From: Micromonospora luteifusca
GTDB taxonomy: Bacteria; Actinomycetota; Actinomycetes; Mycobacteriales; Micromonosporaceae
Assembly: GCF_016907275.1 (NCBI RefSeq)
Contig: NZ_JAFBBP010000001.1
Span: forward strand, 2,160,001 to 2,224,000
DNA: 64,000 nucleotides
Direction of reading: 5' to 3'
Shown here: positions 1 through 64,000 of the stretch, piece by piece
Layout: each line of letters begins with the position of its first letter
Position numbering within the stretch: position 1 is the first letter of the stretch
Translations under genes and position numbers: made by a program
Notes under the pieces: model-generated
Databases searched by the model: none
What the model saw: the letters and a program-made list of their open reading frames with translations, nothing else
What the model was told of the DNA's origin: nothing

Positions 1-861
1 CAGGGACGGGCCGAGGAGGCGCTGGGCAAGGCGTTGAGCGGCGTCCGACGCAGCTCGATCGAGCTGTGCACGAAGGTCTACCTTCCGGTCGGCCCAGGGC
101 CGAACGACGCCGGCCTGTCCCGCAAGCACATCATCGAGGGCTGCCACGCCTCGCTGCGCCGGCTGGGCACCGACTACGTCGACCTCTACCAGGCACACCG
201 GTACGACGACACCGTGCCGCTGGAGGAGACGATGACCGCCTTCGCCGATCTGGTCCGCCAGGGCAAGGTGCTCTACATCGGCGCCTCCGAGTGGACCGCC
301 GCGCAACTGCGTGCGGGCCTGCGGCTCGCCGCCGACCTGAACGTCCCGTTCATCGCCAACCAGCCGCAGTACTCGATGCTGTGGCGGGTGGTGGAGGCCG
401 AGGTGGTGCCCGCCAGCGCCGAGCTCGGCCTGGGTCAGCTCGCCTGGTCGCCGCTCGCGATGGGCGTGCTGACCGGCAAGTACGAGCCCGGCCATCGTCC
501 GCCCGCCGGCTCCCGGGCCACCGACGGCTTCGGCGGGTCGTTCATCGCCCGCTACTCCTCGGATCTGCTGCTCTCCCGGGTACGCCAGCTCCGGTCGATC
601 GCCGAGGCCGCCGACTGCACGATGGCCCAGTTGGCGGTGGCGTGGGTGTTACGCCGTCCAACGGTGGCCAGTGCGATCGTCGGCGCGTCGCGACCCGACC
701 AGCTCGCCGAAACGGCCGCGGCCACCACGGTCCGACTGGACGACGAGCTGATGGCACGGATCGACGCCGTGCTCGGCGATCTCGTCGAGCGTGATCCGGC
801 GAAGACCGCCCGACCGAACGACGTGATGCCCGCCTGGCGTCCACCGCCTGCCGCCAGCTGA
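1..861 (+). CDS. Aldo/keto reductase, 5' end outside window
   Basis: The frame is open from base 1, so the true start lies upstream; the visible C-terminal part is 286 residues ending in TGA. It matches NAD(P)H-dependent aldo/keto reductases of the Tas/YajO type. Visible family features are RLGTDYVDLYQAHR (substrate-side TIM-barrel strand with the conserved His region), GKVLYIGASEW, the strand with NQPQYSML, and the C-terminal cofactor-binding stretch ASAIVGASRPDQL. Family members reduce aldehydes or ketones in the cytoplasm; the substrate cannot be read from the sequence. The next gene starts 37 bases downstream on the same strand. The N-terminal catalytic Asp/Tyr are not in the window. Confidence 0.9.
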   Translation, partial: QGRAEEALGKALSGVRRSSIELCTKVYLPVGPGPNDAGLSRKHIIEGCHASLRRLGTDYVDLYQAHRYDDTVPLEETMTAFADLVRQGKVLYIGASEWTAAQLRAGLRLAADLNVPFIANQPQYSMLWRVVEAEVVPASAELGLGQLAWSPLAMGVLTGKYEPGHRPPAGSRATDGFGGSFIARYSSDLLLSRVRQLRSIAEAADCTMAQLAVAWVLRRPTVASAIVGASRPDQLAETAAATTVRLDDELMARIDAVLGDLVERDPAKTARPNDVMPAWRPPPAAS

Positions 862-897
862 TACCCGCGACCGGGATGGCCGTGGCAGGCTCGGACC

Positions 898-2406
898 GTG
901 GGCACATTGTCCGAGAAGTCGACCGGCGCGGCGTGGGGCGACCTGCGCCGCGTGCCGGTCTGGCTTGCCCCGGCGCTGCTGACCCTGGCGGTGACCCTGA
1001 CCGGGCTGGGCTCCGCCCAGCTCTGGCGCGACGAGTTGGCGACCTGGAGCGCGGCCACCCGGTCGCCGCACGACCTGGCCCGGCTGGCCGGCACCATCGA
1101 CGCCGCGACCGGGCCGTACTACCTGCTGATGCACGGCTGGACCGCGATCGTCGGCGACTCCACGATCGCCCTACGCGTACCGGCCGTGCTGGCGATGACC
1201 GTGGCCGCCGGGTTGCTGGCGGTGCTCGGCGCGCGGCTCGTCGATCGACGAACCGGCCTCTTCGCCGGGCTGCTGTTCGCGGTGCTCCCCGGCACGTCGC
1301 GCTATGGGCAGGAGGCTCGCCCGTACGCGTTGGCCACCATGCTCGCGGTGCTCGCCACACTGCTGCTGGTGAGCGCTCTACGCCGGCCGAGCTGGGCCCG
1401 TTGGGCCGGGTACGCGGCCGCCGTCGCCGCTCTCGGACTCATCCACCTGATCGCACTCACCCTGCTCGCCGCGCACGCGCTGGTCGTCCTGCTCGCCTGG
1501 TGGCGCGGCCCGGTCGCGGCCGGCATCGCCGCCCCGGGCGACCGCAGCGCTGAGCGGGACCGGCGGGTGTGGCGGTGGGTGGTCGCCGTGGTGCCGGTCG
1601 TGCTGCTGGTCAGCCCACTGTTGCTCAAGGCGCGGACCCAGCGGTCTCGGCAGCTGAACTGGGTCGACCTGGCTCGACTGGACGACCTCACCGCCCTGCC
1701 CGGCGGCGTGACCCAGAGCAGCGTGGTGGGCGGCCTGCTGGTCGGGGTCGCCGCACTGGGCGCGGCCCGGCTCGGGCGGCGCGCCCTGCTGCCGGTGAGC
1801 GCGGTTCTGCTGCCCGTGCTGCTGCTCTTCGCCGCCGGCACGGTCGTGGCGCTGTGGGTACCCCGGTATCTGGTCTTCGTGGTGCCCTTCGTCTGCCTGC
1901 TGGCGGGCGCGGCGCTGGCCGCGGTGGCCGCGCCGGCCGCGCTCGTCGTGGTGGTCCTGGCCGGGCTGCTCGGCCTGCCCGACCAGACCGCGCTGCGGCG
2001 GACCCACGAATGGCCGCGCAACGCGCCGGTGGACTACGCGGGCGCGGCGCGGGTGATCGCAGACGGTCAGCGGCCGGGTGACGCGGTGGTCTACTCACCC
2101 CGGCAGAGCTGGCTCTTCCTCGACCTCGGCGTCGAGTACCACCTCGACGATCCACCGAGGGACGTGCTGGTCACCGAGGACGAGGTGCGCCGGGGTGACC
2201 TGTGGGCCGCCGAGTGCCCCCAACCGGCGCAGTGCCTGGCTGGTACGACACGGGTGTGGCTGGTCATCTCCGGCCGGCACGCCGAGCCGTTGGCCGCCGT
2301 GACCGGGACCAAGGGCGACGCGTTACGCGCGGACTTCACCGTCGCCCAGACCTGGCAGTTCCCTGGCCTGACCGTCGCGCTGCTGACCAGCCGCCCCGAC
2401 CGCTGA
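898..2406 (+). CDS. GT39-like integral membrane glycosyltransferase
   Basis: A 502-residue protein starting at GTG. After a short cytoplasmic N-terminus there are about ten hydrophobic segments. The first luminal/extracellular loop carries LWRDELATWS, the acidic pair typical of GT-C enzymes of the PMT/ArnT (GT39/GT83) type that take sugar from polyprenyl-phosphate donors. A short motif RYGQEARPYAL follows TM3-4, as in many actinobacterial mannosyltransferase-like proteins. The last ~130 residues form a soluble domain. The likely role is sugar transfer to a cell-envelope lipid or protein; donor and acceptor are unknown. It stands between a reductase on the same strand and a convergent kinase gene. 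Confidence 0.75.
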   Translation: MGTLSEKSTGAAWGDLRRVPVWLAPALLTLAVTLTGLGSAQLWRDELATWSAATRSPHDLARLAGTIDAATGPYYLLMHGWTAIVGDSTIALRVPAVLAMTVAAGLLAVLGARLVDRRTGLFAGLLFAVLPGTSRYGQEARPYALATMLAVLATLLLVSALRRPSWARWAGYAAAVAALGLIHLIALTLLAAHALVVLLAWWRGPVAAGIAAPGDRSAERDRRVWRWVVAVVPVVLLVSPLLLKARTQRSRQLNWVDLARLDDLTALPGGVTQSSVVGGLLVGVAALGAARLGRRALLPVSAVLLPVLLLFAAGTVVALWVPRYLVFVVPFVCLLAGAALAAVAAPAALVVVVLAGLLGLPDQTALRRTHEWPRNAPVDYAGAARVIADGQRPGDAVVYSPRQSWLFLDLGVEYHLDDPPRDVLVTEDEVRRGDLWAAECPQPAQCLAGTTRVWLVISGRHAEPLAAVTGTKGDALRADFTVAQTWQFPGLTVALLTSRPDR

Positions 2407-2464
2407 CCGACCGTGCCCCGGTCTGCCGCCCCGGTCGAACCCCGTGCCCTGCCGGCCGCGGGCC

Positions 2465-4063
2465 TCAGGCCTGCGAGCGGCCCTCGTGGGTGCTGCGGGC
2501 CAGCGGGACGACCAGCATCGCCTCGGTGCCACCGTTGGCGCCGGCCCGCAGCTCGATGGTGCCGCGCAGCTCCCCGGTGACCAGTGCGCGGACAATCTGC
2601 AGGCCGAGGCGGCTGCCGCGTTCGGCGTCGAATTCGGGCGGCAACCCACGTCCGTTGTCCGTCACCGAGACATGCAGCATCTTGCGGAACCGGTGCGCCG
2701 ACACCACCACCTCCGGTCGGACCGACGGATCGGCCTCCGGAACGACGGCCGGTACGAAATCAGGGCCGGCCACGGCGGGGGCGTGTTCGTCGTCGGCCTC
2801 GTCGGCCGGCGGGAAGCCGTGCTCGACGGCGTTGAGCAGCAACTCGTTGAGGACCATCACCAGCGAGGTCGCGATCTCCGCCGGCAGCACACCGAAGCTG
2901 CCCCGCCGGCGCATGCCGACGCTCACCTCGGTCGCGGCCACCTCGGTCGCGGCGCTGGCCACCCTGTCGACGATGCCGTCGAACTCGACCGCCTCGTCGC
3001 TGGACATGGAGAGCGTCTCGTGCACCAGTGCGATCGAAGCGACCCGGCGGACCGATTCCTCCAGGGCGACCCTGGCCTCCGGCATGGCCACCCGGCGGGC
3101 CTGCAACCGCAGCAACGCGGCCACGGTCTGGAGGTTGTTCTTCACCCGGTGGTGGATCTCCCGGATCGTGGCGTCCTTGGTGATCAGTGCCCGGTCGCGG
3201 CGGCGGACCTCGGTGATGTCCCGCACCAGCACGAGCGCGCCGATCGGCACCCCGGCGGGCATCAGTGGCAGCGCCCGGGTGAGCATCGTCGCGCCACGTG
3301 CGTCGATCTCCCGTCGGGGCGGCGCCTCACCGCGCAGCGCGGCCAGGATGCCGTTCGCCGCTTCGGTGCCGTCCAGCGGGTCGCCGGCGAGCCGGCGGTG
3401 CAGCGCGGCCAGGTCTTCGCCCACCAGGTGGGAGGCGTAACCCAACCGCCGGTACGCCGACTGCGCGTTCGGGCTCGCGTAGGTGACCTTGCCCCCGGCG
3501 TCCAGCCGCACCAGGCCGTCACCGACCCGGGGCGCGGAGGTGGTCTCACCCGGGTGCCGGGGTGGCGGGAAGGTGCCGTCCGCGATCATCTGGGCCAGGT
3601 CGTCGGCCGTGGTCAGGTAGTTGAGTTCCAGCTGGCTGGGGGTACGCGCGGTGGAGAGGTTGGTGTCCCGGCCCACCACGGCGATGACCTCACCGGCCTC
3701 ACCCTCGGCGGTGCGCAGACGGACCGGAATCGCCTCGTGCCGGGCGGGTACGTCGCCGTACCAGACCGGGTCGCCCTCTCGCCAGATCCGGCCCTGCGAG
3801 TACGCCACTCCCAGGTGAGCCACCTCCGGCCCCCCGACGATCCGCCCCACCTGGTCGTCCTGGTAGGCGGTGGGTGCGGTGGTCGGGCGGACCTGGGCGA
3901 CGCAGAGAAACGTGCCGTCGGCGTCGACCGGCACCCAGAGCAGCAGGTCAGCGAAGGACAGATCGGAGAGCAACTGCCAGTCGCCGGCGATCCGGTGCAG
4001 GTGGTCGATGTCGGCCGGACGGAGATGGGTGTGCTCCTCGGCGAGGTCGCGCAGCGTGGACAC
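2465..4063 (-). CDS. pdtaS: PdtaS-type sensor histidine kinase
   Basis: A 532-residue soluble kinase starting at GTG. The N-terminal GAF-like domain (about 1-160) is the His_kinase_N type found in PdtaS. A PAS domain follows (about 180-290, with DAGGKVTYASPNAQSAYRRLGY), then a HisKA_2 dimerisation helix with IREIHHRVKNNLQT, phospho-acceptor His near 304/305. The HATPase_c domain has the N box LNELLLNAVEHG (406-417) and DNGRG (469-473). An acidic, proline-rich insert of about 30 residues lies between the N box and the next strand. In mycobacteria PdtaS phosphorylates the RNA-binding ANTAR regulator PdtaR; no ANTAR gene is visible here. The family assignment is strong. Confidence 0.85.
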   Translation of the reverse strand: MSTLRDLAEEHTHLRPADIDHLHRIAGDWQLLSDLSFADLLLWVPVDADGTFLCVAQVRPTTAPTAYQDDQVGRIVGGPEVAHLGVAYSQGRIWREGDPVWYGDVPARHEAIPVRLRTAEGEAGEVIAVVGRDTNLSTARTPSQLELNYLTTADDLAQMIADGTFPPPRHPGETTSAPRVGDGLVRLDAGGKVTYASPNAQSAYRRLGYASHLVGEDLAALHRRLAGDPLDGTEAANGILAALRGEAPPRREIDARGATMLTRALPLMPAGVPIGALVLVRDITEVRRRDRALITKDATIREIHHRVKNNLQTVAALLRLQARRVAMPEARVALEESVRRVASIALVHETLSMSSDEAVEFDGIVDRVASAATEVAATEVSVGMRRRGSFGVLPAEIATSLVMVLNELLLNAVEHGFPPADEADDEHAPAVAGPDFVPAVVPEADPSVRPEVVVSAHRFRKMLHVSVTDNGRGLPPEFDAERGSRLGLQIVRALVTGELRGTIELRAGANGGTEAMLVVPLARSTHEGRSQA

Positions 4064-4088
4064 GGTGACCAGGGTGCCACGCCGGGCC

Positions 4089-5120
4089 TCACATCGTCGC
4101 GGTGACCTTCTTCAACCCGCGCGGCGCGTCCGGGTCCTCACCTCGGGTGAGCGCCAGGGCCAGCGCCAACCGCTGCAACGGCAGGATGTCCAGCAGCGGG
4201 GCGTACCGCTCGTCGACCTCCGGAACGGCCAGCCGGGTGGCGCCCGGCACGTCGGCGGAGCCGACCACCACGACGTCGGCGCGGCGTTCGCCGAGGCGGG
4301 GCAGCACCTCCCCCATCGACCGTCCACCTGGGCCGGAGCCGACCAGGGCGAGCACCGGGACCTCCGGGTCGGTCATCGCGAGCGGGCCGTGCAGCAGGTC
4401 GGCGCCGGAGAAGGCGAGCGCCGGCAGGTACGAGGTTTCCATCAGCTTCAACGCGGCCTCCCGGGCGGTCGGGTAGGCGTACCCCCGGCCGGTGGTTACC
4501 AGTTGGCGGGCGAACCGGTAGCGCGGCGCGAGCTGGGCCGGGGTGCCGTCGGTCAAGGTGCGGGCGGCCAGCTCGGGCAGGGCGTCGAGCGCCTCGCGTT
4601 CGGCCGCCGGGAGCACGCCGTCGCCGGCCCGGATGCCCTCCACCAACATCAGCAGGGCGAGCAGTTCCGCGGTGTACGTCTTGGTGGCGGCCACCGCCCG
4701 TTCGTGCCCGGCGGCGATGTCGATGCTCAGCTCGGCCACGTCGACCAGGGGTGAGCCTGGCGCGTTGGTCACCGCGAGGGTCAGCGCCCCGGAGGCGCGG
4801 GCAGCGCGCAGCACCTCGGCCAGGTCGGGCGACCCGCCGCTCTGGCTGACCCCGACGACCAGCGCGTCGGACAGGTCGGGGCGGGCGCCGAACAGGGTGA
4901 CCGCGCTGGGCGAGGCGAGGCCGGCGGGCAGGCCGAGCCGGATCTCGGTCAGGTACGCCCCGTAGAGCGCCGCGTGATCGGAGGTGCCCCGGGCGGTGAA
5001 GACCACGTGCCGTGGCCGACGTTCCGCGATGACCGCCGCCACCCGGGCGATCTCGGCGGCGTTGGCAGCGGAGAGCAGGCGCGCGTAGCCCGCCGGCTGC
5101 TCGTCGATGTCGGCGGCCAT
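4089..5120 (-). CDS. SIS-domain sugar-phosphate isomerase/deaminase-like protein
   Basis: A protein of about 343 residues with two SIS folds and no glutaminase domain, so it resembles the isomerase half of GlmS or AgaS/FrlB-like deaminases rather than full GlmS. Visible motifs are FTARGTSDHAALYGAY (first SIS phosphate loop), VVGVSQSGGSPDL (Ser-rich sugar-phosphate loop), AVAATKTYTAEL and the C-terminal LKKVTATM. The ATG at 5120 is preferred over an in-frame GTG at 5141 because AGGGG lies about 8 bases upstream. It probably acts on an amino-sugar phosphate in the cytoplasm; the exact substrate is unknown. It ends 25 bases before the pdtaS start, so the two may share a transcript. Confidence 0.8.
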   Translation of the reverse strand: MAADIDEQPAGYARLLSAANAAEIARVAAVIAERRPRHVVFTARGTSDHAALYGAYLTEIRLGLPAGLASPSAVTLFGARPDLSDALVVGVSQSGGSPDLAEVLRAARASGALTLAVTNAPGSPLVDVAELSIDIAAGHERAVAATKTYTAELLALLMLVEGIRAGDGVLPAAEREALDALPELAARTLTDGTPAQLAPRYRFARQLVTTGRGYAYPTAREAALKLMETSYLPALAFSGADLLHGPLAMTDPEVPVLALVGSGPGGRSMGEVLPRLGERRADVVVVGSADVPGATRLAVPEVDERYAPLLDILPLQRLALALALTRGEDPDAPRGLKKVTATM

Positions 5121-5244
5121 TCCAGCCCCTGCACGTGTCACGGAAACCCCTCCCCCTGCGCGATTGCCGCGCGGTTCTTGCTCAGTCTTGCACTTTTAAG
5201 CGTATCTCAGCAATCGAACGAGCAGGACTGCGCAGGTGATCACC

Positions 5245-5264
5245 AGTTGATCTCAACATCAACT
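5245..5264. promoter_or_regulatory. Operator-like inverted repeat between SIS and TPR genes
   Basis: A perfect 7-bp inverted repeat AGTTGAT-N6-ATCAACT lies in the divergent intergenic region. It is unusually AT-rich for this chromosome and is followed directly by TAAGCT, a possible -10 for the TPR gene. It could bind a GntR- or LacI-type regulator, but no dedicated regulator gene lies next to it. Confidence 0.4.
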
Positions 5265-5309
5265 AAGCTTTACCCGCTGCACCCGGTCTAGCTGCCACGA
5301 GAGGACGAC

Positions 5310-7139
5310 GTGCCCGAGGGAACGGACGATCCCGCGCTCTCCGCGACGGAGGAGCTGGCGCTGGCCCGGCTGGCACTCGACGAGGGCGACCTGCACCACG
5401 CCGCCGGCCACCTCGCCAGCGCGTTGGCACAGGCCCCCACCCTCCCGGAGGTGCACGAGACTCTGGCGCGGCTCGCCACGGCGAGCGGCGGTGGCCTCGA
5501 CCTCTTCCCGATCAACCACCACACCTTCGTGGGCGCGGTCGTCGCCCGCGCCCATCTGCTCGCCGCCGCCGGCCGCCCCGCCGAAGGGTTGGAGCTGCTG
5601 GCCGCGGCAACCGCGTACGCGCCGGGCACCCAGTGGGCCGGCGTTCCGTGGGTCACCGCGCCGGAGTTGGCCGAACGGCTGACCCCGGAGCACATCGCCC
5701 GCATCCTCATGCAGGTCTGCACCGCGCTGCCCGACCCGGTGCCGCGGGCCGGCCAGGCCGCCCTCACGCCGTACCTCACGCTGGCCCACAACGCGGTCAC
5801 CGTCCACCCCGAGCACGGTCTGCTGCTGGGCGCGGCGTCCGCGCTGGCCCGGCGTCTCGGCGAAGTCGCGCTGGCGGTCCGCTGGGCCACCCGAGGGGTA
5901 CGCGCACAACCATCGAAGATGGGCGAGGTCTGGCTCGGGTACGCGTACCGCAGCGCGGGCCGGACGCGCGACGGCCTCGCAGCCCTCGGTCGGGCCGTGG
6001 AGCTGGACCCCGACGACCTGGCGATCTACGCGGACATCGCCGGCACCCTGGCCGAGATCGGCCGGTTGGACGAGGCGCTGGAGTGGACCGAGCGGGCGCT
6101 GGCGCGCGACCCGTCGTTCGACTGCGCGGTGCACACCGCCCACCGCCTGCGGCACCTGCGCGACGGCGACCTGGCCCATCTGGTCGCGCTCGCCGACTTC
6201 GTCCGCGACCACCCTGACGACAGCCATGAGCACGGTGACCTGGCCCAGTGCTGCCGGGGCCGACCCTGGCTCGGCCAACTGACCCCGGCCGGCGGTCCAC
6301 TTGTCGACGCGATGCGCCAGGCGGTGGCCGACGACGACAACGGTCTCGGCAGCGCCGTACGCCTACCCGCCGCCGCCCCGCCGAGCGCCGTCCGGACGGC
6401 GACGTCCACCGCCCCCGGGCTGCGGATCGACGTCGTCGGAACGCCGGCGCCGGACCCCCGCGAGCCGCGCCGCCCGTCCGCCCAGCGGTTGTGGCACTAC
6501 GCGGACAACGTCCCCACGCCCGCACTGCCGGCGCCCTCGGCGACGGCGGTCGAACGGATCGGGCAGATCGCTCACCCGGCGTGGCCGCACCCACCGGCGG
6601 CGTACGACGCAGCGGTGGGCCTGGCTGGCCTCGACGTTGCCGACCTGCTCGGCCTGCTGGTGCACCCACCGGCGGCGCCAGCCAACGCGGTGGGTCGGCT
6701 GCTGGCCGCCCACGACCCGTCGGTCTGGGTCCGTGGTGTGCAGGTGTGGGCCTGCCTGGGGCTGCTGCACCATCGCACCGACGAGCCGTGGGAGGGGTCG
6801 ACCCGACGCCGTGTGCTGCTCGACCTGATCTGGGACGTGGAGGACTGGGTCACCGAGGCAGCGCTGTTCGCTCTGATCACCGCCGCCTGGGTGGATCCCT
6901 CGGTACGACCGGACGTGGCGCGGGTGGTGGCGGACCGGCTCGCCGACGCGGCCGCCGTGGCGCGGGTCCGACCGGTCCCGATCGCCGTCTCACTGGCTCA
7001 CCTGGCGCTTGCCGCCCCGGAGCTGGACCCGGCCACCGCGGCGCTCGCCACCGAACTGCTCAACGCGCGGTCCTCCCAACTTCCCCGCCCCCGCAACCCC
7101 CTCCGTCGCCTCTGGCAACGCCTAACCCGCCACCCCTGA
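5310..7139 (+). CDS. Tetratricopeptide-repeat protein
   Basis: A 609-residue soluble protein starting at GTG with GAGAGGACGAC just upstream. The first ~300 residues contain TPR-like helix pairs: an early pair around LARLALDEGDLHHAAGHLASAL, and a clear run GEVWLGYAYRSAGRTRDGL / AIYADIAGTLAEIGRLDEALEW with the typical A-G-A-P pattern. The middle (about 330-430) is Ala/Pro-rich and probably disordered. The C-terminal ~200 residues are helical, with HEAT-like features and conserved Trp positions (VWVRGVQVWACLGLLHH). No catalytic motif is seen. TPR proteins usually scaffold protein interactions; the partner is unknown. It ends in a Pro/Arg-rich tail. Confidence 0.7.
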   Translation: MPEGTDDPALSATEELALARLALDEGDLHHAAGHLASALAQAPTLPEVHETLARLATASGGGLDLFPINHHTFVGAVVARAHLLAAAGRPAEGLELLAAATAYAPGTQWAGVPWVTAPELAERLTPEHIARILMQVCTALPDPVPRAGQAALTPYLTLAHNAVTVHPEHGLLLGAASALARRLGEVALAVRWATRGVRAQPSKMGEVWLGYAYRSAGRTRDGLAALGRAVELDPDDLAIYADIAGTLAEIGRLDEALEWTERALARDPSFDCAVHTAHRLRHLRDGDLAHLVALADFVRDHPDDSHEHGDLAQCCRGRPWLGQLTPAGGPLVDAMRQAVADDDNGLGSAVRLPAAAPPSAVRTATSTAPGLRIDVVGTPAPDPREPRRPSAQRLWHYADNVPTPALPAPSATAVERIGQIAHPAWPHPPAAYDAAVGLAGLDVADLLGLLVHPPAAPANAVGRLLAAHDPSVWVRGVQVWACLGLLHHRTDEPWEGSTRRRVLLDLIWDVEDWVTEAALFALITAAWVDPSVRPDVARVVADRLADAAAVARVRPVPIAVSLAHLALAAPELDPATAALATELLNARSSQLPRPRNPLRRLWQRLTRHP

Positions 7140-7176
7140 CCCCCGCCCCATCCCGCACCCCCGCGCCGCGCCCCGT

Positions 7177-7245
7177 CGATCTTGCACTTGCTGTCGTCGG
7201 TTTGTCGGAAACAGGGCTTATATCGGGGCAGGAAGTGCAAGATCG
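7177..7245. repeat. Intergenic palindromic element, 13-bp arms
   Basis: Perfect inverted arms CGATCTTGCACTT (7177-7189) and AAGTGCAAGATCG (7233-7245) flank a 43-base centre that is relatively AT-rich (contains TTATATCGGGGC). It lies just beyond the TPR gene and is separate from the GC-rich terminator that follows. The shape fits an interspersed palindromic repeat (REP/MITE-like) or an operator. Only one copy is present in this window. Confidence 0.6.
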
Positions 7246-7258
7246 CGGGGAAAGCAGC

Positions 7259-7292
7259 GCGCCGCGCCGGCCCTGACGGGCTGGCGCGGCGC
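7259..7292. terminator. Bidirectional hairpin terminator
   Basis: A 15-bp stem (7259-7273 with 7278-7292, one G-T wobble) with a TGAC loop sits between the convergent TPR and MFS genes. There is no long T-run, as is common in high-GC actinobacteria. Confidence 0.65.
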
Positions 7293-7308
7293 GGAGGAAG
7301 GGTGCAGG

Positions 7309-8895
7309 TCAGGCGACGGGGGCCTTGCCGAGGGCGATCTCGGCTTGCTCCTCCGGAGTGGCCTGCGGCGGCGCCTCGTTGGCGGTACGCAGCGGGATCT
7401 CCTTGATGAACCAGGCGAGCACCGGGATCACGATGGTGAACAGCACCGCCCAGAGGAAGACGTGCGAGATCGCGTCGGAGAGACCGCCGAGCACCGCCTC
7501 GCGCGCCTGGGCGGGCAGGTCCTTGAGCTTCTCCAGGTCCATCCCGGCGCCGGCGTCGCCGCCACCGAATGCCCGGCCACCCTCGGAGCTGGCCAACCGG
7601 TTGGCGAAGATCGCGCCGAACAGCGAGATGCCGAACGAGCCGCCGATCGACCGGAAGAACGTCGCCGCGCCACTGGCCGCGCCAAGGTCCTTCTGCTCCA
7701 CGCTGTTCTGCGCGACCAGCATCGACGTCTGCATGAGGAAGCCCATGCCGACGCCGAGCACGACCATGTACAGCGAGGACATCAGCTTGCTGGTGTCGGT
7801 GTCGAGCATGGACAGCAGTGCCATGCCCCCGGTCATCACCACACCACCGATGATCGGGTACGCCCGGTACTTGCCGTTCCTGGTGATCGCCCGGCCGATG
7901 ACCAGCGAGACGACCAACATGCCGAACATCAGGGGCAGCAGCAGCAGACCACTGTTGGTCGCCGACGCTCCCTGCACGGTCTGCTGGTAGAGCGGCAGGA
8001 AGTTCATCGCGCCGAACATCGCGAAGCCGAGCAGGAAGCCGATCACCGAGATCAGCGCGAAGTTGCGGTTGGCGAAGAGCGCCAACGGGAGGATCGGCTC
8101 CTGGACCCGGCGCTCCACCAGGCCGAAGGCCACCAACGCGAGCGCGGCCAGCACGGCCAGGCCGAGGATCTGCGGTGACGTCCAGTCGTACTCGTTGCCA
8201 CCCCAGGTGGTGATGAGCACGATCGCGGTGATGCCGACCGAGAGCAGCCCGGCGCCGAGCCAGTCGATCCGGTGCTCGGTGCGGTACTTCGGCAAGTGCA
8301 TGGTGCTGATCAGCACGAGCAGCGCGACCCCACCCAGCGGCAGGTTCACGTAGAACGCCCAGCGCCAGGAGAGGTGATCGGTGATGAAGCCACCGGCCAG
8401 CGGGCCGGCGACCATGGCGATGGCCATGATGCCGGCGATCATGCCCTGGTAGCGCCCACGCTCGCGGGGCGGGACCAGGTCACCGATGATCGCCATCACG
8501 CCGACCATGAGCCCACCGGCACCGAGGCCCTGCACGGCGCGGAAGGCGATGAGCTGAACCATGCCGTCCTGCGGGCCGCCGAGCATCGCGGAGCCGGCCA
8601 TGCCACAGAGGGCCGAGCCGACGATGAAGATCACGACCGAGGTGAGGAAGACCGACTTGCGGCCGTAGAGGTCACCGAGCTTGCCCCAGATCGGGGTAGA
8701 GACGGTGGTGCCCAGAACGTACGCGGTAACCACCCAGGTGAAGTGGTTGAGGCCGCCGAATTCGCCGACGATCCGCGGTAGCGCGGTGCTGACGATCATG
8801 TTGTCGAGCATCGCGAGCATCATCGCGATCATCAGACCGAACAGCACGACCCGTATGTTGTTGGGTCGTACGCCGGTCTGGGTTGCCTGAGTCAT
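7309..8895 (-). CDS. DHA2-family (14-TM) MFS drug efflux transporter
   Basis: About 528 residues with fourteen predicted membrane segments, the EmrB/QacA layout. Family marks are NMIVSTALPRIVGEFGG in TM1, the loop GKLGDLYGRKSVF (motif A between TM2 and TM3), and a TM5 region with MIAGIMAIAMVAGPLAGGF (motif C-like). The ATG at 8895 is chosen over an in-frame start at 8922 because a GGGGGGAG ribosome site precedes it. It should export toxic compounds across the cytoplasmic membrane using the proton gradient. A TetR gene diverges from it across a 112-base region with operator-like repeats, so substrate-induced derepression is likely. Confidence 0.9.
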   Translation of the reverse strand: MTQATQTGVRPNNIRVVLFGLMIAMMLAMLDNMIVSTALPRIVGEFGGLNHFTWVVTAYVLGTTVSTPIWGKLGDLYGRKSVFLTSVVIFIVGSALCGMAGSAMLGGPQDGMVQLIAFRAVQGLGAGGLMVGVMAIIGDLVPPRERGRYQGMIAGIMAIAMVAGPLAGGFITDHLSWRWAFYVNLPLGGVALLVLISTMHLPKYRTEHRIDWLGAGLLSVGITAIVLITTWGGNEYDWTSPQILGLAVLAALALVAFGLVERRVQEPILPLALFANRNFALISVIGFLLGFAMFGAMNFLPLYQQTVQGASATNSGLLLLPLMFGMLVVSLVIGRAITRNGKYRAYPIIGGVVMTGGMALLSMLDTDTSKLMSSLYMVVLGVGMGFLMQTSMLVAQNSVEQKDLGAASGAATFFRSIGGSFGISLFGAIFANRLASSEGGRAFGGGDAGAGMDLEKLKDLPAQAREAVLGGLSDAISHVFLWAVLFTIVIPVLAWFIKEIPLRTANEAPPQATPEEQAEIALGKAPVA

Positions 8896-8922
8896 GGGTA
8901 AGCTCCCCCCGAGAATTGCCAC

Positions 8923-8963
8923 ACTTACTTGCCGCCCGGCTAGTCACCTTACTAGCCGCACGG
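8923..8963. promoter_or_regulatory. TetR operator candidate between MFS pump and repressor
   Basis: Two features overlap here. An inverted repeat CGGCTAGT-CACCTT-ACTAGCCG (8937-8958) has perfect 8-bp arms. Two 17-base direct repeats (8923-8939 and 8947-8963) match at 14 positions, with core CTTACTxGCCGCxCGG. A CTTAC...GTAAG pair extends it to 8967. Location and symmetry fit binding of a TetR dimer or a pair of dimers controlling both divergent genes. Confidence 0.6.
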
Positions 8964-9007
8964 TAAGTTGGGTAGCAAGCGGCGGTCAAGCTGATTAGGG
9001 GGCGTGA

Positions 9008-9589
9008 GTGAGGGAGAGCACAGGCGGGACGCGGGAGCGGATCAAGGCCGTCGCGCTCGAACTCTTCACCGAGCAGGGGTACGAGAAGACCTCGCTCCGG
9101 GAAATCGCCGAGCGCCTCAATGTCACCAAGGCGGCGCTCTACTACCACTTCAAGAGCAAGGACGACATCGTCGCCAGCTTCGTCGAGGACCGGCTGGAGG
9201 GGATGGACGCACTGATCGCCTGGGGCGCTACGCAGCCCGCCACCCTGGCCACCCGGCGCGAGCTGATCTCCCGGTACGCCGACACGATGTTCGACGGGAC
9301 CCAGCCGTCGGTGATGCGCTTCTTCGAGCAGAACCAGACCGCGCTCAAGAGCCTCTCCTCCGGCCAGAAGATGCGCGGTCGGATGTTGGAGCTGGCCGAC
9401 GCGCTCTGCCGGGGCGACGACTCCCCCGCCGCGCAACTTCGCGCCGCGCTGTCGATCTTTGCGGTGCACACCAGCTGGTTCGCAGTGCGCGCACCGCACA
9501 TCAGCGACGACGAACGCCGCAAGCTCGCCCTGGAGGTGGCCGACGAGTTGTTGGCCGCCATCGGCTCGGAGCCCGCGGAGCACAACTAG
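9008..9589 (+). CDS. TetR-family transcriptional repressor
   Basis: A 193-residue protein starting at GTG. The N-terminal helix-turn-helix is textbook TetR: TRERIKAVALELFTEQGYEK, then TSLREIAERLNVTKAALYYH and FKSKDDIVASF (about residues 8-60). The C-terminal ~130 residues are the ligand-binding and dimerisation domain. It diverges from the DHA2 efflux pump and most likely represses that pump and itself through the repeats between them. The ligand is unknown. A GTG four bases upstream is in another frame and gives no TetR match. Confidence 0.9.
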   Translation: MRESTGGTRERIKAVALELFTEQGYEKTSLREIAERLNVTKAALYYHFKSKDDIVASFVEDRLEGMDALIAWGATQPATLATRRELISRYADTMFDGTQPSVMRFFEQNQTALKSLSSGQKMRGRMLELADALCRGDDSPAAQLRAALSIFAVHTSWFAVRAPHISDDERRKLALEVADELLAAIGSEPAEHN

Positions 9590-9650
9590 CTCGCGGAGCC
9601 CGACCGGGGCGCGAGCCCGACCAACCTGGGCTGATCGCCTCGACGGCGGG

Positions 9651-10160
9651 TCAGCCGCGCGTCAGGTCCAGTCGCAGGCCGAGCAGGTCGACGTCCGCCG
9701 CCGGCGACCAATCCTTCTCCGGCGCACGGACGAAACCGAGCCGCGAGTAGAGCCGGTGCGCCGACTCGGCCATCCCGGCCCGGACGCAGATCACGACCGC
9801 CGTGCAGCCCAGCTCGGCCGCGCGTTCGACACAGGCCTTGGCCAGCGCAGCACCGACACCCCGCCCCTGAGCCCCCGGGTCGACCGCGAGCATCCGGAAC
9901 TCCGCCTCGCCAGGCCCGGACAACTCGGCGAACGGGGTGCCCGGCAGCACGAAGGTCACCGAGCCGAGCACCGCGTCGGTCACCTCGTCGACCGCGACCA
10001 GCACCTCGCCGCTGACGGCCCGGGTCGACACGTCGGCCAGCACCGTGCCGTACCCGTGTTCGCCCTTGAGCTGGCCGTCCGCCTCGTAGGCGGCCACGGT
10101 CAGCCGGGCCACCGCCGGGAAGTCGGCCGGCTCGGCAGGACGAACCCGTAGCCCACTCAA
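9651..10160 (-). CDS. GNAT-family N-acetyltransferase
   Basis: About 169 residues. The acetyl-CoA binding site is clear: EFRMLAVDPGAQGRGVGAAL (motif A, Q/RxxGxG/A) followed by a C-terminal helix ending AHRLYSRLGFVR. The substrate is unknown. The best start is a TTG at 10160 whose last bases overlap the TGA of the upstream biotin/lipoyl-like gene (TTGA), implying translational coupling. The frame stays open further upstream, but that part overlaps the upstream gene and has no GNAT similarity. Confidence 0.8.
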   Translation of the reverse strand: MSGLRVRPAEPADFPAVARLTVAAYEADGQLKGEHGYGTVLADVSTRAVSGEVLVAVDEVTDAVLGSVTFVLPGTPFAELSGPGEAEFRMLAVDPGAQGRGVGAALAKACVERAAELGCTAVVICVRAGMAESAHRLYSRLGFVRAPEKDWSPAADVDLLGLRLDLTRG

Positions 10161-10372
10161 GCGATCACCGCAATGAGGTCGCCGTCCTGCACGACGTCGC
10201 CCTCGTGCACGGCGAGCTGCTGGATCACACCATCGGACTCGGCGATGACCGGGATCTCCATCTTCATCGACTCGAGGATCACCAGGGTGTCGCCCTCGGT
10301 CACGGTGTCCCCTGCCGTGGCGACGACCTTCCAGACGTTCGCCACCATCTCGGCGCGGATCTCCTCGGCCAT
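10157..10372 (-). CDS. Small biotin/lipoyl-attachment-like protein
   Basis: A 71-residue protein that is a single biotinyl/lipoyl carrier domain with the biotinylation motif ESMKMEIP (Lys is the modified residue) in a beta-hairpin turn and a matching half domain GDVVQDGDLIAVIA. Start ATG at 10372 follows AAGGGAGGG. In actinobacteria such stand-alone proteins sit next to the sigR/sigH-rsrA pair (M. tuberculosis Rv3221c, TB7.3), as here. It may be a biotin carrier or a relic; its partner carboxylase is not in the window. It overlaps the GNAT start. Confidence 0.85.
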   Translation of the reverse strand: MAEEIRAEMVANVWKVVATAGDTVTEGDTLVILESMKMEIPVIAESDGVIQQLAVHEGDVVQDGDLIAVIA

Positions 10373-10599
10373 GTCCAGGCCCTCCCTTTTCGCGATGTGC
10401 CTGCCGACGTATCCAATCATGCGGCTGCCGCCGGTGGGCGCGCAGCGGCACGGCCGGGATAGCGCGCCCGCCCTGGGGAAGGCGGCGGGTGTCGACCGCA
10501 CTACCATCAGCGGGTCGGACCCGATGCCGGACCGCCGGTGGGCACACCGGCGCCGAGGTCGTCCGCAGAACGGATCCGACCCATCACGAGGAGGTCAGC

Positions 10600-10674
10600 A
10601 TGGCGAAGAAGTCCCGCAAGAAGAAGGCCCGTAAGAAGAGCGCCGCGAACCACGGCAAGCGTCCCAACTCCTGA
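10600..10674 (+). CDS. bL37-like 24-residue ribosomal protein
   Basis: A very short gene: 24 residues, 11 of them Lys or Arg, ending NHGKRPNS. GAGGAGGTCAGC precedes the ATG, an excellent ribosome-binding site. The composition and the HGKRPN ending match the short basic 50S protein bL37 described from mycobacterial ribosome structures (recalled, not searched). It is too short for most gene finders. It stands alone, diverging from the biotin/lipoyl-like gene, and a strong hairpin follows. Confidence 0.7.
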   Translation: MAKKSRKKKARKKSAANHGKRPNS

Positions 10675-10733
10675 ACGGGTCGGCGGGCCGGCGGCCCGTC
10701 ACCGATCAGCCCGACCCGGCCAACGCCGGATAC

Positions 10734-10771
10734 ACCGGTGGCCCGGGTCGACATCGACCCGGGCCACCGGT
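10734..10771. terminator. Perfect hairpin between bL37-like gene and rsrA
   Basis: An 18-bp perfect stem (10734-10751 with 10754-10771) with a 2-base loop, followed by TCTTGG. It lies between convergent genes and can terminate both. Confidence 0.75.
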
Positions 10772-10797
10772 CTTGGTCCGTCAGACAGGACCGACGC

Positions 10798-11085
10798 TCA
10801 GTCGGCCAGCTCGCGGGAATCACTGGTCTCGAAGACCACCAACTCGGTGAGCTTGACCCGCAGTCGCTCACGCAGCTCGTCCGGCGCGGTCTCGTTGCCG
10901 CAGCAACGAGCCACCAGCGCCCGCACCTCCTGCTCCAACCCGTACTCGCGCAGGCAGGGCCCGCACTCGTCCAGGTGGTGCCGGATCAGCGAGCGCCGCT
11001 CGTCGGCGCACTCCAGATCCAGGTAGAGGTAGACCTCCGCGAGCACTTCGCGGCAATCCGTCTCGTGCGGCTCCCCACAGCTCAC
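10798..11085 (-). CDS. rsrA: Anti-sigma factor RsrA (ZAS family)
   Basis: A 95-residue zinc-binding anti-sigma factor. With the GTG start at 11085 the numbering matches Streptomyces RsrA: Cys3, Cys11, His37, Cys41 and Cys44 (HHLDECGPCL). In the family, Cys3/His37/Cys41/Cys44 bind zinc, and oxidation to a Cys11-Cys44 disulfide releases SigR. The start follows GGGAGGTGTGAC and comes one base after the sigR stop, so the two are co-translated. Alternative upstream starts would extend into sigR. It is the redox switch for the thiol-stress regulon. Confidence 0.92.
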   Translation of the reverse strand: MSCGEPHETDCREVLAEVYLYLDLECADERRSLIRHHLDECGPCLREYGLEQEVRALVARCCGNETAPDELRERLRVKLTELVVFETSDSRELAD

Positions 11086-11086
11086 G

Positions 11087-11713
11087 TCACACCTCCCGGC
11101 CGGCAGCGGCGGCGTTCGAACCCTTCGACGAGCGGGCCGCACTGAAGCCCCGCTCCCCGGCGTAGCGCTCGAGCAGCTTGCGCAGATTACGACGGCCCCG
11201 GTGCAGACGCGACATCACGGTGCCGATCGGCGTGCCCATGATGTCCGCGACCTCCTTGTACGAGAAGCCCTCGACATCGGTGAGGTAGACGGCCAGGCGG
11301 AACTCCTCCGGCAACTGCTGGAGGGCCTCCTTGACGTCGCTGTCCGGCAGCCGGTCCAGCGCCTCGGTCTCGGCGGAGCGCAGCCCACTGGAGGTGTGCG
11401 ACTCGGCCTCGGCGAGCTGCCAGTCGGTGATCTCCTCGGTGGGCGCCTGGATCGGCTGGCGCTGCCGCTTGCGGTAGGAGTTGATGTAGGTGTTGGTCAG
11501 GATCCGGTAGAGCCAGGCCTTCAGGTTCGTGCCCTGCTCAAACTGGTGGAAGGCTGCGTACGCCTTCAGGTAGGTCTCCTGGACCAGGTCCTCGGCATCC
11601 GCCGGGTTGCGTGTCATCCGCAGCCCAGCAGCGTAGAGCTGATCGACGAATGGCATCGCGTCCCGCTCGAATCGGGCCCTGCGCTCGTCCGTCTTCTCGG
11701 TGGTCAACCGCAC
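11087..11713 (-). CDS. sigR: SigR/SigH-type ECF sigma factor
   Basis: About 208 residues from GTG 11713 (or 206 from TTG 11707; GAGGGG precedes both). Region 2 has [18 protein letters not shown] and [20 protein letters not shown]; region 4 has [20 protein letters not shown], then the HTH with [20 protein letters not shown]. It directs transcription of thiol-oxidative stress genes and is held by RsrA, the next gene. The same frame continues upstream to GTG 11914, which has its own strong ribosome site and would give a 275-residue form, resembling the unstable longer isoform of Streptomyces SigR. A SigR-type promoter lies just before that upstream start. Confidence 0.92.
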
Positions 11714-11952
11714 ATCCCCTCGCGTCGGATGCTTCCCCGCCGAGGATACGCGCACGGACCTACCCGTAGATTCACTTCCGGTCGGTGTGCCCGTGCTCAC
11801 GGCACCCACTCCGCCCGGTCCCGCCGTCGCGGGCCAATCCGGGCCAGCCAACAGCCGCTTCAGCTGCCGGGCGTCCCGCTCGTCCCGTTCCAGGCTCCGT
11901 GTCTCGGTTGGCACCGTGCACCCCCCTCGCAGAAAAGTCGTCCGGGGGTTGT

Positions 11953-11979
11953 AACGCGAGATGACCACTGGGGCATTCC
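11953..11979 (-). promoter_or_regulatory. SigR-type promoter upstream of sigR
   Basis: On the minus strand GGAAT (11979-11975) is followed after 19 bases by GTT (11955-11953), close to the SigR consensus GGAAT-N18/19-GTT. It sits about 40 bases before the upstream GTG of the extended sigR frame, so it would drive autoactivation and the longer isoform. Confidence 0.65.
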
Positions 11980-12120
11980 GGCCCGCCCTCCCCGTTCCTG
12001 GCCCCGGCCCCGACGGCGGCCGGCGCTGGGACCAGGAAGGGCCTGGGAGGACTGGTATCGCCTGTCCGGTTCGGGCCGACGGCACCAACGGATGCAACGA
12101 CCCGCGCCCGGCACCGGAAA

Positions 12121-12188
12121 CGGTCGCCCGGGCGAGCCGGGGTCGGCCGGCCGCCGGTCGCCTGGGCGAGCCGGGGTCGGCCGGCCGC
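12121..12188. repeat. Tandem duplication of 34 bp
   Basis: Two adjacent 34-base units (12121-12154 and 12155-12188) differ at one position (C12129/T12163). They lie just outside the 3' end of the hydrolase gene, upstream of sigR. This looks like a simple local slippage duplication. Confidence 0.8.
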
Positions 12189-12199
12189 GTCGTGCCGAA

Positions 12200-12820
12200 T
12201 CAGTCGGCGGCGGCCCAGCCCTGGGCGCGCAGCCAGTCCCGCACGAGGGCAGCGGTGCCGACCGGGTCCCGCCGCAGGTCGTGCGTCTCCCCCGGACGGC
12301 TCAGCACCTGCACGGCCGGCCCCGGCTGCGGCATCCCGAACGGGTCCCGGTCGCCGTTGACGACAAGCGTCGGCAGGCCAGTGGCCAGTTCGGCGGCGCG
12401 TGAGCGCTCCGGCCGCCCGGGCGGGTGCAGCGGGAAGGCCAACGCGACCACGCCGACCGCGCCCACCGCACGGGCCGTCCGGCAGGCCACCCGCGCACCA
12501 CTGGACCGACCACCGACCAGCACCGTCGGCATGTCGGCGTGCCGGTCACGCAGCACGGCGAGCACCGCCGTCCAGGCCTCGTCGAGATGACCCGCCGGTG
12601 CCGGCGCACGTCGCCCGGCGACCCGGTAGGGCTGGGTCACCCGGACCACCGCCAGGCCGGCCGCGACCGACGCGTCCCGGACCGCGAGCAGGTCGGGGGC
12701 TTCGACGCTGCCGCCCGCGCCGTGCCCGAGCACGAGCAGCGCGGTGGCGGGGCGGGCCGGCAGATCGGTGTCGATCCGCGCCGGGCCACGCGGGGTGGTG
12801 ATCTCGTCGCTGGGCAGCAC
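12200..12820 (-). CDS. Alpha/beta-hydrolase, dienelactone-hydrolase/TEX30-like
   Basis: A 206-residue small alpha/beta hydrolase. The oxyanion loop is LVLGHGAGG, the nucleophile elbow is GGRSSGAR (Ser in GxSxG-like form), the acid is in VVNGDRDPFG, and a C-terminal His is in GETHDLR. These form a full Ser-Asp-His triad. The substrate is unknown. It reads toward the sigR promoter region and is separated from it by the 34-bp duplication. The WhiB gene lies upstream on the same strand, 51 bases away. Confidence 0.75.
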   Translation of the reverse strand: MLPSDEITTPRGPARIDTDLPARPATALLVLGHGAGGSVEAPDLLAVRDASVAAGLAVVRVTQPYRVAGRRAPAPAGHLDEAWTAVLAVLRDRHADMPTVLVGGRSSGARVACRTARAVGAVGVVALAFPLHPPGRPERSRAAELATGLPTLVVNGDRDPFGMPQPGPAVQVLSRPGETHDLRRDPVGTAALVRDWLRAQGWAAAD

Positions 12821-12871
12821 CGACCCATTCTGCGCCGCCTGGCGGGCGACGGGTGCGGACCGGGCCGCTGA

Positions 12872-13264
12872 TCAGCTCAGCGGGACCAGGGTGAGCAGGC
12901 GATCCCGCACCGGTGGGCCGGCGTCGTCGACGGCGTCCGGGTCCGGTTCGACCTCGCCGCGCCAGGCGACCAGCATCGCCCGCCGCTCGCGGGGCGTAGT
13001 GGCACCCCAGACGCCATGGCAGTCACCGACGTCGAGGGCCCAGGCCAGGCAGGACCCCTGCACGTCACAACTGCGGCACAGCGCGACGGCGGCGTCCGCC
13101 GGCTCGTTCGGTGCCGGAAAGAATGTCTCCGGATCGACCGCCTGGCAGGTGCCTCTGGTGCGCCATGCGTCGTCCTGTCGTCGTTCCCGCACGGCCCGCA
13201 GCAATCGCGGATCTCGCCGCGCCGCAGCCACCTCGTGCGGGCGGGGCATACGCGCCCGTGTCAT
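12872..13264 (-). CDS. WhiB-family iron-sulfur transcriptional regulator
   Basis: A 130-residue protein. Four cysteines bind a [4Fe-4S] cluster: one before DPETFFP, then CRSC and the last after five residues (DVQGSC). The tryptophan turn HGVWGATTPRERRAM follows. The ATG at 13264 is preferred over an upstream GTG because GGGGGAGGTGG precedes it and homologous sequence begins there. WhiB proteins bind the domain 4 of the primary sigma factor and regulate development or stress genes. Which WhiB class it belongs to is not certain; it lacks the AT-hook of WhiB7. It sits next to the SRAP gene. Confidence 0.88.
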   Translation of the reverse strand: MTRARMPRPHEVAAARRDPRLLRAVRERRQDDAWRTRGTCQAVDPETFFPAPNEPADAAVALCRSCDVQGSCLAWALDVGDCHGVWGATTPRERRAMLVAWRGEVEPDPDAVDDAGPPVRDRLLTLVPLS

Positions 13265-13345
13265 CCACCCACCTCCCCCGTGGGACCGGCAAGATCTGTG
13301 GACGTCGTCCGCCCCGTGCGAATCGACAGCCACCACCGGCGCTGT

Positions 13346-13375
13346 GTTCTATCGCACTTCGCAACACCGGGACAA
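13346..13375 (-). promoter_or_regulatory. Candidate promoter of the WhiB gene
   Basis: On the minus strand TTGTCC (13375-13370) and TAGAAC (13351-13346) are separated by 18 bases, a fair SigA-type promoter about 80 bases before the WhiB start. Confidence 0.4.
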
Positions 13376-13459
13376 GGGTCTGCCGGGAACATGACTGAAC
13401 AGCCAGGAGACGAATCGAGCGCAACCCTGGCAAATCGGCACCCGACGATGCGCCCGGCC

Positions 13460-14161
13460 TCAGAACAGGGTCAACTCCTGCGGAGTCACCGCCGGCACCC
13501 GGGCGGTCAGGTGCGGCCCGTCGTTGCGAACGTCACCCACCGCCGCCCCCACCGGGCGGATCTCCAAGCCGGAGAGCAGCTCCGCCGGCGCCGGCATGAG
13601 CAGACGCTCCGGCTCGTCGGTCGGCACCAGCCACGACGACCAGCGCTCGGGCGGCAGCAGCACCGGCATCCGGTCGTGCACCTCGGCCAGATCACCCAGC
13701 GCCGCGGTGGTCAGCACGCTGAAGGTGAGCCGGGTGTCGCCCTCGGGCCCCCAGACCGACCAGATGCCGGCCAGGGCGAGCACCGAGCCGTCGCGGGGAG
13801 TCATGAAGTAGGCCTGCCGCCCGCCGTCGGGCCGACGGACCCACTCGTACCAGCCGTCGGCCGGGACCAGGCAGCGGCGACGGGAGAACGACCCGGCGTA
13901 CGCCCGGCTGGTGGCCACCGTCTCCGCCCGCGCGTTGATCATGCGGGCGGCCCCGGCGGCGGAACGGGACCAGTGCGGCAGCAGGCCCCAGCGACCGACG
14001 CAGAGACTGCGATGCCCCTCCGGGCTGACCCGGACCAGCGGCACGGGGTCGGTGGGCGCGACGTTGTGATCCGGCCCGAGCAGGCCGCCCGTGTCGTCGG
14101 ACGACTCGAACAGCGCGCTCAGCTCGCCGGAACTCCGGGTCGTCGCGTACCTGCCGCACAT
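13460..14161 (-). CDS. SRAP-domain abasic-site processing protein (YedK/HMCES family)
   Basis: A 233-residue protein beginning MCGRYA. SRAP proteins use Cys2, exposed after Met removal, to form a thiazolidine crosslink with abasic sites in single-stranded DNA and shield them. The other active-site residues are visible: Asn76 in MINARAE, Glu106 in GWYEWV and His162 in VHDRMPVLL. Length and motifs are those of a full family member. The frame is open further upstream but MCGRY must be the N-terminus. It diverges from aroA, as remembered for M. tuberculosis Rv3226c/Rv3227. Confidence 0.92.
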   Translation of the reverse strand: MCGRYATTRSSGELSALFESSDDTGGLLGPDHNVAPTDPVPLVRVSPEGHRSLCVGRWGLLPHWSRSAAGAARMINARAETVATSRAYAGSFSRRRCLVPADGWYEWVRRPDGGRQAYFMTPRDGSVLALAGIWSVWGPEGDTRLTFSVLTTAALGDLAEVHDRMPVLLPPERWSSWLVPTDEPERLLMPAPAELLSGLEIRPVGAAVGDVRNDGPHLTARVPAVTPQELTLF

Positions 14162-14264
14162 GAGCCACACGCTAACGCGTCGGGGGGCCGGTCGGCTGTC
14201 CCGCCAACCGGGAGTACGACCGCCGGTTGCCGCCGTCCACCGGCCGACACGGCAGAATGTAACC

Positions 14265-15566
14265 GTGGGGAACCTGACCGCGACCCGGCCGCCGCAGCCG
14301 TGGACCGCACCGACCGCATCCGACCCGGTGGCGGCGACGCTGCGTCTGCCCGGTTCCAAATCGATGACCGCGCGGGCCCTGGTGCTCAGCGCGCTGGCCG
14401 CCGGCCCGTCCACGCTGGCCGGGCCGCTGCGCGCCCGGGACACCGAGTTGATGGCCTCCGGCCTGCGGGCGATGGGCGCGCACGTGTCGATCAGTGACGA
14501 CGAGCGCTGGCTGGTCCGGCCCCACCCGCTGGCCGGTCCCGCGCACGTCGACGTGGGCCTGGCCGGCACCGTGATGCGGTTCGTGCCGCCGGTGGCCGGG
14601 CTGGCCGACGGTCAGGTCACCTTCGACGGCGACCCCCACGCCCGCACCCGACCCCTCGGCCCGCTGGTCGGGGCGCTGCGCTCGCTGGGCGTCCGGATCG
14701 ACGTCACCGGCGCGGGCAGCCTGCCGCTGACCGTGTTCGGCACCGGCCGGGTCACCGGGGGCGAGGTGGTGATCGACGCGTCCGCCTCCAGCCAGCTCGT
14801 CTCCGGGTTGCTGCTGGCCGCCCCGCGCTTCGACCGCGGCGTCGTGGTGCGGCACGTCGGCCCGCCGGTGCCGTCCGCGCCACACCTTCGGATGACGGTG
14901 CAGATGTTGCGTGCCGCCGGGGCGGCCGTCGACGACACCACCCCGGACGTGTGGACCGTCGAGCCCGGCCCGCTCACCGGACGCGGCTGGGACATCGAAC
15001 CAGACCTCTCCGGCGCGGTGCCGTTCTTCGCCGCCGCCCTGGTCACCGGCGGCGAGGTGACCCTGCAGGGTTGGCCACACAGCAGCGCGCAGCCGGTCGA
15101 GCAGCTCCGCTCGTTGCTGCAACGGATGGGCGGCGAGGTCACCCTCTCCACCAGTGGGCTGACCGTCCGGGGCACCGGCGTGGTGCACGGCCTGACCGCC
15201 GACCTCTCCGACGTCAGCGAGCTGACCCCGGCGCTGACCGCACTGGCCATGCTGGCCGACTCTCCGTCGGTCTTCACCGGCATCGGGCACATCCGTGGCC
15301 ACGAGACGGATCGGCTGACCGCGCTCGCGCACGAGTTCACCGCGCTCGGGGCGGACGTCACCGAGGCGCCGGACGGGCTGGAGATCCGGCCCCGGCCGCT
15401 GCGCGGCGGGGTGTTCCGCACCTACCAGGATCACCGGATGGCGCACTCCGCCGCAGTGGCCGGGCTCGCCGTTCCCGGCATCGAGGTGGACGACGTGGGG
15501 TGTACCTCCAAGACCATGCCCGAGTTCCCGGCACTATGGTCAGCGATGGTGACCGGCAAGAGCTGA
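14265..15566 (+). CDS. aroA: 3-phosphoshikimate 1-carboxyvinyltransferase (EPSP synthase)
   Basis: A 433-residue enzyme that joins shikimate-3-phosphate and phosphoenolpyruvate in the shikimate pathway. Visible motifs: PGSKSMTARALVLSALAAG (phosphate-binding Lys/Ser/Arg; most homologues have TNRA where this has TARA), LAGTVMRF, DASASSQLVSGLLL, DVSELTPALTAL, GHIRGHETDRL, TYQDHRMAHS, and the C-terminal GCTSKTMPEF. The GTG at 14265 is chosen because similarity begins there; the open frame upstream overlaps the divergent SRAP gene. The ribosome site is weak. rsgA follows after 19 bases, so the two probably form an operon with hisN and the DMT transporter. Confidence 0.92.
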   Translation: MGNLTATRPPQPWTAPTASDPVAATLRLPGSKSMTARALVLSALAAGPSTLAGPLRARDTELMASGLRAMGAHVSISDDERWLVRPHPLAGPAHVDVGLAGTVMRFVPPVAGLADGQVTFDGDPHARTRPLGPLVGALRSLGVRIDVTGAGSLPLTVFGTGRVTGGEVVIDASASSQLVSGLLLAAPRFDRGVVVRHVGPPVPSAPHLRMTVQMLRAAGAAVDDTTPDVWTVEPGPLTGRGWDIEPDLSGAVPFFAAALVTGGEVTLQGWPHSSAQPVEQLRSLLQRMGGEVTLSTSGLTVRGTGVVHGLTADLSDVSELTPALTALAMLADSPSVFTGIGHIRGHETDRLTALAHEFTALGADVTEAPDGLEIRPRPLRGGVFRTYQDHRMAHSAAVAGLAVPGIEVDDVGCTSKTMPEFPALWSAMVTGKS

Positions 15567-15585
15567 CGCGAGAAGAGGACAGGTC

Positions 15586-16698
15586 CTGGCGACCAAACGG
15601 CGGGAGTACGACGAGGACGACGTACGGGTCCGACCCGGGAAGTCGTCGCGGCCGCGTACGCGCACCCGACCTCAGCACGCCGACGCCGTGGACGGCTTTG
15701 TCATCGCCGTCGACCGGGGGCGCTACCAGTGCGTGCTGGCCGGTGCCGAACACGGCGTGGTGGGGGCCGAGCTACCCACCGTCACCGCGATGCGGGCCCG
15801 TGAGCTGGGCCGCAAGTCGGTGGTGGTCGGCGACCGGGTCAGCCTGGTCGGGGACACGTCCGGGGCGGAGGGCGCCCTCGCCCGCATTGTCCGCATCGCC
15901 GAGCGCCGCTCGGTGCTGCGCCGCACCGCCGACGACGACGAGACCACCGCCGAGGGCCGGCTGGAACGGGTGGTGGTGGCCAACGCCGACCAGTTGGTGA
16001 TCGTCAGCGCGCTGGCCGACCCGCCGCCGCGCACCGGGTTCATCGACCGCTGCCTGGTGGCCGCGTACGACGCGGACGTCGAGCCGCTGCTCTGCCTCAC
16101 CAAGGCCGACCTGGCCGGCCCGGAGGAGGTGCTGGGCTACTACACCGAACTGGAGCTGCCGTACGTGCTCAACCGCCCCGATTCCGACCTGGGCGCACTG
16201 CGTGCGCTGCTCGGCGGGCGGGTGTCGGTGCTGGTCGGGCACTCCGGGGTGGGCAAGTCGACCCTGGTCAACCGCCTCGTACCGGACGCCCTGCGCGCGG
16301 TCGGCGTGGTCAGCGCGATCGGCCGTGGACGGCACACCTCCACCAGCGCGGTGGCGCTGCGGTTGCCACCGGTGCCCGGCGTCGACACCGACCCGGGCTG
16401 GATCATCGACACCCCCGGGATCCGCAGCTTCGGGCTGGCGCACGTCTCGGCCGACAGCCTGCTGCACGGCTTCCCGGATCTGGTCGAGGGCACCGTCGAC
16501 TGCCCGCCCAACTGTCAGCACACGGCCGATGAGGCCGCCTGCGGGCTCGATGCCTGGGTGGCCGCCGGCAAGGCCGACCCGCGCCGGCTGGCCTCGTACC
16601 GTCGATTGCTCGCCTCGCGGGCCGGCGAGGGTGACTCGCGCGGCGAGAGCGACCAGCGCGGGCCCGGCGAGGGCGACCGACGCGGGCCCGACGAGTGA
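15586..16698 (+). CDS. rsgA: Ribosome small-subunit GTPase RsgA
   Basis: A circularly permuted GTPase that checks late 30S maturation. An OB-fold is at the N-terminus (VDGFVIAVDRGRYQCVL), then the permuted G domain with G4 LTKAD, G1 GHSGVGKST, and G3 DTPG, and a C-terminal zinc finger CPPNCQHTADEAACGL. The nearest common start is GTG 15688 (336 residues), but the stretch before it (KRREYDEDDVRVRPG) is typical conserved RsgA N-terminus, so I place the start at CTG 15586, behind AGAGGACAG. The start codon is uncertain. The tail holds a degenerate Gly-Glu-Asp-Arg repeat. Confidence 0.88.
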   Translation: MATKRREYDEDDVRVRPGKSSRPRTRTRPQHADAVDGFVIAVDRGRYQCVLAGAEHGVVGAELPTVTAMRARELGRKSVVVGDRVSLVGDTSGAEGALARIVRIAERRSVLRRTADDDETTAEGRLERVVVANADQLVIVSALADPPPRTGFIDRCLVAAYDADVEPLLCLTKADLAGPEEVLGYYTELELPYVLNRPDSDLGALRALLGGRVSVLVGHSGVGKSTLVNRLVPDALRAVGVVSAIGRGRHTSTSAVALRLPPVPGVDTDPGWIIDTPGIRSFGLAHVSADSLLHGFPDLVEGTVDCPPNCQHTADEAACGLDAWVAAGKADPRRLASYRRLLASRAGEGDSRGESDQRGPGEGDRRGPDE

Positions 16699-16726
16699 GC
16701 CGACGGGCGTCGGCTAGGTTGCCGGC

Positions 16727-17545
16727 ATGACCGGGTACGCCGACGATCTCGCCCTCGCCCACCTGCTCGCCGACCGGGCCGACGCCATCGCCACGGCCCG
16801 GTTCCGCGCGCTCGACCTGCGGGTCGAGGCGAAGCCCGACCTGACCCCGGTCTCCGACGCGGACACCGCCGTGGAGCGGGAGATCCGCGCCCTGTTGGCC
16901 GAACACCGGCCGGCCGACGGGCTGCTCGGCGAGGAGTACGGGGCGCAGCCGGCCAGCGACCCGAACGGCCGTCGTTGGATCATCGACCCGATCGACGGCA
17001 CCAAGAACTTCGTCCGTGGGGTGCCGGTCTGGGCCACTCTGATCGCGCTCTACGACGGCGACCGGCCGGCGGTCGGCGTGGTGTCCGCACCGGCGCTGGG
17101 CCGGCGCTGGTGGGCGAGCGCGGGCGCGGGCGCGTACGCCGGGACGGGCCCTGCCGACGGTGCGCGGATCGGGGTTTCCGCCGTGCAGCGGATCCCGGAC
17201 GCCAGCTTCTGCTACTCGTCATTGGGCGGGTGGGAGCGGGCGGGGCGGCTCGACGCGATGCTCGACCTCATGCGCACCAGTTGGCGCAGCCGGGCGTACG
17301 GCGACTTCTACGGTTACATGCTGCTCGCCGAGGGCGCACTGGACGTGATGGTCGAGCCGGAGTTGTCACTGTGGGACGTGGCGGCGCTGGTGCCGATCAT
17401 CACCGAGGCGGGTGGCACGGTCACGGATCTGTCCGGTCGGCCGGCCCCGGCCGGGGTCCCTGGCACCGAGAGCAGCGTGGTCGCCACCAACGGTGTGCTG
17501 CACGCCGACATCCTCACCCGGCTCGATCGTCCAGCCGAGCGCTGA
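16727..17545 (+). CDS. hisN: Histidinol-phosphatase, inositol monophosphatase family
   Basis: A 272-residue Mg-dependent phosphatase. Metal-binding motifs are GLLGEEYG (Glu), WIIDPIDGTKNFVRG (the DPIDGT signature) and SLWDVAALVPIITEAGG (final Asp). Among IMPase-family enzymes the DPIDGTKNFVRGVP context and the YGDFYGYMLLAEG stretch fit actinobacterial HisN, which dephosphorylates histidinol phosphate in histidine synthesis. It begins 28 bases after rsgA on the same strand. General inositol monophosphatase activity is the main alternative. Confidence 0.85.
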   Translation: MTGYADDLALAHLLADRADAIATARFRALDLRVEAKPDLTPVSDADTAVEREIRALLAEHRPADGLLGEEYGAQPASDPNGRRWIIDPIDGTKNFVRGVPVWATLIALYDGDRPAVGVVSAPALGRRWWASAGAGAYAGTGPADGARIGVSAVQRIPDASFCYSSLGGWERAGRLDAMLDLMRTSWRSRAYGDFYGYMLLAEGALDVMVEPELSLWDVAALVPIITEAGGTVTDLSGRPAPAGVPGTESSVVATNGVLHADILTRLDRPAER

Positions 17546-17571
17546 CTGTCGGCAACCTCTATCCTCGCCAG

Positions 17572-18459
17572 GTGGTCTCCTCCGGCTGGTGCTTCCTCGC
17601 GGCGATGATCGTCGCGTACGGCTTCGCCAACCTTCTCCAGTCGGTGGCCGCGGCTCGCACCACGGTCCACCACACCTTCGATCCGGGCCTGCTGCTGCGC
17701 CTCGCCGGGCACCGGACGTACCTGGTCGGCCTGGGCTGCCAGATCGGCGGTTTCGTGCTCGCCTTCCTGGCCCGCCGGGACCTGCCGCTGTTCCTCGTGC
17801 AGGCGAGCGTCGCGGCCGGGCTCGGGGTGACCGCCATCCTCGGCGTGCTGGTGCTGAAGTGGCGGTTACCGGTGGCGGAGGTGGTGCTGCTGGCCCTGCT
17901 CTTCGCCGGGATCACCGCGCTGGTGCTGTCCGCCCGTCCGGCCCCGTCGCGACAGCTCGGCACCGGTGGCGCGATCGCCCTGCTGGTGGCGCTCGGCGTC
18001 ATCGCGGTGCTCGGTGTCTTCGCCGTCCGGTTGCGCGGGGCACCCGGTTCGGTGGCCCTCGGCTCGCTGGCCGGGTTGGCGTTCAGCTCGGCGGCGGTCG
18101 CCGCTCGCCCACTGGCGTCCGCGCCGTCCGCCGAGGCGTTCCTCGCCGACCCGCTGTTCTACCTGCTGATCGCCCACTCGATCGTCGGTCAGCTGCTGCT
18201 CGGGCTGGCCATGCAGCGTGGCTCGACGACCGCCGCGGTCGCCGCGATGGACGCCGCCGGTGCGGTGCCGGCCGCGATCGTCGGTCTGCTGCTGCTCAAC
18301 GACAAGATCTGGCCGGGGCGGGAATGGTTGGCCGCGGCCGGTTTCCTGGTCACCCTGGCGGCGGTGATCGGGCTGACCCGGTACGCCGAGCCGCAGCAGC
18401 AACGTTCGGTGGCGCGCCGCCGCGACCAGGCGATGGTCGCCGTCGGCCGGACAGGCTGA
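17572..18459 (+). CDS. DMT-superfamily (EamA-like) membrane transporter
   Basis: A 295-residue protein starting at GTG with nine to ten hydrophobic segments arranged as two EamA-like halves (about 5-125 and 140-285). The stretch IGGFVLAFLARRDLPLFLVQA resembles that in actinobacterial DMT permeases. The C-terminal tail is polar and Arg-rich. It may export small metabolites; there is no substrate clue. It follows hisN by 26 bases and is the last gene of the aroA-rsgA-hisN run. The next gene is convergent. Confidence 0.7.
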   Translation: MVSSGWCFLAAMIVAYGFANLLQSVAAARTTVHHTFDPGLLLRLAGHRTYLVGLGCQIGGFVLAFLARRDLPLFLVQASVAAGLGVTAILGVLVLKWRLPVAEVVLLALLFAGITALVLSARPAPSRQLGTGGAIALLVALGVIAVLGVFAVRLRGAPGSVALGSLAGLAFSSAAVAARPLASAPSAEAFLADPLFYLLIAHSIVGQLLLGLAMQRGSTTAAVAAMDAAGAVPAAIVGLLLLNDKIWPGREWLAAAGFLVTLAAVIGLTRYAEPQQQRSVARRRDQAMVAVGRTG

Positions 18460-18532
18460 CGGGCCACGCCGCCCGGCGAGAAACGCCGCCGCGATTTCGG
18501 TAAACCATCGTGCGGGGGGCCTTTTCGCTGCT

Positions 18533-19732
18533 CTACGCCTCGACGGGCTTGCGGCGGCTCACCACCCGCTCGTAGAGGCGCTCCAACGCGCCGGCGGTGC
18601 GCTCCCAGGTGTAGCTGCTGCGCACCCGGTCCACCGCGGCGTGCCCGTAGGCGAACCGGCCGGCGTTGTCGGCGAGCAGCCGGCGCAGCGACACTCCGAG
18701 TGCGCGTACGTCGCCGGGGGGCACCAGGCGGCCGGTGACCTCGTCGACGACGGCGTCTGCCAGACCGCCCATCGCGTAGCCGATCACCGGCACCCCGCAG
18801 GCCATCGCTTCCAGCGAGACCCGCCCCGCCGAGGAGTAGTGCGGGGTGCAGGCGACCACGTCCGCCGAGCGGTACCAGGTGGCCATCTGGTCGTGCGGCA
18901 CCGCCCCGACGAGCCGCACCTGGTCGACGACGCCGATCTGTTCGGCAAGCTCGCGCAGCCGTCGCGCCTCCGCGTGGTTGGCCAACTGGTCGGCCGGCGG
19001 CCCACCGGCGATCACCAGCTCGGCGTCACCGACCAACCGCATCGCCCGGACCAGGTCCTCCTGGCCGTGCCCGGCGGCGAGTGAGCCCACCGAGAGGATG
19101 CGGGGCCGCTGTTCGCGCGGTGCGGCCTCGCCGTCGGGATGGAACAGCTCGATGTCGACGCCGGCCGGCACCAACGCGACCGAGCTGCGTTGCAGACCCA
19201 TCCGGGTCAGCTCGTCGACCTCGTCGTTGGACTGGGCCACGGCGATGTCGACCGCCCGGGTCAGGGCGCGTTCCAGCGTGATCCGCTGTCCCGGCCCGTC
19301 GTAGTGGCCGCCCAGGTGCCGCAGCTGCTCGATGCCGAGCGAGTGGAAGGTCTGCACCACCGGTATGTCGGTCTCCCGAACGGCGTGTGCAGCGGCCAGG
19401 CCACCGACCCAGTAGTGCCCGTGCACCACCTCGGGTCGCCAGGCACCCGACCACTCGTCGGCCAGCCAGCGGCCGACCTCCGTCACGTACGGGATCAGCT
19501 CGGCGGTGGGTAGTGGGGTGGGCGGGCCGGCGGGCACCTGGTGCACCTGGTAGCCGTCGACGTTCATCGTCGCCGGAAGCGTCGGGTCGTCCCGGCGGTC
19601 GTAGAGGCGGACGTCATGGCCCCGCTCGGCCAGCTCGGCGGCGACCCGCGCAATGTGCTGCCGGGTGCCGACCGGCGGGCCGTCGGCGTGGCGGTAGGAA
19701 CTGGCGTGCGCGCAGACGAGGCCGACGCGCAT
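18533..19732 (-). CDS. GT4-family glycosyltransferase
   Basis: A 399-residue GT-B enzyme. The N-terminal domain begins MRVGLVCAHASSY with the glycine-rich loop GPPVGTRQHIARVAAELAERG and has VVHGHYWVGGLAA. The C-terminal nucleotide-sugar domain has ILSVGSLAAGHGQEDLV and the E-x7-E signature SLEAMACGVPVIGYAMGG. The layout resembles MshA-like retaining transferases, but other GT4 roles such as phosphatidylinositol mannoside or polysaccharide synthesis are equally possible. The start ATG at 19732 is clear. The gene stands alone. Confidence 0.82.
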   Translation of the reverse strand: MRVGLVCAHASSYRHADGPPVGTRQHIARVAAELAERGHDVRLYDRRDDPTLPATMNVDGYQVHQVPAGPPTPLPTAELIPYVTEVGRWLADEWSGAWRPEVVHGHYWVGGLAAAHAVRETDIPVVQTFHSLGIEQLRHLGGHYDGPGQRITLERALTRAVDIAVAQSNDEVDELTRMGLQRSSVALVPAGVDIELFHPDGEAAPREQRPRILSVGSLAAGHGQEDLVRAMRLVGDAELVIAGGPPADQLANHAEARRLRELAEQIGVVDQVRLVGAVPHDQMATWYRSADVVACTPHYSSAGRVSLEAMACGVPVIGYAMGGLADAVVDEVTGRLVPPGDVRALGVSLRRLLADNAGRFAYGHAAVDRVRSSYTWERTAGALERLYERVVSRRKPVEA

Positions 19733-19911
19733 GGGTCACCTCCCTGCGATCATTCCTCGGCGGTGGTCCTCCCGTTCAGAGCGTCCCATTAACCTCCGAA
19801 CCCGGAGTCGAAACCTGGCAGATCGGGAACAGTCCCCGCAGGTGCCACCGACGCTTGCGCCACAGCAACCACAAAGGCCACATGTCAGGCCGTTTTCCCC
19901 GGTGATCAACA

Positions 19912-19952
19912 ATCGGTACCTGGTATGACCAGGCCCGCGCGGGGGTACCGAT
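19912..19952 (+). promoter_or_regulatory. Nested inverted repeats over the SDR gene start
   Basis: ATCGGTACC (19912-19920) pairs with GGTACCGAT (19944-19952). Inside it CCTGGT-ATG-ACCAGG is a perfect 6-bp repeat centred on an ATG (19925-19927). The structure covers one possible start codon and a G-rich stretch before the other (19958), so it could be an operator or an mRNA hairpin that hides the ribosome site. Confidence 0.45.
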
Positions 19953-19957
19953 CAGGA

Positions 19958-20959
19958 ATGCCGCTGACCCGCAGCCTTGACGATTCGACCGTGGTGATCA
20001 CCGGCGCGTCCAGCGGGATCGGCACGGCGACCGCGTACGCGTTGGCCAGGCGCGGTGCCGCCGTCGTGCTGGCCGCCCGCAGCGAGCCGGCTCTCCGACA
20101 GGTCGCCCAGCGCTGTTGGGAGTTGGGCGGACGGGCACTGGTCGTGCCGACCGACGTGACCGACCTGGAGTCGGTGCAACGGCTGGCCGATCGGGCGGCG
20201 GCCGAGTTCGGGCGGATCGACGGTTGGGTGAACAACGCCGCGGTGAGCGCGGTGGGGCTGTTCGACGAGATTCCGGTCGCCGAGTTCCGCCGGGTGCTGG
20301 AGGTCAACCTGCTCGGGGCGGTGCACGGCATCAAGGCGGCACTGCCGTACCTCAGCTCGGCCGGTGGCGGTGTGCTGATCAACAACGCCTCGGTGCTGGC
20401 CGAGGTGGCCATGCCGTACCAGTCGGCGTACAACGCCACCAAGCACGGCATCCGAGGGCTGGCCGACACGGTCCGGCAGGAGCTGCGGGTCACCGGTCGC
20501 GGTCAGATCTCCGTCTGCACCGTGCTGCCAGCCACCATCGACACCCCCTTCTTCCGGCACACGGCCAACCACACCGGCCGTGAGCTGTTGCCACCGCCCC
20601 CGATCTATCCGCCGGAGGTGGTCGCCGAAACCATCGTCCGGCTGCTGCGCCGGCCCCGCCGCGAGGCGTACGCCGGTGGCGCGGCCCGGCTGCTCGGTCT
20701 GCAGTGGCGGCTGGCGCCCGCGCTGGTGGAGCGCACCCTCGGCTGGTACGCCCACCGCACCCAGTTCGGTCCGGGTGCTCGGCTGGACAGCACCGGCAAC
20801 GTGTTCCACCCCGACGGCCAGGCCCAGCGGGACGGCGGCTGGCACGGCCGACGGCGTCAGTTGGTGCGGATGACCGCCGCGTTCGGCCTCGCCGCCGCCG
20901 GCACCGCGGTCGGCACGTTGGCGGCGATCAACCGCCGGACCCGGTTGGACGGCCGATGA
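19958..20959 (+). CDS. Short-chain dehydrogenase/reductase
   Basis: A protein of about 333 residues. The Rossmann motif VVITGASSGIG is near the N-terminus, followed by NNAAVS, catalytic Ser in NNASVL, and YNATK (catalytic Tyr and Lys). After the normal SDR domain (about 250 residues) there is an extension ending with a hydrophobic segment MTAAFGLAAAGTAVGTLAAI and a basic tail, so the enzyme is probably held at the membrane. The substrate is unknown. An in-frame ATG at 19925 would add 11 residues; 19958 is preferred because MPLTRSLDDS is the expected N-terminus. Confidence 0.82.
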   Translation: MPLTRSLDDSTVVITGASSGIGTATAYALARRGAAVVLAARSEPALRQVAQRCWELGGRALVVPTDVTDLESVQRLADRAAAEFGRIDGWVNNAAVSAVGLFDEIPVAEFRRVLEVNLLGAVHGIKAALPYLSSAGGGVLINNASVLAEVAMPYQSAYNATKHGIRGLADTVRQELRVTGRGQISVCTVLPATIDTPFFRHTANHTGRELLPPPPIYPPEVVAETIVRLLRRPRREAYAGGAARLLGLQWRLAPALVERTLGWYAHRTQFGPGARLDSTGNVFHPDGQAQRDGGWHGRRRQLVRMTAAFGLAAAGTAVGTLAAINRRTRLDGR

Positions 20960-21015
20960 CCGGCATCGAGCGCCCGAATGCGCGAACTGTCACCGACGCG
21001 CACAATGGGGCGATC

Positions 21016-21750
21016 ATGTCGAACTGCCGCGTGGACATCGACGATTCGTCAGTGGTGGTCCGGCTCACCGGGGTGCTCGACGCCGCCGGAACCCGGGCCG
21101 TACGGGACGCGCTGCTGGCCCGACTCAGCGACCGACCAGGCCCGGTGGTGGCCGACGTGACCGGGCTGCGGGTCCTCGACCCGGCTGGGTGGGGTGTCTT
21201 CGCCGAGGTTTGCCGGGAGGTCGCCGACTGGCCCGCCGCGGATCTGCTGCTGTGCGACGCGACGGTGGACGGGCCCGACCACGCGGACGCTCCGCTGGCC
21301 GGTGTGCCGGCCTGGCCGACTCTGGACGGCGCGCTGGCCGCGGCGGCGCCGCTGGCGGCGGTGCTCACCGCCGAACTGGCCCCGACGGTGGGAGCGGCCC
21401 GGCAGGCCCGCGAGCTGGTCACCGCCGGTTGCGAACGCTGGGGCATGCCGACGCTCATCGACCCGGCCTGCATCGCGATCACCGAAATGGTCAACAACGT
21501 GGTGGCGCACGCCCGAACTCCGATGGCGGTCCGGCTGGCTCCCCAGGACAGCACCCTTCACCTGGCGGTCCGCGATCACTCCCCGCGTCGGCCGACGTTC
21601 GCCGGGCTGTCCCCGCCGAACCGGGTCGGCGGCCGGGGGCTGTTGCTGATCGACACCGTGGCCCGTCGCTGGGGCAGCAGCGCCGTACCGGACGGGAAGG
21701 TCGTCTGGTGCGTGCTGCACCCGGAAGACGAGGCCGCGGCACCCGAGTGA
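21016..21750 (+). CDS. STAS-HATPase fusion regulator (anti-anti-sigma plus anti-sigma kinase fold)
   Basis: A 244-residue protein with two domains. Residues about 1-100 resemble a STAS (SpoIIAA-like) domain with VVVRLTGVLDAAGTRAVRDA and ADVTGLRVLDPAGWGVF. Residues about 125-240 form a GHKL ATPase fold of the RsbW type with the N box ITEMVNNVVAHA and the glycine lid GGRGLLLIDTVARRWG. Such proteins act in partner-switching control of sigma factors or cell signalling. The ATG at 21016 has GGGG upstream. An ATG at 20956 that overlaps the SDR stop (ATGA) is a possible alternative start with 20 extra residues. Confidence 0.75.
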   Translation: MSNCRVDIDDSSVVVRLTGVLDAAGTRAVRDALLARLSDRPGPVVADVTGLRVLDPAGWGVFAEVCREVADWPAADLLLCDATVDGPDHADAPLAGVPAWPTLDGALAAAAPLAAVLTAELAPTVGAARQARELVTAGCERWGMPTLIDPACIAITEMVNNVVAHARTPMAVRLAPQDSTLHLAVRDHSPRRPTFAGLSPPNRVGGRGLLLIDTVARRWGSSAVPDGKVVWCVLHPEDEAAAPE

Positions 21751-21839
21751 CGGGGCTTTTCGCCTCCGCTGCCGGATTCGCCACGGCATGGCCGGCGGTG
21801 CTCCGGTTATGGCGGCAGGGCAGCGGGTAGTGATCAGAC

Positions 21840-22412
21840 ATGCGCGACAACGAGTACCCGACCCCCGTGTCCGACACCGAGGCGCAAGGGCTTCCCGACA
21901 CCGCCGATGACGACTCGACCGCCAACGACGACGTGCTCACCGGGCGCGAGGCGGACGGCCCGGACCCGGCCCAACTGCCCGGCGACCGAACGCCGGTGGC
22001 GGTGGACCGGTTCGGTACGACCGCCGAGGAGCAGCTCGACGGTGAGTCGTTGGACTACAAGCTCGACCGGGAGGTCTACGAGCGTCCGGCGGACGACCCG
22101 CTGGCCGGGACGATCGATCCGAAGATCGCCTTCGAGGCCGACAACCTGGAAGCCGCGGCGGAGGCCCAGTTGGACGCCGACGTGATGGATCCGGGGCCCA
22201 CCTCGGATCCGAACTCGCCGGTCTCCCTCTACGACCACGGCCAGCTCGGCACGGTGGCCGACGCCACGGTGGGCCGGCTGGTGGAACCGGACGAGGGGTC
22301 GCACACCGACCAGGAGACCGACTCGGTGGCGTACGACGCCGGTTCCGCTGGCGGCGGGGCGAGCGCCGAGGAGTTGGCCATCCACGAGACGGAGCCGCCG
22401 CGCTCGGTCTGA
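21840..22412 (+). CDS. DUF5709-family protein
   Basis: A 190-residue, strongly acidic protein without membrane segments or cysteines. Motifs typical of DUF5709 are TAEEQLDGESLDYKLDREV and GRLVEPDEGSHTDQETD. It is rich in Asp, Glu, Ala and Gly and is probably flexible. The function of the family is unknown; it is restricted to actinobacteria. It follows the STAS-HATPase gene by 89 bases and converges on the response-regulator gene, ending 6 bases from it. Confidence 0.75.
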   Translation: MRDNEYPTPVSDTEAQGLPDTADDDSTANDDVLTGREADGPDPAQLPGDRTPVAVDRFGTTAEEQLDGESLDYKLDREVYERPADDPLAGTIDPKIAFEADNLEAAAEAQLDADVMDPGPTSDPNSPVSLYDHGQLGTVADATVGRLVEPDEGSHTDQETDSVAYDAGSAGGGASAEELAIHETEPPRSV

Positions 22413-22418
22413 CCCGGG

Positions 22419-23090
22419 TCAGTCGTCCAGGCCGCGTTCGATGGCGTACCGGGTCAGCTCGACGCGGTTGTGCAGTTGCAGCTTGCCCAGGGTGTTCTGC
22501 ACGTGGTTCTGCACAGTGCGGTGCGACAGCCCGAGCCGCTGGGCGATCTGCTTGTAGGACACGCCCTTCGCCACCAGCCGCAGCACCTCCGTCTCCCGAT
22601 CGGTGAGCTGGGGCGTTGCGGGCCCCGCGCTGCCGGCCGGGTTGTTCCCCCGCCCCGGTCCGGCGGCCAGCCGGCGGTACTCGCCGAGGACGAGCCCGGC
22701 CAGGCCGGGGGTGAAGACCGCGTTGCCGGCCGCGGTGCGGCGGACCGCGTCGAGGAACTCGGCGGGCGCGGTCGACTTCGTCAGGTAGCCGGTGGCGCCC
22801 GCCTTGACCGCGTCCAGCACGCTCTGCTGTTCGCCGCTGGCGCTGAGCATCAGCACCCGCACCTCAGGCAGTGCCGCGCGCAGCCCAAGGATCACCTCGA
22901 CGCCGGAGATGTCCGGTAGTTGCAGGTCGAGGACGACCACGTCGGGCCGGGCGGCGCCGGCCACCCGGATGGCCTGTCGACCCTCCCCGCTGGTCGCCAC
23001 CACCAGGAATCCGGCCTCGGTCAGGTCCCGGGCCACCCCCTCGCGCCACATCGGATGGTCGTCGACCACCATCACCCGTGTCGGGCTCAC
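22419..23090 (-). CDS. NarL/FixJ-family response regulator
   Basis: A 223-residue regulator. The receiver domain (1-120) has the acidic pair VVDDH, the phospho-acceptor in VVLDLQLPDISG and the Lys in YLTKSTAP. A linker leads to a LuxR-type HTH (about 160-220) with LTDRETEVLRLVAKGVSYKQ and LSHRTVQNHVQNTLGKL. Its GTG start overlaps the stop of the kinase gene (GTGA), so the two are translationally coupled and form one two-component system. Confidence 0.92.
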   Translation of the reverse strand: MSPTRVMVVDDHPMWREGVARDLTEAGFLVVATSGEGRQAIRVAGAARPDVVVLDLQLPDISGVEVILGLRAALPEVRVLMLSASGEQQSVLDAVKAGATGYLTKSTAPAEFLDAVRRTAAGNAVFTPGLAGLVLGEYRRLAAGPGRGNNPAGSAGPATPQLTDRETEVLRLVAKGVSYKQIAQRLGLSHRTVQNHVQNTLGKLQLHNRVELTRYAIERGLDD

Positions 23091-24226
23091 CGCTGCGGCC
23101 TCGGCACGGTCAGCTCGATCTCGGTGCCAGCCTCGGGGGCCGACACGATCCGCACCGTCCCGCCCAGGTCGGCCACCCGGCCCCGGATCGACTGGGTCAC
23201 ACCGAGCCGCCCCTGGGCGGCCGCCTCGGTCAGCCGGCCGTCCGGGATGCCCGGCCCCTCGTCGCGGATCGACACTGTCACCGTCGCCCCCTCGTCCTCG
23301 ATCAGCACCCAGGCCCGCCCACCGGCATGCCGCCCCACGTTGTCGAGCGCCGCGCCGGTCGCGGCGGCCAACTCTCCGGCCACCCGTCGAGGCAGCGGCA
23401 CCGGGGTGGCTGGTGCCGAAAGCGCCACCGCCGACGAGGCGTACCGGCCGAGGAGAGTCCGCAGGTCCACCGCGGCGGCCTCGGGACCGTCCGGGTTCAC
23501 GGCGGCGGACGGGCCGGCACCGGCGATCAGCGCCCGCAACGCGGCCTCCTGCTCGCCGGCCAGCCGGGCCAGCTCGCCGGCCTCGCCGGGCAGGTCAGCG
23601 CCACGCCGCTGCACCAGCGCCAGCACCTGGAGCACCGAGTCGTGGATGCCGCGGGCCAGCCGCTCCCGCTCCCGGGTGGCGGCCTCCAGTTCCACCGCGC
23701 GTTGCAGCCGTTCCTCGGCGCTCGCCGCGAGCCGGGCCACGTGTCCGACCACCACTCCGGCGAGCAGCATCAGGATCACCCCGGTGAACGAGGACTGGCC
23801 GATCCGCTCCCGGGTGGCCAGGTCCGCGCCGGCGACCAGCAACGCCGCGATCGTGCCTCGCCGTCGACCGCCCGAGACGGCCCAGGCCAGCACCGGGCCG
23901 GCCATCCAGGCAACCCCCATGGTGGGTACGCCGGTGGAGAGCGCCGCCCGGCCGACCACCCACGGGGTGGCCAGCACGACGGCCAGCACCACCCCGAGGT
24001 CGGCCAGCAGCAGTGGCCAGCGCCGCCAGGCCGGTCGGGCGTAGCCGAGCGCGGTCACCCCGGTCCAGGTGATCATCACCAGGAGCAGGGCGCCGACGGC
24101 GTACGGGTGGGCGTACCGGTCGGAGTCGCGGATCGCGAGCACGCAGACGTACGCCAGGGACGCCAGCCTGAAGACCGTGAGCGCACGCCACAGCGGCACC
24201 TCGAGTCCACCCGGCGGCGACGGCAT
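23087..24226 (-). CDS. Membrane sensor histidine kinase, NarL-partner type
   Basis: A 379-residue kinase with five to six N-terminal membrane helices (about 10-165) acting as sensor, then a HisKA_3 dimerisation segment with RERLARGIHDSVLQVLALVQ (phospho-acceptor His in IHDS) and a C-terminal HATPase_c with NVGRHAG, RDEGPGIPDG and RLGVTQSIRGRV. The ATG at 24226 is the first in-frame start that gives the membrane domain; the open frame extends further upstream without similarity. The signal sensed is unknown. Its partner is the overlapping NarL-type regulator. Confidence 0.88.
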   Translation of the reverse strand: MPSPPGGLEVPLWRALTVFRLASLAYVCVLAIRDSDRYAHPYAVGALLLVMITWTGVTALGYARPAWRRWPLLLADLGVVLAVVLATPWVVGRAALSTGVPTMGVAWMAGPVLAWAVSGGRRRGTIAALLVAGADLATRERIGQSSFTGVILMLLAGVVVGHVARLAASAEERLQRAVELEAATRERERLARGIHDSVLQVLALVQRRGADLPGEAGELARLAGEQEAALRALIAGAGPSAAVNPDGPEAAAVDLRTLLGRYASSAVALSAPATPVPLPRRVAGELAAATGAALDNVGRHAGGRAWVLIEDEGATVTVSIRDEGPGIPDGRLTEAAAQGRLGVTQSIRGRVADLGGTVRIVSAPEAGTEIELTVPRPQR

Positions 24227-24346
24227 GGCGGTCAGGATGCCACAACCGGGCCAGTGGCACGGCGAGCAGTGAGTGCGGTTCGGGAAACCCTGACGTACGG
24301 TGGAAAAGCCGCGAAGCACTCCAAGATCCGCCGCCAGGACGGGCCC

Positions 24347-24802
24347 ATGACGAACGCAGATCCGCACGCACCGCGTACGGTTGTGCCCATCGAACCTGCC
24401 CTCCTGATCGCCGATGCCTTCGACCAGGCCCAGGTGACCGAGATTCGACACTCGGTCACCTCCTGCGCGCATGCCTCCGGGCTCACCGGTCAACGGCTGG
24501 ACGACTTCGTGCTCGCGATCAACGAGTTGATCACCAACGCGGTGCGGCACGGCGGCGGGCTCGGCTGGCTGCGGCTCTGGCACGAGTCGAGCCTGCTGGT
24601 GTGCGAGGTGGCTGACCACGGGCACGGGATCAGCCCGCAGCGGTTGGGCGACCGCACTCGGCCGGCTGCGGACACCGCCGGCGGCTGGGGCCTCTGGCTG
24701 GCCCGGGAGCTGACCGACGGCATGGAGGTCGTCACCAGCACCGCCGGCACCACCGTCCGCGTCACCACCGGTCTCGTCAGCCACGACCGCACCCCCAGCT
24801 GA
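24347..24802 (+). CDS. RsbW-like ATP-binding regulator
   Basis: A 151-residue stand-alone GHKL ATPase domain. The N box is FVLAINELITNAVRHGGG and the lid is GGWGLWLARELTDG, with VADHGHGIS between them. Such small proteins in actinobacteria act as anti-sigma factors or serine kinases in partner-switching pathways. The ATG at 24347 follows CCAGGACGGG. It diverges from the sensor kinase gene; no sigma factor lies next to it, so the target is unknown. Confidence 0.8.
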   Translation: MTNADPHAPRTVVPIEPALLIADAFDQAQVTEIRHSVTSCAHASGLTGQRLDDFVLAINELITNAVRHGGGLGWLRLWHESSLLVCEVADHGHGISPQRLGDRTRPAADTAGGWGLWLARELTDGMEVVTSTAGTTVRVTTGLVSHDRTPS

Positions 24803-24835
24803 TCTCCCGGGGGCAGCGGCCTGCGGCTGTGCGGT

Positions 24836-25774
24836 TCAGGCGAACAGCGCCGAGACGGATTCCCCGTTGTGGATCCGGCGCATGGCTTCGGCCAGGGCAG
24901 GGGCCACCGACAGGACCTGCAGTTTGGGGACCCGCTTGGCGGCCGGGATGGGCACCGTGTTGGTGCAGACGATCTCCAGGACACCGTCCTGGTCGCTGAG
25001 CCGCTGCAACGCGTCACCGGAGAAGAGCCCGTGCGTGCAGGCGAGCCGGATCGAGCGGACCTTCAGGCCGCGCAGATGCTCCATCAGCTCGACCACCGTG
25101 CTGCCCTTGGCGATCTCGTCGTCCAGCACGATGACGTCCCGGTCGGTCACCTCGCCGATCACCGCGCTGATCTTGACCAGGTCGTCGCTGAACCGCTGCT
25201 TCGCCCCGGCCGCGACCGGCGTGCCGAGCAGTCGGGCGAAGGCCGCCGCCTCCTTGGCATTGCCCAGGTCGGGTGAGACCACCACGGTGTTGCTCAGGTC
25301 GTAGCGACGGAAGTGGGTGGCCAACTCCCGCAGCGCGTGCAGGTGATCCACCGGAACGCTGAAGAAGCCGTGCACCTGCGGCGAGTGCAGGGTCATCGCG
25401 AGCACCCGGTCCGCCCCGGCCGACGTGAGCAGGTCGGCGACGAGCCGGGCTCCGATCGAGATCCGCGGCGCGTCCTTCTTGTCCGAGCGGGCGTACGCGT
25501 AGTGCGGCAACACCACGGTGATCCGGCCGGCGGACGCACCCCGAGCGGCATCGATCATCAGCAGCAGCTCGACCAGGTGCTCCTGCACCGGCGGCACCAA
25601 CGGCTGGATCAGGAAGACGTCACGCTCCCGGCAGTTGGCCTGCAACTGCACTTCCAGACAGTCGTTCGCGAACCGGGACACCCGCACCGGAAGCAGTGGC
25701 ACCCCCAGGTGGGTGCAGATCTCGGCAGCAAGGTCAGGATGGGCAGTTCCACTGAAAACGGCGATGTCGCGCAC
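24836..25774 (-). CDS. Ribose-phosphate diphosphokinase-like protein
   Basis: A 312-residue member of the PRPP synthetase family: [19 protein letters not shown] at the start, [11 protein letters not shown], the Arg-rich flexible loop region [20 protein letters not shown], and [19 protein letters not shown] text for the phosphate site. The PRPP-binding loop reads [17 protein letters not shown], where typical Prs proteins have DDMIDTGGT, so this may be a divergent paralogue rather than the housekeeping enzyme. The GTG start at 25774 is where similarity begins. It makes or binds phosphoribosyl pyrophosphate; it is separated from purC, a PRPP-linked pathway gene, by glpK. Confidence 0.8.
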
Positions 25775-25875
25775 GTTCGCACATCGTAGGCGAAGCGGTC
25801 GGCGACGGGCGGCGGCGGGCCACACCCCACCGTGACGCCTGTCGCACGCGCCGCCGGTCCGGGTACGGTGCTGCG

Positions 25876-27360
25876 GTGACCCCCCAGTACGTCGCCGCCA
25901 TCGACCAGGGCACCACCTCCTCGCGGTGCATCGTCTTCGACCGGGCCGGGGAGATCGTCGCCGTGGCCCAGCGCGAACACCGGCAGATCTTTCCCCAGCC
26001 CGGCTGGGTCGAGCACGACGCCGAGGAGATCTGGGACAACGTCCAGCAGGTGATCGCCGAGGCGCTGCGGGCCGCCGGCACCGACGCGGCCGGGCTGGCC
26101 GCCGTCGGCATCACCAACCAGCGGGAGACCACCGTCGTCTGGGACCGGGCCACCGGCCGTCCGGTGGCCAACGCCATCGTCTGGCAGGACACCCGGACCG
26201 GGCCGCTGCTGCGCGAGCTGGCTTCGGCGTACGGCGAGGAGCGGTTCCGCACCCGCACCGGTCTGCCGTTGGCCACCTACTTCGCCGGACCGAAGCTGCG
26301 CTGGCTGCTCGACGAGGTCGACGGCCTGCGCGAGCGTGCCGAGCGCGGCGAGGTGCTCTTCGGCACCATGGACAGCTGGCTGATCTGGAAGCTGACCGGT
26401 GCGCACGTCACCGACGTGACCAACGCCAGCCGGACCATGCTCATGGACCTCACCACCCTCGACTGGGCCCCGGACCTGCTGGACGCGATGGGCGTCCCGC
26501 CGGCGATGCTGCCGGAGATCCGCTGCTCCGCCGAGGTGTACGGCCAGGCCAGCGGCGTGCTCGCCGGAGTGCCGGTGGCCAGCGCACTCGGCGATCAGCA
26601 GGCCGCCCTGTTCGGGCAGACCTGCTTCCAGCCGGGCGAGGCGAAGTGCACCTACGGCACCGGCAGCTTCCTGCTGCTCAACACCGGTGCCAGCCCGGTC
26701 CCGTCCACGCACGGCCTGCTCACCACGGTCGCCTACCGGATCAAGGGCCAACCACCGGCGTACGCCCTGGAGGGCGCGATCGCGGTCACCGGCTCGCTGG
26801 TGCAGTGGTTGCGGGACAACCTCGGGTTGATCTCCACTGCCGCGGAGGTGGAGGAGCTGGCACGCACGGTCGACGACAACGGCGGCTGCTACGTCGTGCC
26901 GGCGTTCTCCGGGCTGTTCGCCCCGCACTGGCGCAGTGACGCGCGTGGCGTGATCGCCGGCCTGACCGGCTACATCACCAAGGGGCACCTGGCGCGGGCG
27001 GTGCTGGAGGCGTCGGCATGGCAGACCCGCGAGGTGGTCGACGCGATGGACGCCGACTCGGACGTGGCGCTGCGCCGCCTCCGGGTGGACGGTGGGATGA
27101 CCGCCAACGGGCTGCTCATGCAGTTCCTCGCGGACGTGCTCGACGTGCCGGTGGTGCGTTCCCGGATCACCGAGACCACCTGTCTGGGCGCCGCGTACGC
27201 GGCCGGTCTGGCGGTCGGCTTCTGGCCCGATCTGGCAACCCTGCGGGCCCAGTGGCGCTCCGACGCGCAGTGGGAGTCGACCATGGCTCCGGAGCTGCGC
27301 GAGGAGGAGCTGCACAACTGGCGCAAGGCCGTGCAGCGCACCCTCGACTGGGTGGAGTGA
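25876..27360 (+). CDS. glpK: Glycerol kinase
   Basis: A 494-residue FGGY-family kinase that phosphorylates glycerol to glycerol-3-phosphate. Signatures: [18 protein letters not shown], the [19 protein letters not shown] stretch, [26 protein letters not shown], and [19 protein letters not shown]. All are as in standard GlpK. It starts at GTG and has no glpF or glpD neighbour, so it is a single-gene unit here. It ends 15 bases from the convergent purC. Confidence 0.95.
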
Positions 27361-27375
27361 CCGCCAGCCCGGCGG

Positions 27376-28209
27376 TCACTCCCAGCGGTTGCCGGTCAGC
27401 TTCTCGTAGACGTCGACGTAGCGCGCCCGGGTCGCCTCGACCACCTCGGCCGGCATGTCCGGGGCCGGGCCCTGCTTGTCCCAGCCGCTACCGGTGGCCC
27501 AGTCCCGCACGTACTGCTTGTCGTAGGAGAACTGCACCCGGCCCGGCTGGTACGACTCGGCCGGCCAGAACCGCGACGAGTCGGAGGTGAGCAGCTCGTC
27601 GGCGAGGACCAGCGTGCCGTCCGGCGCCCAGCCCAGCTCGAGCTTGGTGTCGGCGACCAGGATGCCCCGGTCGGCGGCCAGCTCCGCGCCGCGCCGGTAG
27701 ACGTCGAGGGTGATCTGCCGCAGTCGCTCGGCGGTCGCCTGGCCCACCTTGTCCACCACGTCGTCGTACGTGATGGGTTCGTCGTGCTCGCCCATCGGCG
27801 CCTTGCTCGACGGCGTGAAGATCGGCTCGGGCAGGATCGACGCCTCGCCCAGCCCTCGCGGCAGTGGTACGCCGGAGACGGCGCCGGTCCGCTCGTACTC
27901 CCGCAGGCCGCCACCGGTGAGGTAGCCGCGGGCGACGCACTCGACCGGGAGCATGTCCAGCCGCTGGCAGCGGATCGCCCGCCCGGCGAACTCGGCGGGC
28001 ACGTCGGTGGCGGAGATGACGTGGTTTGGCACCAGGTCGGCGAGTTGCTCGAACCACCAGAGCGAGAGGGCGGTGAGCAGGCGACCCTTGTCCGGGATCG
28101 GCGTCGGCAGCGCAACGTCGTAGATCGAGATGCGGTCCGAGGCGACCAGGATCAGGTCGTCGCCATCGGCGTAGACGTCCCGAACCTTGCCCGAGTGCAG
28201 AAGTTCCAC
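27376..28209 (-). CDS. purC: Phosphoribosylaminoimidazole-succinocarboxamide synthase
   Basis: A 277-residue SAICAR synthetase of purine biosynthesis (CAIR + Asp + ATP). Motifs: MELLHSGKVRDVYADGDDL, LVASDRISIYDVALPTPIPD, GGLREYERTGAVSG, and DTKLELGWAPDGTLVLADEL. It resembles the eukaryote/actinobacterial-length form. GTG 28209 is chosen because MELLHSGKVRDVY is the standard N-terminus and AGGG lies upstream; an ATG at 28233 would add eight residues. Confidence 0.93.
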   Translation of the reverse strand: MELLHSGKVRDVYADGDDLILVASDRISIYDVALPTPIPDKGRLLTALSLWWFEQLADLVPNHVISATDVPAEFAGRAIRCQRLDMLPVECVARGYLTGGGLREYERTGAVSGVPLPRGLGEASILPEPIFTPSSKAPMGEHDEPITYDDVVDKVGQATAERLRQITLDVYRRGAELAADRGILVADTKLELGWAPDGTLVLADELLTSDSSRFWPAESYQPGRVQFSYDKQYVRDWATGSGWDKQGPAPDMPAEVVEATRARYVDVYEKLTGNRWE

Positions 28210-28348
28210 GCGCCCTAGTACACCATGTGCCATCGGAGGACCCGAGTCGACCACCCCCACCGGGAGGTGACCGGACGGACGTTGACACCTTCGTGCGCCG
28301 CCTGCGTGAATGGTCCGACCGACGACCCCGCAGGTCCAGGAGAGCCCC

Positions 28349-29680
28349 GTGCCCGTTGTTCGACCCCCGATCGATCGCCTCGGCGCCGACCCGGGCCGGC
28401 GCCGACTGCTCACCGCGCTGCTCGGTGCGCCCCTGCTCGCGTCCGGCGGGCTGGCCGGATGCAGTGACGGCGCCGCCACGTCGACCCAGGACGGGCCGGT
28501 CGAGCTGTCGGTCTTCTGGTGGGGTGGCGCCAAGCGGGCCGAGCTCACCGAGAAGGCGCTGCGGCTCTACTCGGTGCGGAACCCCCGGGTCACCTTCCGG
28601 GTCACCTGGCAGGGTGCCGACGGCTACTACGACCGACTGGCCACACAGGCGGCCGGTGGGAACGTCCCGGACCTGATCCAGATCGACGACGCGATGCTGA
28701 CCGAGTACACGCAACGCAAGATCATTCTCGACCTAACCGACCAGGTCGCCGATCACCGACTGGATCTGCGGGGCCTGTCGGAGGGCCTGATCCGCTACGG
28801 CACGGTGGAGGGGCGGACGATGGCGGTGGCCGGCGGGCAGACCCACGCCGCCGTGGTCTTCAACCGGGACCTGCTGCGGGAGCTGCGCGTGCCGGAGCCA
28901 CGCGGTGGAATGACCTGGGCCGAGTACGTCTCCTGGGCCGAACAGGTCACCGAGGCCAGCGACGGCCAGGTGGCCGGCACCATGGACGCCTCCGGCGACT
29001 ACCGGGCGCTCTGGCTCTGGCTGCGCTCGCAGGGCGGCGAGTTCTACCGGGGCAACCAGCTCGGTTTCGGCGCGGACGAGTTGATCGCGTGGTTCGAGCT
29101 GTGGCAGCGGGCCCGCAGAGGACGGGCCACACCGGGCGCGGCGCTGGTCGAGCAGGCCGACAGCGGAGAGCCGGCCCGGCAGCTGGTGGTGACCGGGTTG
29201 ACCGCCGCGTCCTTCGCCTGGTCGCACCAACTGCCGGAGCTCCAACGACTGACCAAGTCCGAGTTGGGCATCGTCGGCCTCCCCGGCCCGCCGGGCGCTC
29301 AGTGGGCACGGGCGTCCATGTACTGGGCGGCGTTCCGGGGCACCCGCCACCCGGCCGCCGTCACCGACGTGATCAATTTCTTGACCACGAACGGTGAGGC
29401 CGGCACTGTCCTCGGCCACGAGCGTGGGCTGAACGCCAGCCTTCCCGTCCGCCGCTACGCCGAGGGCAGCATCACCGACCCGGCCCAGAAGCGTGTCGCC
29501 GCGTTCGGCGCCAGCATCGACGACCTGCTCGGGCCGGCGCCGGCGCCACCGCCCAAGGGGCACCCCAAGGTGCGCACCCTGCTGGTCACCGCCGCCGAGC
29601 GCATCCGCGTCAAGCGCGACGGCACCCGCGAGGCCACCGCGCGCTTCCTGTCCCAAGCCATCGCGGCCCTCGCGGTGTGA
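28349..29680 (+). CDS. Sugar ABC transporter substrate-binding lipoprotein (orphan)
   Basis: A 443-residue extracytoplasmic binding protein of family 1 type (carbohydrate). The signal peptide has a twin Arg stretch DPGRRRLLTALLG, a hydrophobic core and the lipobox LAGC, so it is lipid-anchored, possibly through Tat export. The mature part begins with a Thr/Asp-rich linker and VELSVFWWGG, then DLIQIDDAMLTEYTQRKIIL and TWAEYVSWAEQ typical of MalE/UgpB-like proteins. GTG 28349 follows AGGAGAG. No permease or ATPase genes are adjacent, so it is an orphan that must borrow another transporter. Confidence 0.82.
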   Translation: MPVVRPPIDRLGADPGRRRLLTALLGAPLLASGGLAGCSDGAATSTQDGPVELSVFWWGGAKRAELTEKALRLYSVRNPRVTFRVTWQGADGYYDRLATQAAGGNVPDLIQIDDAMLTEYTQRKIILDLTDQVADHRLDLRGLSEGLIRYGTVEGRTMAVAGGQTHAAVVFNRDLLRELRVPEPRGGMTWAEYVSWAEQVTEASDGQVAGTMDASGDYRALWLWLRSQGGEFYRGNQLGFGADELIAWFELWQRARRGRATPGAALVEQADSGEPARQLVVTGLTAASFAWSHQLPELQRLTKSELGIVGLPGPPGAQWARASMYWAAFRGTRHPAAVTDVINFLTTNGEAGTVLGHERGLNASLPVRRYAEGSITDPAQKRVAAFGASIDDLLGPAPAPPPKGHPKVRTLLVTAAERIRVKRDGTREATARFLSQAIAALAV

Positions 29681-29686
29681 GCACCG

Positions 29687-29709
29687 GCGGCCGGCTTGGG
29701 GCCGGCCGC
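29687..29709. terminator. GC-rich hairpin after the binding-protein gene
   Basis: GCGGCCGGC (29687-29695) pairs with GCCGGCCGC (29701-29709), flanked by a further CACCG/CGGTG pairing. It lies between convergent genes. Confidence 0.55.
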
Positions 29710-29737
29710 TGGTGACCTGCCGGTGCCTTCGGCCCGG

Positions 29738-29992
29738 TCAGCGGGGCGGGCCGCCCCGGCGGTTGCGGGTCAGACGCAGCACCAGGAACACGATGATCGC
29801 GACGACCACCAGGCAGCAGAGCAATCCGAGGAAACCGAAGCCGCCGCCGCCGCCGCGTCGCCGCCGGACGGCTTCCACCACCAACTCGCCGGTGCCCGTC
29901 GATGCCCATGCCGCGACGGGCACGAAGACCGCGAGTACGACCGCACCGAGGACGGCGCTCAGCCGGCCCCACCACTTACCAAAAGAAGACAT
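29738..29992 (-). CDS. Small two-helix membrane protein
   Basis: An 84-residue protein, no family recognised. ATG 29992 follows AGGATGGGCAC. There are two hydrophobic helices: LSAVLGAVVLAVFVPVAAW near the N-terminus, perhaps a cleavable signal or anchor, and FGFLGLLCCLVVVAIIVFLV near the C-terminus, followed by the basic tail RLTRNRRGG. A glycine run (GGGGGFGF) precedes the second helix. It stands alone next to the tRNA genes. Confidence 0.6.
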   Translation of the reverse strand: MSSFGKWWGRLSAVLGAVVLAVFVPVAAWASTGTGELVVEAVRRRRGGGGGFGFLGLLCCLVVVAIIVFLVLRLTRNRRGGPPR

Positions 29993-30116
29993 GTGCCCAT
30001 CCTCGCCGAAGGGCGCAACCTGGGCACGTCGGTCCACACCGAAATCATGGGATAGGGCGCTCAATGCCGGCGAGCCGGTCCGCCGGGCTCGGACGAGGAG
30101 CTCGCGGCCCGGAAAG

Positions 30117-30158
30117 GGATCAAGGCCCCGTCCCATGATCGGGACGAGGCCTTGATCC
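30117..30158 (-). terminator. Terminator of the first tRNA-fMet
   Basis: An 18-bp stem (30117-30134 with 30141-30158, one wobble) lies 12 bases beyond the tRNA 3' end; CTTTCC follows on the minus strand. Confidence 0.7.
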
Positions 30159-30170
30159 TTACTTCCTTCG

Positions 30171-30244
30171 TAGCGGGGACAGGATTTGAACCTGCGACCT
30201 CTGGGTTATGAGCCCAGCGAGCTACCGAGCTGCTCCACCCCGCG
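30171..30244 (-). tRNA. tRNA-Met(CAT), initiator type, copy 1
   Basis: A 74-base cloverleaf on the minus strand with anticodon CAT in loop CTCATAA. The anticodon stem CTGGG/CCCAG has the three G-C pairs that mark initiator tRNA, and the first base C1 faces T72 without pairing, another initiator mark. CCA is not encoded. TAAGGT lies 17 bases before the 5' end as a probable -10 element. The sequence is identical to the second copy at 30391-30464. Confidence 0.93.
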
Positions 30245-30339
30245 TCGACTGGTTAACCTTAACCCACCCGTTCCGGCGATGATCAGCGGGGGTCCCAAGG
30301 CGTCCCCACCGCTGCGGAACCCGTGCCGAACAATGTCGA

Positions 30340-30371
30340 AAGCCCGCCTCCGGTAATCCGGAGACGGGCTT
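30340..30371 (-). terminator. Terminator of the second tRNA-fMet
   Basis: A 14-bp stem (30340-30353 with 30358-30371, one mismatch) with loop TAAT, 19 bases beyond the 3' end of the upstream tRNA and before the other tRNA's promoter. Confidence 0.65.
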
Positions 30372-30390
30372 CGAACTGGTGTTTCTCTCG

Positions 30391-30464
30391 TAGCGGGGAC
30401 AGGATTTGAACCTGCGACCTCTGGGTTATGAGCCCAGCGAGCTACCGAGCTGCTCCACCCCGCG
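30391..30464 (-). tRNA. tRNA-Met(CAT), initiator type, copy 2
   Basis: Identical over 74 bases to copy 1, including the GGG/CCC anticodon stem and the C1/T72 mismatch. TACGGT lies at the same distance before the 5' end as TAAGGT does in copy 1 (shared pattern TAxGGTTA), so each gene seems to have its own promoter and terminator. Two identical copies probably set the dosage of initiator tRNA. Confidence 0.93.
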
Positions 30465-30548
30465 TCGGCTCAGTAACCGTAGCGCACCACCCCCGGCCCC
30501 CGCAAAACGACAACCGAATCCGCCGGATCGCGGTCCGGCACACGCAGG

Positions 30549-31493
30549 TCAGCCGAGCCACGCCTCGATGGCGGCGACCGCTCGGCGACTGTCCGTGTCG
30601 ACCTGTGTCCGCGGGCTGGACCCGGTCTCCCAGCCGATCTCCCAGAGGACGGTCACGACGTCGCCGACCCGGATCACCCGAACCAGCCGGACCTCGTCAC
30701 CGCCGGTCGGGTCGCCGTTGATGTCCAGATTCGGCTTCCGCGTCTCGAACAGCACCGACTCGTCGCCGTACCCGTCGCTGCTCAGCAGCCGCTGCCTGCT
30801 CACCACCGACGCGTCGCCTGCCGGCTTCTCCTGCTCCGGGCAGTCGCGCACCGCCCGGCGCAGCTCGTCCAGCGCGTCGTCGGCACGCCCTTCCCGGTAG
30901 ATGGTGATGGTGTTCCTGTAGGTGCCATCCTCGCCGACGCTGCCATCCGCTGCGTTCCTCCCCGGAGTTTTCGCCAGCTTGTAGACCAGGGACCGGGTCC
31001 GACGCTGCACGATCGCCGACTCGCTCGGGTAGCGGGCGTCGCACAGTCCCGGCAGCACGTCCCCATTGAGGAACCTCGGCTTGATGCTGGTCTGGTTCGC
31101 CGACGCGAGAGCGAAGAACGCCCGATCCGGGATGCTGACCGGAGTGTGTGGAGGCGCCGCGCTGGTGCCACGCGGAGACGCGGGGGTCGTACCCGGGGGT
31201 CGGCCGGGCGTGGACGGCGGGGCGGACGGCGACGGCGAACCGGCAGTCGCACTTGGAGCGGGGATCGTCGGTGTGTCAGCCGGCAAGGGCCCGGTCCCGG
31301 GCGGCGGCATGGCAACCACCTGGGTACCGATCACGACGCCACCCACCACCAGCGCCACGGCCAGGATGCCTCCGGCTGCACGGAGCCGCGCCGTCCGGTC
31401 GGCCCGCCGCCGCAACACGCTGGGGACGCCCAGGTCGCAAGCGTCAGCGTCGACGGCGAGGCGCTGATACATCTCAGAAAGTTCACGCGACAT
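30549..31493 (-). CDS. Membrane protein, probable anti-sigma partner of the SigE-family factor
   Basis: A 314-residue single-pass protein. Residues 1-38 are cytoplasmic and charged, residues about 39-60 form a helix (AGGILAVALVVGGVVIGTQVV), and then comes a Pro/Ser/Thr-rich linker of about 65 residues and a globular extracytoplasmic domain with two cysteines (GLCDARYP, RDCPEQ). Its start overlaps the end of the sigma factor gene by 11 bases, so they are co-translated. By position and topology it should be the sensor or anti-sigma factor of the pair, but no zinc HxxxCxxC motif is present. Confidence 0.65.
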   Translation of the reverse strand: MSRELSEMYQRLAVDADACDLGVPSVLRRRADRTARLRAAGGILAVALVVGGVVIGTQVVAMPPPGTGPLPADTPTIPAPSATAGSPSPSAPPSTPGRPPGTTPASPRGTSAAPPHTPVSIPDRAFFALASANQTSIKPRFLNGDVLPGLCDARYPSESAIVQRRTRSLVYKLAKTPGRNAADGSVGEDGTYRNTITIYREGRADDALDELRRAVRDCPEQEKPAGDASVVSRQRLLSSDGYGDESVLFETRKPNLDINGDPTGGDEVRLVRVIRVGDVVTVLWEIGWETGSSPRTQVDTDSRRAVAAIEAWLG

Positions 31494-31992
31494 CAGTGGC
31501 CTCCAGTTCCACGTTGGCGAGATCGGGCAGCAACGCGGCGAGCCGGGACCGGCCGCGGGAAAGCCAGGACTTCACCGTGCCGACGGGTACGCCGACCTCA
31601 GTGGCGATCTCGTCCACCGACTTGTCGAACAGGTAGTGCAGAGCCAACGCCTGCCGCTGGTTCGCCGGCACCTGGCGCAGAGCCTGAAGCAGCAGCACGC
31701 TGTCCTCACTGGGCGGTCCGACCGTCGGTGGCGGCCCCGCCAACCGCAGCGCCCCGCGCAAGGTGCGCAACCGACGCCAGCGATCTGTCGCCAACCGCGT
31801 CACCACCAGCCGCAACCACGCCTCCGGCGCAGGGTGCGCCGACAGCCGCCCCCAGTGCCGCCAGGCCCGGGTGTACGCCTCCTGCACCAGGTCCTGCGCC
31901 TCACCGTGGTCACCGGCCACCGCATAGCCGTACCTCGCCATCCGCCGCGAAGTGCTGCGGTAGAACTCATCGAAGCTCTGCGCGTCCCGCAC
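31483..31992 (-). CDS. SigE-family ECF RNA polymerase sigma factor
   Basis: A 169-residue ECF sigma factor of the small SigE family common in Micromonosporaceae and streptomycetes. Region 2: FDEFYRSTSRRMARYGYAVA, GEAQDLVQEAYTRAWRHW; region 4: PANQRQALALHYLFDKSVDE and GVPVGTVKSWLSRGRSRLAA. GTG 31992 is preferred (AGGGAG upstream, and family length). It is coupled to the downstream membrane protein, which probably controls it. Its targets are unknown. Confidence 0.88.
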   Translation of the reverse strand: MRDAQSFDEFYRSTSRRMARYGYAVAGDHGEAQDLVQEAYTRAWRHWGRLSAHPAPEAWLRLVVTRLATDRWRRLRTLRGALRLAGPPPTVGPPSEDSVLLLQALRQVPANQRQALALHYLFDKSVDEIATEVGVPVGTVKSWLSRGRSRLAALLPDLANVELEATDVA

Positions 31993-32107
31993 GAATGTCT
32001 CCCTCGTTCCCACCCCGTTGACTTGAGGACGGGCGACCGGTGTCACAGGTTGCGGGTCGGCCGGACCTTTCGGCGAGGCACATGAGGGGGCACAAGTCCG
32101 GACACGG

Positions 32108-32156
32108 CGGAGCCCCCGCCGTCAGGACCGGATGTGGTCCGACGACGAGGGCTCCG
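32108..32156 (-). terminator. Hairpin after the UPF0182 gene
   Basis: CGGAGCCC...GTC (32108-32123) pairs with GAC...GGGCTCCG (32141-32156), with a secondary GGACC/GGTCC pairing in the loop. It lies 24 bases beyond the gene's stop. Confidence 0.6.
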
Positions 32157-32180
32157 AGACGAACTCCCGGCGGTGGAGGG

Positions 32181-35100
32181 TCAGCCGCCGACGCTCGGGC
32201 TGACGCTCGGCGACGGGCCTCCGCTGGGCGTACCGGACGTGTTGCCGGCCTGCTGCGCCTGTTGGAACGCGGTGAGCGCCTCGTCCAGCGCCTTGAGCGC
32301 GCGGCCGTACCGCTCGAAGTCGCCGGACGTCTGCGCGGCCCGGACCTCGGTGATCGCGGTCTGCACCCGGTCCGCGGCGACGGCCAGGTCACCGGTCGGC
32401 GGCGGGTTGCCGGTGCCGGCGCTCGGCGTCGCCGTCGGAGTGGGAGTCGGAGTGGCCGGGGTCGTCGGATTGCCCCCGGTGGTCGGGGGCGGCGACGTGC
32501 CCTGCCCGGCCTTCTTGCCCTGCTCGACCAACTGCTTGATGCCGTCGTTGATGTTGTCGGCGAGCGCCACGAAGGAGCCACCGTCACCGTAGGAGAGCAG
32601 CACCTTCTGCAGCAGCGGGTACGCGTCCTGCTGGTTGCTCTTCACATAGACCGGCTCGACGTAGAGCATCCCGTCGGCGAACGGCAGCGAGAGCAGGTTG
32701 CCGTACTGCACCTGCGCCTGGTTGCTGGAGAGCAGGTTGAGCTGCTGACGGATGTTGGCGTTGTTGGTCATCTGCTGGTGCACCTGCACCGGGCCGGAGA
32801 TCCGGGTCTGATCCGGCAACTCCAGCACCTCCAGCCGTGGCTTCCCCTCGACGTACGACCCGGAGATCAGCGCGGCGAGGTTCTGCCGGCCGTTCGGGGT
32901 GACCGCCGAGGTGAGCTGGAACCGCGGGCTCTCCTGCCCCGGGAACTGGGTGAAGAGGTAGTACGGGGGCTGCTTCTGGCCGCTGTCCGGAGCGTCCGGC
33001 ACATTGGGCACCTGCCAGAAGTCCTGCGCGGAGTAGAAGTCGCCCGGGTTGGTCACGTGGAACTTGGTGAGCAGGTTGCGCTGCACCTTGAACATATCCG
33101 CCGGGTAGCGCAGATGCTCGGTCAGCTCGACCGGGATGTCCGCCTTCGGCAGCACCAGGTCACCACCGAACGCCTTGTTCCAGGCCTTGAGCACCGGGTC
33201 GGTGTCGTCGTACTCGTAGAGCTTCACGGTGCCGTCGTACGCGTCGACGGTGGCCTTCACCGAGTTCCGCATGTAGTTGACGTTCTCCCGGGCCAGCTGG
33301 AAAGTGCCCCGGTTGGTCAACTCGTCGGTGGTCTCGGTCTGCAGGTTGACCCGCTCGGCGTACGGGTAGGTGGCCGCCGTGGTGTAGCCGTCGACGATCC
33401 ACTGCACCCGACCGGCGACAACTGCCGGGTACGGGTCGCCGTCCAGGGTGAGGAACGGCGCGACCTTCTCCACCCGGTCCCGCGGGTTACGCACGTAGAG
33501 GAGCCGGGAGTCCTTGTTGACCGCCTCGGAGAGCAGGAAGTTCGACTCCTGCTCCTTGATGGCGTACAGCAGCCGTCGGGTGAAGGAACCGATCTTGACG
33601 CCGCCCTCACCGGTGTAGGTGTAGGACTCGCCGCCACCCTCACCGACCGGCCGGTCGAACTCGGCCTTCTTGTTCGGGTCGGCCTGACCGACGATCGCGT
33701 AGTCGTCGGCCGCCATCCGCTCGCCGTAGTAGATGCGCGGCTGCTTGGCCGGGATCTGCTCGGTCTGCGAGGAGCACGCTTCCTGGGTCTTCTCCCCCAG
33801 GAAACCGGAGACGAAGAACGGTTGCCCGCCGCAGACCACCTGGTTGGCCGGCGCGGCCACCAGCCCGTACCCGTGGGTGTAGACGGTGTGCCGGTTGATC
33901 CAGGTGTTCTGCTGGTCGGTCAGCTCGCCGTAGTTGATTTCCCGGACGCCGACCACGTAGTCGGAGACCGTCCCGTTCACCCCGTAGCGGTCGATGTCCA
34001 GCTTGGGGCCGAAGTCGTAGAAGCCACGCACCTGCTGAAGCTGGGTGTACGTCTCGCTGACCAGCTGCGGATCGAGCAGCCGCACATTCGACACCACCGA
34101 GGTGTCGGTGGCCAGGTTCCCCGGTGGGGTGAGGTTGCTCGCCGCGTACGGGGTCGTCTCGGTGGCTCCCAACCCGAACGCCGCCCGCGTCGCCTCGATG
34201 CTGCGCTGGATGTACGGCGCTTCCTTGTCCTTGGCGCTCGGCTTGACCTCGAAGGTCTGCACCGCCCAGGGGTAGATGCCGCCGATGGCCACCGCGGACA
34301 CGCCGAGCAGTGCCAGCGAGATCCCCGGCCAGACCAGGTTCCGCATCCAGGCGTTGGAGAAGACGACGATCGCGATCGCCACCACGATCGAGATGTAGGC
34401 CAGGATCTCCTTCGCCGGCAGCAGCGCGTTGACGTCGGCGTAGCCGGCGCCGTACAACTTGGCGCCCTCGTTGTACTCCAGCAACATCGCTCGCCGGTCC
34501 AGCACGTACGCGATGGCCTTCAACAGCACGAAGACCGCGATCAGGCTGCTCAGGTGCGCGCGAGCCGCGTTGCTCATCCGGTCCCCGACGCCCTGCAGGC
34601 GGACCCCGCCGAAGAGGTAGTGCACCGCCAGCGCACCGATCACGGCCAGCACCACCGCGGTGAAGGCCACTCCGAGCAGGTACCGCCAGAACGGCAGTTG
34701 GAAGACGTAGAAGCCGATGTCCACCCCGAACTCCGGGTCCTTGATCCCGAAGTCACCGCCGTTGCGGAAGAGCAGCCACTGGTTCCACCGGTTCTGCGCG
34801 GAGAGACCAGCGAAGAGCCCAACCACCGCGGCGGTCAACAGGATCCAGGTGCCGAGTCGCGGGCTGAGCGCGATCCGATAGCGCTCCAGCGTCGCCTGCT
34901 CCACGGAGTGCGGACGCAGTCGCGGGCGCAGACGGTGGGCCAGCCACAGGTTGCCACCGACGACCACCGCCATGCCGAGACCGATGGCGAGGAAGAGCAA
35001 CAGCCGGGTGAGCAGGACACCGGTGAAGACCTCGGTGTAGCGGACCTCGTCGAACCAGAGCCAGTCGGTCCACGCCTGGACACCCCAGCCCAGCAGGGTG

Positions 35101-35183
35101 AAGAGCACGAACACCCCGACCAGGACAGCGATGGTGACGCGCCCGCGCCGGCTCATCCTCGGAAGGGGGCTGCTGCTACGCAT
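32181..35183 (-). CDS. UPF0182-family integral membrane protein
   Basis: A 1000-residue protein. The N-terminal ~300 residues hold about seven membrane helices; the first starts at RVTIAVLVGVFVLFTLLGWG. A large extracytoplasmic domain follows (about 330-880), with blocks such as YGYGLVAAPANQ, QIPAKQPRIYYGERM and FADGMLYVEPVYVKS typical of the family. The tail is Pro/Thr-rich and ends in a short helix. ATG 35183 is chosen over GTG 35189. The function of UPF0182 is unknown. The PDZ-protease gene lies 97 bases upstream on the same strand, an arrangement also remembered for Rv3193c-Rv3194c. Confidence 0.88.
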   Translation of the reverse strand: MRSSSPLPRMSRRGRVTIAVLVGVFVLFTLLGWGVQAWTDWLWFDEVRYTEVFTGVLLTRLLLFLAIGLGMAVVVGGNLWLAHRLRPRLRPHSVEQATLERYRIALSPRLGTWILLTAAVVGLFAGLSAQNRWNQWLLFRNGGDFGIKDPEFGVDIGFYVFQLPFWRYLLGVAFTAVVLAVIGALAVHYLFGGVRLQGVGDRMSNAARAHLSSLIAVFVLLKAIAYVLDRRAMLLEYNEGAKLYGAGYADVNALLPAKEILAYISIVVAIAIVVFSNAWMRNLVWPGISLALLGVSAVAIGGIYPWAVQTFEVKPSAKDKEAPYIQRSIEATRAAFGLGATETTPYAASNLTPPGNLATDTSVVSNVRLLDPQLVSETYTQLQQVRGFYDFGPKLDIDRYGVNGTVSDYVVGVREINYGELTDQQNTWINRHTVYTHGYGLVAAPANQVVCGGQPFFVSGFLGEKTQEACSSQTEQIPAKQPRIYYGERMAADDYAIVGQADPNKKAEFDRPVGEGGGESYTYTGEGGVKIGSFTRRLLYAIKEQESNFLLSEAVNKDSRLLYVRNPRDRVEKVAPFLTLDGDPYPAVVAGRVQWIVDGYTTAATYPYAERVNLQTETTDELTNRGTFQLARENVNYMRNSVKATVDAYDGTVKLYEYDDTDPVLKAWNKAFGGDLVLPKADIPVELTEHLRYPADMFKVQRNLLTKFHVTNPGDFYSAQDFWQVPNVPDAPDSGQKQPPYYLFTQFPGQESPRFQLTSAVTPNGRQNLAALISGSYVEGKPRLEVLELPDQTRISGPVQVHQQMTNNANIRQQLNLLSSNQAQVQYGNLLSLPFADGMLYVEPVYVKSNQQDAYPLLQKVLLSYGDGGSFVALADNINDGIKQLVEQGKKAGQGTSPPPTTGGNPTTPATPTPTPTATPSAGTGNPPPTGDLAVAADRVQTAITEVRAAQTSGDFERYGRALKALDEALTAFQQAQQAGNTSGTPSGGPSPSVSPSVGG

Positions 35184-35279
35184 GACCACTGTTGGCTCCG
35201 CACGCTCGATGTGATCGGCTCCGACCAGGCACCCAGAGTACGGGGTGTTCCTGAGCGTGTCGGGGCACGGTCACACCGG

Positions 35280-36293
35280 TCAACAGCGGGTCGGCTGACC
35301 CCCTGAGCGCAACGCTTCAAGGGCGGTCATCGCCTCGTCCAACGAACCCACCCGGAGCAGCGGCAGACCGGGCTGCGGATTGCGGACCGCCTCGGCGCAG
35401 TTGTCCGCCGGCACCAGGAAGACCTTGGCCCCGGCGCGCTTCGCGCCGACCAACTTCTGCGCGATTCCGCCGATCGGACCGACGGTGCCCTCGTCGTCGA
35501 TGGTGCCCGTGCCGGCGATGACCTGGCCTCCGGTGAGGTCGGCCGGGGTCAGCTTGTCCACGATTCCCAGGGCGAACATCAGACCGGCGCTCGGCCCGCC
35601 GATGTCACCCAGGTCGATGCCGAGGGTGAACGGGTGCGGCTGCTGCTGATCGATCTCGACGCCGATCCGCGGTCGACCGTCCTGCTCACGACTGGTCACC
35701 GTCGCCGTGGCCGGCGCACCGTCACGGGTGTAGGCGATCGTCAACGCCGTGCCGGCCGGCTTGGCCCGGACCAGTTCGGTGACCTTCGAGGCCACCGGCA
35801 CCGGCTGACCGTCGACCGCGGTGATCACATCGCCGACCTTCAGCAACCCGGCGGCCGGGCCATCACCGGACACCGTCTTGATCACCACCTGCACCGGAAA
35901 GCCCAACTCCCGCAGCGCGGCAGTCTCCGCGCTGGTCTGCGAGGCCTTGAAGTCCTCGGCGTTGCGCTGCTCGACCTGCTCGGTCGACTCCCCCGGCGGG
36001 TAGACCAGCTCACGCGGCACCACCGCCTCGTCGTCGGAGAACCAGCCCGCGATCGCCCCACGCAGCCGCACCGTGGGCTGCACCCCCACCGTGGTCAGCC
36101 GCAACTGGCCAACGGAGGTCGAGGTTTCCCGCCCGGAGACCTGGATGACCTCCTTACCGTCGGCCGTACCCAGGGTGTTGACCGTCGGGCCCGGGCCAAG
36201 CACCACGTACGGGATCGGCACCCGGAGCACCCCGATACTCAGCAGGGCGGTGAACAGGGCACCGAGCAGGACCGTCAGGCCACGACGTCTCAT
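35280..36293 (-). CDS. PDZ-domain, Lon-type (S16) serine protease, YlbL family
   Basis: A 337-residue membrane-anchored protease. One N-terminal helix (LTVLLGALFTALLSIGVL) is followed by an extracytoplasmic body, a PDZ domain (about 150-200: GDGPAAGLLKVGDVITAVDGQ) and the S16 domain with catalytic Ser in GGPSAGLMFAL and Lys in QKLVGAKRAGAK. In Bacillus the homologue YlbL helps degrade a membrane cell-division inhibitor; here the target is unknown. It precedes the UPF0182 gene and probably shares its transcript. It diverges from the DUF2342 zincin across 115 bases. Confidence 0.9.
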   Translation of the reverse strand: MRRRGLTVLLGALFTALLSIGVLRVPIPYVVLGPGPTVNTLGTADGKEVIQVSGRETSTSVGQLRLTTVGVQPTVRLRGAIAGWFSDDEAVVPRELVYPPGESTEQVEQRNAEDFKASQTSAETAALRELGFPVQVVIKTVSGDGPAAGLLKVGDVITAVDGQPVPVASKVTELVRAKPAGTALTIAYTRDGAPATATVTSREQDGRPRIGVEIDQQQPHPFTLGIDLGDIGGPSAGLMFALGIVDKLTPADLTGGQVIAGTGTIDDEGTVGPIGGIAQKLVGAKRAGAKVFLVPADNCAEAVRNPQPGLPLLRVGSLDEAMTALEALRSGGQPTRC

Positions 36294-36408
36294 GCCGCAG
36301 AGCGTACCGACCAGCTGGGCGCCGTCTGCCGGATGCGTCGTTCGACTTCGCCCTCAGCGCAACGCCAGCGGCGGCGACCAGGGGCGCGGCCCGCGTACCG
36401 TAGACGTC

Positions 36409-37698
36409 GTGCCTGATATTCCGTTCGGTTTCGCGCTCCCGGGTGGGCAACCACCAGACCCCAACGATCCCGCGCAGATGCAGCAGTTCATGTCGCAGTT
36501 GCAGCACCTGCTCTCCGCGCCGGGCAGCGGTCCGGTCAACTGGGACCTGGCCCGGCAGGTAGCGGCCAGCCAGCTCGCGGCCGCCGGCGACCCGGCGGTG
36601 TCACCGTATGAGCGCAACGCGGTCGAGGAAGCGCTGCGCCTGGCCGATCTGTGGTTGGAGCCGGCCTCGGCATGGCCGTCGGGCATCCAGTCCCCGGTCG
36701 CCTGGAACCGCAATGAGTGGATCTTCAAGACGCTGGACGTGTGGCGCAAACTCTGCGACCCGGTCGCGAGCCGGATGGTCGGCGCGATGGGCGACCTCGT
36801 GCCACCGGAGGCACGCGACCAGCTCGGCCCGATGCAGTCGATGGTCGCCACCCTCGGTGGCGCGCTCTTCGGCGGCCAGCTGGGCCAGGCCCTCGGTTCG
36901 CTCGCCGCGGAGGTGCTCTCCGCCGGCGACATCGGGCTGCCGCTCGGCCCGGCCGGCACGGCCGCGCTGATCCCGGCCAACATCCGGGCGTACGGCGAGG
37001 GCCTGGAGCTTCCCGAAGATGAGGTACGCCTCTACGTGGCGCTGCGTGAGGCCGCCCACCAGCGGCTGTTCCAGCACGTCCCGTGGCTGCGTGGGCATGT
37101 GCTCAGCGCGGTCGAGATGTACGCCTCGGGCATCCGGGTCAATCGGGAGGCGATCGAGGAGGCGATGGGTCGGGTCGACCCGACCGACCCGGAGTCGATG
37201 CAGGCGATCGCCCTGGAGGGCATCTTCACCCCGGAGGACAGCCCGGCGCAGAAGGCCTCACTGGCCCGACTGGAGACGGCCCTCGCCCTCGTCGAGGGCT
37301 GGGTGTGCCACGTCGTGGACAACGCCGCCAGCGACCGGCTGCCCAACGTCGTCCGGTTGGGCGAGGCGTTCCGCCGTCGCCGGGCCGCCGGCGGGCCGGC
37401 CGAGCAGACCTTCGCCGCACTGGTCGGCCTGGAGCTGCGCCCGCGTCGACTGCGCGAGGCCGCGGCGCTCTGGGCCGCGCTCACCCAGCACCGCGGCATC
37501 GAAGGCCGGGACGCCGTCTGGGGCCACCCGGACCTGCTCCCCTCGGACGACGACTTCGCCGACCCGGTCGCCTTCGCGATGAACGACATGGACCTGAGCG
37601 AGCTGGACAGCTTCGACTTCACCGCTCCCGGTGGCGCGGAGGAGAAGGCCCCGGGCCAGCCCGACGAGACCGACGGCGAGGGCGACGTCAAGCCCTGA
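36409..37698 (+). CDS. DUF2342 zinc-dependent metalloprotease-like protein
   Basis: A 429-residue protein starting at GTG with PDIPFGFALPGG. The zincin-like helix reads LREAAHQRLFQHVPWL, where relatives have HEVAHxRLF; here the first His of the HExxH-type motif is replaced by Arg (REAAH), so catalytic activity is doubtful. Other family blocks are MVGAMGDLVPPEARDQLGPM, GGALFGGQLGQALGSLA and EGWVCHVVDNA. The C-terminal 60 residues are acidic. Its role is unknown; some databases call it F420-biosynthesis associated. It is conserved beside the PDZ-protease gene. Confidence 0.8.
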   Translation: MPDIPFGFALPGGQPPDPNDPAQMQQFMSQLQHLLSAPGSGPVNWDLARQVAASQLAAAGDPAVSPYERNAVEEALRLADLWLEPASAWPSGIQSPVAWNRNEWIFKTLDVWRKLCDPVASRMVGAMGDLVPPEARDQLGPMQSMVATLGGALFGGQLGQALGSLAAEVLSAGDIGLPLGPAGTAALIPANIRAYGEGLELPEDEVRLYVALREAAHQRLFQHVPWLRGHVLSAVEMYASGIRVNREAIEEAMGRVDPTDPESMQAIALEGIFTPEDSPAQKASLARLETALALVEGWVCHVVDNAASDRLPNVVRLGEAFRRRRAAGGPAEQTFAALVGLELRPRRLREAAALWAALTQHRGIEGRDAVWGHPDLLPSDDDFADPVAFAMNDMDLSELDSFDFTAPGGAEEKAPGQPDETDGEGDVKP

Positions 37699-37721
37699 TG
37701 CCAGTGCCCTGACGCCAGTGC

Positions 37722-37756
37722 CCGAGTGCCCGCTCCGATCTGCGGCGGGCACTCGG
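37722..37756 (+). terminator. Terminator of the DUF2342 gene
   Basis: CCGAGTGCCCGC (37722-37733) pairs perfectly with GCGGGCACTCGG (37745-37756), 24 bases beyond the stop codon. The spacer to it has the decamer GCCAGTGCCC twice. Confidence 0.7.
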
Positions 37757-37840
37757 CGTACAGGTGGGTTCTGCCTCGGGTCCGCCGTGACTCAGACCTG
37801 GCCCGACAGGTGCGGGCCGGCCGTCGCTCCGACCCTGACC

Positions 37841-37961
37841 CAACGCGTAGCCGGCACCCGAGACCCGGACCAGCGCATGGCGGCACCCGGGGACCCTGAC
37901 CGGCGCGTAGCCGACGCCCGGAGACCCGGATCAGCGCCGAGTTGGCGCCGACGACCCGGAC
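37841..37961. repeat. Degenerate 30-31 bp tandem repeat, about four units
   Basis: Four consecutive units begin CAACGCGTAG, CAGCGCATGG, CGGCGCGTAG and CAGCGCCGAG and end in GACCCGGAC/T-like text. They are 30, 30, 31 and 30 bases long. This fills most of the 313-base gap between the DUF2342 gene and the CofC-like gene; no gene is seen there. Confidence 0.6.
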
Positions 37962-38011
37962 CTGGCGAGTGGCCGCGCCGGGGTATGACGCCGGTTAGGC
38001 GGGTCGGCTGC

Positions 38012-38620
38012 TCAAGTGGGTCGACCCGAGCCCGAGAGAAGGGCGCGGGTCGCATCCCAGCCCTCGAAGGCTGGGTCCAGCGTGGCCAGGTCAGCCGGGC
38101 CGCGCAGCCGTCGCCAGCCGGCGGTGACCGCCACGTCCCCAGGTCGAGGGGCACCGGAACGCACGTCGGCTGGGTTCGCCGTGTCCAGATCCAGCGGGGG
38201 CAGCCAGCCCGGCACGGGCAGTCGCACCGCCACCCCGAGCAGGCCTGGGCCGCCCCCCTCGACCGGGGCCACCGCAACCGGTCGGGTGGTGAGCGGACGC
38301 AGCAGCTTGCCGACGGTGAGTGCGGGCAGGTCGGGCACGTCGCCAGCGAGCACCGCCGCCTGGTCGTAGCCCTCCAGTGCGGCGAAAACGGCGTTCGGCG
38401 TCGGCTCGGTCACCTCGTACACGGCCGTGCCGGGCCAGACCAGCGCGTCGGCCAGCGCACGATCGGCCGGGGTCACCGCGACCGCGACTTCCACCTCGTT
38501 GAGGGTGGCGAGCAGGTCGATGACATCTTCTGCGAGAGCCGCTCGCCATTGCGCCCGGTCGACGCCGGGCGGCGACCAGCGGACCGGTCCGAGCAACGCC
38601 ACCACCACTCGTCGTGCCAC
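38012..38620 (-). CDS. CofC/MobA-like nucleotidyltransferase-fold protein
   Basis: A 202-residue protein starting at GTG. The order of strands resembles the CofC/DUF2064 NTP-transferase fold: VVVALLGPVRWSPPG at the start, VEVAVAVTPADRALADAL, and AAVLAGDVPDLPALTVGKLL with the Asp that usually binds metal and nucleotide, followed by a substrate side GGGPGLLGVAVRLPVPGW. The N-terminal GxGxR loop of true nucleotidyltransferases is weak. It could be a divergent phospholactate guanylyltransferase-like protein or a non-catalytic relative. It stands alone between two repeat-rich spacers. Confidence 0.5.
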   Translation of the reverse strand: MARRVVVALLGPVRWSPPGVDRAQWRAALAEDVIDLLATLNEVEVAVAVTPADRALADALVWPGTAVYEVTEPTPNAVFAALEGYDQAAVLAGDVPDLPALTVGKLLRPLTTRPVAVAPVEGGGPGLLGVAVRLPVPGWLPPLDLDTANPADVRSGAPRPGDVAVTAGWRRLRGPADLATLDPAFEGWDATRALLSGSGRPT

Positions 38621-38930
38621 CTCCCGACCCTAGCGCCCGACCCGGCCTGGCCCTGACCCCGCCCATCCAGCCCGACTCCGGCGACCCGCCCAGACCCGAT
38701 CCACCCCGGCCCGGCCCGTGAGCCCGCCGAGGCTGACCTAGCCGTCCGGGCCCAGCCCCTGACCTCGCCGGACTGACCTGACCGGTCCCGGCCCGACCCG
38801 GCCCGTCACTCCGCCGGGCCCGACCTGACCGGGCCCGACCGGGCCTGTGACCCCGCCGGCCCGTCCCTCCTGAGCCCCATCCGTTCTGATCGCTTTGTCC
38901 TGTGTTGATCCGACTCACCTGACCTCATCT
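38621..38930. other. Cytosine-biased low-complexity spacer
   Basis: No gene is seen. The plus strand is a monotonous succession of GACCC, CCGGCCC and CTGACC words (for example the region 38764-38862), much richer in C than G. It resembles degenerate tandem repeats without a clear fixed unit. Confidence 0.5.
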
Positions 38931-38966
38931 GGCCAGGTTTGGCTGCCGCCACCCAGGCCCGAGGTG

Positions 38967-39042
38967 TGATCGACTCCGTTTCGGCGATGTGGGGCCATCC
39001 CAGCGCGCGGATACCCCCACATCGGGGATATGGAGTCGATCA
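38967..39042. repeat. Intergenic palindromic element with interrupted 28-base arms
   Basis: TGATCGACTCC (38967-38977) pairs with GGAGTCGATCA (39032-39042), and CGATGTGGGG (38985-38994) pairs with CCCCACATCG (39015-39024). A symmetrical 7-base mismatch separates inner and outer arms and the loop is 20 bases. The symmetry suggests a mobile or structural repeat or a hairpin RNA. One copy occurs in the window. Confidence 0.65.
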
Positions 39043-39225
39043 AGAAGGTTTCGCCGCAACCGCCCCAGCAGCATCGCCCGCTCAGGCCGACTTGTCCGGA
39101 TATGAGCTACAACGAAGATCCGCGCGTGCCGCCAAGTCGCTCGGCACTACGAGCACGCGGACAAGCGGGCGGTCGAACCCACGGGCACGCGGGCACACTG
39201 GACACACCGGGCACAGCGACACGCC

Positions 39226-39349
39226 GGGCACGCGGACGCGGGCACAGCGACACGCCGGGCACGCGGACGCGGGCACAGCGACACGCCGGGCACGCGGACG
39301 CGGGCACAGCGACACGCCGGGCACGCGGACGCGGGCACACCGACACGCC
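39226..39349. repeat. 31-bp minisatellite, four copies
   Basis: Four head-to-tail 31-base units start at 39226, 39257, 39288 and 39319; the first three are identical and the fourth has one change. Each starts GGGCACGCGGACGCGGGCAC. Degenerate half units flank it on both sides (about 39150-39225 and 39350-39412). There are no unique spacers, so it is not CRISPR. Since 31 is not a multiple of 3 the unit shifts frame, and the Arg/His/Thr-rich open frames over it are not credible genes. Confidence 0.85.
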
Positions 39350-39429
39350 GGCACACCGGGCACGCGGACACGCGGGTACACCGGGCGCGGACACGCGGAC
39401 CGGCGGGCGCGCAGGCGGGCGAGGATCGG

Positions 39430-39960
39430 TCAGGTCGTGACCGGGGCGCAGGAGGCAGCGGCAACGCCCTCCAGGTAGCCGCGGGCGCGTTCCGCTCTGG
39501 GGTAGCGGCCGACCAACGCCCAGAACCGGGCGTTGTGGCTGGGCACGATCAGGTGCGCCAGCTCGTGCAGCAGCACGTAGTCGATCACCCAGTCGGGCAT
39601 TTCCTGGACGCGGTGCGAGATCCGGATGCTGCGGTCGGCAGGGGTGCAGGAGCCCCACCGGCCGTTCTGGTTGGTGACCCAGCGGACGCTGGCTGGCACC
39701 GCCTTCGTGGCGTACTCGGGGAGGTGGAGGTCGATGAGCCGGGTGGCTCGGGCCAGCAGCTCGGCGTCGGAGCGGGCCAGGCGCCCTTCCCGGGCGGCGA
39801 GCCGGGCGAGCATCCGGTCGACCCACTCGCTCTCCTCGGCACGGGAGAACTGGTCCGGGATGAGGACGACGACCCGCTCACCATCACGGTACGCAGACAC
39901 CGTGCGTCGTCGGCGCTGGCTGCGCCGCACCTCGACGACCGGCTTGCGCGTCCCCGCCAT
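39430..39960 (-). CDS. YgjP/DUF45-type metal-dependent hydrolase
   Basis: A 176-residue protein with the zinc motif LLHELAHLIVPSHNARFW (HELAH plus a third His). Upstream it has VRRSQRRRRTVSAYRDGERVVVLIP and NGRWGSCTPADRSIRISHRV, standard for the YgjP/SprT-like M48-related family. The family is annotated as metallopeptidase-like or pyrophosphatase; the real substrate is not settled. The start is ATG 39960 (or GTG 39963). It stands alone beside the minisatellite. Confidence 0.85.
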   Translation of the reverse strand: MAGTRKPVVEVRRSQRRRRTVSAYRDGERVVVLIPDQFSRAEESEWVDRMLARLAAREGRLARSDAELLARATRLIDLHLPEYATKAVPASVRWVTNQNGRWGSCTPADRSIRISHRVQEMPDWVIDYVLLHELAHLIVPSHNARFWALVGRYPRAERARGYLEGVAAASCAPVTT

Positions 39961-39963
39961 CAC

Positions 39964-40475
39964 TGGCCCGCGCAGCCTCTGCTACGTGTCACGAAGGAAA
40001 GCTAATGCGTACTGACCAGGGGTCCGCAAGAGTCAACCGCACGACACGCGCCCAGAAAATGGTGATTGGTCGCCAGGCGTCCCGAAAATTTCTTGACCGC
40101 GGCACCCCCGCGCCATCTCGTCACCCTTCGTGAACACCGAATGGGCGCCGATACGCGGCACCTCTCCACCGTAGGTGATCACCGCCCCGGATGCTGTCGC
40201 GGGGGCACCCGCACGGGTGGCTGTGAGGGTTTGGTCGGCGTGTCCCCGCCAAACTGACTTATCCGACCTATTTCGCCATGCACACTCTCGACGTCGACTT
40301 GCTCACAGTGTCGATGCACAGCTGACATGGAACTGCCCAGACCTGGGTAGGGTCCGCGGACCAGCGGTCATGAAGGTGGCCGTGGAGTGAGACCCAGCGC
40401 CGGCGCCCCGTGTGGCCCGCCGCCGGGCACCCCGCCGGGACGGCATCGACCGGCGGACGAGACGAGGAGGGCACC
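39964..40475. other. 512-base intergenic region without a recognised gene
   Basis: No convincing gene is seen. The region is less GC-rich than its surroundings in two patches (about 40050-40100 and 40255-40310). It holds a perfect palindrome GGTGATCACC at 40176-40185. It must carry the promoters of the divergent DUF45 and DUF5679 genes; I cannot fix their positions. No riboswitch class was recognised. Confidence 0.4.
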
Positions 40476-40646
40476 GTGGCCGACCAGGCCCAGACGACCT
40501 ACAACGGTTACTGCGTGAAGTGCAAGGAGAAGCGGGACTTCGAGGGGCACGTCGAGGTCTCGAAGACCGGAATGAACATGGCCAAGGGCAAGTGTCCGGT
40601 ATGCGGAACAACAGTGAACCGCATCCTGGGCAAGGCCAAGGTCTGA
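40476..40646 (+). CDS. DUF5679 small zinc-ribbon protein
   Basis: A 56-residue protein starting at GTG after GAGGAGGGCACC. Two Cys pairs, YCVKCKEKRDFEG and GKCPVCGTTVNRILGK, form a treble-clef or ribbon zinc site. This is the DUF5679 pattern of a small cytoplasmic protein conserved in actinobacteria. The family function is unknown; the fold and Lys-rich sequence suggest nucleic-acid or ribosome contact, which is only inference. Confidence 0.8.
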   Translation: MADQAQTTYNGYCVKCKEKRDFEGHVEVSKTGMNMAKGKCPVCGTTVNRILGKAKV

Positions 40647-40768
40647 TCCGTACGGGTGGCGGGGGTGGGGTGGCCGGTGGCCACCCCACCCCGTTGCCGT
40701 TTCGGGCTGGCGGCGCTCCCACGGGTCGTCGACGGCCTGTCGGGTGACCGACACCTCCGTCGGCGGGC

Positions 40769-40830
40769 TGTGGAAAACCCGCCGAATCCTGTGGACAACG
40801 CAGGACAGGGGCTTGGCCGCCTGTGGACAA
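40769..40830 (+). promoter_or_regulatory. Cluster of three DnaA-box-like nonamers
   Basis: TGTGGAAAA (40769-40777), TGTGGACAA (40790-40798) and TGTGGACAA (40822-40830) lie in the same orientation. The last two are the exact complement of TTGTCCACA, the high-GC actinobacterial DnaA box. Start-to-start distances are 21 and 32 bases, close to two and three helical turns, so all face one side of the helix. They lie just before the ThiF-like gene. Between them and its start there is also a perfect repeat GGTCAC-CATTC-GTGACC (40854-40870). Confidence 0.6.
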
Positions 40831-40870
40831 CGATCGACCTAACGCGAGGATGTGGTCACCATTCGTGACC

Positions 40871-41983
40871 ATGAGCCGCACCGCACTGCCCCGCCCCACG
40901 CTGCTGCCCGGGCTCAACCGGCTCTGGCGAGACCGACACACCCTCCAGCTCGGCGTCGGCCCCGGGCCCGCTGTGCTGCTGGAGCTGGCCAACCCCCGCG
41001 CCGCCCACCTGCTCGACCTGCTCGACGGCACCCGCAGCGAGCGCGCCGTGCTGGCCGAGGCGGCCACCGCGCGGGTCACCGCCGACGACGCGCGTACCCT
41101 GCTCGACGCCCTGCGGGCGGCCGGTCTGCTGGTGTCCGCGCACAGCCTGCTCCCCCGTGACCTGGCCGGCGCGGTCCGTGCCCGGCTCACGGCGGAGGCC
41201 TGCGCGCTGGCCCTGACCGCCGCTCGACTGCCCGGTACCCCTGCTCAGGTCCTCCGTCGGCGGCGGGCCGCCCGAGTCGTGCTCACCGGCGCCGGGGCGC
41301 TCGGCGGGCCGCTGACGGTGGCACTGGCCCAGTCGGGCGTCGGGCAGGTGATCCCGCTGCTCACCGGCCCGGTACGCCCCGTCGACCTGGTCGGCACGGG
41401 CATCCCCGCCACCGAGCTCGGCCACCCGCTGGCACCGGCGGTGCGGGCCGCGGTCGACCGCCTCGCGCCAGGCACCGGAACCCGGCCGGGCCGGACCGGC
41501 CGGGTGGACCTGGTGATCCAACTCGGCACCGACCGGCCGACCGCGCTGCTCGCCGCCGGTCTCGCCCAGCGCCGGCAGCCACACCTGCTGGTCACCCTGC
41601 GCGAGGGCGTACCGGTCGTCGGGCCGCTGGTCCGCCCACCCGCCGGGCCCTGCCTGCACTGCGTCGAGCTGCACCGGGCCGACCGCGACCCGGACTGGCC
41701 GCGGCTCGCCGCCCAACTCGCCGCCGCCGACCCGGTGGCCGCCGGCGCGACCGGCACGCTGCTCGCGGCCATCGGGTACGCGCTGGCCGAGGCGCTGACG
41801 CAGCTCGACGGCGGGCAGCCGGAGACACTGGGTGGGGCCATGGAGATCACCGGTGCCGGCCGTTTCCGTCGCCGGGGCTGGCCGCCACACCCGGCATGTG
41901 GGTGCTCGCAGGGACGAGTGTCCGCACCAGCCCGGCCGCAGAGCAGCAGCGGGGCCCTCCGGTCGGTAACAATGACCGGGTGA
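40871..41983 (+). CDS. ThiF-like protein with RRE-type N-terminus (TOMM leader-binding-like)
   Basis: A 370-residue protein. Residues about 1-95 (RPTLLPGLNRLWRDRHTLQL, then a winged-helix-like part) resemble the leader-peptide-binding module of azoline-forming RiPP enzymes. The rest is an E1/ThiF-like Rossmann fold with VVLTGAGALGGPL. It lacks the usual Asp and Arg that bind ATP after the second strand, so adenylation is doubtful. Two Cys pairs for zinc remain (GPCLHC and PACGC). No YcaO or precursor gene is near. ATG 40871 is chosen by similarity; ATG 40850 and GTG 40865 are in frame too. Its stop overlaps the next start (GTGA). Confidence 0.7.
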   Translation: MSRTALPRPTLLPGLNRLWRDRHTLQLGVGPGPAVLLELANPRAAHLLDLLDGTRSERAVLAEAATARVTADDARTLLDALRAAGLLVSAHSLLPRDLAGAVRARLTAEACALALTAARLPGTPAQVLRRRRAARVVLTGAGALGGPLTVALAQSGVGQVIPLLTGPVRPVDLVGTGIPATELGHPLAPAVRAAVDRLAPGTGTRPGRTGRVDLVIQLGTDRPTALLAAGLAQRRQPHLLVTLREGVPVVGPLVRPPAGPCLHCVELHRADRDPDWPRLAAQLAAADPVAAGATGTLLAAIGYALAEALTQLDGGQPETLGGAMEITGAGRFRRRGWPPHPACGCSQGRVSAPARPQSSSGALRSVTMTG

Positions 41984-43326
41984 CCGACATCCCGCGCCGC
42001 GCCGTGTCCCGCACCGCCAAGCTCGCCGCCCTGCCGCTCGGCTTCGCCGGCCGGACCGTTCTCGGCATGGGAAAGCGCGTCACCGGGCTCGCCTCCGACG
42101 TGATCTCCGCGGAGATCCAGCAGCGCACCGCCGAACAACTGTTCAGCGTGCTCGGCCAGCTCAAGGGCGGGGCGATGAAGTTCGGCCAAGCGCTGTCGGT
42201 CTTCGAGGCGGCACTGCCGGAGGAGATCGCCGCGCCCTACCGTCAGGCGCTCACGAAGCTTCAGGAGGCGGCACCGCCGCTGCCGGTCGCCAGCGTGCAC
42301 AAGGTGCTGACCGAGCAGCTCGGCCCGGACTGGCGGGACCGGTTCGTCGAGTTCAACGACGTCCCGGCCGCCGCCGCCAGCATCGGCCAGGTCCACCGGG
42401 CACGGTGGCGGGAGCCGGGGTTCGACGAGTCGGGCGCGCCGAACAGCCGCGACGTGGCTGTCAAGATCCAGTATCCGGGCGCCGGGGAGGCGCTGCTCGC
42501 CGACCTGAAACAGCTCTCCCGCCTGGCCGGGATGTTCCGGGCCATCCAGCCCGGTCTGGACGTCAAGCCGCTCCTGGTCGAGCTGCGCGAGCGGATCACC
42601 GAGGAACTGGACTACGAGCTGGAGGCCGAGTCGCAGCGCACCTTCGCGGCCGCGTACGCCGACGACCCGGAGATCTACATCCCGAAGGTGGTCCACGCGG
42701 CGCCTCGTGTGCTGGTCACCGAGTGGGTGACCGGCACTCCGCTGGCTGACATCATCCGCGAGGGCACCGAGGAGGATCGGGACGAGGCCGGCCGGTTGAT
42801 GGCCACCCTGCACCTCTCCGCGCCACAGCGGGCTGGGCTGCTGCACGCCGACCCGCACCCGGGAAACTTCCGGCTGCTGCCCGACGGCCGACTCGGGGTG
42901 ATCGACTTCGGCGCGGTGGCCCGGATGCCGGAGGGCACGCCGGAGCCGATCGGTCGCATCGCCGCGCTGGCCCTGAGTGGGGATGCCGACGGGGTGGTGG
43001 CGGGGCTCCGGTCAGAGGGCTTCATCGGCTCTGCGGAGGAGATCGACGCCGAGGGGGTGCTCGACTTCATCCGTCCGATGCTGGAGCCCATCGCGGCGGA
43101 CGGGTTCCGGTTCACCCGGGCCTGGCTGCGGGGCGAGGCGGGCCGACTGGCGAGTCCCCGCTCCCCCACGTACCAGCTGAGCAGGCAGCTCAACCTGCCG
43201 CCGTCGTACCTGCTGATCCACCGGGTGACGCTCGGATCGATCGGGGTGCTCTGCCAACTGGAGGCAAAGGCCCCGTACCGCAGCATCCTGGAGCGCTGGC
43301 TGCCCGGCTTCGCCCCGGTCGCCTGA
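41980..43326 (+). CDS. ABC1/UbiB-family atypical kinase
   Basis: A 448-residue member of the ABC1 (ADCK/UbiB) protein-kinase-like family. The KxGQ motif reads KFGQALSVFEAALPEE, the Ala-rich loop is ASIGQVHRARW, the Lys is in VAVKIQYPG, and catalytic and metal residues are in HADPHPGNFR and VIDFGAVA. Relatives support ubiquinone or menaquinone synthesis and lipid homeostasis as ATPases. Here GTG 41980 overlaps the ThiF-like stop, so the two are co-translated. A homologue (Rv3197) sits beside whiB7 in M. tuberculosis and is linked to macrolide tolerance, as I recall. Confidence 0.88.
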   Translation: MTDIPRRAVSRTAKLAALPLGFAGRTVLGMGKRVTGLASDVISAEIQQRTAEQLFSVLGQLKGGAMKFGQALSVFEAALPEEIAAPYRQALTKLQEAAPPLPVASVHKVLTEQLGPDWRDRFVEFNDVPAAAASIGQVHRARWREPGFDESGAPNSRDVAVKIQYPGAGEALLADLKQLSRLAGMFRAIQPGLDVKPLLVELRERITEELDYELEAESQRTFAAAYADDPEIYIPKVVHAAPRVLVTEWVTGTPLADIIREGTEEDRDEAGRLMATLHLSAPQRAGLLHADPHPGNFRLLPDGRLGVIDFGAVARMPEGTPEPIGRIAALALSGDADGVVAGLRSEGFIGSAEEIDAEGVLDFIRPMLEPIAADGFRFTRAWLRGEAGRLASPRSPTYQLSRQLNLPPSYLLIHRVTLGSIGVLCQLEAKAPYRSILERWLPGFAPVA

Positions 43327-43335
43327 AGACGTCAC

Positions 43336-43367
43336 GAAGGGCGGGTGCCGGTCGGCACCCGCCCTTC
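43336..43367. terminator. Bidirectional terminator
   Basis: A perfect 14-bp stem GAAGGGCGGGTGCC/GGCACCCGCCCTTC with loop GGTC lies between the ABC1 gene and the convergent whiB7 unit. Confidence 0.8.
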
Positions 43368-43381
43368 TGCGTGGGGTGGTA

Positions 43382-43561
43382 CTAGAGAACGCCCAGGTCG
43401 CGCGCCGTCTGGTTGCGGCTGTTCATGGCGACGGTACGGGCGGATCGGGTTGCCTCAGTGCTCGTGGTGGTACGACCGGCCTGAGGCCGGCGCATTCGAG
43501 CCCGGGACAACGCTTCGTTGAGTAGTTGCATCTCGAAGGCTCCAGTCGGGAGGTTGAACAT
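43382..43561 (-). CDS. Small protein downstream of whiB7
   Basis: A 59-residue basic protein, no family recognised. It begins MFNLPTGAFEMQLLNEALSR, an amphipathic helix-like start, and continues with an Arg/Thr-rich tail. ATG 43561 follows GAGAGAGAAG. An in-frame ATG at 43618, one base after the whiB7 stop, has no ribosome site. It lies 58 bases from whiB7 and ends 15 bases before a strong terminator, so it is probably the last gene of the whiB7 transcript and shares its control. Confidence 0.55.
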   Translation of the reverse strand: MFNLPTGAFEMQLLNEALSRARMRRPQAGRTTTSTEATRSARTVAMNSRNQTARDLGVL

Positions 43562-43619
43562 CGTCTTCTCTCTCACTGCCGGTGTGACACCGGCGTAGTT
43601 GGTACGGGTCGGGAACATG

Positions 43620-43985
43620 TCAGGCTGCCAGTCGGACCGCGCCACGCACCTCGGACAGCCCAGTGGCCGCCAGGCGCGCCTCGGCCTCGACCCGAAGTGC
43701 GGCGTCACGGGCGACGTCCTCCTTACGCGGACGGCCACGGGGCCGCTTACGCGGGACAACCGCGCCACGCTCGAAGATCTCGCCGCCCCAGACGCCCCAC
43801 GGCTCGGCCCGCTCCACCGCCCCGGCCAGGCACTCGACGCGCAGCGGGCAGTCCCCGCAGAGCGACTTGGCCAGCTCGAGCTCGGCAGGCGAGTCGGAGA
43901 ACCACAGGTCGGGGTCGAACTTCCGGCAGGGCAGGTTCGCCTCCATTTCGACGCTCACGTCGAGGGGGGCCAACGCCAGACTCAT
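43620..43985 (-). CDS. whiB7: WhiB7 antibiotic-resistance regulator
   Basis: A 121-residue WhiB protein. Fe-S cysteines are Cys20, Cys43, Cys46 and Cys52; the turn is EPWGVWGGEIFERG (about 62-73); the C-terminus carries the AT-hook KRPRGRPRK (about 80-88), the mark of WhiB7. WhiB7 binds the primary sigma factor and AT-rich DNA just upstream of -35 and activates ribosome-protection, efflux and other resistance genes. It is switched on by ribosome-targeting antibiotics through its leader. Here the leader has an 82-codon frame and a terminator/antiterminator pair (see 44049-44149). Confidence 0.94.
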   Translation of the reverse strand: MSLALAPLDVSVEMEANLPCRKFDPDLWFSDSPAELELAKSLCGDCPLRVECLAGAVERAEPWGVWGGEIFERGAVVPRKRPRGRPRKEDVARDAALRVEAEARLAATGLSEVRGAVRLAA

Positions 43986-44048
43986 CTCCCGGTCACCTCT
44001 CTCTCACTTCGATCTCGTGGATCGCATTCCGACGTACTTACGGCGGGC

Positions 44049-44091
44049 AAAAACAAAGGCCGCGGATCCCGGTAAGCGGGTTCCGCGGCCT
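44049..44091 (-). terminator. Intrinsic terminator (attenuator) in the whiB7 leader
   Basis: On the minus strand a 15-bp stem (44091-44077 with 44071-44057, one mismatch) with a 5-base loop is followed at once by UUUGUUUUU (44057-44049). This is the best intrinsic terminator in the window and sits 64 bases before the whiB7 start, where it would stop transcription before the gene. Confidence 0.85.
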
Positions 44092-44149
44092 CGAGGTGAG
44101 CCGGTGTCTGATGGTCAGACCGGTTTACCTCGAGGTGGAACGCCGCGGA
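44082..44149 (-). promoter_or_regulatory. Antiterminator structure of the whiB7 leader
   Basis: Minus-strand RNA can pair UCCGCGG (44149-44143) with CCGCGGA (44088-44082) and CCUCGAGG (44135-44128) with CCUCGAGG (44096-44089). Inside, CCG-GUCUGA pairs with UCAGAC-CGG around the leader reading frame's UGA (44117-44115). The 3' strand of this structure contains the 5' arm of the terminator stem, so the two cannot form together. A ribosome reaching the UGA would disrupt this structure and allow termination. Confidence 0.7.
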
Positions 44150-44363
44150 CATCCATGCGCTTCTTGGCGACCTGGATGCCATTGCCCGTGAAGCCACTGG
44201 TCCCCTCGACTCCGGCGGGCGCGACGGTCAGGATCAGCTCGGCCTGAACCTGGTGCACCTGCGGAACCGACGGTCGTGCAGCCGTGAGGGCCACTCGGAC
44301 AGCCGACAGCGGAGCGAGGACAGACGGCATCGCCGTCAGACGCTCATAGGTGAAGATCTTCAC
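44115..44363 (-). CDS. 82-residue leader reading frame upstream of whiB7
   Basis: A GTG start with GGAGGTGG six bases upstream opens an 82-residue frame (MKIFTYERLTAMPSVLAPLS...) that ends in TGA inside the antiterminator hairpin. It has no recognised domain; it is rich in Val, Ala and Arg with a basic C-terminus (VRGVPPRGKPV). Position and stop-codon placement suggest a regulatory upstream reading frame sensing ribosome speed, though it is long for that and may also make a stable protein. Confidence 0.6.
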   Translation of the reverse strand: MKIFTYERLTAMPSVLAPLSAVRVALTAARPSVPQVHQVQAELILTVAPAGVEGTSGFTGNGIQVAKKRMDVRGVPPRGKPV

Positions 44364-44449
44364 GGGTGCCACCTCCCTCACGTTCCTCGAATCGACCGGA
44401 CCAACCCCGATGAGCAGCCGGAATGGCGCCGCTCGCGTGGTGTGTCCTG

Positions 44450-44489
44450 AGGCTATTCCTCGCGCTGGGGCGAGGGCAAACGAATTTAG
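44450..44489 (-). promoter_or_regulatory. Candidate whiB7 promoter with AT-rich WhiB7 site
   Basis: On the minus strand TTGCCC (44479-44474) and TAGCCT (44455-44450) are 18 bases apart. Just upstream of the -35 is CTAAATTCG, an AT-rich patch rare here, placed as WhiB7 binding sites are in mycobacteria. It abuts the uvrD2 stop codon and would give a leader of about 450 bases. Confidence 0.55.
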
Positions 44490-46654
44490 GACGAGATTTC
44501 GAAAGTTTTCTCCGGGCAGACGTCGTCCACCCCCGCGCCGCCCACCAACGCCAGCACCGACTCCCCGTAGAGGCCCAGCTTGCGGGGGCCGATACCAGCG
44601 ATGGCGATCAAATCCTCCGACCGGCCAGGTCGCCGCTCGGCCAGCGCGACAAGCGTCGCGTCGGTGAAGACCACGTACGCCGGGACCTTCTGCGCCCCGG
44701 CGACCCGTTGCCGCCACTCGCGCAGCCGTTCGTGCAGCTCGTCGTCGATGTCGGACGGGCAGGTGGGGCAGCGGCCGAGCTTGCGGTCGGGGCCGGCGAG
44801 CAGCGTGGCGCCGCAGATCCGGCAGGAGACGATCTGGGTTCGACGCCGCTCGGTGCGTTTGGCCGCCGGACCGGCGCCGCTGACGGCCCGTTCGGTGCCG
44901 CCGGAGCGGTCGAGCTGGGGCAGGAACCGCGACGGCCGCCGGGCTCGTCCGCCCGGTGAGCGCGCGACGGCGTACGACAACCAGAGCCACTGTCGTGCAC
45001 GGGTGATCCCGACGTAGAGCAGTCGGCGTTCCTCCTCGACCTGCTCGACGGTCTTGGCGTACGTGGTCGGCAGGGTGCCCTCGGCGAGACCGACCAGGAA
45101 GACCGCGTCCCACTCCAGCCCCTTGGCCGAGTGCAGCGAGGCGAGGGTCACCCCGTCCACCGTCGGTACGTGCTGCTGGGCAGCCCGGCGGGCCAGCTCC
45201 TCGGTGAAGTTGGAGAGGGTGACGGGGCGTTCCACCGACGCGGCCTCACCGATCGGCACGACCTCGGGGGTGGCCGCGTACTCCTCGGCGAGCTGGACCA
45301 GCGCGGACAGCGCCTCCCAGCGTTCGCGGGCGGCGCCACCGGCCGGGGGCGCGTCGGGGGCCCAACCGACCGCGGTGAGCGCCTCGACGACGGCGGTCGG
45401 CAGCGGGGTCTCCCCGGGGATCGATCGGGTGGCGGCGCGCAACGCGACCATCGCCTGGCGCACCTCGGCCCGCTCGAAGAACCGTTCGGCGCCCTGCACG
45501 ACGTACGGCACCGCGGCCTCGGTGAGCGCCTTCTCGTACGCCTCGGACTGCGCGTTGATCCGGAACAGCACGGCGATCTCCTTCGCCGGCGTGCCCGCGT
45601 CGATCAGCGACCGGCAGCGTGCGGCCACCGCGTTCGCCTCGGCCGGCTCGTCGGTGAAGATCCGCAGATCCGGCTCGGGGCCGGGTGGGCGTTGCCCGCT
45701 CAGCTCCAGCCGCAGCCGTGCCTCGGTGCCCCGGGCCTGGGAGATCACCGCGTTGGCGAGCCCGACCACCTGCGGCGTGGAGCGGTAGTCGCGGACCAGC
45801 CGGACCACGGTGGCGCCCCGGTGCCGGCGGGGGAAGTCGACCAGGTACGCCGAGGTCGCCCCGGTGAACGAGTAGATCGTCTGGCTGGCGTCACCGACCA
45901 CGGTCAGGTCGTTGCGTCCGCCCAGCCAGGCGTCCAGCAACCGCTGCTGGAGCGGGTTGACGTCCTGGTACTCGTCGACCACGAAGTGCCGGTACTGGCC
46001 ACGGACCTGCTCGCCGACATCCGGGTGCTCCTCGATGCCCCACACCGCGGCGCGCAGCATGTCCTCGAAATCGATCACGCCGTTCGAGCGTTTGAGCTGC
46101 TCGTACGCGGTGAACACCTCGGCCACCTTGGCCGGCTCGTGCGGTGTGTCGCGCAGTGCCCGGGCCGCGGAGACCACGTAGTCCGTCGGCTCGACCAACG
46201 ACGACTTGGCCCACTCGATCTCGCCGGCCAGGTCGCGCGCCGCGGCCCGGTCGGTGCGCAGGCCGACCCGGGCCGCGGCGAGGGTGACCAGCCGTACCTT
46301 GCTGTCCAGCAGTTCGGGCATGGCGCGGCCGGCCAGCAGGCGGGGCGCGAAGTACCGCACCTGGCGCAACGCCGCCGCGTGGAACGTGCGGGCCTGAACG
46401 CCCTTCACCCCGAGTTGGGCGATTCGGTGTCGCATCTCGGCGGCGGCGCGGGCGGTGAAGGTGACCGCGAGCACATGCCGAGGGGAGATCTCACCGGAAA
46501 GAGCACGATGGGCGATCCGGGAGGTGATCGCCCGGGTTTTGCCGGTGCCCGCGCCGGCCAGGATGCAGACCGGCCCGGCGGGTGCGGTCACGGCGGAGCG
46601 TTGCTCCGGGTCCAGCCCGGCGAGCACCTGTTCCGACGCTGAGTGAACCACCAC
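44486..46654 (-). CDS. uvrD2: ATP-dependent DNA helicase UvrD2
   Basis: A 722-residue SF1A helicase. Motifs: Walker A LAGAGTGKTRAITSRIAHRA, Ia AVTFTARAAAEMRHR, II VVDEYQDVNPLQQ, III VVGDASQTIYSFTGA, IV, V (TLASLHSAKGLEWDAVFLVG) and VI (LLYVGITRARQWLWL). The C-terminus has a tetracysteine zinc motif (CRICGATLL...CPTC) and an HRDC domain (about 640-715), the marks of UvrD2 of mycobacteria as against UvrD1. It unwinds 3'-tailed DNA in repair. GTG start at 46654. It diverges from mrx1 and precedes the whiB7 promoter. Confidence 0.93.
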   Translation of the reverse strand: MVVHSASEQVLAGLDPEQRSAVTAPAGPVCILAGAGTGKTRAITSRIAHRALSGEISPRHVLAVTFTARAAAEMRHRIAQLGVKGVQARTFHAAALRQVRYFAPRLLAGRAMPELLDSKVRLVTLAAARVGLRTDRAAARDLAGEIEWAKSSLVEPTDYVVSAARALRDTPHEPAKVAEVFTAYEQLKRSNGVIDFEDMLRAAVWGIEEHPDVGEQVRGQYRHFVVDEYQDVNPLQQRLLDAWLGGRNDLTVVGDASQTIYSFTGATSAYLVDFPRRHRGATVVRLVRDYRSTPQVVGLANAVISQARGTEARLRLELSGQRPPGPEPDLRIFTDEPAEANAVAARCRSLIDAGTPAKEIAVLFRINAQSEAYEKALTEAAVPYVVQGAERFFERAEVRQAMVALRAATRSIPGETPLPTAVVEALTAVGWAPDAPPAGGAARERWEALSALVQLAEEYAATPEVVPIGEAASVERPVTLSNFTEELARRAAQQHVPTVDGVTLASLHSAKGLEWDAVFLVGLAEGTLPTTYAKTVEQVEEERRLLYVGITRARQWLWLSYAVARSPGGRARRPSRFLPQLDRSGGTERAVSGAGPAAKRTERRRTQIVSCRICGATLLAGPDRKLGRCPTCPSDIDDELHERLREWRQRVAGAQKVPAYVVFTDATLVALAERRPGRSEDLIAIAGIGPRKLGLYGESVLALVGGAGVDDVCPEKTFEISS

Positions 46655-46746
46655 AACCAGGAATCATCTCAGCTCCTCCGAGCGTTGCAGCGAACAGCCT
46701 CGGCTTGATCCGCAAGCCGCGGCCGGAGGAGTTGGAGGATCCGACC

Positions 46747-46989
46747 ATGCTGACGATGTATTCCACCCCCTGGTGCGGCTACTGCCACCGGCTCAAGTCG
46801 CAGCTCGACCGGGAAGGCATCGGGTACGAGGTGGTCGACATCGAGCAGGACCCGGAGGCCGCGGAGTTCGTGATGAGCGTCAACGGCGGCAACCAGACGG
46901 TGCCGACGCTGCGCTTCACCGACGGCAGCGCCCTGACGAATCCCTCGATCACTCAGGTCAAGCAACACCTGGAGACCCTCAACGCCTGA
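46747..46989 (+). CDS. mrx1: Mycoredoxin (glutaredoxin fold)
   Basis: An 80-residue glutaredoxin-like protein with active site WCGYC (Cys10, Cys13) and the TVP cis-proline loop NQTVPTLRF. It reduces mycothiol-mixed disulfides using electrons from mycothiol and Mtr. ATG 46747 follows GGAGGATCCGACC. Its place beside uvrD2 matches Rv3198A. It may belong to the SigR regulon by function, but no GGAAT-GTT promoter was found here. Confidence 0.92.
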   Translation: MLTMYSTPWCGYCHRLKSQLDREGIGYEVVDIEQDPEAAEFVMSVNGGNQTVPTLRFTDGSALTNPSITQVKQHLETLNA

Positions 46990-47005
46990 CCGGCCGGGTC
47001 ATTCT

Positions 47006-47043
47006 CGACGAGCGGTCGCCCCAGTCGGGGCGACCGCTCGTCG
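47006..47043. terminator. Perfect bidirectional terminator
   Basis: A perfect 17-bp stem (47006-47022 with 47027-47043) with loop AGTC lies between the convergent mrx1 and MFS genes. Confidence 0.85.
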
Positions 47044-47089
47044 TGTCCGCTGTCCGTCACTCTGGCGGGCGGCCGGTGGGTGCTGGTCG

Positions 47090-48370
47090 TCACAGACCGG
47101 TCGGCGTCCTCGGCCGGTCCGCGGCCTCGGCCGGTCGCCGGGGCGACGGGAGCGTCGGGCGGGTCGACGGCGTGGGCGGGCGGGTGCCGGGCGGCGCGCT
47201 CAGGTGCCGGCCCCGCCAGAGGTAGCTGCCGGCGGCCAGCGTGGCCACCCCGACCAGCATGAACAGCACCCGATAGTCCAGGAAACCGACCAGCAGGGCA
47301 CCTGCCCCGATGGAGAGCGCCTGCGGCCCGCTGACCACGGCCTGGGTGGCTGCGGCGACCCGGCCGACCAGCGCAGGCGGGGTCCGGCGCTGGATCAGCG
47401 TGTGCAGCCCCACCATCGTCAGTGGGAGCGAGACGCCGGCCAGCAGCACCGCCGCGAAAGCGAGCCGGAGATCGGGGTACGCGAGCGCGAGCGCGGCCGG
47501 TGAGAAGAAGGCCACCCCGGCGGCCAGGGTGCCGACCTCCCCGAGTCGGCGGACCAGCGCCGGTGAGCAGAGCCCGCCGAGCAGACCGCCCACACCCTGC
47601 ACGGTGACCAGTACGCCCACGAACGCGGCGTCGCGGTTCAGCCCGTGGTCGACGTAGGCGAAGATGAGCGACTCGCTGAAGCCCATCACCAGCGACCCGA
47701 GCCCGTAGCCGAGCAGGGCCCGACGCAGGGCCGCCTCGCCAGCCAGGTGCCGCAGACCGGCGCCCAACTCGGCCGGCCAGCGCAACCGCACGGTCGGCGG
47801 CACCTGTTGCGGGGTGGGTAACGCGGTCACCACCACCGCCGCGGTCAGAAATCCGACCATGCCGATCCCGGCCAGCGCCCACCCGCCGAGGGCCGCGTAG
47901 AGCGCCGCGCCGGCCAGCGGGCCGATCAGCCGCATCCCCTGGCGTACGGTCTGCAGCACGCCGTTCGCCTCGGCCAGCAGTTCGACCGGCACCAACTCCC
48001 GGATGAGCCCACTGAGCGCCGCGCCGAGCGTGATGGACGACAGTCCATACAGGGCCGCCACCAGGTAGACGACCCAGACGTCCCCCGCGTCTGCGACGGT
48101 GAACAGCGGGGTGAGCAGCGCCGCGGTGACCACGTTCGCGGCGACGAAGAACGGCCGGCGTGGGCAGCGGTCGACGAACCAGCCGATCAGCGGCGCCAGC
48201 GTCATCGGGGCGACGACGGCGAAGATGGTGCCGCCGGCGAGCCCGTTGGAGCCGGTCAGGTCCTTGACCCAGATGGCGAGCGCGAGCAGCAGGATCGACT
48301 CGGCGGTCATGCTGGCCAGCAGGCCGCCGAAGAGCAGGCGGAAGTCGGGTCGGCGCAGGACGGTGCGCAT
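47090..48370 (-). CDS. MFS transporter, 12-TM exporter type
   Basis: A 426-residue transporter with about twelve hydrophobic helices. It begins MRTVLRRPDFRLLFGGLLAS, typical of MFS_3/enterobactin-exporter-like permeases, with motif A-like FVDRCPRRPFFVAANVV between TM2 and TM3 and LVGRVAAATQAV in the second half. The C-terminal ~35 residues are Pro/Thr/Arg-rich. The substrate is unknown. ATG 48370 diverges from the XRE regulator, which might control it. Confidence 0.82.
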   Translation of the reverse strand: MRTVLRRPDFRLLFGGLLASMTAESILLLALAIWVKDLTGSNGLAGGTIFAVVAPMTLAPLIGWFVDRCPRRPFFVAANVVTAALLTPLFTVADAGDVWVVYLVAALYGLSSITLGAALSGLIRELVPVELLAEANGVLQTVRQGMRLIGPLAGAALYAALGGWALAGIGMVGFLTAAVVVTALPTPQQVPPTVRLRWPAELGAGLRHLAGEAALRRALLGYGLGSLVMGFSESLIFAYVDHGLNRDAAFVGVLVTVQGVGGLLGGLCSPALVRRLGEVGTLAAGVAFFSPAALALAYPDLRLAFAAVLLAGVSLPLTMVGLHTLIQRRTPPALVGRVAAATQAVVSGPQALSIGAGALLVGFLDYRVLFMLVGVATLAAGSYLWRGRHLSAPPGTRPPTPSTRPTLPSPRRPAEAADRPRTPTGL

Positions 48371-48517
48371 GGGGTCCCTCCGGCGGGATGGCGTGCCCGG
48401 GTGGGCGTGGTCGACGGGGCTGCGACCGCAGGTCCGTCGTCATCCGGCGTACCCGTGGTCCATTTTTCGCAAGACACGCCCCCGCCGGAACCTCCGACGC
48501 CGGTCGCGCCGTCCATA

Positions 48518-48546
48518 CTGACTGTGGGGGGCGAATTTCATACAGT
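48518..48546 (+). promoter_or_regulatory. Candidate promoter of the XRE gene
   Basis: CTGACT (48518-48523) and TACAGT (48541-48546) are separated by 17 bases and precede the XRE start by 41 bases. Confidence 0.45.
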
Positions 48547-48586
48547 TACCGTCGCGTCTGCGGCGGTCGACGGGAAAGAGGACACT

Positions 48587-49567
48587 GTGCCTCCTGCCGC
48601 ACCCAGCCCGATCATGCGTCGCCGACGGTTGGGCCTAGAGCTGCGCCGCCTGCGCGAGGCCGCGGGCCTCACCGGCGACCAGGTCATCGAAAGAATCGGT
48701 TGGGCGTCCGCGTCCAAACTGTCCCGGTTGGAAAACGGCCGCAGCCGGCCGGACCCGCAGGACGTCGGCGTCCTGCTGGCCCTCTACGGTGCCGACGAGG
48801 CACTGCACGAGGAGTTGCTCGGAATCGCCGGCGAGGCCGGCGACATGCGGGGCTGGTTGAAGAACTTCCCGGTGATGACGCAGCAGCAGCGCAGCTGGGC
48901 CGAGTTGGAGGCGGGCTGCGCGGAGATCTCCGAGTACAACCCGGTGTTGGTGCCGGGCCTGTTGCAGACCCCCGGGTACGCGCAGGTCCGGATCGTCTCG
49001 GCCCGCGAGGTGGACGCGAGCGCCGGTGAGCCGGAGCCTGGCGACGAGCCCGCGACCGAAGTGAAGGCGCGGATGGCCCGGCAGTCGCTGCTCACCCGGG
49101 AGCCTCATGCGCCGCGTTACACCGCGGTCCTGGAGGAGGCGGCTCTCGGCCGCCGGGCCGGGCCGCCCGAGGTGCTGCACGAGCAACTGGTCCAGCTCTG
49201 CGAGCTGGCCCTACTACCCAACGTGACGTTGCATGTGCTGCCGCGGGACGCCCAGGTGGGCAATTGGTACCTTCCGCCGACAGCGTTTTCCGTCTACCGG
49301 TTCGCCGATCCGCTCGATCCGGAGACATTGGCCATCGAAGGGGGGTTCACCGACGTCATGTCGACCGAGGTAATCACGCTAAATAGATATAAAGTGGTGT
49401 TCGAGTGGCTATGCACGGCGGCACTTGACGAATCGGACACCCTCTCCTGGCTGATCGAGGCGACGGGACGGCTGACCGAGGCGGTGCCCCCATCCACAGT
49501 GGCGTTCGGGCCGGCAACGGCGCCGACCCAACGCCGTCGGGATTCGGGGCGGCTGACGGACCGGTAA
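48587..49567 (+). CDS. XRE-family regulator with DUF5753
   Basis: A 326-residue protein from GTG 48587 (AAAGAGGAC upstream). The N-terminal HTH (about 12-65) is RRLREAAGLTGDQVIERIGW then SASKLSRLENGRSRPD. Residues about 95-290 are the DUF5753 ligand-like domain, with YNPVLVPGLLQTPGYAQVR and LLPNVTLHVLPRD. Actinobacteria have many such regulators, usually paired with a DUF397 gene as here (WhiJ-type pairs in Streptomyces development). The part near 49380 (CTAAATAGATATAAAG) is strikingly AT-rich for this genome. Confidence 0.9.
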   Translation: MPPAAPSPIMRRRRLGLELRRLREAAGLTGDQVIERIGWASASKLSRLENGRSRPDPQDVGVLLALYGADEALHEELLGIAGEAGDMRGWLKNFPVMTQQQRSWAELEAGCAEISEYNPVLVPGLLQTPGYAQVRIVSAREVDASAGEPEPGDEPATEVKARMARQSLLTREPHAPRYTAVLEEAALGRRAGPPEVLHEQLVQLCELALLPNVTLHVLPRDAQVGNWYLPPTAFSVYRFADPLDPETLAIEGGFTDVMSTEVITLNRYKVVFEWLCTAALDESDTLSWLIEATGRLTEAVPPSTVAFGPATAPTQRRRDSGRLTDR

Positions 49568-49642
49568 TCCACGGGGGACCCCTCCGTCGGGACGTGCGGC
49601 ACCACTCGTCCCATCGGATCGGTTCACACCAGGAGCAGAACC

Positions 49643-49882
49643 ATGAATGACATCCGCACAACGCCGTCCGTCTCCGCCCACTCGTTGGCGGACGCCCCGT
49701 GGCGTACCAGCACACGCAGCCAGACCTCCAACTGCGTGGAGGTCGCCCCACTGGCCACCGGTCCGTCCGCCGTCGCGCTGCGCGACAGCAAGGACCGAGG
49801 CGGCCCGGTGCTGTTGTTCAACCGGGCAGGGTGGCTCGGCTTCATCACCGGAGCGAAGGGCGGTCAGTTCGATCTGAGCTGA
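49643..49882 (+). CDS. DUF397 protein, partner of the XRE regulator
   Basis: A 79-residue protein. Family marks: WRTSTRSQTSNCVEVAPLATG, VALRDSKDRGGPVLLFNRAGWLGFI and the end GGQFDLS. ATG 49643 follows CAGGAGCAGAACC. DUF397 proteins are the small partners of DUF5753 XRE regulators and are thought to modulate their DNA binding. A strong terminator follows, closing the two-gene unit. Confidence 0.9.
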   Translation: MNDIRTTPSVSAHSLADAPWRTSTRSQTSNCVEVAPLATGPSAVALRDSKDRGGPVLLFNRAGWLGFITGAKGGQFDLS

Positions 49883-49891
49883 CCCGGTGAC

Positions 49892-49932
49892 CGAGACGGG
49901 GCCGTCGGCGTACTGCCGGCGGCCCCGTCTCG
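49892..49932 (+). terminator. Terminator of the XRE-DUF397 unit
   Basis: An 18-bp stem (49892-49909 with 49915-49932, one wobble) lies 10 bases beyond the DUF397 stop, followed by TTGCC. Confidence 0.8.
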
Positions 49933-50002
49933 TTGCCCGCCAAGCCCGCTGAGCAGCCATCGGATGATCGGACGAGGCTCAAAACCGATAGGCGCGTTTG
50001 CG

Positions 50003-50056
50003 TTGCTGGAATGAACACGCGGCGTAACATGGCCCTCGGATACGTGGAACTTCCAC
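50003..50056 (+). promoter_or_regulatory. Promoter and palindrome before the 91-residue gene
   Basis: TTGCTG (50003-50008) and TAACAT (50025-50030) with a 16-base spacer form a fair promoter. A perfect palindrome GTGGAA-C-TTCCAC (50044-50056) begins about 14 bases after the -10, in the position of a repressor operator near the transcription start. Confidence 0.45.
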
Positions 50057-50092
50057 ACTGGCTCATCCGTCGCGGTTCATCCGGAGACCCTC

Positions 50093-50368
50093 ATGCGGTT
50101 CCTGATCGTTCGCACCGACATCCGCGCCGTCGCCGACGGGGACATCGCCGCCGCCTGGGCGGACGGCCACCGACTTCGTGACGAGACGACCACGCCCGAG
50201 CCGCGACGGCAGATCGTGCACGCCGAGGACCGGGACGCTGCACTGCTGCTGGCCCGCGCCCTGGCCACGGTCGGCGCGGTCCGCGCCGGCAAGCAACGGG
50301 TCAAGGTCGTGCCGCTGAGCGAGCCCCGACCCGCCTTCCGAAACAGACCAGGCCGCACCGGCCCCTGA
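50093..50368 (+). CDS. Uncharacterised small protein
   Basis: A 91-residue protein, no family recognised. It starts MRFLIVRTDIRAVADGD and has an alpha/beta-like pattern with RQIVHAEDRDAALLLARAL, then a basic Pro/Arg tail (RPAFRNRPGR). GGAGACCCTC precedes the ATG. It lies downstream of the XRE/DUF397 pair behind a terminator and its own promoter, and ends before a strong terminator. Confidence 0.6.
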   Translation: MRFLIVRTDIRAVADGDIAAAWADGHRLRDETTTPEPRRQIVHAEDRDAALLLARALATVGAVRAGKQRVKVVPLSEPRPAFRNRPGRTGP

Positions 50369-50445
50369 TTGCACCAGACGTCCGTCGTGGTTGGACCGGC
50401 TCCCCCGCCGCGTTACTCGCACCCGCCGACCACGACGGCCCGTGT

Positions 50446-50489
50446 TCCCGGCCCGTGACCGCCGCGGCAACGGCGGCCACGGGCCGGGA
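50446..50489. terminator. Bidirectional terminator before nudC
   Basis: A 19-bp stem (50446-50464 with 50471-50489, one mismatch) with a 6-base loop lies between the small gene and the convergent nudC. Confidence 0.8.
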
Positions 50490-50495
50490 CCGTGC

Positions 50496-51455
50496 TCACT
50501 GTCCGGCGTCCACCCAGCCGTCCAGCCAACGGTGGATGAGGAACAGCGCGATCGACGACGGTGGCGGAAGGAGCAACCCGGCCCCATCGCCCACGTCCAC
50601 CGTCTGCCCGGCCAGCGCCGCACCGATCTCCCGGCGTGAGAACCACCGGGCGTAGGCGATCTCGGACGGGTCGACCTGCACCGGAACGGTCGGGTCCGCG
50701 GTGGCCAGGAAGCCGAGCATCAGCGAGCCGGGGAAAGGCCATGCCTGGCTGCCCACATACCCGACGCGCTCCACGGTGATGCCCACCTCCTCGCGGACCT
50801 CGCGCAGCACGGCGGCCTCCGCCGACTCGCCCGGCTCGACATAGCCGGCCAGGCAGGAGTAGCGCCGACCGCCCGGGGTGCCCGGCCAGCTGGCGTTGTT
50901 GCCCAGCAGACAGTGCCCGTCCGGGCCGTCCACGCCGTCGTGCACCAGCACGATCATCGCCGGATCGGTACGCGGCCAGATCCGCCCACCGTTACGGTCC
51001 ACCCGGGACCAACCGGCCTCGTCCATCGCGGTCGGTGCCCCGCTGCTCGTCGAGTAGCCGTGCCGGGTGTGCCAGTTGACCAGCGCCAACGCGGTGGTGA
51101 AGATGCCGGCCTCCCGGTCGGCGAGCAGGTGGCCCACCTCGCGCAGGTTGACCGCCCGGGTCCCCGGTAGCGCCGGAAGCGGCGCGTCGACCGCGAAGAC
51201 CGGCACCCCGTCCGGCTCGACACCGAGGAACATCGCCGTCGACTCGGACCCGGCGGGCACGTCGGCCGAACCGAACAGCACCAGCGCCGGAGGCGACGTG
51301 CCCGTACGGGCCAGCGTCCGCCCCTGGTCGGTCGAGTCGAGCACCAGCACCCGGGCACGCAGCCACGCCTCGGTCAACCACTGCGCGTCACCCCGCCGGT
51401 GTGCCGCCCGATCCAGCGTGGAGCGGGCCAACGGCGGTGCCACCTCCCCGCTCAC
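50496..51455 (-). CDS. nudC: NAD(+) diphosphatase, NudC-like
   Basis: A 319-residue enzyme. The Nudix box is GYVEPGESAEAAVLREVREE followed by VGI, and the NADH-pyrophosphatase motif SQAWPFPGSLMLGF follows it. It hydrolyses NAD(H) and can remove NAD caps from RNA. The zinc-ribbon Cys pairs of E. coli NudC are missing: the region reads YSTSSGAPTAM and DRNGGRI. GTG 51455 overlaps the stop of the upstream M16 gene (GTGA), so it is the last gene of an M16-M16-nudC operon. Position matches Rv3199c. Confidence 0.9.
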   Translation of the reverse strand: MSGEVAPPLARSTLDRAAHRRGDAQWLTEAWLRARVLVLDSTDQGRTLARTGTSPPALVLFGSADVPAGSESTAMFLGVEPDGVPVFAVDAPLPALPGTRAVNLREVGHLLADREAGIFTTALALVNWHTRHGYSTSSGAPTAMDEAGWSRVDRNGGRIWPRTDPAMIVLVHDGVDGPDGHCLLGNNASWPGTPGGRRYSCLAGYVEPGESAEAAVLREVREEVGITVERVGYVGSQAWPFPGSLMLGFLATADPTVPVQVDPSEIAYARWFSRREIGAALAGQTVDVGDGAGLLLPPPSSIALFLIHRWLDGWVDAGQ

Positions 51456-52798
51456 GACACAGGCTCGGTGTGGACCGTGGTCAGCGCGGCCAGGCCCGGC
51501 GTGACCCGCTCTGCGTCGCCGAGCACCACGATCGCCGCCCGGGCCGGCGCAAGGTACCGGGCCGCCGCCTGCGCGACGTCGTCGATGCTCGCCTTCGCCA
51601 ACCTCGCCGCGTACTCGGCGAGGAAGTCCAGGCGCAGCCCGTTGCCCGCGTACGCGCTGGTCAGCGCCGCCAACCCGGCCTGGGTGGACATGCCGAGCTG
51701 AAGGGTTCCCAGGGCGTACTGACGGGCCTGCTCCAACTCCTCGGGCTTCGGTGGCAGCGACGCCAGCCGACCCAGCTCGTACGTCGTCTCGAGCAACGCC
51801 GGGCCGGTCACCTCGGTGGCCACCTCGGCGGCGGCGACCAGCACCGACCCGGCGACCGAGTGCTCGATCCCCGAGTGCGGGCCGTACGTGTAGCCCTTGT
51901 CCTCGCGGATGTTCTCCACCCAACGGGAGGAGAAGTAGCCACCGAAGATCAGGTTGGCGAGTTGCAGCGGAGCGTGGTCGGGGTCCGTGCGGGACACGGC
52001 CGGGAGCGCGATCCGCAGTGAGGACTGCACCGAGCCGGGCCGGTCGACCAGCAGCAGCGGCCCCGGCTCCAGCGGCGGGATCGCCGGCAGGTCGGCGGTA
52101 CGCCCGGCGCCCGCCCAACCGCCCAGGGCCCGCTCGGCCGCGTCCAGGGCCTTCTCCGGCTGCACGTCGCCGACCAGCACCAACTGCGCGCCGACCGGGT
52201 GAACACGCTCCGCGTGCAGGGTGCGCAACGCCGCCGGTCGGACGGCGCGGATCTGGCCCGGCTCCGGGGTCTGCGTCGCGTACGGGTGCCGGCCGTAGAC
52301 CCGCTTCAGCAGCGCCTCCCGGGCCAGGTGCGCCGGTTGGCTCTGCGCCACCTGGATCCGGTCGACCAGTCGGTCCCGTTCGGTGGCCACCTCGTCGCTG
52401 GGATAGCTGGCGCTGGTCAGCACCTCGGCCAACAGCTCCAGCATCCGGTCCAGGCCGGTGACCAGCCCCGCGCCGGAGAGCATCAGCCGGTCCGGGTCGA
52501 CGCCCGCGGAGAGCCCGCCACCCACCTTCTGCAACTCGGCGGCGATCTGCACGCTGGTCATCGAGTCGGTGCCGGACAGCATGGTCTGCGAGAGCATCGC
52601 GCCGCGGGCCAGGTGTACCCGACCGAACGGGACCCAGAGCCGCAGCTCGACCAGCGGCACGGCAGGCCGGCGTACGGCGATCACGGTGAGGCCGTTGCGC
52701 AGCGTGCGCTCGGCCTGCTTGGGCACCTTGAGCTTGCGGGTCGGGCCGAGCGGCGGCAACGTACGCGGCCCGACGGAAGCGATGGTCGTACCAGTCAC
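51452..52798 (-). CDS. M16-family peptidase-like protein, non-catalytic subunit
   Basis: A 448-residue protein with two M16 half domains. It lacks the zinc motif HxxEH: the matching place reads RGAMLSQTMLSG. It keeps the Arg/Tyr part of the second half (NIREDKGYTYGPHSGI), which helps substrate binding in the alpha subunits of processing peptidases. It likely pairs with the catalytic M16 protein encoded just upstream (55-base gap). Its substrate is unknown. It is coupled to nudC by a GTGA overlap. Confidence 0.88.
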   Translation of the reverse strand: MTGTTIASVGPRTLPPLGPTRKLKVPKQAERTLRNGLTVIAVRRPAVPLVELRLWVPFGRVHLARGAMLSQTMLSGTDSMTSVQIAAELQKVGGGLSAGVDPDRLMLSGAGLVTGLDRMLELLAEVLTSASYPSDEVATERDRLVDRIQVAQSQPAHLAREALLKRVYGRHPYATQTPEPGQIRAVRPAALRTLHAERVHPVGAQLVLVGDVQPEKALDAAERALGGWAGAGRTADLPAIPPLEPGPLLLVDRPGSVQSSLRIALPAVSRTDPDHAPLQLANLIFGGYFSSRWVENIREDKGYTYGPHSGIEHSVAGSVLVAAAEVATEVTGPALLETTYELGRLASLPPKPEELEQARQYALGTLQLGMSTQAGLAALTSAYAGNGLRLDFLAEYAARLAKASIDDVAQAAARYLAPARAAIVVLGDAERVTPGLAALTTVHTEPVS

Positions 52799-52853
52799 TG
52801 TGTCACCTTCGTTCGCGACTGCGGGGCTCGCAAAACCGGCTCACTCCTCGCGC

Positions 52854-54164
52854 TCACCTAACGCCTCCGGCAATGACCTCGATCGCGGCCCGACGCTCCG
52901 GGCGGAGGGTGGCCGCGGCGGCCCGGACCTGCTCCTCGGTGACCTCGCCGACCAGCCGGGGCAGCTCGTTGAGCAGGCCCGGTTCGCCGCGTTGCTGCTC
53001 CAGGACCGCCATGCGCAGCGCCCGGCCGAGCACCGCGTCGGTGTCGCGCAGCAGGTGGGTCGCCATCCGGGCCTGGGTGCGGGCCAGCTCACCGTCGGTC
53101 AGCCCGTCGCTGGCCAGCCGGTCCAGTTCCTCGTCGATGGTGCGCAGCACCTTGTCCACGTCTCCCCCGGGTGGCAGGTGCGCCTGCAACAGCAGTGCGG
53201 TGGGATCGCGTACGTCGAAGGGGTCGCCCATGAAGCCGAGGTAACCGCCGAGGCTGGTCACCGTGCGGTCGCGCTGCACCAGGCGCTCGACCAGCCGCGA
53301 CGCGTCGCCGTCGGTGAGCACCTCGGCCAGCACCACGTACGGCAGGTAGCCGGCGAAGTCGGTGACCGGGTCCGGCACCCGCCAGGCGCCGGCCACCGCC
53401 GGCAGCGGTGCCAGGGCATCGGTGTACGCGGTGCGCCGCTCGGCGGTCAGGTCGGGTTCGGTGAAGTCGGGCCGCTCCGGAGCCGGCCGGGCTGGTACGT
53501 CACCGAAGTGGCGGTTGACCAGCTCGGTTGCCTCGGCCACGTCGATGTCGCCGCTGACGGCAAGGACCGCGTTGCCGCTGGCGTAGTAGCGGCGGAAGAA
53601 GTCGGCGGCGTCGGCGACGGTCGCCGACTCCAGATCGTCGAAGGAGCCGTAGCCGTCGTGCGCGTTCGGGAAGGTGTCGAACATGACCGGCGGCAGGGTC
53701 AGCCAGGGGAAGCCGCCGTACGGCCGGTTGAGGACGTTGACCCGGATCTCCTCCTTGACCACGTCGACCTGGTTGCGCAGGTTCTCCTCGGTCAGCCGAG
53801 GGCCGCGCATCCGGTCCGCCTCCAGGAACAGCGCGCGTTCCAGTGCGTTGCTCGGCAGCGTCTCGAAGTAGTCGGTGTAGTCCAGGTGGGTGGAGCCGTT
53901 GAAGGTGCCGCCGGCGCCCTGCACATGCCGGAAGTGGGCCAGCTTCTCCAGGTTTTCCGAGCCCTGGAACATCAGGTGCTCGAAGAGATGGGCGAAGCCG
54001 GTGCGACCTTCCGGCTCGGAGCGGATGCCGACGTCGTAGACGACTGCCACTCCGATCACCGGTGCACTGCGATCGGGGGTGAGCACCACCCGCAGGCCGT
54101 TGTCGAGGGTGAACCGCTCGACCGGATACTTCGTCGCTGGAATTCTGGATCTCCGCGCCGTCAC
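52854..54164 (-). CDS. M16-family zinc peptidase, catalytic subunit
   Basis: A 436-residue peptidase with HLFEHLMFQGS (His59, Glu62, His63: the inverted zinc motif HxxEH) and the third ligand Glu in NQVDVVKEEIR about 76 residues on. This is the beta subunit-like partner of the next gene. It begins MTARRSRIPATKYPVERFTL with no signal peptide, so the pair should work in the cytoplasm. GTG start at 54164. It is the first gene of the operon, just downstream of the ssuD remnant. Confidence 0.9.
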   Translation of the reverse strand: MTARRSRIPATKYPVERFTLDNGLRVVLTPDRSAPVIGVAVVYDVGIRSEPEGRTGFAHLFEHLMFQGSENLEKLAHFRHVQGAGGTFNGSTHLDYTDYFETLPSNALERALFLEADRMRGPRLTEENLRNQVDVVKEEIRVNVLNRPYGGFPWLTLPPVMFDTFPNAHDGYGSFDDLESATVADAADFFRRYYASGNAVLAVSGDIDVAEATELVNRHFGDVPARPAPERPDFTEPDLTAERRTAYTDALAPLPAVAGAWRVPDPVTDFAGYLPYVVLAEVLTDGDASRLVERLVQRDRTVTSLGGYLGFMGDPFDVRDPTALLLQAHLPPGGDVDKVLRTIDEELDRLASDGLTDGELARTQARMATHLLRDTDAVLGRALRMAVLEQQRGEPGLLNELPRLVGEVTEEQVRAAAATLRPERRAAIEVIAGGVR

Positions 54165-54174
54165 GGGGTCGACC

Positions 54175-54384
54175 CTAGCGCGTCGGCACCCCCGCCACCG
54201 GCGACCTCCCCGGAGCCGCCGCCACCGGGGCAGTGACCAGAGGCAGCACCTCGGCGCCCACCCGCTCGGCCTCCTGCCGGTGCGGCCACCCGGAGAGGAC
54301 GAATTCGTCGATGCCGAGCGGGGCGTACTCGTCGATCCGGGCCGCGACCTCGGCGTAGCTGCCGACCAGCGCGGTGCCGGTGCC
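54175..54384 (-). pseudogene. Remnant of alkanesulfonate monooxygenase (ssuD 3' end)
   Basis: The last ~70 residues of a luciferase-like FMNH2-dependent sulfonatase remain: [20 protein letters not shown], then [20 protein letters not shown]. The full enzyme is about 370-380 residues. Upstream of 54384 the frame continues to 54504 but is unrelated and overlaps the ssuA promoter region. So the 5' four-fifths are lost. It lies back to back with the sulfonate transporter genes, its natural partner. Confidence 0.8.
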
Positions 54385-54413
54385 CTCGCCAGCGACGATT
54401 ACCCTAGCAAGCT

Positions 54414-54515
54414 GGTAGGAAATACCGACATATTCGAGACGTGCGATCCCGGCATCTGGACGGGTCTTGACGCTGCCCACCACCTGACCCACTCTTCCTA
54501 CCAACTAAGTAGGAA
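54414..54515 (+). promoter_or_regulatory. Operator-like repeats upstream of ssuA
   Basis: GGTAGGAAATACC (54414-54426, arms GGTA/TACC) and TTCCTAC-N7-GTAGGAA (54495-54515, perfect 7-bp arms) share the word GTAGGAA. They look like two binding sites of one regulator, plausibly the Rrf2-type protein whose broken gene ends this operon. Confidence 0.5.
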
Positions 54516-54535
54516 TACTGCGGATTGGATGGACG

Positions 54536-55600
54536 ATGAGACGGCTCCCCCTGCGCCGGTTGGTCACCCTGGCCACCCTCACCGCCCTCGGCGCGGCGAC
54601 CCTCGGCAGCACCGCCGCGTGCGGCGGCGACAGCGACGGCACGGGTGGCAGCTCCGGCCCGGTGACGCTACGTCTCGGCTACTTCCCCAACATCACCCAC
54701 GCGCCGGCGGTCGTCGGCGTCGAGAAGGGCATCTTCGCCGAGAAGCTCGGTGCCGACGTCACGCTGGACCCGAAGACCTTCAACGCCGGCCCGGCCGCCA
54801 TCGAGGCCGTCTTCTCCGGCGCGCTGGACGCCACCTACATCGGTCCGAACCCGACGGTGAACGCCTTCTCCAAGTCCAAGGGCGAGGCCGTCCGGGTCAT
54901 CTCCGGCGCGGCCTCCGGCGGCGTGGCGCTGGTCGTCAAGCCCGGCATCACCGGGGCGCAGGACCTGAAGGGCAGGAAGATCGCCACCCCGCAGTTGGGC
55001 AACACCCAGGACGTGGCGATCCGTTACTGGCTCAAGCAGCAGGGCCTCACCACCACCAAGGAGGGTGGTGGTGACGTCAAGATCGTGCCGCAGGAGAACG
55101 CCCAGACCGTCGAGACGTTCAACAGCGGTGCGATCGACGGCGCCTGGGTGCCCGAGCCGTTCGTCTCCCGCCTGGTCAACGCCGGCGGCAAGGTGCTGGT
55201 CGACGAGCGCGACCTGTGGCCGGACAAGAAGTTCGTCATCACCAACCTGCTGGTCAGCACGAAGTTCCTCAAGGCGCACCCGGACGTGGTGCAGAAGCTG
55301 GTCGACGGCCAGGTCGCCGCCAACGATTTCGTCAACACCAAGCCCGACGAGGCCCAGCAGGCGATCTCCGACGCGATCGGCAAGATCACCGGCAAGCCGC
55401 TCGACCTGAAGCTGATCAAGCAGGCGTGGCCGACGTTGGAATTCACCAACGACCCGATCTCCTCCTCCCTCAAGGCTGGGCTCGACCACGCCGTCGAGGT
55501 GAAGCTGACCGACCCGGTCGACCTCAAGGGCCTGTACGACCTGACGTACCTCAACAACGCGCTCAAGGCGCAGGGCAAGCCCGAGGTCGTCCAGCCATGA
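54536..55600 (+). CDS. ssuA: Sulfonate/nitrate-type ABC transporter substrate-binding lipoprotein
   Basis: A 354-residue NrtA/SsuA/TauA-like protein. The signal peptide (RRLPLRRLVTLATLTALGAA) ends in a lipobox-like TAAC with Cys, then a Gly/Ser linker and VTLRLGYFPNITHAPAVVGV. The fold motifs GPAAIEAVFSGALDATYIGP and NSGAIDGAWVPEPFVSRLV are typical. With ssuB, ssuC and an ssuD remnant adjacent, aliphatic sulfonate is the best ligand guess. Its stop overlaps ssuB (ATGA). Confidence 0.85.
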   Translation: MRRLPLRRLVTLATLTALGAATLGSTAACGGDSDGTGGSSGPVTLRLGYFPNITHAPAVVGVEKGIFAEKLGADVTLDPKTFNAGPAAIEAVFSGALDATYIGPNPTVNAFSKSKGEAVRVISGAASGGVALVVKPGITGAQDLKGRKIATPQLGNTQDVAIRYWLKQQGLTTTKEGGGDVKIVPQENAQTVETFNSGAIDGAWVPEPFVSRLVNAGGKVLVDERDLWPDKKFVITNLLVSTKFLKAHPDVVQKLVDGQVAANDFVNTKPDEAQQAISDAIGKITGKPLDLKLIKQAWPTLEFTNDPISSSLKAGLDHAVEVKLTDPVDLKGLYDLTYLNNALKAQGKPEVVQP

Positions 55601-56376
55601 CGTCGACCACGACGACACCGGGAAGCGCGACCACCGCGGTCGCGCTCTCCGGCGTGACCAAGGTGTACGGGCGCGGGGCGAACGCCGTCCTGGCCCTGGA
55701 CGGTGTGTCCCTGGACGTCGCGCCCGGCGAGTTCGTCTGCCTGGTCGGCGCCTCCGGCTGCGGCAAGAGCACGCTGCTCAACCTGGTCGCCGGGCTGGAC
55801 CGGGTCAGTGGTGGGCAGATCACCCTGGCCGGCGACGCCAACCCGGGTCTGATGTTCCAGGAGCCGGCGCTCTTTCCCTGGCTGACCGTCGACGCCAACG
55901 TGGAGGTGCCGCTGAAGCTACGCCGGCTGCCCCGGGCCGAGCGCCGGGAACGGGTCGCCGAGCTGCTGCGCACCGTGCACCTGGCCGACTTCGGCCGCAA
56001 GCGCCCGCACGAGCTCTCCGGCGGAATGCGTCAACGGGTCGCACTGGCCCGCACCCTGGCCCTGGATACCCCGGTGCTGCTCATGGACGAACCGTTCGGC
56101 GCGCTGGACGCGATGACCCGCGACATCCTGCACGACGAGCTGGAACGCATCTGGTCGGAACGCCCGCTCTCGGTGCTCTTCGTCACGCACAACGTCCGTG
56201 AGGCCGCCCGACTGGCCGACCGGATCATCCTGCTCTCCAGCCGCCCCGGCCGGATCATCTACTCCACCGAGGTGGACATCCCGCGCCCACGGCGGATCGA
56301 CTCCCCCGAGGTCGCCGCCATCGCCGCCGAGGTCACCGAGCGGCTCCGTACGGAGGTGGGCCGCCATGGCCAGTGA
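55597..56376 (+). CDS. ssuB: Sulfonate-type ABC transporter ATPase
   Basis: A 259-residue ABC ATPase: Walker A GASGCGKST, Q loop MFQEPALFPWL, signature LSGGMRQRVALART, Walker B VLLMDEPFGALD, and H loop VTHNVREA. It powers import through SsuC. ATG 55597 overlaps the ssuA stop, and its end overlaps ssuC by 11 bases, so the three are translated as a block. Confidence 0.9.
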   Translation: MTSTTTTPGSATTAVALSGVTKVYGRGANAVLALDGVSLDVAPGEFVCLVGASGCGKSTLLNLVAGLDRVSGGQITLAGDANPGLMFQEPALFPWLTVDANVEVPLKLRRLPRAERRERVAELLRTVHLADFGRKRPHELSGGMRQRVALARTLALDTPVLLMDEPFGALDAMTRDILHDELERIWSERPLSVLFVTHNVREAARLADRIILLSSRPGRIIYSTEVDIPRPRRIDSPEVAAIAAEVTERLRTEVGRHGQ

Positions 56377-57250
56377 CACCCTCACCAGTTCGGCGCGTAC
56401 CGACGCGGAGATCTCCGGCCTGGACGCGTTGGAGATCGCCGGCCGGGACAAGGAGGTCACCCGGGGCGCCCGCATCTGGGCGGCCACCTGGCCCAAGCTG
56501 GCGGCGCTGACCATCGCCATCGCGGCCTGGCAGTTCGTGGTCTGGTCGGGCTGGAAGCCGCCGTACTCCCTGCCGGGGCCGCTGGAGGTCGGCCGTGAGC
56601 TGATCGCCCAGGCCCAGGGCCCGCAGCTCTGGGACGGCCTGCTCACCACGCTGCGGCGAGCCGCCGTCGGGTACGTCTTCTCGGTAGCCGTCGGCCTGCT
56701 GCTCGGCTTGGCGGTGGCCCGGTCCACGGTGCTGCGCGCCGCCCTCGGCTCGATGATCACGGCGTTGCAGACCATGCCGTCGATCGCCTGGTTCCCGCTG
56801 GCCATCCTGCTCTTCGAGCTGAGCGAGAAGGCGATCTTCTTCGTGGTGGTGCTCGGCGCGGCGCCGTCCATTGCCAACGGCGTGATCTCCGGTGTGGACT
56901 ACGTGCCGCCGCTGCTGCTGCGGGCCGGCCGCAACCTGGGCGCTCGCGGGCTCAACCTCTACCGGTACGTCACCGCACCCGCCGCACTGCCCGCGATCGT
57001 CGCCGGGCTGAAGCAGGGGTGGGCGTTCTCCTGGCGCAGTCTGATGGCCGGTGAACTGCTCGTGGTCGGCATCTCGCAGACCTCGCTCGGCGCCCAGCTG
57101 ACCTACTCCCGCGAGCTGTCCGACGCACCCTGGCTGCTCTCCACCATGATCGTCATCCTGGTACTCGGCCTGGTCGTCGACGCCGCGTTCGGTGCGGCCG
57201 ACAAGGCGATCCGACGGCGCTGGGGTGTACTCGACCAGGCGGGCAACTGA
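56366..57250 (+). CDS. ssuC: Sulfonate-type ABC transporter permease
   Basis: A 294-residue BPD-type permease with six membrane helices and the coupling EAA-like loop NLGARGLNLYRYVTAPAALP. The long cytoplasmic N-terminus (about 45 residues) is acidic. ATG 56366 follows GGAGGTGGG and overlaps ssuB. It is followed after four bases by the broken Rrf2 gene. Confidence 0.9.
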   Translation: MASDTLTSSARTDAEISGLDALEIAGRDKEVTRGARIWAATWPKLAALTIAIAAWQFVVWSGWKPPYSLPGPLEVGRELIAQAQGPQLWDGLLTTLRRAAVGYVFSVAVGLLLGLAVARSTVLRAALGSMITALQTMPSIAWFPLAILLFELSEKAIFFVVVLGAAPSIANGVISGVDYVPPLLLRAGRNLGARGLNLYRYVTAPAALPAIVAGLKQGWAFSWRSLMAGELLVVGISQTSLGAQLTYSRELSDAPWLLSTMIVILVLGLVVDAAFGAADKAIRRRWGVLDQAGN

Positions 57251-57254
57251 TCCC

Positions 57255-57446
<192 letters not shown>

Positions 57447-57540
57447 ATGTGGTCGGGTCGGTGCCCCGCCGACCCGACCACACCTCGTACCGATCCTGAC
57501 CGGGCCTGCCCCTTCCCGGCACCGGTCGGCCGGCCGCTGC

Positions 57541-57741
57541 TCAGCCCACGTGTACGACAACCGGGCCGGAGCTCGGGTCGCCAGGGCTGTGCAGCTCCAC
57601 CAGACTCGCGGGAGCGTTACCCGCAGAGGTGGCGTGCCAGGGTGCGAAGGCTGCGGCCATGGCGAGCAACAGACCGGCGAGCGCCACCGCGACCACCAGG
57701 ATCAGTTCGCGCAGTGCACCCGAGCCGGCTTCGCCCGCCAT
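57541..57741 (-). CDS. Small single-helix membrane protein
   Basis: A 66-residue protein without a recognised family. ATG 57741 follows GGGAGGGGTGACC. One hydrophobic helix (LRELILVVAVALAGLLLAMAAAF) is followed by a short polar tail ending VVVHVG. It may be secreted or anchored. It stands alone between the ssu locus and the helicase gene. Confidence 0.55.
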   Translation of the reverse strand: MAGEAGSGALRELILVVAVALAGLLLAMAAAFAPWHATSAGNAPASLVELHSPGDPSSGPVVVHVG

Positions 57742-57980
57742 GGTCACCCCTCCCACGCCGGGCCCCCCGGCCCGACTTCCCCCCGCCGATCAGCTTCGAC
57801 CACGGGCAGCCGGGACACAGTCGGCCAGCCGACCCATTAGAGGCTGATTACCGATTCAACCGAACGGTCACATGACCGGACCACGACGGCGGCGGCCAGT
57901 ATGGCGGCGGCGGAACAGGCCGAAGGCGAAACCGACCCGCCCGGCCGAAGCGGGGCGGGTCGGAGACGGTGCGACGAAGA

Positions 57981-59294
57981 TCAGACGGTACGCGGGCGAC
58001 GCGGGCGGCGGGACCGACCCGACGCGCGGTGCGCCGACCGGGCGGCGCCGTCGGCGACCGGGCCGCCAGCGGTGCGTACCCGGCCAGCGGGTGCCGGCGG
58101 AGCAACGATGGTCACCGGCACACCGGACGGCTCGCGAGCACCGGTCACCCGGGCCAGCGCCTCGCCATCGGAACGCACCTGGACCGACTCGGGCCGGATA
58201 CCGGCGGTGGCCATCAGCCGGGACACGTCCCGGCGCTGCTCCGGCAGGACCAGGGTGACCACGGAACCGGACTCGCCGGCCCGGGCGGTCCGGCCGCCCC
58301 GGTGCAGGTAGTCCTTCGCCTCGGTCGGCGGGTCCACGTTGACCACCATGTCCAGGCCATCCACGTGGATGCCCCGGGCCGCAACGTCGGTGGCGACCAG
58401 AGCGGTCACCTGGCCGTTGCGGAACTGCTCCAGGATGCGGGTGCGCTGCGGCTGGGACTTGCCGCCGTGCAGCGCGGCCGCGCGTACCCCCTTGGAGAGC
58501 AACTGGCGGGCGAGCCGGTCGGCGCGGTGCTTGGTGCCCATGAACAGGATGGTGCGGCCCTCACGGGCGGCGATCCGGGTCAGCGCGTCGGGCTTGTCCG
58601 CGGCCTCGACGTGCAGCACGTGGTGGGTCATCGCGGTGACAGTGGCGGTGCCCGGGTCGACCGAGTGGGTGACCGGGTTGCTCAGGAAACGGCGGACCAA
58701 CCGGTCCACGCCGCCGTCCAGGGTGGCGGAGAAGAGCATCCGCTGCCCCTGCGGCGCAACCTGCTCCAGCAGCTTGGTGACCTGCGGCAGGAAGCCCATG
58801 TCGGCCATCTGGTCGGCCTCGTCCAGCACGGTGATCTCGACCTGGTCCAGCCGGGCGTCGCCGCGGTTGATCAGGTCGTGCAGCCGACCGGGGGTGGCGA
58901 CAACCACCTCGGCGCCGGCCCGCAGAGCGTCGGCCTGCCGCTGCAACGACAGCCCGCCGACGACGGTGGTGCAGCGCAGCCCGACAGCGCGGGCGTACGG
59001 GGCGAGCGCGGTGGTGACCTGCTGGGCCAGCTCACGGGTCGGCACCAGCACCAGGGCCAGCGGGCGACCCGGCCGGGCCTTACGGCCGGCGGTGCGGGAC
59101 AGCAGCGCAAGCCCGAAGGCGAGGGTCTTGCCGGAGCCGGTACGACCCCGGCCCAGCACGTCCCGGCCGGCGAGCGAGTCGGGCAGCGTCGCCGACTGGA
59201 TCGGGAACGGCTCGTTGATGCCCTGCGCGGTCAACGCGGTGAGCAGAGCCGGTGCCAGCCCGGTATGAGCGAAAGAAGGAATAACTGTGGTCAT
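57981..59294 (-). CDS. DEAD-box RNA helicase
   Basis: A 437-residue RNA helicase: Q motif with FPIQSATLPDSLAG, Walker A GRTGSGKT, motif Ib/Ia VPTRELAQQV, TPGRL, DEAD in TVLDEADQMADMGF, SAT in LFSATLD, and motifs V-VI VATDVAARGIHVDGLD and HRGGRTARAGESG. The C-terminal ~70 residues are basic and rich in Arg/Pro/Ala, probably RNA-binding. ATG 59294 follows GAGGAAGG. It lies downstream of the cold-shock gene on the same strand; both types serve RNA unfolding at low temperature. Confidence 0.92.
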   Translation of the reverse strand: MTTVIPSFAHTGLAPALLTALTAQGINEPFPIQSATLPDSLAGRDVLGRGRTGSGKTLAFGLALLSRTAGRKARPGRPLALVLVPTRELAQQVTTALAPYARAVGLRCTTVVGGLSLQRQADALRAGAEVVVATPGRLHDLINRGDARLDQVEITVLDEADQMADMGFLPQVTKLLEQVAPQGQRMLFSATLDGGVDRLVRRFLSNPVTHSVDPGTATVTAMTHHVLHVEAADKPDALTRIAAREGRTILFMGTKHRADRLARQLLSKGVRAAALHGGKSQPQRTRILEQFRNGQVTALVATDVAARGIHVDGLDMVVNVDPPTEAKDYLHRGGRTARAGESGSVVTLVLPEQRRDVSRLMATAGIRPESVQVRSDGEALARVTGAREPSGVPVTIVAPPAPAGRVRTAGGPVADGAARSAHRASGRSRRPRRPRTV

Positions 59295-59407
59295 GCGGAA
59301 GCCTTCCTCGACGCGGCACGTGTCGAGGGAGGGCGCCGAAGTCGGCGCTGTCACCGGCGGCAAAAAGGCAGCCAGGACTCACAAGCACGAACCGATTGGA
59401 GTACGGG

Positions 59408-59462
59408 CCGGCCCGCCACCGGGCCGCCACCTGCGGAGGCAGGCGGCGGCGAGGCGGGCCGG
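59408..59462 (-). terminator. Terminator after the cold-shock gene
   Basis: A 10-bp perfect outer stem (59408-59417 with 59453-59462) encloses a second GC-rich hairpin. It separates the cold-shock gene from the helicase gene, so the latter probably has its own promoter. Confidence 0.55.
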
Positions 59463-59517
59463 TCCCGTCACCGTCACACCCGGAGGGCGCGACAGGTAAT
59501 GCAGACCGATCCGAAGA

Positions 59518-59721
59518 TCAGAGCGGGCGGATGTTCTCCGCCTGCGGGCCCTTCTGGCCCTGGGTCACCTCGAACTCGACCCGCTGGTTCTCGTCCAGGC
59601 TCCGGTAGCCGGAGGACTGGATCGCCGAGAAGTGGGCGAAGACGTCAGCGCCGCCGCCGTCCGGGGTGATGAAGCCGAAGCCCTTGTCAGCGTTGAACCA
59701 CTTCACGGTGCCAATAGCCAT
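59518..59721 (-). CDS. Cold-shock protein (CspA family)
   Basis: A 67-residue single CSD protein: [20 protein letters not shown] (RNP1) and DVFAHFSAI (RNP2), ending [17 protein letters not shown]. It binds single-stranded RNA and DNA as a chaperone. ATG 59721 follows CAAGGAGACGAAACAC. A leader of about 130 bases separates it from an upstream hairpin, as is common for cold-shock genes. Confidence 0.95.
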
Positions 59722-59854
59722 GTGTTTCGTCTCCTTGACGGAACGTCGGACTCGCACTTGTTGCGTGCCCGAAGAGGAGCGCTCCGCGCGGGGATGCGCG
59801 AATCGCCTGTCGCTTCTGGTCGCCCCGCCCGGAGAACTCCGGACACAACAAAGA

Positions 59855-59883
59855 GCGCCTGGGGCCACAATCCCGCCAGGCGC
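59855..59883 (-). terminator. Hairpin with U-rich tail between adnB and csp
   Basis: GCGCCTGG (59883-59876) pairs with CCAGGCGC (59862-59855) on the minus strand, and TCTTTGTTGTG follows. It is 65 bases beyond the adnB stop and best explained as the adnAB terminator. Confidence 0.6.
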
Positions 59884-59947
59884 ACACAGAGTCTCTGGTA
59901 ACCAAAACTGCAACCCGGTCAACCTACCACGGATTTCCCCGCCTAGG

Positions 59948-62900
59948 TCAATGTTGGGCGGAATCCTCGGGCAACTGGGCGATCATGGCTGTGAGACCCG
60001 TCACGTCCAGCAGGTCGGCAGGCCGGACAGTCACCCCGCGCCGGACGTAGTGAAACGCCGCGCCCACCCGGTCGACCGGCACGCCGGCCAGGTCCGCCCA
60101 GGCCAGCCGGTACACGGCCAACTGCACGGCGGCCACCTCCGCCGCCGGCCCGGTGGGTTGCGCGCCGGTCTTCCAGTCGACCACGTCGAACCGTCCACCC
60201 GGCCGGGCGAAGACCGCGTCCATCCGCCCTCGCACCACCACCTGAGCGATCACCGTGGCGAACGGGACCTCCACCTCCACCGGTGACCGGTCGGCCCACT
60301 CGCTGGCCAGGAACCGCTCCTGGAGCTCGGCCAGCGCCTCGTCGGGCGCGGCATCCGCGTCGGCCGCACCGGGCAGCTCGTCCAGGTCCAGGAGTCGGTC
60401 CGCGCCGAAGCGCTGCTCCAACCAGGCGTGGAACGCGGTGCCTCGGCGGGCGTACGGGTTGGGCTCGGCCGGAACCGGGCGGCGCAGCGTACGGGCCAGC
60501 GCCGCCGGATCACGTCGCAACGCGACCAGCTGAGTGACGCTCAACTGCCCGGGCAGGGCCACCTCGACCGCACCGGAGAGCCGAGTCAGCTCGGCCCGCT
60601 CGGCCAGCAGCAGGTCCGCCTCGCGCTGCCAGCGCGCCACCTCCGGGTCCACCTCCGGCTCGACCGACACCATCGGCCCGGCGACCACCGACCCCACCGG
60701 CTCGGCGACCACCGAAGTCGGGCCATCGGTCATCAGACGGCGCACCAGCCCGGCCGCCTCGGCCAACGCCGGCCGACGGCCGCCCAGTGGATCGGCCGGC
60801 CACTCCGCGCGGAGCACCACCTCGGCCGTGGGGTTCGTCGCATCCGGGGTCGGCTCCGGCGCCCACGCGTCGATCAGGTGCCCCGGCCCGCCGTCGAGGC
60901 AGGCGTCGTAGATCTCGCGCAGGAAGACCGACGGACCTCGCGGTCGCTTCGTGCCCTCACCCCACCAGTAGCCCGAGCAGAGCAGCAGCCGGCGGGGTCG
61001 GGTGACCGCCACATACGTCAGCCGGCGTTCCTCCCGCTCGTCGTGGGCCCGCCACGCGTCGGTGAAGTCGGTCACCGCCCGGGCCACCGCCCGCTGGTCC
61101 GCCGCCTCGTCGAGCGCCAACTCGGGCAACCCGTCGGCGTCGCCACGCAGCGGGAACGGCAACACGCCCAGCCCGCCCAACCAGTGGTCGGAGTTGCGTA
61201 CCGGCCCCGGCCACAACCCGCGGCTCAGCCCTGCCACCGCCACCACGTCCCACTCCAGGCCCTTCGCGGCGTGCGCCGTGACCACCTGCACCGCGCCCTC
61301 CACCACCTCGACCTCACCCGGCGCCAGACCGCGCTCCTCGTCCTCCGCGGCGGCCAGGTAGGACAGGAAGCCGGACAGGGTCGCGCCCGGCGTCTCCCCA
61401 CTGAAGCGGGCCGCCACGTCACCGAGCGCGTCCAGGTGCCCCCGGGCCAAGCCGGCGTCGCCGGCGCCGTCCCGGCCGGCCCGCACCGCGACCTCCACGT
61501 CCAGGCCGATGGTCCGCTCGATGTCCGCGATCAGATCCGGCAGGGCCTGGTCCAGCCGGTAACGCAACAGCGCCAGTTCCATGCCGTACGCGCGCAGCCG
61601 CGCGAAGCCCTCCGCCGAGTACGCCTGCGCCGGCCCGAGATCGGCCAGCGCCTCCACCAGGGTCGCCTCGTCCAGCAGGTCGGGGGTGATCTCCGAGGTG
61701 TCGTCGGCGGCCACCTGCCGCCGGGCCTTGGCGATGGCCCGAGCCCGTCGGTGCAACGCCACCAGGTCACGCGGCCCGATCCGCCAACGGGCACCGGTCA
61801 GCAACCGCAGCAGCGCGGCACCGTCGGTCGGGTCGGCCAGCACCCGCAGCGTGCAGACCACGTCACGCACCTCGGGGGTGTCCAGCAGGCCGCCCAGCCC
61901 GACCACCTCCACCGGAAGGCCGCGCTCACGCAGCGCCGATTCGATCGCCGGAATCTGGCTGCGGACCCGGACCAGCACGGCAGTCGTCGGACGCTGCGCC
62001 ACCGGGATGTGCTCGGGGGCCGCGCCCGGCATCCGGGCCGCACCACGCCAGGCGGCGAGCACACTGTCGGCGATCCAGTCCGCCTCGTCGGCGTACGTCG
62101 TCAGCATCGCGCAGTGCACCGTGCCGCCCGCGGCCCCGCCGGGGCTGCGATGCGGGATCGGGTCCCGGACGGTCAGCGCGGAGCGCAGCTCCGGCACCCG
62201 GGCACCCGCCGCGCGCAACGGCGTCGACAGCGCGTTCGCCACCCGCAGGATCTCCGGGCGGTTGCGCCAGCTCGTGGTGAGGCCCAGCGCCCGGGCCGGC
62301 TGACCGTCGGCGCGGGCGAACTCGGTGGGGAACCGGTCCAGTGTGCCGGCGCTGGCACCCCGCCAACCGTAGATCGACTGGCACGGGTCACCCACCGCGG
62401 TCACCGGGTGCCCGCCGCCGAACAACGCGTTGAGCAGCACCACCTGGGCGTGGCTGGTGTCCTGGTACTCGTCGAGCAACACCACCCGGAAACGATCCCG
62501 TTCGATCTCGCCGACCGCCGGGTGATCCCGGGCCACCCGAGCCGCCCGCGCGAGCTGGTCGGCGAAGTCCATCGCCTCGAAGTCCTGCTTGCGCCGGGCA
62601 TACGCCCGCACCAGCGGCAGCAGTCGCAGCCGGGTCTGCTGCAGGGCGAGCGCCTTGCGCACGTCGGCGTACACCCGGCCCGGCCGGGACTGCACCTCGG
62701 CGAAGAACCGACCGGTCCAGGCTGCCAACTGGTCCGGCGCGACCAGGTGCTCGTCCAGCTCCCCGGCGAGCGCCAGCACCGCGTCGGTGATGGTGCTCGG
62801 CATCCGGTCCACCTCGGACATGTCGCCGTCGTAGTTGCGCACCAGCAGGTCGACCAACTGCCACCGGGACGCCTCGGTGAGCAGCCGGGTGGACGGCTCG

Positions 62901-63352
62901 TAGCCGGCCCGCAGCCCGTGCTCGGAGACGATCCGCCCCGCGTACGAGTGGTACGTGGAGACGGTGGGCTCACCGGCGAGCGGATCGTCCAGCGGGTCAC
63001 GACCCTGCCGGCCAACTCTGCGGATCAGCTGATCGAGTCGGGTGCGGACCCGGTGGGCCAGCTCGCCGGCCGCCTTACGGGTGAAGGTCAGCCCGAGGAT
63101 CTGCTCTGGGCGCACGTACGAGTTGGCCACCAGCCAGACCACCCGCGCGGCCATCGTCTCGGTTTTGCCCGAGCCGGCCCCCGCGACGACCAGCAGCGGC
63201 TCCACCGGGGCGGCGATGATCGCGGCCTGCTCCCGGGTGGGTGCCGGCAACCGCAGCAGCTTGGCCAGCTCCACCGGCGTGTACCGGGGGCCGGAGTCCG
63301 CCAGCCGCGGCGCCGGCGCGGGACCGGTGCCGAACAGGGTGGGCTGGCTCAT
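59948..63352 (-). CDS. adnB: AdnB-like helicase-nuclease subunit
   Basis: A 1134-residue UvrD-like motor with a C-terminal RecB-type nuclease. Motor motifs: [20 protein letters not shown] (Walker A), [64 protein letters not shown] and [14 protein letters not shown]. The nuclease has [20 protein letters not shown] (Asp and Lys of PD-(D/E)xK). AdnAB resects double-strand breaks for recombination in mycobacteria. ATG 63352 overlaps the adnA stop (ATGA). Gene order matches Rv3202c-Rv3201c. Confidence 0.9.
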
Positions 63353-64000
63353 GGGTTCTCCGGACGTCGGACGGTCGGCGGCTCGACCACCTGGCGCCCC
63401 TGCCCGGAGACCGGGCAGCTGGTGCGTACCGGGCAGACCCGGCACTTCGAGTTGGCCACCGCGGCGAACGTGGCGGCTGCCATCGTATCGGCGGTGCGCC
63501 GGACCAGCGCGGTCGCCCAACCGGCCGCGGGCCCTTCACCTGCCGCCGGCTGGTTCTGTTCCCTGGCGTCCTTGGCGGAAGTGCCGAGCTGCACCAGCGC
63601 CGCACCCCCGGACTCGTCACCGAACTCGGCGAACGCCCCCGCCTCCACCGCAGCCTGGTACGCGCCGAGCTGCGGGTGCTCGGCCAGCTCGGTGCCGGTG
63701 ACAGCTGTGGACTTGCCGGTCTTCAGGTCGATCACCACGAGCCGCCCGGCCTCGTCGACCTCCAGCCGGTCGACCCGACCGGTCAGGTCGACCGGGCGGT
63801 TCGGGTCGTCCAGGCGGACCGCGAACTCGTGCTCGATGGCGAGCAGCCGACGCGGGTTGGTGGCCAGCCAGCGCAGCAACTTGTCGACCATCGCCTCGGC
63901 TCGCTCCCGCTCCGGCCCGGCCATCCACCGGGCCGCCAGCTCGATCGCGTCGAACCGGGCGGCCACGTAGTCGAGCAGAGCGCCCCGGTCGGCGCTGGCG
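63349..64000 (-). CDS. adnA: AdnA-like helicase-nuclease subunit, 3' part only
   Basis: Only the last ~216 residues are in the window; the frame runs past base 64000. It is the RecB-type nuclease domain: GRVDRLEVDEAGRLVVIDLK (Asp...Asp-x-Lys), HPQLGAYQAAVEAGAF, and the final Cys cluster CRVCPVRTSCPV, which with an upstream Cys would hold an Fe-S cluster as in AddB-type nucleases. It is the upstream partner of adnB, and their stop and start overlap. Confidence 0.88.
   Translation of the reverse strand, partial: ASADRGALLDYVAARFDAIELAARWMAGPERERAEAMVDKLLRWLATNPRRLLAIEHEFAVRLDDPNRPVDLTGRVDRLEVDEAGRLVVIDLKTGKSTAVTGTELAEHPQLGAYQAAVEAGAFAEFGDESGGAALVQLGTSAKDAREQNQPAAGEGPAAGWATALVRRTADTMAAATFAAVANSKCRVCPVRTSCPVSGQGRQVVEPPTVRRPENP

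Follow-up and report, generated by a model that had tools for sequence, protein, structure and literature searches.

The whiB7 leader of Micromonospora luteifusca as a probable ribosome-controlled transcription attenuator

The whiB7 locus and its leader

We analyzed a window of 64,000 nucleotides from Micromonospora luteifusca, in which whiB7 occupies positions 43620..43985 on the minus strand (ATG at 43985). Its product matches the Pfam Whib family (1.1e-13), its closest solved structure is WhiB7 7kif E (1.9e-34), and of the six WhiB-like matches that its genome yields, it stands far above the other five. The leader sits immediately 5′ of this whiB7 orthologue. At its far end is a predicted WhiB7-autoregulated promoter (44450..44488, minus strand), with a TAAATT box (44488-44483), a −35 element TTGCCC (44479-44474), and a −10 element TAGCCT (44455-44450); the −10 box suggests a transcription start near 44443. 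The published WblC box, GAAAWY, stands 3 nt ahead of the −35 element (PMC7157823); TAAATT, likewise upstream of −35, agrees with it at five of six positions. The promoter pattern recurs in 49 of the 72 Micromonosporaceae leaders of sufficient length (44 of 116 were too short and were left out) and in none of 1440 mononucleotide shuffles.

Downstream lies an upstream open reading frame (uORF) of 82 codons (VKIFTYERLTAMPS...DVRGVPPRGKPV; 44115..44363, minus strand), with a GTG start, a UGA stop at 44117-44115, and its own Shine-Dalgarno sequence, GGAGG (44372..44376, minus strand). Of 118 Micromonosporaceae leaders, the window included, 116 yielded a uORF and two (L153 and L158) did not; the 118 include duplicate genomes (106 distinct over 170 nt), and the called uORFs are likewise 106 when duplicates are removed. 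In 95 of these 106, the start chosen by the program has at least five Shine-Dalgarno bases ahead of it. Start picking overcalled some frames: L037, called at 142 codons, has 82 from its conserved VKIF start, and the remaining lengths (61-138) are therefore approximate. The middle of the uORF is diverged and length-variable among relatives. Near its end, most Micromonosporaceae carry a GVPPRGRPV motif; W[SG]PP occurs near the end of 20 of 60 uORFs outside the family and is absent from the mycobacterial uORFs examined.

Judged by sequence features, the uORF ends just 5′ of a predicted intrinsic terminator (44049..44091, minus strand), which lies between it and whiB7 and has the U-tract UUUGUUUUU (44057-44049). 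The first-pass annotation had drawn a 15-bp terminator here; its place and U-tract stand, and the pairing is corrected to 10 pairs and CCCG/CGGG with an A.A mismatch separating them, or 14 pairs and one mismatch in all. The folding energy of 44091-44049 is −28.4 kcal/mol. The terminator 5′ arm, GGCCGCGGAACCCG plus the next base (44076..44090, minus strand), is the putative target of an antiterminator, as folding and co-evolution suggest.

Stop position is tightly constrained. Measured from the terminator GGCC, the first base of the stop falls at −37..−21 in all 116 called Micromonosporaceae uORFs (106 distinct) and at −37..−18 in 58 of 60 uORFs outside the family, where a search window of −90..+30 at 66 loci found 60 uORFs and left six loci without one. 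Long uORFs with a stop about 27 nt 5′ of a near-identical terminator were found across the class. Four of the 70 non-family loci (L106, L112, L115, and L200) were dropped for having no terminator by the automatic rule; three of the four are Mycobacterium, with a similar stem visible.

At the gathering score, Rfam gave no match in the leader; the sole hit, BSR0739, was at chance level (16.2 bits versus 191). Our covariance model R1 retained 11 pairs, all in the terminator. In the own genome it recovered the leader (1.2e-22), the reverse complement (8.2e-6), and four weak matches (best 0.08), with 150 of 13837 candidates scored; under stricter filters, 22 of 119 phylum genomes, the own included, had matches at 0.01 or better. 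Of 11 weaker matches that were fetched, L243 contained a WhiB motif and the other 10 did not, as judged by a simple pattern over the fetched stretch. Several of these 10 look like ordinary terminators.

Pairing between the uORF 3′ end and the terminator

The first-pass annotation proposed an alternative structure built from UCCGCGG/CCGCGGA, a CCUCGAGG pair, and an inner hairpin, and all of these elements are present. In the helix we call P1, CCUCGAGG at 44135-44128 pairs with 44096-44089. Its 5′ arm (44128..44135, minus strand) falls in Pro-Arg-Gly codons of the uORF; its 3′ arm, again CCUCGAGG (44089..44096, minus strand), shares its final GG with the terminator stem. Covariation and codon bias both mark the helix: 99.4% of 848 cells are paired across 106 sequences, with seven compensatory cells (0/500 shuffles), and of the 105 distinct uORFs in the family, 104 have CCU and 104 have CGA in the arm, whereas at other positions of these uORFs the two make up 4.5% of Pro codons and 16% of Arg codons, respectively (L037 being excluded from the latter counts). 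Counted from where the CCUCGAGG arm begins, the stop comes at exactly 18 nt in 95 of 105 distinct uORFs.

The same repeats could in principle be DNA operators of a regulator, CCTCGAGG forming two perfect 8-bp palindromes that are nearly invariant in Micromonosporaceae. Rows that covary, however, lose palindromy within a copy and keep complementarity between copies, as with CCTCGAAG and CTTCGAGG in L127, L141, and L157; on this ground we rejected the operator reading, which is barely credible, in favor of RNA arms.

Between the P1 arms, folding and comparison place a hairpin, CCGGUCUGA/UCAGA.CCGG (44101..44123, minus strand), that contains the uORF UGA, as the first-pass annotation had claimed. 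The stop lies inside a predicted hairpin of at least four pairs in 104 of 105 distinct Micromonosporaceae rows, and the pairing tracks stop identity: G stands opposite C in 67 of 77 UGA rows, A stands opposite U in 8 of 13 UAG rows, and the second base is unpaired in 13 of 15 UAA rows. The codon and hairpin tables omit L151, for which a different frame had been called as the uORF.

The antiterminator 5′ strand also lies within the uORF (44137..44149, minus strand; UCCGCGG at 44149-44143 and GUUCC at 44141-44137), as indicated by folding and comparison. As first drawn, its outer helix joins UCCGCGG (44149-44143) to CCGCGGA (44088-44082). In a shifted register, GCGG and GUUCC (44146-44143 and 44141-44137) pair with GGAACCCGC (44084-44076), that is, GGAAC.CCGC. 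The shifted register is slightly more stable than the first-drawn antiterminator (−44.9 versus −44.4) and, as long as the terminator 3′ arm is still untranscribed, accounts for about 92% of the ensemble. Covariation across Micromonosporaceae, the check proposed for the original structure, supported P1 and the shifted register (91.1% paired, seven double-changed cells, 0/500 shuffles), whereas the outer helix as drawn showed no covariation beyond shuffles in this family (88.7% of cells paired, one double-changed, 210/500); only its GCGG/CCGC core is conserved. GCGG.GUUCC with GGAAC.CCGC is the better-supported antiterminator. RNAalifold on alignment A1, which combined the window with 105 of the 106 distinct modules (L153 was left out), gave a covariation term of just −0.36, with the inner hairpin misaligned and the arms hardly varying; a second alignment, A2, comprised 85 rows, a hand-picked diverse subset.

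The minimum-energy fold of 44149-44049 (−49.1) places a 7-bp CCUCGAGG helix alongside the terminator. The two can therefore largely coexist, and the mutual exclusion originally claimed for the whole alternative structure holds for the outer pairing against the terminator 5′ arm and not for the CCUCGAGG helix.

Energetics, codon constraint, and co-evolution

In equilibrium folding, the terminator beats the antiterminator by 4-5 kcal/mol, so read-through would need kinetic trapping. In a ribosome model, the terminator arm was held at 0.55-0.96 for all sampled A-site positions through codon 69, dropping to 0-0.23 from codon 70 onward; when the model permitted pairing across the ribosome, the switch was absent.

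Controls temper these energies. Upstream segments of the same leader sequestered the arm at a mean of 0.47 versus the observed 0.66, and 27% of them matched the observed value; across leaders, the observed strand outdid 95% of its own controls in just 12 of 117. The duplex energy for the window was matched by 12% of shuffled upstream sequences, and only 19 of 118 Micromonosporaceae and 17 of 66 other loci reached 5% of shuffles or fewer. We rejected single-sequence energetics as proof of an antiterminator because the controls come too close. Their closeness fits a reading in which no dedicated antiterminator exists: any GC-rich untranslated leader RNA would hold the terminator arm, and the ribosome would merely clear RNA. 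Also in its favor, co-evolution gave no signal in a swap test within Micromonosporaceae (z −0.14; 43 representatives, the window and 42 others, about one per genus; two upstream controls, z −1.69 and −1.45); the terminator arm is nearly invariant among these representatives.

Against this reading stands the same test at class level. Across 21 family groups (tool labels, but with named Pseudonocardiales merged and named Mycobacterium loci placed with group f2), the uORF 3′ end suits its own terminator arm over foreign arms, with z −3.44 to −3.65. Three control segments further upstream gave z −0.27, −1.13, and −0.97, and the terminator loop plus 3′ arm gave z +0.73, so the signal involves only the 5′ arm and the end of the uORF. 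Codon choice, too, is fixed at paired positions: third positions of paired codons −4, 0, and +1 have an entropy of 0.07, and those of unpaired codons −3, −1, +2, and +3 range over 0.90-1.75. At codon −4 the amino acid varies and the final GC is retained in 101 of 105 distinct uORFs. At codon −2, GUU makes up 71 of 90 valine codons versus 20% elsewhere in uORFs. These patterns support selection acting at the RNA level inside the uORF 3′ codons and leave a leader lacking a dedicated antiterminator quite improbable. Evidence on the other side is that the third base of codon −2, paired in the shifted register alone, is variable (entropy 1.04, 69% paired).

The arrangement as a whole exceeds chance weakly by single-sequence energy and clearly by conservation. 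An antiterminator that draws on the last part of the uORF and on the terminator 5′ arm is evolutionarily maintained, within the limits set by the upstream controls, the Micromonosporaceae swap, and the outer helix. The elements, their conservation, and their class-level co-evolution come directly from sequence and comparison.

Proposed attenuation mechanism and known systems

Anatomy, energies, stop position, co-evolution, codon constraint, covariation, the ribosome model, and the published mechanism together make it very probable that the leader is a ribosome-controlled transcription attenuator of whiB7. We infer the behavior of the ribosome, termination, and the drug response as follows. RNA polymerase would transcribe the uORF first and the terminator next, from about 44443. 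When the uORF is fully translated, a ribosome at the UGA, 27 nt 5′ of the terminator stem, would cover the P1 5′ arm; the antiterminator strand would lose the terminator 5′ arm, the terminator would form, and transcription would end near 44049. With ribosomes stalled no later than about codon 69, or none loaded, P1, the stop hairpin, and the antiterminator, chiefly in its shifted register, would fold before the terminator 3′ arm is synthesized, allowing read-through into whiB7. The first-pass annotation had proposed this logic, termination after a finished uORF and read-through after an early stall, and comparison, together with agreement with reported whiB7/wblC control, lends it support. Since its middle is diverged and length-variable, the uORF seems to report general translation and not one codon. 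Micromonosporaceae make many clinically used antibiotics, and the switch would set the timing of their WhiB7 resistance program.

In amino-acid operon leaders, a pause hairpin keeps RNA polymerase waiting for the ribosome. P1 and the stop hairpin might mainly play that part, antitermination being secondary; the narrow stop-to-terminator distances and a conserved hairpin just 5′ of the terminator would suit such a role, which is nonetheless unlikely to be the main one, as it does not account for why the uORF 3′ end and the terminator arm have co-evolved. Pausing is compatible with the attenuator model. More speculatively, the last dozen uORF codons may be doubly encoded, specifying the antiterminator and stop hairpin while slowing the ribosome, so that a terminating ribosome stays parked some 27 nt short of the terminator until the terminator is folded. 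This tentative idea draws on a codon run uncommon elsewhere in these uORFs (CCA, CCU, CGA, then AGA/AGG in most relatives) and on Pro-Pro near the stop. If true, the uORF would act as a translation meter that tolerates changes in length and brings its own parking brake, a device retained by many families of the class but not by every one.

The attenuator reading has close precedents. As reported from Lee, Lee and Roe (2022, Mol Microbiol 117:179; PMC11550727, PMC9618640, PMC10727445, PMC13393426), whiB7/wblC attenuators share with the window leader a long leader, a uORF, a Rho-independent terminator, and an antiterminator formed from overlapping uORF and terminator sequence; they are off with complete uORF translation and on with stalling, as we propose here. 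Relative to those systems as reported, the window antiterminator encloses a strong CCUCGAGG helix and the stop hairpin, a sequence version of the class-wide layout with no new logic. For the mycobacterial whiB7 leader, Dinan et al. (2014, PMC4128351) describe a Shine-Dalgarno-preceded uORF, attenuation at its 3′ end beside a conserved U-tailed stem-loop, and transcription that begins some 350 nt upstream; the window leader, as predicted, resembles it in all three respects. In five named Mycobacterium loci, the called uORFs run to 49-52 codons, short of the 82 in the window, and the terminators of these loci read CCACGGA/UCCGUGG, unlike that of the window. The ARE-ABCF genes tiaA and are5sc have antibiotic-induced uORF attenuators (PMC12421871) in which, as proposed for the window leader, a ribosome stalled in the uORF switches the terminator to an antiterminator; their uORFs are described as very short, with stalling at the start codon, in contrast to 82 codons with a diverged middle.

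The suggestion that an 82-codon uORF with paired CCUCGAGG palindromes might be undescribed is weakened, as nearly all examined Micromonosporaceae leaders have both; in another family group, f11, similar arms occur in L179 and a variant form in L181 and L196. The window leader appears to be a well-conserved example of a switch type known in other actinobacteria, to which our comparison adds a testable geometry: a near-invariant terminator, a uORF that stops about 27 nt ahead of it, a hairpin around the stop codon, and co-evolution, across families, between the antiterminator strand and the terminator arm.

The whiB7 leader and its surroundings

The putative whiB7 switch locus spans 44488-43620 on the minus strand and comprises, in order, a predicted WhiB7-type promoter, a GTG-started upstream open reading frame of 82 codons (uORF; 44363-44115), a CCUCGAGG helix, a terminator, and whiB7. 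The uORF UGA (44117-44115) lies inside the hairpin capping the CCUCGAGG helix. We identify the gene product as WhiB7 because it matches Pfam Whib, has solved WhiB7 (7kif) as its best PDB sequence match, and far outranks the five other WhiB-like matches in the genome (one contig, 7.16 Mb); the closest named match to the protein is from Micromonospora sp. U21 (99% protein identity). One of the five weaker WhiB-like matches falls within the window (12923-13150, minus strand; 31% identity, E 3.5e-4).

An ABC1-kinase-like gene (41896-43323, plus strand) is convergent with whiB7, its best NCBIfam model being the macrolide-binding ATPase MABP-1 (506.6 bits, under the model's cut-off of 800), and a UvrD-like helicase gene lies upstream; with these two genes the setting resembles the M. 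tuberculosis whiB7 neighbourhood. Two tRNA genes on the minus strand (30171-30244 and 30391-30464) have equal scores and starts 220 nt apart.

Conservation across Micromonosporaceae

A search at E 1e-40 recovered whiB7 in 275 of 300 Micromonosporaceae genomes, and 118 leaders, including the window's, yielded a helix alignment of 106 rows. The first-pass annotation had called for covariation in both structures. Support was found for P1, the helix between two palindromic arms (44135-44128 with 44096-44089; 99.4% of 848 cells paired, both sides changed in 7 cells, 0/500 shuffles), and for a shifted antiterminator register pairing GCGG and GUUCC (44146-44143, 44141-44137) with the terminator 5' arm (44084-44076; 91.1% paired, 7 double-changed cells, 0/500 shuffles; slid versions 14-56%). 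The outer helix originally proposed as antiterminator (UCCGCGG, 44149-44143, with CCGCGGA, 44088-44082) was paired in 88.7% versus 31-45% for slid versions, but its covariation across the 106 rows was no better than in shuffles.

The uORF was called in 116 of the 118 leaders, with a GTG or ATG start in all but one; 95 of the 106 distinct uORFs have a Shine-Dalgarno sequence of at least five bases. Across 115 uORFs (duplicates included), the peptide diverges in its middle and is fixed at its end, with Gly -3, Pro -1, Pro 0, and Arg +1 invariant. Third-position entropy was 0.07 at paired codons -4, 0, and +1 and 0.90-1.75 at unpaired codons -3, -1, +2, and +3; the exception was codon -2 (1.04), whose third base is paired in the shifted register only. 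The amino acid varies at codon -4, with GC as its last two bases in 101 of 105 distinct uORFs. CCU and CGA each occurred in 104/105 distinct uORFs, versus 4.5% of proline and 16% of arginine codons elsewhere in family uORFs, and GUU encoded 71 of 90 valines at codon -2 versus 20% elsewhere.

The stop sits exactly 18 nt past the CCUCGAGG start in 95/105 distinct uORFs and inside a predicted hairpin in 104/105. The G of UGA stands opposite C in 67 of 77 rows and the A of UAG opposite U in 8 of 13; the second base of UAA is unpaired in 13 of 15. Just before the stop, 44138-44124 carries a run of codons uncommon elsewhere in family uORFs (CCA makes up 6.7% of Pro codons there and CCU 4.5%; CGA is 16% of Arg codons). 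Codon +3 is AAA in the window; in relatives it is AGA or AGG (90 of 105 distinct uORFs), triplets that account for 0.4% and 4.3%, respectively, of the arginines at other places in these frames.

Predicted folds and chance controls

The minimum-energy fold of 44149-44049 combines the terminator with a 7-bp P1 helix (-49.1), versus -44.4 with the outer helix forced and -44.9 with the shifted register forced. Since these energies favour terminator plus P1 over either antiterminator, the modelled switch could plausibly work only through kinetics. Until RNA polymerase has made the terminator 3' arm, the shifted register (~0.92) or the outer-helix register (~0.08) is predicted to hold the 5' arm. 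In a simple model treating the ribosome as a barrier, with A-site positions sampled along the uORF, arm sequestration was 0.55-0.96 when the sampled A site lay at codon 69 or earlier, 0-0.23 when it lay between codon 70 and the stop, and 0.66 without a ribosome; with pairing across the ribosome permitted, the model gave no switch behaviour.

The leader is GC-rich. When segments further upstream in the same leader replaced the antiterminator strand (117 of 118 leaders), mean arm sequestration was 0.47 versus the observed 0.66; 27% of all control segments did at least as well as the native strand, which outperformed 95% of its own controls in 12/117 leaders. Shuffled upstream sequence reached the window's duplex energy in 12% of cases, with 19/118 family and 17/66 other loci at ≤5%. 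Because both controls come this close, calculated energy by itself is no proof that the antiterminator is a dedicated one.

Leaders beyond the family and known attenuators

Of 70 loci outside the family, 66 have, by an automatic rule, a terminator similar to GGCCGCGGA(A)CCC..GGGAUCCGCGGCC ahead of whiB7, and a uORF was found in 60 of these; its stop falls at -37 to -18 in 58/60 and inside a predicted hairpin in 57/60. A swap test compared pairing energies of the uORF 3' end (-90 to -32) with the terminator arm, after adjustment for the strengths of strand and arm, across family groups labelled automatically, except that named Pseudonocardiales and named Mycobacterium with group f2 were grouped by hand. 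Own pairs were favoured (z -3.44; 21 groups, 183 loci, kinship between groups ignored; 0.2% of permutations), as they were for -60 to -32 alone (z -3.61; 21 groups). Three upstream control segments gave z -0.27, -1.13, and -0.97, the stop-hairpin region +1.91, and the uORF 3' end against the terminator loop plus 3' arm +0.73. Within Micromonosporaceae (43 representatives) the same kind of test was flat (z -0.14; upstream controls -1.69 and -1.45), which counts as a negative result, though one of little power because the terminator arm is almost invariant.

In three genomes of another family group, f11 (L179, 1343-1445; L181, 1371-1473; L196, 1803-1905), the uORF ends in HPPRG.. or HPPRE.., and the arms are CCTCGAGG-like, similar to the Micromonosporaceae ones. 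W[SG]PP occurs within the last six residues of 20/60 non-family uORFs (L177, L178, L183, L184, L186-L188, L190-L192, L195, L197-L199, L201-L203, L213, L214, L220), and five f19 loci end in PWSDPA (four) or PWRDPA (one). L243 (G474:C1:680650-682150), labelled as another class of the same phylum, has a terminator-like stem followed downstream by a WhiB-like frame (CAKC..PWGVWGG); on this sequence likeness, the leader may predate the class.

No description of a Micromonosporaceae whiB7 leader was found in the open-licence literature, judged partly by titles and abstract openings, and no Rfam family matched the leader; the mechanism itself is already published. Two features merit following: how little the stop-to-terminator distance varies, and the dual use of the end of the uORF. 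Actinobacterial whiB7/wblC leaders are described as a uORF plus attenuator, with an antiterminator formed from overlapping uORF and terminator sequence (PMC10727445); PMC11550727, PMC9618640, and PMC13393426 also state the attenuation mechanism, all four citing Lee et al. 2022, and in M. tuberculosis under linezolid, where downstream transcription is lost, whiB7 is named as the exception (PMC10937400). Given this published mechanism, the leader is taken as a further case of the whiB7/wblC attenuator already known in actinobacteria.
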